Shown here in pieces: positions 1 through 28,275 of a DNA stretch of 28,275 nucleotides (position 1 is the stretch's first letter; every line of letters starts with the position of its first letter). The stretch is from a virus. The stretch is taken from the IMG/VR virus record IMGVR_UViG_3300047370_000299, positions 1 to 28,275 of that record; one strand, written 5' to 3'. The position numbers were made by a program, and so were the translations under genes. The notes beneath the pieces were generated by a model. That model made no database searches, was not told the origin of the DNA, and saw nothing but the letters and a program-made list of their open reading frames with translations.

Positions 1-1
1 G

Positions 2-61
2 CCTAAGAGAACTATTGATCGCGGACCAAAACAAGAACCTCGTTTTACTGACCTTGTTTAA
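2..61 (+). CDS. C-terminal end of an upstream gene (partial)
   Basis: This frame is open from the window edge to a TAA at 59-61 and gives a 19-residue basic, proline-containing tail ending in FTDLV. The start lies outside the window, so the product cannot be identified. Its stop codon overlaps the late-promoter-like box at 57-64. The next gene starts 8 nt after the stop. The frame could be open by chance because only 60 nt are visible. Confidence 0.4.
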   Translation, partial: PKRTIDRGPKQEPRFTDLV

Positions 62-64
62 ATA
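57..64 (+). promoter_or_regulatory. Late-promoter-like box TTTAAATA
   Basis: TTTAAATA differs from the T4 late consensus TATAAATA at one base. The T4 box spans about -13 to -6, so transcription would start at position 70, the A of the next gene's ATG. No Shine-Dalgarno sequence lies between box and ATG. The same box, 5 nt, ATG spacing recurs before 7277, 21541 and 26806. The motif and spacing are seen; promoter activity is inferred. Confidence 0.55.
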
Positions 65-69
65 CTTGT

Positions 70-816
70 ATGAAACAGCAACTTTTAGATCATATTGAAA
101 AGAATTTTTCAAACACATACGAACTACAACAAAAGTATCGTAGTCACCCAAGTTATAGTTTATTAACTATTGACAACCTTGTTCCAAACGAACTTGTAAA
201 AGCAATGGCTAAAGAGTTGGAAGAAGTTCCACTTGAAGACTGTAAGCATTTTACAAGAGCAGGTTCATGTATGTATGAATATAATAACGTTGATAAGACG
301 CCTGTACAAGATGCAGTTATACATGCATTACACAGTGGAAAGTTTATCAAATGGTTACAAGACGTTACTGACACAGTTGATCTAATACCTGATCCTCATC
401 TTATAGGTGCAGGATATTGTAAGTCATTAACAGGTGATAGTTTAAAAGTACACAGCGATTTCAATTGGAATGAACAACTTAGATTACACCGCATGGTAAG
501 TTTAGTAATCTATCTTAATGAAGATTGGGATCAAGATTGGGGTGGACAGTTACAGTTTTATGATAGAAAAAGAGAAACTGTACATAGCAAAGTTCCTGTA
601 GGTGCAGGTAATGCCGTTATATGGAGTTATGATAACTTTGCATTTCACGGTTACCCTGAGCCAATGACAAACCCAGAAGGTACAAGTAGAAAAGCATTGC
701 GTTTGTTCTATTATGTTAGTAACGCAGAGCATGACTCTAAACATCCTCCACACAGAAGTTTGTATTGGTTTGATGACAAAGAGAAAGTAGCATACGACAA
801 ACCATGGACCAAATAA
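70..816 (+). CDS. 2OG-Fe(II) oxygenase (prolyl-4-hydroxylase-like)
   Basis: This is a 248-residue 2-oxoglutarate/Fe(II)-dependent dioxygenase of the type common in marine phages. The double-stranded beta-helix core is clear. The iron ligands are H128 and D130 (motif VHSDF) and H193 (FHGYPEP), and R207 in SRKALRLF should bind 2-oxoglutarate. The strand LVIYLNEDW followed by GGQLQFYD is typical of the family. These enzymes hydroxylate proteins or small molecules; the substrate here is unknown. It heads a tight group and overlaps the next oxygenase by 13 nt. There is no ribosome binding site upstream. A late-promoter-like box ends 5 nt before the ATG, so the mRNA may be leaderless. Confidence 0.85.
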   Translation: MKQQLLDHIEKNFSNTYELQQKYRSHPSYSLLTIDNLVPNELVKAMAKELEEVPLEDCKHFTRAGSCMYEYNNVDKTPVQDAVIHALHSGKFIKWLQDVTDTVDLIPDPHLIGAGYCKSLTGDSLKVHSDFNWNEQLRLHRMVSLVIYLNEDWDQDWGGQLQFYDRKRETVHSKVPVGAGNAVIWSYDNFAFHGYPEPMTNPEGTSRKALRLFYYVSNAEHDSKHPPHRSLYWFDDKEKVAYDKPWTK

Positions 817-1322
817 CATTAGATATACCAGAACTTAATTACAAAAAACTTCTTTATGATGATAAAGATAACGTAAGTGATCAAGGCAGAGCAACTGCAT
901 TTGAATCACAAAATAAAAAATATCATCTTGCAGGTTATACAAAAGACAACACACAGTACAAACAAGCATTTCCAGATAATGAAGATTTTATTAATTTTGG
1001 TAAGTCGTTATTTGACAGATGTACTGTCGCAGTAATGCAACAAGCACCAGGACAAGTATTACCAGAACACGTTGATACGTTTTATATGATATCAAAAAAC
1101 TACGGAGTTGATCCTGACGAATGTTGTCGTATTAATATATTTTTAGAAGACTGGCAGAGTGGACATTATTTTGAAATAAACAATACACCTATCACTAAAT
1201 GGAAACGTGGTGATGCAATTATTATTCAAAAAGATGAGCCGCATTTAAGTGCTAATAGCGGAATGAGACCTAAGTACACTATGCAAGTAACTGGAGTAAA
1301 GAATGAATTTAAGAGGCGCTAA
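804..1322 (+). CDS. Putative 2OG-Fe(II) oxygenase / cupin-fold protein
   Basis: This 172-residue protein has a beta-helix (cupin-like) pattern. A first metal motif PEHVDTFY supplies H89 and D91. It is followed by RINIFLEDWQSGHYFE, a GD turn in KWKRGDAII, and a distal histidine at H147 in DEPHLSANSG. R155 could contact 2-oxoglutarate. The layout matches small aspartyl/asparaginyl-hydroxylase-like oxygenases, but similarity to classic families is weak and a non-oxygenase cupin cannot be excluded. It overlaps the preceding oxygenase by 13 nt and the following aminotransferase-like gene by 20 nt, so the three are probably translated together. The substrate is unknown. Confidence 0.65.
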   Translation: MDQITLDIPELNYKKLLYDDKDNVSDQGRATAFESQNKKYHLAGYTKDNTQYKQAFPDNEDFINFGKSLFDRCTVAVMQQAPGQVLPEHVDTFYMISKNYGVDPDECCRINIFLEDWQSGHYFEINNTPITKWKRGDAIIIQKDEPHLSANSGMRPKYTMQVTGVKNEFKRR

Positions 1323-2178
1323 ACCTGTAACAGACAACAAAATTAAAAAGTTTATTACAGAATTAAATCCTGTAAATGATTTGTATAACGAAGAATTACC
1401 ATCTACGTTTATTAAAACATTTATGGATTGGATTAGTGCAAGTGGTAATAATAAACTAATAGGACTTGATTTATTTCCAAGCCAAAAATTAGTTTGCGGT
1501 ACTGTACAAGCCTTTGATCATTTTTATTTTAGACACAAAAACAAACGTTTTAGATTTCACAAAGGTGAATTTATGTATCACAGTGCATGTTTGAAACATG
1601 GGTGTGATTGGGAATACATCGAAGACGAACCACTTGAACACGACGATGTGTTAATCACAAGTGTACCTTTCAGCGACTATGGTAGACAGCATGTTGACCT
1701 TGAATATTACTTAGATATTTGTAATAGTTTAGAAATTCCTGTGCTACTTGACTTTGCATATTATCCTTGTACAAAGAATATTAACGTAGATTTAGCACAA
1801 TGGAAATGCGTAGAAACTATTACGTTTAGTATTAGTAAAGCATTTTATGGCGCAGAATTTTTACGTGTAGGTGTACGTTGTGAACGTGTAGATACAGATG
1901 ACGGCATTGATGTGTTTAATTCTGTAGAAATGAATAACAGAATTGACATAAGCATTGCAAATAGTTTAATACAAAACTTTCCAGTAGATTGGAACTGGCA
2001 ACAGTATGCAACTGCTTACAATCAAGCAATAGAAGATAAGAACTTACTACCCACAGACTGCATTATGTTTGGCATCGGAGACGACAAATGGAAAGATTGG
2101 AACCGAGGCAGTGACGTCAATAGAGTGTGTATTAGCGAACTAATAGGCGAAATAGTCAATACCAGTTCTGGCACTTAA
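1303..2178 (+). CDS. PLP-dependent aminotransferase-like protein (fold type I)
   Basis: This 291-residue protein has the core signatures of fold-type-I PLP enzymes. A strand ending in an aspartate (IPVLLDFAYY, D150, with Y153) should contact the pyridine nitrogen. SISKAFYG has a candidate Schiff-base lysine at K179, and R188 sits in LRVGVR. It is about 100 residues shorter than a typical aminotransferase, so part of the small domain is missing or reduced. GGAG at 1293-1296, 6 nt from the ATG, is a good ribosome binding site. It lies just upstream of an amidinotransferase gene, which suggests amine formation followed by amidino transfer. The fold is well supported; activity and substrate are inferred. 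Confidence 0.65.
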   Translation: MNLRGAKPVTDNKIKKFITELNPVNDLYNEELPSTFIKTFMDWISASGNNKLIGLDLFPSQKLVCGTVQAFDHFYFRHKNKRFRFHKGEFMYHSACLKHGCDWEYIEDEPLEHDDVLITSVPFSDYGRQHVDLEYYLDICNSLEIPVLLDFAYYPCTKNINVDLAQWKCVETITFSISKAFYGAEFLRVGVRCERVDTDDGIDVFNSVEMNNRIDISIANSLIQNFPVDWNWQQYATAYNQAIEDKNLLPTDCIMFGIGDDKWKDWNRGSDVNRVCISELIGEIVNTSSGT

Positions 2179-2192
2179 TCTCATATCAGCCA

Positions 2193-2200
2193 TTTAAATA
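2193..2200 (+). promoter_or_regulatory. Late-promoter-like box TTTAAATA before amidinotransferase
   Basis: The box sits in the 46-nt gap between the aminotransferase-like and amidinotransferase genes. With T4 late geometry the start site falls near 2206. That gives a leader of about 19 nt carrying AAGGAG at 2213-2218, 6 nt from the ATG at 2225. This is the best ribosome binding site in the region, so strong late expression is likely. Confidence 0.55.
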
Positions 2201-2224
2201 TGAATACTAACCAAGGAGATTAAT

Positions 2225-3286
2225 ATGACAGTAGTAAGCAGTCACAATGATTGGGATCCATTAGAAGAATGTTTTGTGGGTATCGCCGATCATGCAAGAA
2301 TACCAACAGTAGATAAATCAACGCACAGTTTTGGATTTGCAGATTGCAAATATGAACACATCAAAGACTTAGAAGGACCAAGTCCTGAGTGGGTAATTGA
2401 CGAAGCAAATGAGGACCTTGATGGCCTTGCCAAACTTTTAACTAACCTTGGAGTTAAAGTTAGACGTCCAGAGTCAATTGATCACAGCGTAGAATTTGGT
2501 TCTCCAGATTGGAAAACTACAGGTTGGTACACATACTGTCCACGAGATTTATTATTGCCACTTAACAATCTTATTATTGATTGTCCAGGTGCAATGAGAG
2601 CAAGACAATACGAAACAACAGCATACAGAGAATTTTTATATGAAGCAATGGCAGGCGGTTCACAATGGATTAGTGCGCCTCGTCCAAGACTGCTTGATGA
2701 AAGTTATCAACTTGAGGACCTAAGTATTCCTACACTTGTTAACAAAGAAATTGTATTTGATGCACCCAACGTAGTAAGACTTGGTAAGGATTTAATCTAT
2801 CAAGTTAGCAACAGTGGTACACTATTAGGAGGACAGTGGTTAAAAACTATCCTTGAACCTTTAGGATATAAAATTCATCTTGCTGAAAAATTTTATAGTT
2901 ATTCACACTTTGACAGTACAGTAATTCCATTACGTCCTGGACTTGTGTTGTTTAACGGAGATAGAATTAATCCTGACTGGTATCCACCTATCTTTAAAAA
3001 CTGGGATAAGATTTTCTTCCCAGGTGATAAGGTGCATGACATCGGCACTAACTTGCCTAACAACGTTTCGCCATGCAGTAAATATATTGGTTTGAACTTT
3101 ATGAGTGTTAATGAAAAACTTGTAATTTGTGATGAGAATCAAGAAGACCTGCGTAAAGAATTAGATAAATGGGGAATTGAAAGTATAGCATTACCTATGC
3201 GTCAAGCACGTACATTGAGTGGTGGCTTCCATTGTGTTACTTTAGATACGAAACGTAAAGGCACATTGGAAAGTTACTTTGAGTAA
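2225..3286 (+). CDS. L-arginine:glycine / inosamine-phosphate type amidinotransferase
   Basis: This 353-residue protein is a full-length member of the family that includes vertebrate AGAT and the streptomycin-pathway StrB enzymes. These move the amidino group of arginine to an amine acceptor through an S-amidino-cysteine. The catalytic triad residues are visible: C337 in SGGFHC, H228 in SHFDST and D179 in VFDAPN. Other family blocks are YCPRDLLLPLNN (about 104-115), the LGGQWL segment, the PLRPGLVLFN strand and the C-terminal TKRKGTLESYF. The acceptor cannot be told from sequence; glycine and an aminocyclitol or amino sugar are the main options. It has its own late-type promoter box and strong ribosome binding site. 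The downstream radical SAM gene overlaps it by 8 nt. Confidence 0.9.
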   Translation: MTVVSSHNDWDPLEECFVGIADHARIPTVDKSTHSFGFADCKYEHIKDLEGPSPEWVIDEANEDLDGLAKLLTNLGVKVRRPESIDHSVEFGSPDWKTTGWYTYCPRDLLLPLNNLIIDCPGAMRARQYETTAYREFLYEAMAGGSQWISAPRPRLLDESYQLEDLSIPTLVNKEIVFDAPNVVRLGKDLIYQVSNSGTLLGGQWLKTILEPLGYKIHLAEKFYSYSHFDSTVIPLRPGLVLFNGDRINPDWYPPIFKNWDKIFFPGDKVHDIGTNLPNNVSPCSKYIGLNFMSVNEKLVICDENQEDLRKELDKWGIESIALPMRQARTLSGGFHCVTLDTKRKGTLESYFE

Positions 3287-4142
3287 ACGCGGTTATCATA
3301 TACCAAATCTTGAATACATGATTACGACAAGTTGTGATCTGGCGTGTCCAGGTTGCGATAGGTTTATTGATCACAACTTACCTTTCGTAGAATCATTTGA
3401 AGACATTATTAAGAACATGGAAGCATGGGGTAAAAGACTTGACCCAGACCATGTTACTATCATTGGTGGTGAACCTTTGTTACACCCACGCATATACGAT
3501 ATACTAAAAGAAGCAAGACGCATATTTGATCATGCAGTTATAGAAGTTTATACTAACGGATTCTTATTACCTAAGCGTCCAGACATACTAAAGGTCCTTA
3601 AGAAAATAGGCAGAGCAAAAATTAGTTGTAGTTTACATAATAAAAATCCTAAGGTTAGAGAACTTATTGAAACTAATTTATGGAATGCTTTTTACAGCAA
3701 AGGCAACTGGAGTATGGTTAGTGATATTGCACACAAGCAAGATGATGTTGAAGTAGAAGTTACTGATCCTACAGAAGGTGGCTGGTATGATTATAGACAA
3801 ACGATCAACGGCAAACTAAAGCCTTGGACTGACAAAGATCCTGAAGCAAGTTATAAAGCATGTGGTGTAAACATATATCCTATAATATACAAAGGACAGT
3901 TATACAAGTGTCCTCCTATTAGTATGGTGCGTACATACTTGAGCAAAGCAGGACAAATAGATGATGTTGATTGGAAACCATATGTAGATTACGAAGGACT
4001 TAACATTGATGTACAAGAAAGTGAACTTGAAGAATTTGTTAAAAACATTTTCAAACCACACAGCATTTGTGCAATGTGTCCTGCTAATCCAAAACTAAAA
4101 CCACAAGACGAAGCAGTGGTTAAGAATGTAAAATTACTATGA
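3279..4142 (+). CDS. Radical SAM enzyme
   Basis: This 287-residue protein has the classic CxxxCxxC iron-sulfur motif at C19, C23 and C26 in TSCDLACPGC. The glycine-rich IIGGEPLLHPR strand of the SAM-binding half-barrel follows at about residue 62. A C-terminal cysteine region (ACGVNIYPIIYKGQLYKCPP, then CAMCP) could hold a twitch/SPASM-like auxiliary cluster. The start is a TTG overlapping the stop of the amidinotransferase gene, with GGAAAG at 3268-3273 as ribosome binding site. The next gene overlaps by ATGA. Co-translation with the amidinotransferase suggests action on the same product or peptide, but the reaction is unknown. Confidence 0.85.
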   Translation: MSKRGYHIPNLEYMITTSCDLACPGCDRFIDHNLPFVESFEDIIKNMEAWGKRLDPDHVTIIGGEPLLHPRIYDILKEARRIFDHAVIEVYTNGFLLPKRPDILKVLKKIGRAKISCSLHNKNPKVRELIETNLWNAFYSKGNWSMVSDIAHKQDDVEVEVTDPTEGGWYDYRQTINGKLKPWTDKDPEASYKACGVNIYPIIYKGQLYKCPPISMVRTYLSKAGQIDDVDWKPYVDYEGLNIDVQESELEEFVKNIFKPHSICAMCPANPKLKPQDEAVVKNVKLL

Positions 4143-5293
4143 AGAAAATACCTTTAATAACAATGGATAGTAATTCCAGAAGCCTTGGTACGTTTATCGA
4201 GAACTTCGAAGGTATTATTGAATTTGAAGGACATAATGATAAGGTACTTGAGAATCAAGATAAACTTGTAGTATTCTTTGAATATGTAGGAGACAATGAT
4301 TACACATTTGAAACATTTACTAACTTTTTTAAAACGTATAAAATACCGACCTTTCTTGTTATCGATGACTCATACGAGGGGCTTACAGACGATGCATTTC
4401 TTGCGTTGGTAGAAAAAACTGTACAGGACAATCCTTATATTGTTGACTGGGTAATACTAACAAACAACAAACTTCTTAACACAAAGAACAAAATATATTT
4501 TAATGTACAATTACATCTTGATAGATATGACGGCATTGATATACGCAATCATCTTAACAAAGACTGGAATGGTAACAGTAACTTACGTAAGAAAAAGTTC
4601 TTGTGTTTGAATAGGCAAGAACGTATGCATAGACTACAAGTAACACATCATTTGTTAAAGAATGATATTGCTAAACATACATACCTAAGTTGTCCACTTG
4701 GTGCATACGAACATGTATTCAACGGCAATAGCACACAACAAGAACATAGAAAGTATCTTGACAAAAGTTTATTAGATACTAATTTGCCAAAAGAATTTGT
4801 AACATTATTACAAGACAACTTGCCTGTAGAGTTAGACTTGAACGAAGTTACATATAAATCAATGTCAAGAAGTTTGCCAAGTGCAGATGATTATTACAAA
4901 GAAAGTTATTTTAGTATTGTTACTGAAGGAGACTTTTGGGATAATAATAGACAAGCATTTACAGAAAAAGCATTGAAGTGTTTCTTGTATAAGCACCCGT
5001 TTATTGTTGTTGGTTTGAAAGGAACGTTAGCACTATTGCGTGAACTTGGCTTTATGACCTTTAGTCAAATTATAGATGAATCATATGACAACGAAGAAGA
5101 TCCTTCAACAAGACTTGCAATGGCAATGGGTGAAGTTGATAAACTAAACAGTTATAATATACATGAACTACAAGACATGTACAACGAACTTACAACTATA
5201 TTAGAATATAATAGAGAACATTATCTTAATTTGTTTCAACAAAAACAGCCTGTTGAATTATTACATAAGATTAATTCTTTTGTAAATGATTAA
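4139..5293 (+). CDS. Putative glycosyltransferase-like protein
   Basis: This 384-residue protein has no sharp catalytic motif I can name. From about residue 150 it has KKKFLCLNRQERMHR. Later comes YFSIVTEGDFWD, then FTEKALKCFLYKHPFIVVG and LGFMTF with a nearby IIDESYD. That layout (acidic SIVTE strand, FTEK helix, HPFIVVG strand) resembles the C-terminal half of phage proteins related to fucosyltransferase or exostosin-type GT-B enzymes. It starts by ATGA overlap with the radical SAM gene. Its 3' end overlaps the convergent minus-strand radical SAM gene by 23 nt. The glycosyltransferase call is an inference from the pattern and from the many glycosyltransferase neighbours. Confidence 0.5.
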   Translation: MKKIPLITMDSNSRSLGTFIENFEGIIEFEGHNDKVLENQDKLVVFFEYVGDNDYTFETFTNFFKTYKIPTFLVIDDSYEGLTDDAFLALVEKTVQDNPYIVDWVILTNNKLLNTKNKIYFNVQLHLDRYDGIDIRNHLNKDWNGNSNLRKKKFLCLNRQERMHRLQVTHHLLKNDIAKHTYLSCPLGAYEHVFNGNSTQQEHRKYLDKSLLDTNLPKEFVTLLQDNLPVELDLNEVTYKSMSRSLPSADDYYKESYFSIVTEGDFWDNNRQAFTEKALKCFLYKHPFIVVGLKGTLALLRELGFMTFSQIIDESYDNEEDPSTRLAMAMGEVDKLNSYNIHELQDMYNELTTILEYNREHYLNLFQQKQPVELLHKINSFVND

Positions 5294-6209
5294 TAATAAA
5301 ATCTTTGTTAGGTAAGTTTAATTTTCGTGCATCACTAATAATACTATTCTTAGCATCAGCATCAAGGACATTGATATCTAAATCAAAAGGGAATGTTAGT
5401 ACGTTAATGTACCAACGTGTGTTTGTAAATCTTGTACAGAAGTCATGTAAGTCTTTTAGACCCATATAGTTGTTTTTGTGTAGCACAGAATTAAATTCTA
5501 ATGTGTACATATTGTCGTGAACCCAATCAATAAATTTAACAACGTCAGGCCATTTAGTTCCGCCACGTACACGTTCTCCAAGTTCACCTATGCCATCAAT
5601 GCTTAAGATAAAAGTTACTTTCTTATAGTGCCTTAGTTCTTCAACAACTTCATCATTAGGTATAAACGTTCCGTTAGTGTTGTATATGATTTCAACATGA
5701 CTTTTGTTTTTTATTTGACGTAGAAGTTTCAAATGCCTATTAGTAATTAACGGTTCGCCTCCAAGAAACAATATCTTTTCAAGCGAGTCTGGTACGTTTG
5801 TAACGTCATCAATCTCCATTAACTTGTGTTTAGGTGCTCCGTAAATTTCTTTTTCTTTTACAATCCAACTTGTACTAAACTCTGAATTACAACCATCACA
5901 AGTTAAATTACACAAGTTGTCAAACCCAATTTCAAGAAACTTTAGTTCAACTTTATCCATTGAATATTTTTCATTAAATTCTTCACGTAAACTTTTGTGC
6001 CCTATCTTTTCTTCATAGAAACACTTTTCACAGCCTTTAATAAATTCGCCTTTAGCACTTTGTTCACGTAGATCTTGATAGGCTGTACTATGTAATACGT
6101 TGTCAATGTCGCCATCAAATGTAGCAATAGAACGTTTGAATCTACAACAAGGATAGACTCTATTGCCACTTCTTATATTGGTGTGATTCCAAAATGCACT
6201 ACATTTCAT
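5271..6209 (-). CDS. Radical SAM protein with N-terminal cysteine cluster (twitch type)
   Basis: This 312-residue protein carries CxxxCxxC at C100, C104 and C107 in NLCNLTCDGC, with FLGGEPLI as the SAM-binding glycine motif at about residue 150. A separate cysteine-rich segment precedes the radical SAM core: C3, C21, C22, C60 and C63. This order, auxiliary cluster first, is seen in phage twitch-domain radical SAM proteins. It is the last gene of a three-gene minus-strand block and overlaps the gene upstream of it by 11 nt. Its end overlaps the plus-strand gene ending at 5293. The substrate is unknown; peptide or glycan modification fits the setting. Confidence 0.85.
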   Translation of the reverse strand: MKCSAFWNHTNIRSGNRVYPCCRFKRSIATFDGDIDNVLHSTAYQDLREQSAKGEFIKGCEKCFYEEKIGHKSLREEFNEKYSMDKVELKFLEIGFDNLCNLTCDGCNSEFSTSWIVKEKEIYGAPKHKLMEIDDVTNVPDSLEKILFLGGEPLITNRHLKLLRQIKNKSHVEIIYNTNGTFIPNDEVVEELRHYKKVTFILSIDGIGELGERVRGGTKWPDVVKFIDWVHDNMYTLEFNSVLHKNNYMGLKDLHDFCTRFTNTRWYINVLTFPFDLDINVLDADAKNSIISDARKLNLPNKDFIINHLQKN

Positions 6210-6624
6210 AATATGGTATCCAGTGTTTATCCAAGTCTTTCTTTATACATTTGGTTGCTAAATCTAATACAGATGTGTAATCAATTTTGGTCTTGTCTTC
6301 ATTTCTAAATGGATCAAACACAAATCTATTATCTTTATTTACTATGTCAAACTCAGTATCATGCATGTTGATAAACATAGGTATACTGGCGTCTAAGACG
6401 CATTTTAAGGGCCCTACAGTACACAAAGCATAGTCTACACGGGCAACAGCATACTCTAATGATTCAGGGGTATACACGGGCATTTTAACCAGGTTTACAC
6501 GTTCCAATAACCATTGTTCTATATGCTTGTCTAACACATCATCTCCTAAGGGTAACAATAATACATTGCTAAACTTATTTTGATTTGAGTTCTCGATTAG
6601 TGTTAGAACTTCTTCGTTTGTCAT
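6199..6624 (-). CDS. Conserved-looking protein of unknown function
   Basis: This 141-residue protein has alternating beta and alpha segments: SNVLLLPLGDD, LVKMPVYTPESLEYA, VDYALCTVGPLKCVLDA and IPMFINMHD. The region around VDYALCTVGP is faintly like the C-terminal nucleotide-sugar half of the GT-B proteins elsewhere in the window (compare YALINWSSNPATQAV followed by GIPVF), so it could be a one-domain remnant. That is a weak visual match only. It starts with an ATGA overlap of the upstream minus-strand gene and overlaps the radical SAM gene downstream, so the three form an operon. No function is claimed. Confidence 0.6.
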   Translation of the reverse strand: MTNEEVLTLIENSNQNKFSNVLLLPLGDDVLDKHIEQWLLERVNLVKMPVYTPESLEYAVARVDYALCTVGPLKCVLDASIPMFINMHDTEFDIVNKDNRFVFDPFRNEDKTKIDYTSVLDLATKCIKKDLDKHWIPYYEM

Positions 6625-7214
6625 TTTTTGATTATTTCGAGATCAAAAGTAATAATATCCAAATTAGTTTTACTCAAGTTAGGTGTAGTACTAACATCTA
6701 AATATCCTGGAATAAAATACATCTCGCCTTCTGGCATTGGCAAATACGTTTGCCAACTATTGTATGCGTTTTTATTTTCAACTGGAATCTTACTGAAGTA
6801 ATATTCACTTACAGGATTGTCAATTACAAGTCCGCCACTTTTTGGATCGCTGGTTACAAAGTACATACCTGAATAAAAACTATTTGTGTTTTTTGTTTTA
6901 GTTAAGCAACCACCTGGCAATACTGTTTGAATGTGTGCTCTGGTGATAGCAATATGCTGTCCTTGTTTAACTTCAAATTTTTCAGTAATAGACTTAACAA
7001 AACCCTTAACATCATCACTTTCGCTGATGTGTTTGAAGGCGTTATTAGTGTGAAAGTTATCCTTGCTTTGCCAAGTATTAATATGCTGTATATTAACATT
7101 GTTGGTTTGCTTTTGGTAGTCTTCAACAACTCTACCAAATAATTTTTTGATATCTTTGTGTTTTGAAAACGTAACTCTGCTGATACTATTAACAAATAAA
7201 TTCAATGTGTCCAT
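6621..7214 (-). CDS. 2OG-Fe(II) oxygenase-family protein lacking iron ligands
   Basis: With the ATG at 7214 this is 197 residues; a TTG at 7247 would add 11. The family marks of the 2OG-FeII_Oxy_5 type are present: TWQSKDNFH (about 47-55), a SGMYFV strand (115-120) followed by GGLVIDNP, and MYFIPGYLDVSTTPN near the end. Active relatives have histidines before the SG(V)YY strand, a histidine in the FPSWLxHxVxPN loop and an arginine in the last strand. Here the loop position is V174 and the others also appear replaced (KTKNTNSFYSG; LDIITFDLE). It is probably a catalytically dead or repurposed beta-helix protein. It heads the minus-strand operon. Confidence 0.6.
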   Translation of the reverse strand: MDTLNLFVNSISRVTFSKHKDIKKLFGRVVEDYQKQTNNVNIQHINTWQSKDNFHTNNAFKHISESDDVKGFVKSITEKFEVKQGQHIAITRAHIQTVLPGGCLTKTKNTNSFYSGMYFVTSDPKSGGLVIDNPVSEYYFSKIPVENKNAYNSWQTYLPMPEGEMYFIPGYLDVSTTPNLSKTNLDIITFDLEIIKK

Positions 7215-7263
7215 GTAATTACTTATTGAGCAACCAGGAATAAACAATGTTATCTGGCACTAA

Positions 7264-7271
7264 ATTAAATA
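7264..7271 (+). promoter_or_regulatory. Late-promoter-like box ATTAAATA with leaderless geometry
   Basis: The box is followed by 5 nt and then the ATG at 7277, where family alignment places the start of the nucleotidyltransferase. A T4-like late start would fall on that A. An in-frame ATG at 7247 has AGGA at 7236-7239, so a second, leadered product 10 residues longer is possible. Confidence 0.5.
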
Positions 7272-7276
7272 CATTT

Positions 7277-8026
7277 ATGAAGTATGTGTTAGTTACAGGT
7301 GGCTTTGATCCACTACACTCAGGTCATTTGGCGTACTTTAAAGCGGCAAAGAAACTTGGTGACAAACTGGTTGTTGGACTAAACAGTGATGAGTGGTTGA
7401 CAGCAAAGAAGGGTCAACCTTTCATGCCATTTGCAGAACGCCTTGCTATCATACGTGAACTTGAATGTGTTGACAACGTATTAAGTTTTGATGACAGCGA
7501 TGGTACAGCATGTGGGGCAATCTTCAAACTGATGGCTACTACTGTAGGAGAGTATGTATTTGCTAACGGTGGTGACAGGGTTGATGGTAACGTACCCGAG
7601 TATGATACGTATGGTGACAAAATAGAATTTGTATACGGAGTAGGTGGCACAGACAAGATAAATTCAAGTAGTTGGATTTTAGAGAATTACAAATACCCAA
7701 AGACGAAACGTAGTTGGGGTTGGTATAGAGTGCTTGATGAACAGCAAGGTTATAAGGTTAAAGAACTTGTAATAGAGCCTGGCAATAGTTTGTCAATGCA
7801 ACGACATAAACATCGCAGTGAGAACTGGTATGTGTTGAAAGGTAAGTGTGTTATTGAAACAGAATGGGAAAGCAGATTAGAGTCAAGAGAATTAGATGCT
7901 AACCGTTCATACACAATAGATAAAAATGTTTGGCACAAAGGAATCAACAATACAGAAGAACACTGTCATATATTAGAAGTACAGTTTGGCGACAAGTGTA
8001 TTGAAGAAGACATAGAAAGAAGGTAA
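7277..8026 (+). CDS. Nucleotidyltransferase-cupin fusion for sugar-nucleotide metabolism
   Basis: This 249-residue two-domain protein starts with a nucleotidylyltransferase domain (about 1-135). It has GGFDPLHSGH, with the HxGH site at residues 14-17, and a late GGTDKINSS segment in the place of the ISSTxI motif. It resembles RfaE2/TagD-type enzymes that activate heptose- or glycerol-phosphate. Residues about 146-245 form a cupin like the C-terminal domain of mannose-1-phosphate guanylyltransferase/phosphomannose isomerase: WGWYRVLDE, then VIEPGNSLSMQRHKHRSENW with metal-site H178 and E182, and H220. The fusion may couple isomerization and activation of a sugar phosphate. A 7247 start with a ribosome binding site is the alternative. 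It opens the glycosyltransferase group. Confidence 0.8.
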   Translation: MKYVLVTGGFDPLHSGHLAYFKAAKKLGDKLVVGLNSDEWLTAKKGQPFMPFAERLAIIRELECVDNVLSFDDSDGTACGAIFKLMATTVGEYVFANGGDRVDGNVPEYDTYGDKIEFVYGVGGTDKINSSSWILENYKYPKTKRSWGWYRVLDEQQGYKVKELVIEPGNSLSMQRHKHRSENWYVLKGKCVIETEWESRLESRELDANRSYTIDKNVWHKGINNTEEHCHILEVQFGDKCIEEDIERR

Positions 8027-8027
8027 A

Positions 8028-8714
8028 ATGAAAATTTTTGTAGGTTACGATACAAGAGAAGATATTGCTTATCAAGTTTGTAAGCACAGCATTGAATCAC
8101 AATGCCCAACAGCAGAAGTGATTCCGTTGAAACAAAACGAATTAAGAAATGATAAGTTGTATTGGAGAGGCGAGGATAAACTTGCAAGTACAGAATTTAC
8201 GTTTACACGTTTTCTTATTCCACACTTAATGAATTACGAAGGCTGGGCATTGTTTATTGACAGCGACATTGTGTTTACAGAGAATGTAAAAAATTTATTT
8301 GATCTTGCAGACGACAAGTATGCTGTTATGTGTGCCCAACATGATTACACACCTAAGCCTGGAACAAAGATGGACGGACAAGTACAAACACAATATCCAC
8401 GTAAGAACTGGTCAAGTGTTGTGTTATGGAACTGCGGACATCCAAGTAACCAAGCAGTAACAATTGACAGTGTAAACAATCCTAACTTCGATGGAAAATA
8501 CTTTCACAGATTTAGTTGGCTCAAGGACGAGGAAGTAGGACAAATCAGTCACGAATGGAACTGGCTTGTTGATTGGTACCAAGAACCTGAAGACGGAACC
8601 CCAAAGGCACTGCACTATACAGAAGGCGGTCCTTGGTTTGAGAATTACAGACATTGTTCATACCACGGTGTTTGGAAAAAGTTTTTAACAGACATGATGT
8701 ATACAAATGTATAA
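8028..8714 (+). CDS. Glycosyltransferase (GT-A fold, GT8-like)
   Basis: This 228-residue protein begins KIFVGYDTRED and has the nucleotide-sugar metal motif DSD at 78-80 in ALFIDSDIVF. It also has a WSSVVLWNC strand and a C-terminal ALHYTEGGPWF segment of the kind that closes the GT8 active site. It should transfer a sugar from a nucleotide donor with Mn or Mg. The start follows the fusion gene by 1 nt, with GAAGG as ribosome binding site, so it belongs to the same operon. The acceptor is unknown; virion protein, phage glycan or host envelope are possible. Confidence 0.8.
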   Translation: MKIFVGYDTREDIAYQVCKHSIESQCPTAEVIPLKQNELRNDKLYWRGEDKLASTEFTFTRFLIPHLMNYEGWALFIDSDIVFTENVKNLFDLADDKYAVMCAQHDYTPKPGTKMDGQVQTQYPRKNWSSVVLWNCGHPSNQAVTIDSVNNPNFDGKYFHRFSWLKDEEVGQISHEWNWLVDWYQEPEDGTPKALHYTEGGPWFENYRHCSYHGVWKKFLTDMMYTNV

Positions 8715-9531
8715 AAAATACCCCGAATGTTTTGTAGCAGATAGTAGTGATGCTATTTCTAAACTATTAACAAATTGTTTTGAAAAAACTATACCTACAA
8801 GTTTAAAAGAATTACAAAAAGATACAGATCATCCACATACTCCTGTTATAGTAAGAGGTCTTACTGAGCGTAAAGTTATGAAAGTGGCTACAGAACAAAA
8901 CAGAACTTTCTATTATATTGACACTGGGTATATGGGCAACTTACAGAAACGCAAAGACTGGCATAGAGTTGTAAAGAATGATGTACAGCATTTTAGTCCA
9001 AGGTGGGACTTGCCAAAAGATAGATTTATTAGATTGCCAGGAGCAATTGACAAGTTAAGATTTAGAGGTTGGAAAAATCATAATGGTCCTATTCTTGTTG
9101 TAACGCCATCAGAAAAACCTTGTATGTATTATGGTATAACCAGAGATCAATGGTTAACTGAAACTATGGCAGAATTAAAAAAACATACAGACAGAGAAAT
9201 TATTGTACGTGATAAAGTAGGAAGAGTATTACGTGTAGGTGATAATAGTGTGCCTGCTCAAATTGATCGTGAAAAAATTTATGCACTTGTAACTTACAAT
9301 AGTATTGCGGCAACAGAAGCAATTAGTTCAGGAATACCTGCTATTGCTACAGCACCAGGCGCCGCTGATGCATTGTGTACAAAAAATATTTCAGACATTG
9401 AAAATCCATATAGACCAGATCCTGACAAAGTTGTTGCTTGGCAAAACTGGTTAGCATACTGTAATTTTAACACAAGGGAGTTAGAAGACGGAACGGCATT
9501 AGCAATTATAGAGGAGTACGGATTGTGTTAA
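8707..9531 (+). CDS. GT-B-like glycosyltransferase paralog 1
   Basis: This 274-residue protein is related to the gene products at 9525-10448 and 11266-12096. The shared part is the C-terminal half: a strand with a polar turn (YALVTYNSIAATEAISSGIPAI), a spacer, then PYRPDPDKVVAWQNWLAYC, and a TRELEDGTA end. This resembles the nucleotide-sugar half of capsule-synthesis (Kps/Cap) GT-B enzymes. The N-terminal half is the most different of the three. It overlaps the GT8-like gene by 8 nt and the next paralog by 7 nt. The glycosyltransferase call rests on fold-level resemblance and neighbours. Confidence 0.6.
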   Translation: MYKKYPECFVADSSDAISKLLTNCFEKTIPTSLKELQKDTDHPHTPVIVRGLTERKVMKVATEQNRTFYYIDTGYMGNLQKRKDWHRVVKNDVQHFSPRWDLPKDRFIRLPGAIDKLRFRGWKNHNGPILVVTPSEKPCMYYGITRDQWLTETMAELKKHTDREIIVRDKVGRVLRVGDNSVPAQIDREKIYALVTYNSIAATEAISSGIPAIATAPGAADALCTKNISDIENPYRPDPDKVVAWQNWLAYCNFNTRELEDGTALAIIEEYGLC

Positions 9532-10448
9532 CAGTAGCATCATACATGAAAGTAATTCCGCCAGGAAATTCAAATCCGGAAAAGCCAGCACTGCTTAAAA
9601 ATTTTATTGAAGGTGTAAATCTTATTGGTGACCGAGGACTAATTATTAACACATATCATCCTATGGACACAGACGTTGCAGTTATACAAGGCTTTGTTCA
9701 TGCTAACAGTAAAAGCACACCACACTTAAAATTACGTAGACAAGTTTATGATAATCAATTAAGACGTGGCAAACGTTGTATTATTGTTGACAGTAATTTA
9801 TTTCTTGCGTTTGATAAAAACAACAGCAAAACTTATTTGCGTTATAGTTACGATGGTATCTTTGCTAACACAGGTGAATATTGTAACGGTCCAGAGAATG
9901 TTGATAAACTGCGTTGGCAGAAAATGAAAAATGCATTAAACATTGATGTAAAACCTTGGCGTATACAAAATGAAGGACATATTTTAATTGCTTGTCAAAG
10001 AAATGGCGGTTGGAGTATGCAAGGACAAAATGTACTGCAATGGTTACGTGCAACTGTAGAAAAGATTAGACAAAACATTGACGCACCTATTGTTGTGCGT
10101 TTTCATCCAGGCGACAAACACAAAGATACATACGAGCCACAGATAAGAGATTTGAACGTTACTGTTAGTAGAACCAAAAGTATATTCGAAGACTTGAAAG
10201 GTGCAAGACTGTGTGTTGGACATAACAGTAGTCCAACAATCATTGCCGCTATTGAAGGTGTTCCTATCTTCTTAACAGATGCAGGACGTAGTCAAGCAAA
10301 AGATGTCGCTAATTATAATTTCAAAAATCTTGCAACACCAGATGAATTTGATAGAGGTCCATGGCTTGAAAAACTTGCACAATGTCACTGGACACTACAA
10401 GAACTAAAGGACGGTAGTTGTTGGAGACACATGAGGCAGTACACATGA
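9525..10448 (+). CDS. GT-B-like glycosyltransferase paralog 2
   Basis: This 307-residue protein has a GTG start with GAGGAG at 9511-9516 as ribosome binding site. The N-terminal half has DTDVAVIQGF, matching DADVAVIWSV of the paralog at 11266. The middle has IVVRFHPGDKHK, comparable to IVVRPHPRCK there. The C-terminal half has LCVGHNSSPTIIAAIEGVPIF, then PWLEKLAQCHWTLQELKDG. The VRxHP and NSSPT segments are what one expects of phosphate and sugar-nucleotide contacts in capsule-type GT-B enzymes. It overlaps both neighbours. Donor and acceptor are unknown. Confidence 0.65.
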   Translation: MLTVASYMKVIPPGNSNPEKPALLKNFIEGVNLIGDRGLIINTYHPMDTDVAVIQGFVHANSKSTPHLKLRRQVYDNQLRRGKRCIIVDSNLFLAFDKNNSKTYLRYSYDGIFANTGEYCNGPENVDKLRWQKMKNALNIDVKPWRIQNEGHILIACQRNGGWSMQGQNVLQWLRATVEKIRQNIDAPIVVRFHPGDKHKDTYEPQIRDLNVTVSRTKSIFEDLKGARLCVGHNSSPTIIAAIEGVPIFLTDAGRSQAKDVANYNFKNLATPDEFDRGPWLEKLAQCHWTLQELKDGSCWRHMRQYT

Positions 10449-11269
10449 AGGTACTTGCACTAACAACATTTCATCAAGCAGGATTAGAACAGTACGGTCA
10501 ACGTATGATCGATACGTTTGCACAAAACGTAGACGAACAGATTGATCTAATTGTGTACACAGAAGATTGTACACCTACTAATCCTCAACCTACAAGAATA
10601 CAGATTGTAGATGCTAAAGCAGTGTTACCAAAGTTAAATGCGTTTAAGGCAAAGTGGAAAGACGAACCTAAAGCAAACGGTATATGTCCACCAGAGATAA
10701 AAGCAAGACGTCCACGTGATTGGCACAAGAAGTTTAAGTGGGACGCTATTAGATTTGCAAACAAAGTGTATGCAGTGTATGACGCATGTACCAAAACGGA
10801 ATACGATTTAGTAATATGGATTGACGGAGATACAGTTTGTCATAGTCCTATTACACAAGATAGACTTGTAAGTTTCTTTCCAGAGCAAAACTGGTTAGCA
10901 TATTTAGGACGTGGTAGAAAATGGCCTGAGTGTGGATTTTATGCATTGTATATCAAACAACAAGGTGCTATTGATTTTCTTAAAGAGTTTGAACGTGTCT
11001 ATGAAGATGCAGACAACGGCATTTTCAAAATGGAAGAATGGCATGACAGTTATGTATTTGATGAAGTGTTAAAGAAGATTAGATTACAACACCCTAACAT
11101 CACAGACCTTAGTGGACATCTTGTTAAAGGTGAAGGACATCCTTTGATTAACACAGAACTTGGTGCATACTTTGATCATCTCAAAGGTGCTCGTAAAGAA
11201 GTAGGCAAAAGTAAACTTCAAGATTTATTTAGAAAGCGTCACGAAGAATACTGGAAAGATGCAAGGTGA
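10445..11269 (+). CDS. Glycosyltransferase-like protein with DGD motif
   Basis: This is 274 residues from the ATG at 10445, which overlaps the preceding stop as ATGA; a TTG at 10418 would add 9 residues and is less likely. It begins KVLALTTFHQAG. It has a GT-A style metal motif DGD at 127-129 in LVIWIDGDTV, preceded by KFKWDAIRFANKVYAVYDA, a helix usual before this motif. A conserved WHDSYVFDEVL follows about 80 residues later. It is placed between GT-B paralogs 2 and 3 and linked to both by 4-nt overlaps. It is probably a second metal-dependent transferase in the same glycan pathway. Confidence 0.7.
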   Translation: MKVLALTTFHQAGLEQYGQRMIDTFAQNVDEQIDLIVYTEDCTPTNPQPTRIQIVDAKAVLPKLNAFKAKWKDEPKANGICPPEIKARRPRDWHKKFKWDAIRFANKVYAVYDACTKTEYDLVIWIDGDTVCHSPITQDRLVSFFPEQNWLAYLGRGRKWPECGFYALYIKQQGAIDFLKEFERVYEDADNGIFKMEEWHDSYVFDEVLKKIRLQHPNITDLSGHLVKGEGHPLINTELGAYFDHLKGARKEVGKSKLQDLFRKRHEEYWKDAR

Positions 11270-12096
11270 AGTTTAGTCTGTTTACACACAATGGTGCATT
11301 AAATTCAAAGCCTGTCTTTGAAGCATTCGCACAAGGTGTAAGCACATTAGGACACGAAGTTACATATAACAACTTAGATGCAGACGTTGCCGTTATATGG
11401 AGTGTGTTATGGCATGGCAGAATGTCAGCAAACAAAAACGTTTGGGATCATTTTAAAAAACAAAATAAAAAAGTTATTGTACTTGAAGTAGGAGCATTGT
11501 TTAGAGGCACTACTTGGAAGGTTGGTATTGATGGTATAAACGGAGATGCTGTATTTCCAGATGGTAATAACAAAAGTGATCGTGCTGAACAGTTAGGACT
11601 AAAACTTAAACCTTGGAACACTGACGGCAGTAAGATTGTAATTTGTACTCAGCATGACAAGAGTCAACAATGGGAAGGCATGCCACCAATACAACAGTTC
11701 GTGTCTGACATGATACGAGGCGTTCAGATGTGGACGGACAGAGAAATAGTTGTTCGACCTCACCCACGTTGCAAAATTAAAATACCAGGCATAGAAGTAC
11801 AAACACCAAAACAAATACCAGGCACCTATGATGATTTTGACTTACAGTTTGAAGATGTATATGCTTTAATAAATTGGTCAAGCAATCCTGCAACACAGGC
11901 AGTCATGAATGGTATTCCTGTATTCACGGGTCAAAGCAGTCTTGCATGGGACATGAGCATGAAAAGTTTGACCAACATTAACAATCCGTTAATGCCTGAT
12001 AGAGAACAATGGCTTAACAATTTGGCATACACGGAATGGAGTGTGCCGGAAATATCTCAAGGAACCCCAATAAAACACTTGACTTCTTTACTATAA
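11266..12096 (+). CDS. GT-B-like glycosyltransferase paralog 3
   Basis: This 276-residue protein uses a GTG start inside a GTGA overlap. Domain order is as in paralog 2: DADVAVIWSV near residue 40, a KVIVLEVG strand, a middle EIVVRPHPRCK segment, then YALINWSSNPATQAVMNGIPVF and a DREQWLNNLAYTEWSVPEI end. It is the clearest member for a GT-B or capsule-synthesis-like call. It is the last gene of the glycan run. The -35 element of the next promoter begins 17 nt before its stop, at 12079. Confidence 0.65.
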   Translation: MKFSLFTHNGALNSKPVFEAFAQGVSTLGHEVTYNNLDADVAVIWSVLWHGRMSANKNVWDHFKKQNKKVIVLEVGALFRGTTWKVGIDGINGDAVFPDGNNKSDRAEQLGLKLKPWNTDGSKIVICTQHDKSQQWEGMPPIQQFVSDMIRGVQMWTDREIVVRPHPRCKIKIPGIEVQTPKQIPGTYDDFDLQFEDVYALINWSSNPATQAVMNGIPVFTGQSSLAWDMSMKSLTNINNPLMPDREQWLNNLAYTEWSVPEISQGTPIKHLTSLL

Positions 12097-12107
12097 TCCT
12101 GTATAAT
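12079..12107 (+). promoter_or_regulatory. Sigma70-type early promoter for the UvsW pair
   Basis: TTGACT at 12079-12084 and TATAAT at 12102-12107 are separated by exactly 17 nt. The expected start is near 12114, giving a leader of about 19 nt with AGGA before the ATG at 12133. An 8-bp inverted repeat, TACTATAA (12089-12096) and TTATAGTA (12113-12120), brackets the -10 and could be an operator. A second TATAAT at 12092-12097 is too close to the -35 to be used with it. Confidence 0.75.
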
Positions 12108-12132
12108 AAGTTTTATAGTATAGGAATCACAG

Positions 12133-13386
12133 ATGAACCACGAATACAAAGTTGAAGATTTATTAGAAGCACTTGCAGGATTAACAGTCTTGCCGGGTAA
12201 GCATTGGAAAGATAAATGCTTTCAATTACATCCTGACAACTCAAAAGTCTTATCAAGCATTGCACGTCAGGTATTCAAAGGATCTGCATTAACCGAAAAG
12301 CAACACGAACTTGTTAAAAAGTTAATTCTTGAATATTACACAGAGCAGTTTGCTAATCAAAATATTGATGTTACCAAACACGTAGACAGTATTAGAGAAC
12401 CTTACAGACAAGTAGACAAAAGTCATTGGGTTAAGTTTACACAAAAGAATAAATTAGATTATGTAAGCATAAGATTTCCTTTTAGTAATGATGTAATTGA
12501 ACACGTACAAGATCTAAAAAAGGATAATGACGACACGTACTACTACGAAAAGCATACACATCACTTTGAAGCAAACGAACAAAACATTTACAAAGTATGC
12601 ACTGTTGCATATAAATTTAAAGAAGATTTTGAAATTGATAAGGACGTACAAGAATACTATGACGAACTTGTACAGTTTGATATGAACAAGGATAATATTG
12701 TTCCAGGCATATATGAGAATCAATTTAAGAACATGAATGAAATATTAATTCAAAAGTTATCTGATAGATATCCTAATCCAGATGAGAATATGCTTGAACT
12801 TTGGGACAAGCGTTACTTGTATGGCTTACATCATTTTCCAGACTTTTCGTGTCCACAAGTTTCAACACTTACACACAAAATTTTAGAAAGAAAGAATAGT
12901 TCAGTTGTTGTTAATTCAAATGAATGGTCGTTGGATCATGTGCTTGAAAGCCTACACGAACTAAACAGGTTCCCTTGTATTGTATTGTTGGAGCCTGAAT
13001 CAGCAACAGATCAATTAAGCATGTTATATCATGCAACTAAAGGTTTCTTACATAATCAAGATATATCCGTTATGTTTAGATTGGACAATAAGAACAATGG
13101 TGAATTTAACCAATTCGTCAGGGACAAGGCATTAAATAATAGTATAAGCAATTCAACAAGACTTGTTGTTGCTAATCGAAAGAAAATAACAAAACCTATT
13201 TTAAAGTCTGACTTTGATCCAGTAAGTGTACTTGTGCTTGGCAATTCAAGAGGATCTCACAATGTTGCAAGAGAATACGTAGAAAGATTTGATTTGAAAA
13301 TATTTTGGACAGCAGAAGATAGCATTATCTCAAGATACACAAGGCACAAAGATAACACATACACGACAGGAATACAAGCCATATGA
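12133..13386 (+). CDS. Unknown protein paired with UvsW, HARP-like middle region
   Basis: This 417-residue protein is not a family I recognise. Residues about 100-170 (KLDYVSIRFPFSNDVIEHV, then YYYEKHTHHFEANEQNIYKV) look like the HARP-type accessory module found before some SF2 helicase cores, in which a strand of the form RFPF is followed by a turn and a W/F-containing strand. The C-terminal half has hydrophobic strands (PCIVLLEP, VSVMF-like, TRLVVANRKK, VSVLVLGNSRG) typical of a RecA-like sheet, but no Walker A motif. It starts at an early promoter and ends in an ATGA overlap with UvsW. It may be a helicase partner or an inactive helicase relative. Confidence is high for the gene and low for the role. 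Confidence 0.55.
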   Translation: MNHEYKVEDLLEALAGLTVLPGKHWKDKCFQLHPDNSKVLSSIARQVFKGSALTEKQHELVKKLILEYYTEQFANQNIDVTKHVDSIREPYRQVDKSHWVKFTQKNKLDYVSIRFPFSNDVIEHVQDLKKDNDDTYYYEKHTHHFEANEQNIYKVCTVAYKFKEDFEIDKDVQEYYDELVQFDMNKDNIVPGIYENQFKNMNEILIQKLSDRYPNPDENMLELWDKRYLYGLHHFPDFSCPQVSTLTHKILERKNSSVVVNSNEWSLDHVLESLHELNRFPCIVLLEPESATDQLSMLYHATKGFLHNQDISVMFRLDNKNNGEFNQFVRDKALNNSISNSTRLVVANRKKITKPILKSDFDPVSVLVLGNSRGSHNVAREYVERFDLKIFWTAEDSIISRYTRHKDNTYTTGIQAI

Positions 13387-14843
13387 GCAGTTGCAGAATA
13401 GTAATACATGACGAAGTAAACTTTAAGGTTGAAAACTTATCTGTTGACGTTCGTAGAAAGATTGCAAACAAACTAAAGTTTCAAGTTCCGTATGCACGTT
13501 ACTTGCCACAGTACAAACTTGGTAGATGGGACGGCACTGTAGGCTTCTTTGGTTTAGGTGGTAGTGGTTACATTAATCATCTTGATGTTGTGTTAAAGGT
13601 ATTGAATGAGCAAGGTGTTGAAGTTGCAGAGATTGTAGACAACAGAGAAACACACAATTTAAAATTTAGTAAGATTGATGAAAACTATTTCGCGGCACGT
13701 AGTTGGCCTAAAGGACATCAACTTGAAGGACAGCCTATTGTATTACGTGACTATCAGGTAGAAACAATTAATAACTTCTTAGACAATCCACAAGCATTAC
13801 AAGAAGTTGCAACTGGTGCAGGTAAGACAATCATTACTGCATGTCTATCACACATTACAGAGAAACTTGGTCGGACGTTGGTTATTGTTCCTAACAAATC
13901 ACTTGTTACACAAACAGAAGAAGACTATGTTAACTGTGGACTTGATGTAGGTGTATACTTTGGTGATAGAAAAGAATTAGGTAGAACACATACTATTTGT
14001 ACTTGGCAAAGTTTAAACATACTTGACAAACGTAACAAAGACGGACAAAGTGTTTTAAGTCTTGCAGAGTTTTTAGATGACGTGAAAACTATTATCATTG
14101 ACGAAGTACACCAAGCAAAAGCAGATGTACTTAAGAAACTACTAACACAAAATTTAAAGAATGCACCTATACGTTGGGGACTAACAGGAACTATACCTAA
14201 GGAACAATTTGAGTTTCAAAGCATACTTGCAAGTTTAGGTCCTGTAATAGGAAACATCAGTGCAAAAGAATTACAAGACAAAGGTGTATTGAGTAAGTGT
14301 CATGTTAACATATTACAAATGATTGACACACAAGTACACAGAGATTATCAAAGTGAACTGAAGTATCTAACAACAAACGAAAGTCGTTTAGAATACATTG
14401 GTAAGTTAGTAAAATCTGTTTCACAATCAGGTAATACACTAATACTTGTTGATAGGATATCAGCAGGAGAAAAACTATTGGATCTCGTTCCAGATGCAGT
14501 GTTCGTCAAAGGCGATGTTAAACTTGCAGATAGAAAAGATGCATATGATGAAATTAAAGAAGGTACAAACAAAGTTATTATTGCAACATATGGAGTTGCG
14601 GCTGTTGGTATTAACATACCGCGTATCTTTAATTTAATTTTACTCGAGCCAGGCAAGAGTTTTGTCCGAGTAATTCAATCAATTGGCAGAGGCATAAGAA
14701 AGGCACAAGATAAGGACTTTGTACAGATATGGGACGTTACGTCTACATGCAAATATGCAAAGAGACATTTAACATCACGTAAAAAGTTTTACAAAGAAGC
14801 AGAATATCCATTCACTATTGAAAAAATAGATTGGCAAAAATAA
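13383..14843 (+). CDS. uvsW: UvsW-type DNA/RNA helicase
   Basis: This 486-residue superfamily-2 helicase is close to T4 UvsW in length (about 500). UvsW unwinds branched DNA and R-loops and moves T4 from origin-dependent to recombination-dependent replication. The N-terminal 115 residues match the UvsW DNA-binding part (YKLGRWDGTVGFF). Then come LRDYQ (Q-like motif), Walker A ATGAGKT at 143-149, DEVH at 240-243, TGT at 268-270, and motif VI QSIGRGIRK at 432-440. It is translated by ATGA overlap from the preceding gene and shares its early promoter. The next gene follows after 9 nt. Confidence 0.92.
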   Translation: MSSCRIVIHDEVNFKVENLSVDVRRKIANKLKFQVPYARYLPQYKLGRWDGTVGFFGLGGSGYINHLDVVLKVLNEQGVEVAEIVDNRETHNLKFSKIDENYFAARSWPKGHQLEGQPIVLRDYQVETINNFLDNPQALQEVATGAGKTIITACLSHITEKLGRTLVIVPNKSLVTQTEEDYVNCGLDVGVYFGDRKELGRTHTICTWQSLNILDKRNKDGQSVLSLAEFLDDVKTIIIDEVHQAKADVLKKLLTQNLKNAPIRWGLTGTIPKEQFEFQSILASLGPVIGNISAKELQDKGVLSKCHVNILQMIDTQVHRDYQSELKYLTTNESRLEYIGKLVKSVSQSGNTLILVDRISAGEKLLDLVPDAVFVKGDVKLADRKDAYDEIKEGTNKVIIATYGVAAVGINIPRIFNLILLEPGKSFVRVIQSIGRGIRKAQDKDFVQIWDVTSTCKYAKRHLTSRKKFYKEAEYPFTIEKIDWQK

Positions 14844-14852
14844 AGGAAAAAA

Positions 14853-15359
14853 ATGAATATATTAACGTTAGATAACAAAGCCTTTTCACTTAACAACCTG
14901 CCAGAACAGATTGAAGAAGATATTAGATTCAGTGTATTAGATAACAGCGATCCTCAAAATCCTGATTTCTTTTTTATACCTCTAATATTTTTAGAAAGTT
15001 TTAGTTCGCCGGCTATTGTTATGGAGATTAACGGCAAAGAGATTAGTATGCCACTTGATTGGCATATTGCAGTAGGAGATTCAGAAACAGGTAATGACTT
15101 AGAAATACTTCCGTTAACAAGTATTAACGACAGAGGTTTCGAAGCATTTATTTTTAATCCCCTAAAGAGTTACAAACCAGACTTTGGAGAATTAAAAGTT
15201 ACAAACTTTTATAATGATGTAAAATGGCATGTACCTAAAACTAAGAATGGTCAATTATTAAGTGTGCCAATATCGGAAGGTAAGAATCCTATGTGTGCAT
15301 TCTTTATTAAAGATGTTTCAAGACAAATTGAAACTATTGACTACGGAGAATTATTTTAA
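14853..15359 (+). CDS. Conserved phage protein of unknown function
   Basis: This 168-residue protein has a core MPLDWHIAVGD, then LEILPLTSINDRGFEAFIFNPL, then FYNDVKWHVPKTKNGQLLSVPI and a final PMCAFFIKDVSRQ. I believe similar proteins occur in marine T4-like phages, without an assigned function. The pattern is mostly beta strands joined by tight turns. AAAGGA before the ATG is a clear ribosome binding site. It lies between UvsW and a methyltransferase and touches the latter (its TAA is followed directly by ATG). No catalytic motif is seen. Confidence 0.7.
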   Translation: MNILTLDNKAFSLNNLPEQIEEDIRFSVLDNSDPQNPDFFFIPLIFLESFSSPAIVMEINGKEISMPLDWHIAVGDSETGNDLEILPLTSINDRGFEAFIFNPLKSYKPDFGELKVTNFYNDVKWHVPKTKNGQLLSVPISEGKNPMCAFFIKDVSRQIETIDYGELF

Positions 15360-15923
15360 ATGACTAAAACAGTTACTGACTCTTATGCAAGACAATTACA
15401 ATTATTGCACAAGCAGAAAAGTTCTTTTGGTGATAGTGGACGTTACAAACACATCGATCAATGGTTAGCAAACAACCGATGTAGTAGTATTATTGATTAC
15501 GGTTGTGGCAAAGGTCATGTGCTTGAAAACATATCAAAACGATATGCCCACATACGTTGCACTAATTACGATCCAGGTTATGCAAAGTTTTCTAAAAGAC
15601 CAGATGCTCCTGCGGAGTTAGTTATATGTGCAGATGTTTTAGAACACATTGAACCAGACTTAATTGACAATGTGTTGAAAGATATTGAAAGTCTAACATT
15701 GAATACTGCATACTTGATCATTGATACAAAACCTGCAGGTAAGAATTTACCCGATGGACGTAACGCACACTTGATTGTTGAAAGTCAAGAATGGTGGACA
15801 AACAAAGTAGAAGCAGTTACTGACTTTAGGATAATGAATAACATGTTTTGGAAAGAGAGACGTGTAAGTATGGAATGTAGAAAGAAAAGAGATTCAGATC
15901 CTTTATTCAAGAAAGAGACATAA
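15360..15923 (+). CDS. Class I SAM-dependent methyltransferase
   Basis: This 187-residue protein has motif I IIDYGCGKGH at 44-53 and an acidic position at NYDPGY (about 69-74). Motif IV-like ADVLEHIEPD at 91-100 follows, then a strand NTAYLIIDTKPAG. It is a compact Rossmann methyltransferase of the small-molecule or glycan type. There is no DNA-methylase DPPY or NPPY motif. The downstream oxygenase starts on its stop codon (TAATG). GGAG at 15345-15348 is the ribosome binding site. The substrate is unknown. Confidence 0.8.
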   Translation: MTKTVTDSYARQLQLLHKQKSSFGDSGRYKHIDQWLANNRCSSIIDYGCGKGHVLENISKRYAHIRCTNYDPGYAKFSKRPDAPAELVICADVLEHIEPDLIDNVLKDIESLTLNTAYLIIDTKPAGKNLPDGRNAHLIVESQEWWTNKVEAVTDFRIMNNMFWKERRVSMECRKKRDSDPLFKKET

Positions 15924-16558
15924 TGGAACCTATTTTAATATCACCTCATTTAGTTTATAAGGTCAACTGTCCTGTTGACTTAACTGCTATTGCTGAACGT
16001 AGTGCAAAACTATTAGACACTATTATTGATCCAGGCGAAGTAGAACAAGATGGTGGTATTACAAGTACAGGTCATCTTGATGCTCCACACTTATGGGAAG
16101 AAACAAGACTATTGAACGGTTGGTTAAAAGGACAAGCAAACAAAGTTTTAGAAGCATGGGACTTGAACTACAACACATTTGGTGTAACAAAGAGTTGGGT
16201 CAATAGTCACTTTGAAGGTGCATGGACTGACACACACGATCACGGAAATAGTCATCTTGTGTGTAGTGTGTACATACAGCAACCAGAGAATGGTGGCAAC
16301 TTAGAATTTGAAAATAAAGAAAGAACGTTGTTTGCAGGTTATCCACGTTTCGCTCAAAATCAATCAAAACTTCATAACTACTTTACAGAGGTTGAAGTCG
16401 AACAGGGCGATGTAGTGTTCTTTCCTGGTTGGTTGAGTCATAGGAGTCAACCTAACAAATCTACACAACGTAGAATTGTAATGGGTATGAATTGGCACTG
16501 TGAGTTAGAACGCCCACACCAAACAGACAACGACCATATAACGAGGCAAGATGTTTAG
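15923..16558 (+). CDS. 2OG-Fe(II) oxygenase (2OG-FeII_Oxy_5-like)
   Basis: This 211-residue protein has the metal motif THDHGNSHLVCSVYIQ (H105 and H107 region) and a GGNLEFEN turn. The distal loop VVFFPGWLSHRSQPN has H173, and TQRRIVMGMNW supplies the arginine that binds 2-oxoglutarate. It is an intact relative of the degenerate protein at 6621-7214, which has lost these residues. It overlaps the methyltransferase by 1 nt and the next gene by 8 nt. The substrate is unknown; in marine phages such enzymes are often thought to modify virion or host proteins. Confidence 0.85.
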   Translation: MEPILISPHLVYKVNCPVDLTAIAERSAKLLDTIIDPGEVEQDGGITSTGHLDAPHLWEETRLLNGWLKGQANKVLEAWDLNYNTFGVTKSWVNSHFEGAWTDTHDHGNSHLVCSVYIQQPENGGNLEFENKERTLFAGYPRFAQNQSKLHNYFTEVEVEQGDVVFFPGWLSHRSQPNKSTQRRIVMGMNWHCELERPHQTDNDHITRQDV

Positions 16559-17264
16559 TATTTTTAATAAGCCAAGCACAATAACATTAGATTGTTTTAC
16601 TGATCAGCGTGTTATCTATGATGCGTATGAGCCTGAACTTGCCAAGGACACAATGCCTGAATGGTGGAAGAAGATGGCATCAACACGTAAGTTTGATAGC
16701 ATGACATATCAAGGCTTAGACAATGCTACACTAAAACGTTGTCCACACGTAAACGAATTATTAACAACAGGCGTTATGTTTCCTGCCTGGATGCAATTAA
16801 AAATTAAAACATTTGATCAACCTGATCAAGCAATGATACAAACGTATCCAGAAGGCAGTCCTGTTATACCACATGACCCACAAGACTATGCACACCACAA
16901 GCCAAACATGTTTCATGGCAAGGTAATGAGTCCGTGGCAGATAAGAGATACAAGCGGAACCAAATGGTTATGGACAAGTCCGCAATGGCATATGACTAAT
17001 CCAATAGAGTATTGGACAGTTCCTGCTATATCAGAGTTCAAGTATCAACATGCAACTATTGTTAACTTGATGGTACCATTCAACAGTGAACTAACTATTG
17101 AGCCAGGTGATCCGTGGCTACACTTGGTACCACTAACAGAAAAACGGATCGAATTAAAAACACATTTGGTTTCATCAGAGGAACTAAACAAGATGAACAG
17201 TCTTATGATGGGCGTAGGAAGTTATGCACGTTTTATAAACCGAATGAAAAAGAAAGGAAAGTAA
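16551..17264 (+). CDS. Phage protein of unknown function
   Basis: This 237-residue protein is rich in tryptophan and proline. It has MPEWWKKM near residue 36, a WMQLKIKTF strand, PWQIRDTSGTKWLWTSPQWHM, then VNLMVPFNSELTIEPGDPWLHLVPLTEKRIELK. The late PGDPWLHLVPL strand looks like the closing part of a beta-sandwich or cupin barrel, but no metal-binding set is evident. The C-terminus is basic (RMKKKGK). It overlaps the oxygenase upstream by 8 nt, and its stop overlaps the next small gene as TAATG. Placement suggests a partner of the oxygenase. Confidence 0.65.
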   Translation: MFSIFNKPSTITLDCFTDQRVIYDAYEPELAKDTMPEWWKKMASTRKFDSMTYQGLDNATLKRCPHVNELLTTGVMFPAWMQLKIKTFDQPDQAMIQTYPEGSPVIPHDPQDYAHHKPNMFHGKVMSPWQIRDTSGTKWLWTSPQWHMTNPIEYWTVPAISEFKYQHATIVNLMVPFNSELTIEPGDPWLHLVPLTEKRIELKTHLVSSEELNKMNSLMMGVGSYARFINRMKKKGK

Positions 17265-17371
17265 TGCGATTATTAATTTTTATTTTAGTATTATTTGCGG
17301 CAGTGGCAGTTTACACAGACACAGGAGTAGACTTTGAGGATACAAAAACTATAGAGGAGTTAGGTAAGTGA
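17264..17371 (+). CDS. Small single-pass membrane protein (35 aa)
   Basis: This 35-residue protein starts MRLLIFILVLFAAVAVY, a single hydrophobic helix after one arginine. An acidic tail rich in D and E follows. AAAGGAAAG directly before the ATG is a strong ribosome binding site, and the ATG shares a base with the preceding stop. The orientation is likely N-in with an external acidic tail, or a cleaved leader. Many phages carry such small inner-membrane proteins; the role is unknown. Confidence 0.6.
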   Translation: MRLLIFILVLFAAVAVYTDTGVDFEDTKTIEELGK

Positions 17372-17553
17372 GTCCAAGCAACGAAGAAAAACTAATGAGA
17401 GATATAGAATTGTTAAATGTAAAGGTTGACAAATTACAATTAACACTTGAAGCATTAGACAACAAACTAACTAAACATATAGGCTTCATTGATAAAACGT
17501 ATGAAGGTTTACGTAATCCAATTGATGCCGCGAAAAGGTTTTTGAAAAGATGA
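17368..17553 (+). CDS. Small coiled-coil protein (61 aa)
   Basis: This 61-residue protein has a GTG start in a GTGA overlap with the membrane peptide and AGGAG about 10 nt upstream. Residues 5-40 have heptad-like spacing of leucines and charged residues (LLNVKVDKLQLTLEALDNKL), so a coiled coil is likely. It ends with a basic AAKRFLKR tail. It overlaps the oxygenase at 17550 by 4 nt. Translation coupled with the membrane protein suggests that the two act together. Confidence 0.6.
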   Translation: MSPSNEEKLMRDIELLNVKVDKLQLTLEALDNKLTKHIGFIDKTYEGLRNPIDAAKRFLKR

Positions 17554-18128
17554 TAGTAAGCAAAGATAACATTTTTAATATTGAAAATCCGTTTCCAAGT
17601 TGGCTTGTACAATACATTGAGGATCAAACTAAAGATGTTAATTGGCAGTTTGTAAGTGTACCAGAAGAACACGAAGAAGGAGACAAATACAAGACTCCTG
17701 CACTATTCACTGATGTTATGTTTTGTACACAAAGTAATATACTTGATGACCACAAAGAACTTACAAAGTTATTGCACACTGCACTGACACGTGATATTAT
17801 TCCTAACACAATACCAGATGCACAGATCAATACAGTAACACGTACAAGACTAAATGGTACTGTACAAAATGTTTACTATGGTCCGCACACTGATGTAAGC
17901 AACAACGAGCCTGGACTATGGACGTTTGTTTACTATGTTAATGATGCAGACGGTGATACAATATTTTTTGAAGAAGATGGTAAGACCGAATTAACAAGAA
18001 CAAAATATAAAAGAGGAAATGGTGTACTGTTTCCTGCACACTATTGGCACACGATGGACTTGACTACTGTTCCGTTTCGTGTTACAATAGGTATGACATA
18101 TTCAATAGAGACAAAACTAAATGGCTGA
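17550..18128 (+). CDS. 2OG-Fe(II) oxygenase
   Basis: This 192-residue protein has H113 and D115 in YYGPHTDVSN, followed by the WTFVYYVND strand and DTIFFEEDG. The distal histidine H167 is in LFPAHYWHTM, and R177 in PFRVTIGMTY should bind 2-oxoglutarate. All catalytic positions are present. Length and order fit the phage prolyl-hydroxylase-like group. It starts by ATGA overlap with the coiled-coil gene. Its 3' end contains the early promoter for the clamp-loader-like gene (18060-18088) and overlaps that gene's start by 8 nt. Confidence 0.85.
   Translation: MIVSKDNIFNIENPFPSWLVQYIEDQTKDVNWQFVSVPEEHEEGDKYKTPALFTDVMFCTQSNILDDHKELTKLLHTALTRDIIPNTIPDAQINTVTRTRLNGTVQNVYYGPHTDVSNNEPGLWTFVYYVNDADGDTIFFEEDGKTELTRTKYKRGNGVLFPAHYWHTMDLTTVPFRVTIGMTYSIETKLNG
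18060..18088 (+). promoter_or_regulatory. Sigma70-type early promoter for the gp62-like gene
   Basis: TTGACT (18060-18065), 17 nt, TACAAT (18083-18088). It lies inside the end of the oxygenase gene. The -35 hexamer and spacer length are identical to the four other early promoters here. Transcription should start near 18095, leaving a leader of about 26 nt before the ATG at 18121. The -10 has one mismatch to TATAAT. Confidence 0.55.
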
Positions 18129-18567
18129 TAAATTACCTTTAAAAGATATACTTGGTGCAATCGATATGAATGCAAAGGAAGTATGGGACGAACTTACTGA
18201 TGAACAACGTAAGGCCGTTAGTTTCTTTTTGCTTAATAGATATTGCAGTGTAGTCAAAGGTAAACGTGAAGCACAAGAACTTGCAGTGTTTAAGACTAAT
18301 GAATATTATAACAAGAATTATTTTACAGTTGCTAAACATCAAAAACTATTATGGCAACTGCTATGCATGACATCTAATGAAAACAAGTCTATTCAATATC
18401 ATGAATGGATTGGTTACAAAAAGAAAAAAGGTGCAACAAACAAAACAGGCAAAGAACTTGAAAAGATATTTCCTAACATGAAAGCAGATGAAATACAGAT
18501 GTTAGTTAATATGAATAAGAAAAAAGATATAGAAAAATTTATAGAGGAATTCAATGGCCATAATTAA
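18121..18567 (+). CDS. 62: Probable clamp-loader small subunit (gp62-like)
   Basis: This 148-residue helical protein resembles gp62 of marine T4-like phages. It has a short N-terminal KDILGAID helix, the block FFLLNRYCSVVKGKREAQEL, the NEYYNKNYFTVAKHQKLLWQL segment, a YHEWIGYKKKK strand-turn, and a closing helix pair ending KDIEKFIEEF. gp62 joins four gp44 ATPases to load the gp45 clamp. T4 gp62 is longer (187 residues). The match is by layout, not by a catalytic motif, because gp62 has none. An early promoter directly upstream supports a replication role. The gp44 and gp45 genes are not in this window. Confidence 0.6.
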   Translation: MADKLPLKDILGAIDMNAKEVWDELTDEQRKAVSFFLLNRYCSVVKGKREAQELAVFKTNEYYNKNYFTVAKHQKLLWQLLCMTSNENKSIQYHEWIGYKKKKGATNKTGKELEKIFPNMKADEIQMLVNMNKKKDIEKFIEEFNGHN

Positions 18568-19369
18568 AAAGAACGGAAGACTGTTTACATTTGGTTGTAG
18601 CCTAACAAGATATCATTGGCCAACATGGGCAGACATCTTAGGACAAAGTTATCAAGAATTTTACAACTGGGGTAACAGAGGCGCTGGTAATAGACAGATT
18701 ATGGAACGCTTCAGTGAAGCATGTTTACGTCATGACTTTACTACTGAGGACACAGTTATTATACAATGGACTGACTATCACAGGTTTGATCATCACAAGT
18801 GGGATCCAGACTTGCCAGAGAGTTGGTATCCAGGTGGCAACATATTTGTAGACAATGCCGCTGATTCTGTTAAAGGCTTTGTAATGAATAAGTTATGGAG
18901 TGAACGTTCGTATATGATGCATACATTTAACTCTATACACGCCGCAATAGGTATTGCAAGAACAAGTTGTAAGGCAAGAATCATAATGATCTTTGGTACA
19001 GACATGAGAGAAGAAATAGTACAAGATCCGCAATGGGCACCGTACAAAAAGATCTTACAAAACAATTACTGGATTGAAAAGGATATGTACAACTGGATGG
19101 TGCAGATGCATGATAACCGTTTATCGTTCAAAGGTGCAAAGTTAGGTAACTTAGATGAAGAACCTACATTAGATTATCACCCAACGCCTATGATGTATTA
19201 TGAATATTTGCAAAAACGTATATCACCAATGTTAGGTGTAGGTATTGATAAAGCGTTTGCACAAAAATATCAAAAAGTATTAGAGGAAGTAAATGACTAC
19301 AAAGATATCGGAAAAGCAATTCTTGAAGCAGGTTACGATACAAATAAAAGATACGCAAGGGGTTACTAA
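18554..19369 (+). CDS. SGNH/GDSL-type hydrolase-like protein
   Basis: This 271-residue protein has SGNH-family blocks: FTFGCSLTRY, with candidate nucleophile S16; NWGNRGAGNRQI, with the GxGN of blocks II and III at about 43-46; an internal VIIQWTDYHRF strand; and the terminal DYHPTPMMYYEYL, with D207 and H209 completing the triad. Such enzymes are esterases or acetyl-hydrolases, often on glycans. No signal peptide is seen, so it acts inside the cell or in the particle. It overlaps the gp62-like gene by 14 nt. The next gene starts 1 nt after its stop. Confidence 0.7.
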   Translation: MAIIKKNGRLFTFGCSLTRYHWPTWADILGQSYQEFYNWGNRGAGNRQIMERFSEACLRHDFTTEDTVIIQWTDYHRFDHHKWDPDLPESWYPGGNIFVDNAADSVKGFVMNKLWSERSYMMHTFNSIHAAIGIARTSCKARIIMIFGTDMREEIVQDPQWAPYKKILQNNYWIEKDMYNWMVQMHDNRLSFKGAKLGNLDEEPTLDYHPTPMMYYEYLQKRISPMLGVGIDKAFAQKYQKVLEEVNDYKDIGKAILEAGYDTNKRYARGY

Positions 19370-19370
19370 C

Positions 19371-20054
19371 GTGTCTGACAAAAAATTTGTATGTCCATAC
19401 TGCGGTACATCATACTCAAGAGAAAAGACTCTTGCAGTTCATATGTGCGAAAAGAAAAGACGTGCATTGCAAAAGAATGAAAAGCATGTACAGTTAGGTT
19501 ATTATGCTTTTACAAGATTCTATGTACTGTGTCAAAACATTAAGAAAGAAAAGACATATCAAGACTTCTGTGACAGTCAATACTATAATGCATTTGTAAA
19601 GTTTGGATCTTTTGTAAACAACGTCCGACCACTGTATCCAGAAAAGTATATTGACTATGTAGTAACAAGTGGAGTTAAACTTGATCACTGGTGTAGAGAT
19701 GAACTGTATGAAAAGTATGCAATTGATATCCTAAAGAAGGAAGGGGTTGAAACAGCAGTAGAACGTTCAATCAAAACTATGATGGAATGGGCAGATGAAC
19801 AAGAAGCACCATGGAATGATTATTTTAGATACGCAAGTCTTAACAGAGTAACACAACATTTACGTGATGGTAAGATTAGTGCATGGCTTGTATTAAATTG
19901 TGCAAGTGGCAAAGAGATGCTATCCAAATTCAACGATGAACAACTTGGGATTGTATATGCAGTAATGGATCCACAACATTGGGCAATACGATTCAAACGC
20001 AGTCCTGTTGATGTAGAATTGGTAAAAGAGATTGCCCAAAAGGCTAACTTGTGA
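19371..20054 (+). CDS. Zinc-finger protein of unknown function
   Basis: I chose the GTG at 19371, 1 nt after the upstream stop and 9 nt after AAGGGG (19356-19361), giving 227 residues. A longer in-frame start at 19293 would overlap the previous gene by 77 nt and lacks this support. The N-terminus has a single finger C8, C11, H24, C26 in FVCPYCGTSYSREKTLAVHMC. The rest is helical and has WCRDELYEKYAIDILKKE and a C-terminal VDVELVKEIAQKA. A nucleic-acid-binding or adaptor role is plausible. An early promoter follows directly after its stop. Confidence 0.65.
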   Translation: MSDKKFVCPYCGTSYSREKTLAVHMCEKKRRALQKNEKHVQLGYYAFTRFYVLCQNIKKEKTYQDFCDSQYYNAFVKFGSFVNNVRPLYPEKYIDYVVTSGVKLDHWCRDELYEKYAIDILKKEGVETAVERSIKTMMEWADEQEAPWNDYFRYASLNRVTQHLRDGKISAWLVLNCASGKEMLSKFNDEQLGIVYAVMDPQHWAIRFKRSPVDVELVKEIAQKANL

Positions 20055-20083
20055 TTGACTTTAACCAATTAAACGTGTATAAT
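20055..20083 (+). promoter_or_regulatory. Sigma70-type early promoter with leaderless start
   Basis: TTGACT (20055-20060), 17 nt, TATAAT (20078-20083), beginning on the base after the previous stop codon. The expected start is 20090 or 20091, and the ATG is at 20091, so the mRNA should be leaderless or have one extra base. No ribosome binding site is available. It drives a chain of small genes and the mini-DnaE. Confidence 0.8.
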
Positions 20084-20090
20084 ATTAACT

Positions 20091-20432
20091 ATGAATAACA
20101 ACAATTATCAAGTAATCAGTAACCATATGGGACCTGATGGAGAAAGTATAGATAGACTTTACGGCAGTCCTGCAAGTGGAGGATCAATGAGATTGATCAA
20201 CAGAGATTACACACAGTATAAAGGTGGTATTCATAAACGTGCAATCACTTTAAAAGACATTGACAAGACAAAGTTTAGAAGTCATGTGTATGTTACAGAT
20301 GATGATAGATGGTTCAATAGAAGTGGTATGCCGATAAACAAACCAACTAACTTGGTGGGACAAAATGAAGACAAAAAAGAAAAAGAAGTCGAAAAAGAAA
20401 TCGACCGTAGTATTGTCGAAGCGGGTGAATAA
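20091..20432 (+). CDS. Small hydrophilic protein of unknown function
   Basis: This 113-residue protein is polar and glycine/asparagine-rich at the start (NNNNYQVISNHMGPDG), with a central YKGGIHKRAITLKDID and VYVTDDDRWFNRSG. It ends in a long charged run of K and E. No domain is recognised. It is the first gene after a consensus early promoter, and its ATG lies at the expected transcription start. Its lysine-coding 3' end is also read in another frame by the next gene, which overlaps it by 68 nt. Confidence 0.6.
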   Translation: MNNNNYQVISNHMGPDGESIDRLYGSPASGGSMRLINRDYTQYKGGIHKRAITLKDIDKTKFRSHVYVTDDDRWFNRSGMPINKPTNLVGQNEDKKEKEVEKEIDRSIVEAGE

Positions 20433-20502
20433 AAGAGAAATAGAAGGATACTACATACCCGGAGATGGTACAATACAAACATTGTACAAACCAAAATGGT
20501 AA
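20365..20502 (+). CDS. Tiny lysine-rich protein (45 aa)
   Basis: The protein begins MKTKKKKKSKKKSTVVLSKR, continues through VNKREIEGYYIP, and ends TLYKPKW. It overlaps the upstream gene by 68 nt in another frame and the downstream membrane peptide by 7 nt. The ribosome binding site is weak (GGTGGG). The strongly basic N-terminus fits nucleic-acid or acidic-protein binding. The position in a tightly packed chain supports it, but a chance ORF in A-rich DNA is possible. Confidence 0.45.
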   Translation: MKTKKKKKSKKKSTVVLSKRVNKREIEGYYIPGDGTIQTLYKPKW

Positions 20503-20588
20503 TACTGTACGGAATATTATTTCTATGTGCGTGTTACGTAATACCCGTATTCATGCTATGGTGCATGGACAAAGAAGAGCCAAAATAA
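20496..20588 (+). CDS. Tiny membrane peptide (30 aa)
   Basis: The 30-residue product MVILYGILFLCACYVIPVFM is followed by LWCMDKEEPK: one hydrophobic helix with three cysteines and a short charged tail. Its start overlaps the stop region of the lysine-rich ORF. The mini-DnaE ATG follows its stop by 1 nt, so all three could be read by coupled translation. There is no clear ribosome binding site. Similar one-helix peptides occur at 17264 in this window. Confidence 0.4.
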   Translation: MVILYGILFLCACYVIPVFMLWCMDKEEPK

Positions 20589-20589
20589 A

Positions 20590-21150
20590 ATGCCTGATAT
20601 AGATATAGACTTTGCTGATAGAGATGTAGTGCTTGGTAAGATCAAGCATCGTGTCGCTAAACTTAACACAGGCAAGAAACACAACACTGGTGTATACACA
20701 ACTGAGATTCCACACAATCCTGTGGACAACTTATCTACGATCGAACATAAGACAGCAGAAGATAGAGGTTACTTTAAATTAGACTTTCTAAATGTTTCGA
20801 TATATAAAGATGTAAAAGATGAACAGCATCTTTTAGAACTCATGAAAAAGGAACCATTATGGGATTTACTCACCGCTCCAGAATTCAGCAACAAATTGTT
20901 TCACGTAGGAGAACACAGTTCTCTTCTAAAGAAGTTGAAGCCAACAAGCATACAACAGTTGGCGGCAACGTTAGCAATAATAAGACCAGCCAAGCGACAT
21001 CTACAGGACAAGCCTTGGAAAGAGATACTACAAGAAGTATGGGTAAAACCTGAAGACGGTTCCTATTACTTTAAGAAGGCACATGCGATGGCTTATGCAC
21101 AAGCAATCGTAGTCCACATGAATCTGCTCTGCGAACAGATCCAACAATAA
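20590..21150 (+). CDS. Miniature DnaE-like (C-family DNA polymerase) protein
   Basis: This 186-residue protein reads like a condensed DNA polymerase III alpha subunit. PDIDIDF at residues 2-8 equals the palm motif that carries two catalytic aspartates in DnaE. HNTGVYTTEI (31-40) sits where DnaE has the HAAGVVI strand. YFKLDFLNV (61-69) equals the KxDFLG motif with the third aspartate. IQQLAATLAIIRPAK (121-135) equals the LIA/RPGP finger motif. FKKAHAMAYA (161-170) equals FNKSHSAAYA. The PHP, thumb, beta-clamp-binding and OB domains of the usual roughly 1100-residue protein are absent. It starts 1 nt after the previous stop and belongs to an early-promoter transcript. Polymerase activity is doubtful; a regulatory or accessory replication role is possible. 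Confidence 0.75.
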   Translation: MPDIDIDFADRDVVLGKIKHRVAKLNTGKKHNTGVYTTEIPHNPVDNLSTIEHKTAEDRGYFKLDFLNVSIYKDVKDEQHLLELMKKEPLWDLLTAPEFSNKLFHVGEHSSLLKKLKPTSIQQLAATLAIIRPAKRHLQDKPWKEILQEVWVKPEDGSYYFKKAHAMAYAQAIVVHMNLLCEQIQQ

Positions 21151-21522
21151 TTATTTAGGCTTTTTTACTAATTGTACTGAACGTCTTTTCACTCTTTTGA
21201 GTGTAAGGTTCTTTAAGTTCACTGTAGGTCCGTGAACAATTTTTACGTCTTTGCTGTTCATGTTAACTAAACAGTATCTAAACTTGTCCATCTCTTTGCG
21301 TAAAAAGATGTTGATAGGTATCATGCGGTTGCTTTCCCACCACCATGTTTCACCCATCTCTAAGAACAAGTCTCTGTGCCTATCTGTTTGTAACTCTGAG
21401 TAAACGTACATGCTTGTAATAAAATTATCCTGATTACAGACTATACCAACGTACTCATTGCCACCATAGGTAACAACACTTAAAAACGGAAATTTATCTT
21501 CTATATCTTTTCTTAACATCAT
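21151..21522 (-). CDS. Unknown minus-strand phage protein
   Basis: This 123-residue protein begins MMLRKDIEDKFPFLSVVTYG. The strand-rich centre contains EYVGIVCNQDNFITSMYVY and GETWWWESNRMIPINIFL. The C-terminal tail is very basic (TLKRVKRRSVQLVKKPK). I do not recognise a family. Its stop directly abuts the stop of the convergent mini-DnaE gene with no gap. It is divergent from the structural gene at 21541, with only 18 nt between starts, so a promoter for it must lie within that gene or overlap the late box. I see no convincing minus-strand promoter. Confidence 0.6.
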   Translation of the reverse strand: MMLRKDIEDKFPFLSVVTYGGNEYVGIVCNQDNFITSMYVYSELQTDRHRDLFLEMGETWWWESNRMIPINIFLRKEMDKFRYCLVNMNSKDVKIVHGPTVNLKNLTLKRVKRRSVQLVKKPK

Positions 21523-21527
21523 TCTCT

Positions 21528-21535
21528 AATAAATA
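21528..21535 (+). promoter_or_regulatory. Late-promoter-like box AATAAATA with leaderless geometry
   Basis: The box lies in the 18-nt divergent gap and is followed by GTATT and the ATG at 21541. In T4 numbering the A of the ATG is +1. There is no Shine-Dalgarno sequence. The downstream product looks like a virion protein, which fits a late promoter. Confidence 0.6.
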
Positions 21536-21540
21536 GTATT

Positions 21541-22329
21541 ATGCAACTTATACCCAGATATTTAGTCAATGCCAAAACCAATCTCGTAGCAAATGTGACT
21601 ACGGGCACAACAACGGAGTTAAGACAAGTGTACCAGAAAAACTTAAAAATTTTTAAAGGTATCGACAACAAGTTGACCTTTGAAATAAAAAATAATGACA
21701 GTAAGCCTATAAGCATACTTAATACTTATACGCCACACTTTACAGCGTTCGATCATGCTAAAACACAAGTGCTTACTAAAACAGGAACAATAAAAGAAAC
21801 ATCAACGCCTAACTATAAAGGTCAGTTTGAAGTTAATATTACTGCAAACGACTTACTAAACTTAGACGATCAGTTACTAACTTATACAATTTACTTGACT
21901 AAGGATAGTGACAACAGTGAAGTAATCACTTATGCTAACAGCCACTTTGAGATGATTGGTACCATCGAGTTGCACGGCGAAGCATTCCCTGGTCCGAAAG
22001 AAGCATACTCCGTTACGTCTTTCACAGAAGTTCAAAACTCTGACCCAGTTGAATACAACAGTGAATCAGTACCTGGTGAAGCGGCACTGAACGGCAATGA
22101 TGCTTTGCACACTGCGGCGATATACTCAACTGACTTTACAGGTACAGTAACTATCCAAGGTAGTTTGGAAAATCAAAATCCAAGTAATTGGGTAGACATT
22201 ACATCTGTAAGTTTAACTAATCCAACTGAACCTACTCCAGTTAATTTTAATGGTGTGTTTTCATATTTGAGAACCAAATATACAACAACAAATTCTGGAA
22301 CAATTGATAAAGTATTAGTCCGAAATTAG
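21541..22329 (+). CDS. Putative virion structural protein
   Basis: This 262-residue beta-rich protein has low cysteine content and many threonine/asparagine turns. The N-terminal half has KLTFEIKNNDSKPISILN and LLTYTIYLTKDSD, as in beta-sandwich tail or fiber domains. The C-terminal half has AIYSTDFTGTVTIQGSL, NWVDITSVSL and a final FNGVFSYLRTKY with GTIDKVLVRN. That Ngvf-xxxR-(x)n-GtvDKVLVRN end is familiar from structural proteins of marine T4-like phages. Neck, tail or fiber position cannot be told. Late-box expression and predicted leaderless start support a virion role. It sits alone among replication genes. Confidence 0.6.
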   Translation: MQLIPRYLVNAKTNLVANVTTGTTTELRQVYQKNLKIFKGIDNKLTFEIKNNDSKPISILNTYTPHFTAFDHAKTQVLTKTGTIKETSTPNYKGQFEVNITANDLLNLDDQLLTYTIYLTKDSDNSEVITYANSHFEMIGTIELHGEAFPGPKEAYSVTSFTEVQNSDPVEYNSESVPGEAALNGNDALHTAAIYSTDFTGTVTIQGSLENQNPSNWVDITSVSLTNPTEPTPVNFNGVFSYLRTKYTTTNSGTIDKVLVRN

Positions 22330-22358
22330 TTGACTTTTCGCTCATAATATACTATAAT
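22330..22358 (+). promoter_or_regulatory. Sigma70-type early promoter for gp61 with leaderless start
   Basis: TTGACT (22330-22335), 17 nt, TATAAT (22353-22358). The -35 begins right after the stop of the structural gene. The +1 falls on 22365, the A of the gp61 ATG. The -10 sits in an imperfect palindrome, CATAAT (22343-22348), ACTA/TAGT around TAA, and ATTATG (22362-22367), which could be an operator overlapping promoter and start codon. Confidence 0.8.
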
Positions 22359-22364
22359 AGTATT

Positions 22365-23321
22365 ATGAGCATTGTATTCGAAACACTACAGTTACATCTA
22401 CCGTCTAAGAAGAAAACTACTCCAAGTGGTTGGACTTCTTTCAATGCACCCTGTTGTGTACACAATGGAACCAATGCTGACAAAAGACAACGTGGCGGAC
22501 TAATCAATAACGGTGAAGGTGGTATAAGTTATCATTGTTTCAACTGTGGCTTCAAAGCAAGTTGGGTTCCAGGCAGACAGTTAAGTTATAAAATGCGTAA
22601 ACTGTTTCAATGGTTGAACACACCCGATGACGTAATTACTAAACTTGCTCTACAGTGTTTACAAATTGCAGAAGTAGGCATGAGTGACATAGAAGTAAAA
22701 CTGCCTAAGTTTGATAAGAAAGAATTACCCAAAGACAGTAAGCCTATCGGCAAAGACACACCCATAGAAGTTATACAGTATCTACAATCAAGAAACTTAT
22801 ACTTGGAAGATTATAACTTTCATTGGTCACCAGAATTAAAAGACAGAATCATTGTTCCGTTCTATCACAAAAAAGAAATAGTAGGATACACTGCACGTAA
22901 GATCAAAGATGGTAATCCAAAATATCTAAGTGATCAACAACCTGGATATGTATTCAATCTTGATGCACAAGATTATAATCGTGTACATACTATAGTTGTA
23001 GAAGGTCCTTTTGATGCTATTGCAGTAGAAGGCTGTGCATTGCTTGGTAGCGAAGTCAAAGATCAACAGGCCATGCTCCTTAATAGTTTAAATACAAATA
23101 AGATAGTTGTGCCAGACAGAGATGAGGCAGGTGCTAAACTTGTAGAACAAGCAATCGAACTTGGTTGGAGTATTAGTATGCCGGAATGGGGCGACAACAT
23201 CAATGACGTCAATGACGCTATAAAAGCATATGGTAAAATTTATACACTGTATTCAATTGTATCATCAAGTGAAAAGAATGAATTAAAAATTAAACTACGG
23301 AGTAAAAAATGGTTTGGTTAA
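22365..23321 (+). CDS. 61: T4 gp61-like DNA primase
   Basis: This 318-residue protein is near the length of T4 gp61 (342). It makes RNA primers for lagging-strand synthesis together with the gp41 helicase. The N-terminal zinc-binding part has C30/C31, H33, C58 and C61 (APCCVHNG and HCFNCGF). A TOPRIM core follows: VVEGPFDAIA with E213, and IVVPDRDEAG with D251 and D253; GDNINDVNDAI is the third acidic site. IIVPFYHKKEIVGYTARKI is also usual in this family. It starts directly at the expected transcript start of an early promoter. The next ATG is far downstream, so this start is firm. A 40-residue gene overlaps its end. Confidence 0.9.
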   Translation: MSIVFETLQLHLPSKKKTTPSGWTSFNAPCCVHNGTNADKRQRGGLINNGEGGISYHCFNCGFKASWVPGRQLSYKMRKLFQWLNTPDDVITKLALQCLQIAEVGMSDIEVKLPKFDKKELPKDSKPIGKDTPIEVIQYLQSRNLYLEDYNFHWSPELKDRIIVPFYHKKEIVGYTARKIKDGNPKYLSDQQPGYVFNLDAQDYNRVHTIVVEGPFDAIAVEGCALLGSEVKDQQAMLLNSLNTNKIVVPDRDEAGAKLVEQAIELGWSISMPEWGDNINDVNDAIKAYGKIYTLYSIVSSSEKNELKIKLRSKKWFG

Positions 23322-23431
23322 AAAAGGTATGGGGTAAGATCACAAAGCCTTATTGTGATTGGAAAGAGAAACGCAGAATGAAGAAGCGTATCGAAGAACT
23401 TAAAAAAAGGGATCCGTTTATCTACAAGTAA
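23309..23431 (+). CDS. Tiny basic protein after primase (40 aa)
   Basis: The ORF begins MVWLKKVWGKITKPYCDW and runs through EKRRMKKRIEELKKRD. It overlaps the primase end by 13 nt. GGAG in CTACGGAGTAAAAA is a strong ribosome binding site 7 nt from the ATG, which argues that it is a real gene. It has an amphipathic N-terminus with three tryptophans and a charged helix. The next gene starts 1 nt after its stop. The function is unknown. Confidence 0.6.
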   Translation: MVWLKKVWGKITKPYCDWKEKRRMKKRIEELKKRDPFIYK

Positions 23432-23432
23432 A

Positions 23433-23678
23433 ATGATTATGACAGAGTTAACTAAAGGCATTGTGAATGTTGTAAAAGATACCTTGGACGAAAGTTTATT
23501 ACTCGCCATTATATTTTTTATTGGACATATTATAATAGCAATGATTGTTGTAAGTGCTATCACAGGTGCAAGTATCTGGGAAGCAGGAGCAGTTGCAATA
23601 ATAGAACCAGCAATTAATTCTGTATGGTTTTACATACTACACAAGATTTGGAAACGTTACCGCGGAGGTAAAAAATGA
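23433..23678 (+). CDS. DUF2061-like membrane protein
   Basis: This 81-residue protein has two hydrophobic segments: LLLAIIFFIGHIIIAMIVVS (about 22-41) and, after SIWEAGAVAII, NSVWFYILHKIWKRYRGGKK. The pattern of a glycine/alanine turn, then (W)EAGAVAIIEPxINxVWFYxLHKIW, matches the small DUF2061 membrane family, whose members end in a YYxHExxW-like helix. The function is unknown. The ATGA overlap with the carbamoyltransferase gene indicates co-expression. Confidence 0.6.
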   Translation: MIMTELTKGIVNVVKDTLDESLLLAIIFFIGHIIIAMIVVSAITGASIWEAGAVAIIEPAINSVWFYILHKIWKRYRGGKK

Positions 23679-24664
23679 TAATTTGGGGAATGGTAGGTAA
23701 CAGTCATGATGCATCATTGGCTGTGTTCAAAAAGGAAGATGACAAGTTAGAATTGTTGTGGGCGGCACTGAGTAAGGACTTCAGTAACGTTGATAACGAT
23801 CCGCACTTCAATCATACTATTATTGAAGTTGCAAGAAAGAACTTCGGTGAACCACATCACGTTGTTTGGTATGAACGTCCTATGTTAAAAAGCATTAGAC
23901 AGTTGTGGGCAGGTCAAGGTTGGTTGTTTGACGAAAACAATATTAAAAAATATTTAAAGCAGTGGAACGTTAATGTTCCTATATACACTGTATCACATCA
24001 CGAATCACATGCGGCATATGGTTATTACACCAGTGGTTGGAATCACGGTAACATAATTTGTATAGACAGCATTGGAGAGTTTGAAACACTAACAATGTGG
24101 AAAGGTGAGTCAGATTCACTAACAAAGATTAACAGTCAAAGTTATCCTAACAGTTTAGGACTTTGGTACAGTGCAATGACACAACGTTTAGGTTATGAAC
24201 CTAACAAACAAGAAGCAGTAGTTTGTACACTTGCAAAGTCAGGTAGTCCATACAAGTATAAACAACGGTTATACGATGACTTCTTTGATGTATCGTTTGA
24301 TCCATTATGTAATATCAAGTTCAAGGAGAACTGCCATAGAGGATTAAATTGGTGGGCACCAGAGATTAAGGATATTGATAACCTTGCGGCGGCTGTACAA
24401 CATGTATTTGAAGAACTATGTCTTAACCTTACATCGAGCATACAGTTTAATAATCCAAGTTTCAATCTTGCTGTAACAGGAGGTTGTGCTTTGAATCGAG
24501 ACGCAATGAACAAGGTTAGAAAGAACTGGAAAGGTTTTTGGATTCCACCCAATCCAGGTGATCCAGGATCATGTATTGGTGCTGTATTGGCTTTGGAGAA
24601 AAAACATATTGACTTTAATGAAGAAGTATGGTATAATAGTAGAACTAAAAAAGGATTATCTTGA
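23675..24664 (+). CDS. Carbamoyltransferase, N-terminal domain only
   Basis: This 329-residue protein belongs to the TobZ/NodU carbamoyltransferase family, which adds a carbamoyl group to sugars, antibiotics or other hydroxyl groups using carbamoyl adenylate. GNSHDASLAV (8-17) and SHHESHAAYGYY (107-118) carry the metal-binding histidines. SLGLWYSAMTQRLGY and LAVTGGCALN are the other Kae1-like ATP-site blocks. The usual C-terminal domain (total about 550-600 residues) is absent, so it may pair with another protein or do part of the reaction. It lies between gp61 and gp41, and its 3' end contains the gp41 promoter. It could modify a nucleotide or a glycan; neither is proven. Confidence 0.8.
   Translation: MIIWGMVGNSHDASLAVFKKEDDKLELLWAALSKDFSNVDNDPHFNHTIIEVARKNFGEPHHVVWYERPMLKSIRQLWAGQGWLFDENNIKKYLKQWNVNVPIYTVSHHESHAAYGYYTSGWNHGNIICIDSIGEFETLTMWKGESDSLTKINSQSYPNSLGLWYSAMTQRLGYEPNKQEAVVCTLAKSGSPYKYKQRLYDDFFDVSFDPLCNIKFKENCHRGLNWWAPEIKDIDNLAAAVQHVFEELCLNLTSSIQFNNPSFNLAVTGGCALNRDAMNKVRKNWKGFWIPPNPGDPGSCIGAVLALEKKHIDFNEEVWYNSRTKKGLS
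24609..24637 (+). promoter_or_regulatory. Sigma70-type early promoter for gp41
   Basis: TTGACT (24609-24614), 17 nt, TATAAT (24632-24637), within the end of the carbamoyltransferase gene. The start should be near 24644, giving a 20-nt leader with AAGGA (24651-24655) 8 nt before the ATG at 24664. The -35 hexamer and spacing equal those of the other early promoters. Confidence 0.75.
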
Positions 24665-26070
24665 TGAATAAAGAGTATGGTTATGATGTGCAGAAAGTAT
24701 ATCTGCAAATGATGTTGAGCGATGCACAATCTTTTGTGCGTTGTCAAACTATCTTTGATCATACTTTATTCGATCGCAAATTACAACCAGCGGCAGAGTT
24801 TATGAACAACTATGTTGCAGAACACAATGCATTGCCTACAGAAGAAATGGTTAATGCAAGTTGTCAAACTGATCTTAAGATTCCAGAAGGACTACGTGAA
24901 GAACACTATGATTGGTTATTGCAAGAGTTTGAAACGTTTACAAGACACAAAGGACTTGAACGTGCAATACTTGAAAGTGCAGAACTACTTGAAAAAGGTG
25001 AGTATGGTCCTGTAGAAGACAAGGTCAAGAACGCAATCCAGGTAGGACTACAAAAGGACTTAGGTATTGATTACTTTGATAATCCTAAAGCAAGACTGCT
25101 TGGACTAAAAGATAACAATGGACAAGTAAGCACAGGTTGGAACACACTTGATAGAAAACTGTTTGGCGGATTCAATAGAGGAGAACTAAACATCTTTGCA
25201 GGTGGATCAGGAGCAGGTAAGAGTTTGTTCTTGGCAAACTTGGGTGTGAACTGGGCATTGAATGGAATGAATGTTTGTTATCTAACTTTTGAATTGAGTG
25301 AGGCATTGGTAGCAATGCGTGTTGATAGTATGTTCACAGACATTCCAACTAAAGAAATATTTAAGGATCTTGATGGCGTTGAGATGAAGGTTAAACTAAT
25401 TGGTAAGAAGGCTGGAGCATTCCAAGTCAAGTATATGCCAAGTGGTAAGAACGCAAACGACATTAGAAGTTATTTGAAAGAGTATGAGATTAAAACAGGA
25501 CGTAAGATTGATGTACTGTTGGTTGACTACTTAGACTTGATGATGCCTATGAGTAGAAAGGTATCGCCAAGTGATTTGTTTATTAAAGATAAATTTGTAT
25601 CTGAAGAACTACGTAACCTTGCAATGGAATTAGGTTGTGTGTTTGTAACTGCGGCACAGTTGAATAGAGGTGCGGTAGAAGAAATAGAATTTGATCATTC
25701 GCACATCAGTGGTGGACTATCTAAGATACAAACAGCAGATAACGTGATTGGTATCTTTACAAGTAGAGCAATGCGTGAACGTGGTAGATATCAGATACAA
25801 CTTATGAAAACAAGAAGCAGTAGTGGTGTTGGTGCAAAGATAGATTTAGAATTTGACATTGATAGTTTGCGTATTAGAGATCTTGAAGAAGATGATGACA
25901 CATCAAACTATTCAAGCAGTACAGGTAGTTCGGTACTAAAAGGTTTACAAAGAACAACTGATACATCAGAACCACCAGAGCCCGATGCAGGTGATCCTGT
26001 CAAAAAGATAAGAGCAGATACTGACAGTACCAAACTAAGACAGTTCATTGGAAACCTTGGCAATGATTAA
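24664..26070 (+). CDS. 41: T4 gp41-like replicative DNA helicase (DnaB family)
   Basis: This is 468 residues from the ATG at 24664 (TGATG overlap with the upstream stop); T4 gp41 has 475. It is the ring helicase that works with the gp61 primase. The N-terminal helical part spans about 1-130. The RecA core has GWNTLDRKLFGGFNRGEL, Walker A GGSGAGKS at 180-187, LTFELSE after it, and a Walker-B-like VLLVDYLDLM. FVTAAQLNRGAV, then HISGGLSKIQTADNVIGI complete the DnaB-type core. The tail is acidic and serine-rich. A TTG at 24661 is in frame but less likely. An oxygenase gene overlaps the end by 8 nt. Confidence 0.93.
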   Translation: MNKEYGYDVQKVYLQMMLSDAQSFVRCQTIFDHTLFDRKLQPAAEFMNNYVAEHNALPTEEMVNASCQTDLKIPEGLREEHYDWLLQEFETFTRHKGLERAILESAELLEKGEYGPVEDKVKNAIQVGLQKDLGIDYFDNPKARLLGLKDNNGQVSTGWNTLDRKLFGGFNRGELNIFAGGSGAGKSLFLANLGVNWALNGMNVCYLTFELSEALVAMRVDSMFTDIPTKEIFKDLDGVEMKVKLIGKKAGAFQVKYMPSGKNANDIRSYLKEYEIKTGRKIDVLLVDYLDLMMPMSRKVSPSDLFIKDKFVSEELRNLAMELGCVFVTAAQLNRGAVEEIEFDHSHISGGLSKIQTADNVIGIFTSRAMRERGRYQIQLMKTRSSSGVGAKIDLEFDIDSLRIRDLEEDDDTSNYSSSTGSSVLKGLQRTTDTSEPPEPDAGDPVKKIRADTDSTKLRQFIGNLGND

Positions 26071-26605
26071 GATAGTAGACGATGTATTTCCCGAATGGCT
26101 ACTAACCACAATCCAACAGAGCATATCAAATTGTAAGCAGTGGGAGTATGGCAGGGTAAAGAGTGCATACGAAGATGAGTACGAAAACTATTACAACTGT
26201 GTGCTTTGGCACAAGAACTATCCTGAAATGGAAGATCCACTAAAAGGTTTATCAAACGTAATGGCAAGTTGTTTTGCACTTGAACTATTACCCAACGGAC
26301 CAAAACAACTTGAGGTACTAAGACTAAATGGTACGACACCATCAAGTAAACAATACCCACATCGAGATTGCGATATGATCGCAGATGACACAGAACGATT
26401 GAAGAGTATTGTATGGTGGCCCTTTGGCAGTGACGGAGACCTCCGTTTCTGGGAACAGCAAGTTGACATAGTCAATCCTTCACAGGTCGTGGAGTACAAA
26501 CCCAATCGTGCTGTGATATTTGATTCAAGCATTCCGCATGCCGGCAATCCACCCTCTGATTGGCCCATGCGTGTTAGCATCAACAGTGTTTGGAAATTAA
26601 CCTAA
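26063..26605 (+). CDS. 2OG-Fe(II) oxygenase
   Basis: This is 180 residues from the ATG at 26063; a TTG at 26048 would add five residues. The N-terminus IKIVDDVFPEWLL is typical of small phage oxygenases. H and D ligands lie in YPHRDCD, the strand SIVWWPFGSDGDLRFW follows, the distal histidine is in FDSSIPHAGNPP, and the arginine is in MRVSINSVW. All motif positions are intact. It follows gp41 with an 8-nt overlap and probably shares its transcript. The substrate is unknown. Confidence 0.8.
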   Translation: MIKIVDDVFPEWLLTTIQQSISNCKQWEYGRVKSAYEDEYENYYNCVLWHKNYPEMEDPLKGLSNVMASCFALELLPNGPKQLEVLRLNGTTPSSKQYPHRDCDMIADDTERLKSIVWWPFGSDGDLRFWEQQVDIVNPSQVVEYKPNRAVIFDSSIPHAGNPPSDWPMRVSINSVWKLT

Positions 26606-26792
26606 AAACAAAAATATTAAACATCGTGGGTAAAAATGCCACCCTGCGACAGACGTCTTAAATGCACGAAAATCACCCCTAAATGGCTCTTATTTGTCGA
26701 CTTAACAGGTTTCGCATACATTTGTACTCTTTTAGTGTTTTTACACGAGCAACGGTGTTTTAACCGCTTTTAACACCCCTATTAAGTACGCA
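26606..26792 (+). other. Intergenic stretch between gp41/oxygenase and late genes
   Basis: This 187-nt gap is the longest within the gene array. It contains a possible 45-codon ORF at 26636-26773, whose product has one hydrophobic stretch (WLLFVDLTGFAYICTLLVFL), but no good ribosome binding site. It also has a GGTGTT/AACACC inverted repeat (26754-26777) without a T-run. The composition appears less A-rich than the neighbours. It marks the switch from the replication block to the late block and may hold a terminator or regulatory signal that I cannot define. Confidence 0.3.
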
Positions 26793-26800
26793 TATAAATA
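26793..26800 (+). promoter_or_regulatory. Perfect T4-type late promoter box TATAAATA
   Basis: The exact T4 late consensus. Its last base is also the A of an ATG at 26800, while a second in-frame ATG at 26806 lies exactly where the late start site is expected (5 nt between). The late transcript would therefore begin with the second ATG and be leaderless. Confidence 0.75.
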
Positions 26801-26805
26801 TGTTT

Positions 26806-27387
26806 ATGCAAGACTTTATTAAAACATGGGACAACGAATTGGATACGGAATACTGTCAATCTGTGATTGATTATTACAATCAACAACAGGGTACACGTAT
26901 ACTGAATCGCCAAACTGCAAATGAACAAGCACCAAAATTAAACAAGGACGGTGCTATGCTCTATGACGAAGGGGAGACTGGTACTTTTGCCCTCAGCATG
27001 AATAAACTACTCAAACCTTATTATGATTGCATACACAGATGTGTAGATGATTATGTCAGCGAGTTTGGTATATTTGAAAATGTCAATCCCATACAGTTGA
27101 GTCACAGCATTAAAATACAGCATACTCGTCCCAGTGAAGGTTATCACATATGGCACTGTGAACATGCGAGTAGGGACACAGGACAGCGTGCCATACTTGC
27201 AATGGTTTACTTAAACACCGTTGAACAAGGAGGTGAAACTGAATTTTTATATCAGAGCCGTAGGATTGATGCCCGAGCTGGGCGAGTCATGTTTTGTCCC
27301 GCAGGATATACACATACCCACAGAGGTAACCCACCATTGACCGGCGACAAGTATTGTATCACTACTTGGCTCGAATTTACTCACTAA
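26806..27387 (+). CDS. 2OG-Fe(II) oxygenase (prolyl-hydroxylase-like, HxE variant)
   Basis: This is 193 residues from the ATG at 26806; the ATG at 26800 would add MF. The metal motif is YHIWHCEHAS, with H117 and E119 replacing the usual HxD. The family strand MVYLNTVEQGGETEF follows. The distal block FCPAGYTHTHRGNPP holds the third ligand (H170 or H172), and K182 in DKYCITTW takes the place of the arginine that holds 2-oxoglutarate. I have seen this HCE, THTHRGNPP combination as typical of a marine-phage oxygenase group. It has its own perfect late promoter and precedes the PAAR region, so it may act on virion proteins late in infection. Confidence 0.85.
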   Translation: MQDFIKTWDNELDTEYCQSVIDYYNQQQGTRILNRQTANEQAPKLNKDGAMLYDEGETGTFALSMNKLLKPYYDCIHRCVDDYVSEFGIFENVNPIQLSHSIKIQHTRPSEGYHIWHCEHASRDTGQRAILAMVYLNTVEQGGETEFLYQSRRIDARAGRVMFCPAGYTHTHRGNPPLTGDKYCITTWLEFTH

Positions 27388-27390
27388 ATA
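27383..27390 (+). promoter_or_regulatory. Late-promoter-like box ACTAAATA
   Basis: It overlaps the stop of the oxygenase gene. CTAAATA is the variant I recall for marine T4-like late promoters. The ATG at 27395 follows after 4 nt rather than 5, so transcription would start within or next to the start codon. It probably drives the small gene and the PAAR gene. Confidence 0.5.
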
Positions 27391-27394
27391 CAGT

Positions 27395-27613
27395 ATGCAC
27401 CGTTTTGTTATAATGAGGAATGGCGAACTCGAGACATACACACAATGGGAAGATATCCCACAAGTGTTTGAACACGTGATCGAATTTGCACCCACTATGC
27501 CAGAACCACCGCACACTGAACAACAACATCAAGAGATGGGTCAGTGGAACACAAGATTACAAGAACTTGTAAAGAGGGAGAGAGATTATGCCAGCAGTAA
27601 CAAGAATAGGTGA
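27395..27613 (+). CDS. Small unknown protein next to the PAAR gene
   Basis: This 72-residue protein begins MHRFVIMRNGELETYTQWED, followed by a proline-rich APTMPEPPHTEQQ stretch and a helix (WNTRLQELVKRERDY). I do not recognise a family. It overlaps the PAAR gene by 26 nt. Expression from a late box and proximity to PAAR suggest a baseplate or virion assembly role, which is inference only. Confidence 0.55.
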   Translation: MHRFVIMRNGELETYTQWEDIPQVFEHVIEFAPTMPEPPHTEQQHQEMGQWNTRLQELVKRERDYASSNKNR

Positions 27614-27878
27614 CGCCGACGTCGATCACTGTAGTGGAATGACAAGAGCAGTAGGCTCTCCGAATGTATTTGCCAACAACATACCTGTGTCAAGACAGGG
27701 CGATGACAACACTGGTCATCTGTTACCGGGTGTGCCATGTCCAAGTCACTCAGCACCAATTGAAGTGGGCAGTCCCACAGTTATCACCAACAATGTAGGA
27801 ACGGGAAGAGTAGGAGATGCTATCGCAGGCTGTACGAGTGTAGCCGCGGGTAGTCCAAATGTTTTTGCTGGTCCTTAA
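27588..27878 (+). CDS. PAAR-domain spike-tip protein (gp5.4-like)
   Basis: This 96-residue protein consists of PAAR repeats: MPAVTRIGDADVDHC, then GSPNVFANNIPVSRQGD with TGH, a central PCPSHSAPIEVGSPTVITNN, and a final VGDAIAGCTSVAAGSPNVF. Conserved H and C residues (H14, H44, H54, C82) should bind the structural metal. PAAR proteins cap the central spike of phage and type VI tails; in T4 this is gp5.4. GAGGGAGAGAG before the ATG is a good ribosome binding site. The length fits a stand-alone tip. The next gene is convergent. Confidence 0.9.
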   Translation: MPAVTRIGDADVDHCSGMTRAVGSPNVFANNIPVSRQGDDNTGHLLPGVPCPSHSAPIEVGSPTVITNNVGTGRVGDAIAGCTSVAAGSPNVFAGP

Positions 27879-27884
27879 TAAACA

Positions 27885-28079
27885 CTAACTGATAGTGCGC
27901 CAAGGCGTTGGTCTGCTGGCTCCAGTTTCCCACACAAGTTCTCCTGTTGAGATAACAGTACCAGTCATGAATCCTTTACCTCCGTTACTACCTATGTAAC
28001 GACAAGGCTTAACTGGCTCGCCCTTGTAGGTCTTTTGTATGTGTATACTCTGGACACCACGTTGTTTTATTCCTGCCAT
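27885..28079 (-). CDS. Small late minus-strand protein (64 aa)
   Basis: The 64-residue protein begins MAGIKQRGVQSIHIQKTYKG, has glycine-rich NGGKGFMTGTVISTGELVW, and ends TGASRPTPWRTIS. It is beta-rich and basic. No family is recognised. AAGGAAG lies about 5 nt before the ATG, and a CATAAATA late box stands 21 nt upstream on the same strand, which makes a real gene likely. It converges on the PAAR gene with 6 nt between stops. A small virion component is a reasonable guess. Confidence 0.6.
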   Translation of the reverse strand: MAGIKQRGVQSIHIQKTYKGEPVKPCRYIGSNGGKGFMTGTVISTGELVWETGASRPTPWRTIS

Positions 28080-28100
28080 AATACTTCCTTTTTTAAGAAG

Positions 28101-28108
28101 TATTTATG
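28101..28108 (-). promoter_or_regulatory. Minus-strand late promoter box CATAAATA
   Basis: Read on the minus strand the box differs from TATAAATA only at the first base. A late start near 28095 gives a 16-nt leader that holds AAGGAAG before the ATG at 28079. This is the leadered version of the late promoter layout. Confidence 0.6.
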
Positions 28109-28275
28109 ATATGTTGTATGCAGTTGAGCTTCTTACATATGACCTCACTGTTTTAAAAGGGTCTTTGTTACTTCATTAAGACGTGCTCTCGAACACTGTT
28201 TACAGTTGTATTTAAATGGTCAACGGTGTAGATCGTGTATAATGGTGTGTTTATAGGTGATTTGTAGTAAACTAT
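28109..28275. other. Non-coding right end of window
   Basis: No ORF of useful length is seen on either strand in these 167 nt. A TATAAT at 28238-28243 could be the -10 of a rightward promoter, but there is no TTGACT 17 nt upstream, unlike the five early promoters. A minus-strand TTTAAATA box lies at 28209-28216 but has no gene directly below it. The stretch is probably a divergent regulatory region that serves a gene beyond the window. Confidence 0.35.

Follow-up and report, generated by a model that had tools for sequence, protein, structure and literature searches.

Predicted split C-family polymerases in phages

A split, minimal alpha subunit of DNA polymerase III (Pol III) was predicted in the “group 2.2” jumbo phages by Iyer et al. 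in 2021 (PMC7824862). In these phages it stands beside a family-B polymerase and comes with no other Pol III domains, cooperation in one-strand synthesis or repair was suggested for it, and phage Atu_ph07 was named within the group (PMC7824862). A “truncated” Pol III alpha of 172 residues, CBB_328, was described in phage CBB (PMC5259590), and gp316 of Atu_ph07 was designated Pol III alpha (PMC6102473).

The window analyzed in this study is the whole of a viral DNA stretch of 28,275 nucleotides (IMG/VR record IMGVR_UViG_3300047370_000299), and it encodes a protein of 186 residues that is referred to here as the C-half. Measured against the text description of the group 2.2 enzyme, no difference was found: the window protein is, as described there, a stand-alone C-terminal protein with a Mg- and DNA-template-binding part, and its identity with the proteins of Iyer et al. 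(by our assignment, PHROGs 11127 and 11778) was matched by that description and by shared phages. The idea of a split enzyme is already in print (PMC7824862), which overtakes the view of an earlier note on this locus that a C-family core fragment was unexpected in a T4-like phage; the window contributes a further member of this kind and no new kind, and the member comes from a 28-kb fragment that lacks the partner. Beyond what the passages of that paper on the split enzyme give, the present analysis places the split point within about six residues, defines the invariant motif and the terminus of the partner, provides the co-occurrence of the halves (59/60 and 11/12) and the absence of the PHP domain in 15 records, and documents an active site of the DnaE and not the PolC type, as well as a wide occurrence in IMG/VR.

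Bacterial DnaE shares with the C-half the palm/fingers fold, the aspartates D401, D403 and D555 (E. coli numbering) together with D405, and the K-x-D, RP and K-x-H-A motifs. Unlike bacterial DnaE, the C-half is without the PHP domain, the first half of the palm, the thumb (by spacing) and the C-terminal domains, and it measures 186 residues against 1160 in E. coli DnaE. The C-family fold is also common to PolC, in which the position of D405 is occupied by Asn and not, as in the C-half, by Asp (PMC3919608).

Two further phages carry a Pol III alpha in two ORFs. In Corynebacterium phage P1201 (gp58/gp59) the DnaE ORFs are adjacent and slightly overlapping (L348:16-3376), which represents a second, different break point in phages. 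The chain is broken there after KLDCL and not before PDxDxD, and a PHP-like part appears by eye to be kept at the N-terminus, unlike in the jumbo-phage split enzyme. P1201 was rejected as another instance of the jumbo-phage split, since its break falls after the third-aspartate motif. In Bacteroides phage BS-TP1 the break falls at nearly the same place as in the jumbo phages, between FERFLLPERAG and PDVDNDF, but the annotated PHP domain is kept, extra sequence is present at both ends of the break, and a Dda helicase gene lies between the two pieces. The extra sequence looks intein-like by its motifs, and a split intein could be the origin of such polymerase splits.

The 186-residue protein and its predicted fold

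The features of the locus are collected in Table 1. The first start codon of the ORF is an ATG, and the encoded protein matched PHROG 11778 (“DNA polymerase”) with an E-value of 9.4e-63, residues 3-184 aligning to positions 8-195 of the 197 in the profile. A second profile of the same name, PHROG 405 with 1190 positions, matched with an E-value of 1.9e-5. Because of these two matches, the DnaE motifs of the protein reflect homology and not chance, and the protein is a C-family (DnaE-type) relative. The earlier note had listed five DnaE motifs in order within the 186 residues, and all were found, with DIDIDF starting at residue 3, HNTGV at 31, KLDFL at 63, RPAK at 132 and FKKAHA at 161. HNTGV is taken to be the counterpart of the DnaE HAAGV strand, a name that follows the earlier note. 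The motifs make up a Mg-binding palm strand and shortened fingers.

Table 1. Positions of the gene for the C-half, its motifs and neighbouring features in the window, with the DnaE pieces of phage BS-TP1 for comparison
Feature	Position	Strand	Basis or remark
DNA helicase, UvsW type (from PHROG match and gene order)	13383..14843	+	PHROG 16, E 1.8e-87
Sigma-70-like promoter, TTGACT-17-TATAAT	20055..20083	+	11/12 matches; upstream of the preceding 113-aa ORF
Probable C-half of a split, minimal C-family Pol III alpha	20590..21150	+	186 aa; PHROG 11778, AlphaFold, VIA
PDIDIDF, matching E. coli D401 and D403 as well as D405, which is specific to DnaE	20593..20613	+	D3/D5/D7 invariant; PDIDIDF in mycobacterial DnaE
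HNTGV, counterpart of the DnaE HAAGV strand	20680..20694	+	H31, G34 invariant
KLDFL, third catalytic aspartate (E. coli D555 equivalent) and K63	20776..20790	+	aligned to KMDFL of mycobacterial DnaE
RPAK, fingers motif replacing RPGP	20983..20994	+	aligned to RPG of mycobacterial DnaE
FKKAHA, fingers motif matching DnaE FNKSHA	21070..21087	+	H165, Y169 invariant; aligned to mycobacterial DnaE
Convergent 123-aa gene, unknown function	21151..21522	-	PHROG 11637; in the place of the relatives' convergent small gene
DNA primase	22365..23321	+	PHROG 47, E 4.2e-35
DnaB-like replicative helicase	24661..26070	+	PHROG 19, E 5.9e-68
DnaE pieces of Bacteroides phage BS-TP1	L100:1825-3558 and 4795-6312		PQ571274.1

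The Pfam fingers domain scored below its cut-off in the C-half (14.5 vs 22 bits). When the window protein alone was compared by sequence with solved structures, no DnaE chain was recovered and the single match was unrelated (E 1.6), while the family profile matched solved DnaE structures weakly, with a best E-value of 0.012 and an unrelated enzyme at 0.073. Since sequence searches were weak for the C-half, a comparison of folds was needed. The AlphaFold model, built on a 65-row alignment, reached a pLDDT of 93.0 and a pTM of 0.81. In VIA-align the predicted fold matched residues 461-838 of Thermus DnaE with a Z-score of 9.7 (rmsd 3.8, 184 residues aligned) and residues 400-781 of E. coli DnaE with a Z-score of 8.7 (rmsd 3.9, 180 residues aligned), which bears out the palm/fingers relationship that the earlier note had proposed. 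Thirteen polymerase entries, titled as Pol III alpha or as “DNA polymerase”, topped the list with Z-scores of 6.3-9.7, followed by the first unrelated chain at 3.2. The top 15 PDB rows of Foldseek were likewise all Pol III alpha or “DNA polymerase”, with a best E-value of 1.7e-3; taken alone, Foldseek returned no PDB row with E < 0.001 for the C-half, and the row after the polymerases stood at E 0.63.

The protein aligned over its length to the palm and fingers of DnaE only. By the spacing of the motifs in an alignment with mycobacterial DnaE, the C-half is shorter by about 105 residues in the interval from the second to the third aspartate, and by about 87 in that from the RP to the KxHA motif. 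Judged by this motif spacing, the thumb is probably absent from the C-half.

Conservation was assessed on 77 distinct C-half sequences from 90 loci, the window's own included, which were gathered by six alternative patterns (one of them MPDIDIDF) and by similarity matches. Residues D3, D5, D7, H31, G34, K63, D65, R132, P133, H165 and Y169 were invariant in 77/77 sequences, and K135 was kept in 76/77. D3, D5 and D65 take the places of E. coli D401, D403 and D555, all three absolute throughout the C family, and D7 takes that of D405, which is absolute in DnaE and Asn in PolC (PMC3919608); the metal-binding aspartates of DnaE and D405 were thus present in all 77 sequences. In the 65-row alignment, D3, D5 and D7 are no evidence for 46 of the 65 rows because the scan that supplied them used a pattern that fixes DxDID. 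The earlier note had proposed conservation of the aspartates in orthologs as a check; as the motifs do not vary freely among the relatives, the C-half came through it.

The invariance of these residues also bears on the idea that the C-half, alone or with host Pol III, regulates the host polymerase, as the earlier note had suggested among its options, or serves as a decoy of it. The protein resembles the core of host DnaE and could in principle bind host subunits, but nothing that points directly to such a role was found. However, a decoy would not need the catalytic aspartates that are invariant in 77/77 sequences, and a matching N-half is conserved alongside, so that we consider this role improbable. 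Large deletions relative to DnaE would fit a decaying, functionless remnant of a captured host dnaE, but the dN/dS of the C-half was 0.10-0.19 against four relatives (dS was saturated for three more distant ones), which argues against neutral decay. This purifying selection already contradicts a remnant, and the C-half is kept across phages of Pseudomonas, Klebsiella, Agrobacterium, Vibrio and Salicola; we regard decay as scarcely credible.

A discrepancy in the annotated start was observed in Atu_ph07 (L002:10001-10546). The RefSeq start of its C-half at 10073 falls after PDIDIDF, so the annotation omits two catalytic aspartates, while an in-frame upstream ATG keeps the motif.

The partner half and the spread of both halves

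The first half of the palm, with the GRGS nucleotide-binding motif, is carried in relatives by a separate protein of about 170-185 residues, referred to here as the N-half. This speaks against the self-sufficient minimal polymerase that the earlier note had considered, and its alternative of a domesticated nucleotide-binding protein fits the partner better than the C-half, the triphosphate-binding motif being on the partner. The gp328 protein of CBB matched PHROG 11127 (E 1.7e-87), with residues 96-171 above the PF07733 cut-off. In eight aligned N-halves of named phages, gathered by a similarity search with one of the eight, G-x-GRGS was invariant and the protein ended with EFL or EFF plus at most three residues. 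G-x-GRGS was also invariant in 49/49 rows of the N-half alignment, many of which were selected on GRGS, as the IMG/VR scan that supplied rows used either of two patterns, and GRGS is fixed in one. All 37 N-half ORFs examined (of 80 loci) ended at most 10 residues from an (E/D)(F/Y)(L/F/M) motif.

The profile of the N-half family ended at residue 393 of E. coli DnaE (E 2.6e-4). The model of one relative's N-half (L101:1483-2037; pLDDT 88, pTM 0.68) gave Z-scores of 8.3-13.1 over 16 entries, followed by the next chain at 2.9, and its residues 79-185 mapped to E. coli DnaE 279-393. The model also matched PolC (3f2b) with a Z-score of 8.8. Residues 1-78 of this N-half were covered by no row of the fold comparison. 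Taken together, the N-half and C-half tile E. coli DnaE 279-781 with no overlap and a gap of about six residues, and the break between them (393/400) falls just before the catalytic strand. The nucleotide motif lies on the partner and the metal ligands on the C-half, and catalysis by either protein alone is therefore improbable.

In the window record, a search with the N-half profile returned no partner, and a search for a family-B polymerase returned no match either, the record being a fragment of 28 kb and too short to speak on the presence of either gene in the phage; PF07733 and PF00136 had no match in the same record.

A search for homologues of the C-half gave 65 phage records, with a cover of 80% or more in 61, and at least 546 of 599 pattern-selected IMG/VR stretches encode a relative. 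The N-half was also present in 59/60 phage records with a C-half, a comparison of 60 of the 65 C-half records with 60 of the 87 N-half records. The C-half record without a matching N-half record was PP728206 with 109,507 bases, and about 53 of those phage records were left after GenBank/RefSeq twins were removed. Measured on the record coordinates, the distance between the halves was 15-225 kb across eight named phages, and in one IMG/VR record it was 227 kb.

Of the IMG/VR records fetched by the C-half, 4/17 also contained the other half, as did 3/10 of those fetched by the N-half, with one record (G002) in both sets. The mostly missing second half in the smaller records may be explained by their fragmentary nature. 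Distinct fetched records above 230 kb held both halves in 11/12 cases; this cut was set after seven of the twelve records had been seen, and the other five served as a fresh test in which 5/5 were positive for the C-half. The remaining record above 230 kb (G001) was without the N-half and also without a family-B polymerase, as expected of a fragment.

A family-B polymerase was present in 14/15 large related records. The PHP domain (PF02811) was detected in 0/15 of these records and in 14/14 control genomes, in agreement with the group 2.2 trait of no other Pol III alpha domains, as judged on related records. The PHP domain is universal in the C family (PMC12926913), and it is absent from the 186-residue protein as well as from the 15 related records. 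A complete palm with GRGS in one chain is also lacking, the protein starting at the PDIDIDF strand. Because a complete palm and PHP were both looked for and absent, the 186-residue protein is not a DnaE proper. A DnaQ-type exonuclease (PF00929) occurred in 7/15 large related records and was on that count rejected as an obligatory third part.

The family-B polymerase matches of Atu_ph07 (W01, 212336-213688) lie in two frames of 418 and 578 residues, and those of Paride (W02, 88906-92683) in two frames of 825 and 379 residues. The family-B polymerase of these two phages may also be in pieces.

Outside viruses, a scan of genome contigs of hosts (at least 594 stretches) gave one relative among the matches listed, and a search of plasmids for the C-half gave no match. 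The relative (L350, PUKM01000272.1) is a C-half homologue on a contig of 3.7 kb from a MAG that is assigned to a Natrialbaceae archaeon, and the contig is perhaps a stray phage piece in the archaeal bin.

Gene neighbourhood and the proposed role of the pair

The gene of the C-half is preceded in the window by the upstream helicase and followed, in order, by the convergent PHROG 11637 gene, a virion-type gene of PHROG 14467, the primase and the DnaB-like helicase. The primase and DnaB are separated by a small ORF and by a gene for a carbamoyltransferase-like product; the latter gene (window 23675-24664) encodes a protein with a carbamoyltransferase N-terminal domain (Pfam). In seven phages (Atu_ph07, Paride, Phosso, RaK2, SCTP-2, CBB and Vibrio phage 2.275) the C-half is likewise followed by a small convergent gene, then by at least one further gene, and then by a primase and/or a replicative helicase. 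A UvsW or DNA helicase lies upstream of the C-half in Paride, Phosso, RaK2, SCTP-2 and CBB, while the C-half stretch examined in XacN1 contained no annotated primase or helicase gene. The record of CM1 carries no gene annotation. The replication context claimed in the earlier note was thereby recovered both in the window and, with the same order, in the seven phages.

That note had also placed the gene on a consensus early promoter. The promoter sequence is present, but it stands in front of the preceding 113-residue ORF, 507 bases before the ATG of the C-half. Between 19900 and 21700, five promoter-like sites were found against a mean of 6.4 in shuffles. The boxes were kept at -535 to -528 in five relatives (L006, L007, L009, L010 and L013), with a differing spacer, and a looser promoter pattern within 800 bases upstream occurred in 26/68 distinct regions against 3.5 expected from plain base shuffles. 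Because the count of sites was not above that of shuffles, support for the promoter comes from its upkeep in close relatives.

The N-half lies near a clamp-loader gene in CBB, RaK2, Paride, Atu_ph07, SCTP-2 and XacN1. An “AAA-ATPase” takes this place near the N-half in Phosso, and no clamp loader was annotated in the N-half stretch examined in Vibrio phage 2.275. Such positions, together with that of the C-half beside primase and/or helicase, would suit a pair co-opted as a replisome scaffold, with the fold and the nucleotide site kept and only an accessory role to the clamp loader or helicase. The metal-binding and triphosphate-binding residues are, however, both fully conserved, and we judge a mere scaffold to be very improbable.

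It is likely, in our assessment, that the window protein pairs with a second protein to form a C-family polymerase core, of which it is the C-terminal half, and that this core serves as a second polymerase in a T4-like replisome. The C-half would supply the metal-binding D3, D5 and D65, the DnaE-type D7, K63 and the shortened fingers, while a second phage protein of about 170-185 residues, which the window's own phage presumably encodes as well, would supply the palm half with the GRGS nucleotide-binding motif. The halves are proposed to bind non-covalently, the C-terminus of the partner (E. coli DnaE 393) meeting the N-terminus of the C-half (about 400). The reassembled core would have a complete palm and reduced fingers, with no PHP domain and, by the approximately 105 missing residues, no thumb. 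It would copy DNA beside the family-B main enzyme of the T4-like replisome, and its task would most likely be a special one, such as gap filling, lagging-strand primer handover or repair. Against a two-protein enzyme, the distant locations of the two genes give no direct sign of co-expression, and a thumbless core would grip DNA poorly.

These features could also be read differently. The halves may assemble into a core that is not a processive polymerase but a specialised nucleotidyltransferase for end-tailing, primer synthesis or short gap filling. The absence of PHP from all 15 related records, the residues missing at the place of the thumb (about 105) and from RPxK to FKKAHA (about 87), the family-B replicase already present in 14/15 related records and the core fold, which belongs to the Pol beta nucleotidyltransferases (PMC7824862), are consistent with such an activity. 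The strong conservation of the fingers motifs and the synteny with primase and replicative helicase speak against it, and we hold it to be possible but unlikely. As to the two-protein polymerase itself, we lean slightly towards the stronger statement that two proteins of about 180 residues rebuild a working C-family polymerase in trans, with neither PHP nor thumb, beside a family-B replicase. Among the papers listed in searches of the open-licence PMC literature, no reported biochemistry or other experimental study of the split enzyme was found.

To our knowledge, such a pair would be the smallest known C-family DNA polymerase. It would provide a natural test of the minimal needs of a bacterial replicase core and would possibly also be a relic of an ancestral form or a model for one, in line with a suggestion of Iyer et al. 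(PMC7824862). Phages in which a family-B enzyme is accompanied by an unrelated second DNA polymerase, a minimal core of bacterial type that two genes share, make two questions accessible: how small a C-family enzyme can be and still copy DNA, and why a T4-like replisome keeps a second polymerase. Direct tests can build on the location of the split, on the family of the partner and on the catalytic residues that are conserved, all of which are given here in enough detail.

Several other genes of the window were noted. A 2OG-Fe(II) oxygenase (Pfam) is encoded at 70-816, and several other window ORFs appeared similar by eye. Radical SAM proteins, one with a SPASM domain, are encoded at 3279-4142 and 5271-6209, close to genes that looked glycosyltransferase-like by eye. 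At 7247-8026, a cytidylyltransferase-like domain is fused to a cupin domain of the mannose-6-phosphate isomerase type, and a PAAR-motif protein, perhaps the tip of a tail spike, is encoded at 27588-27878.
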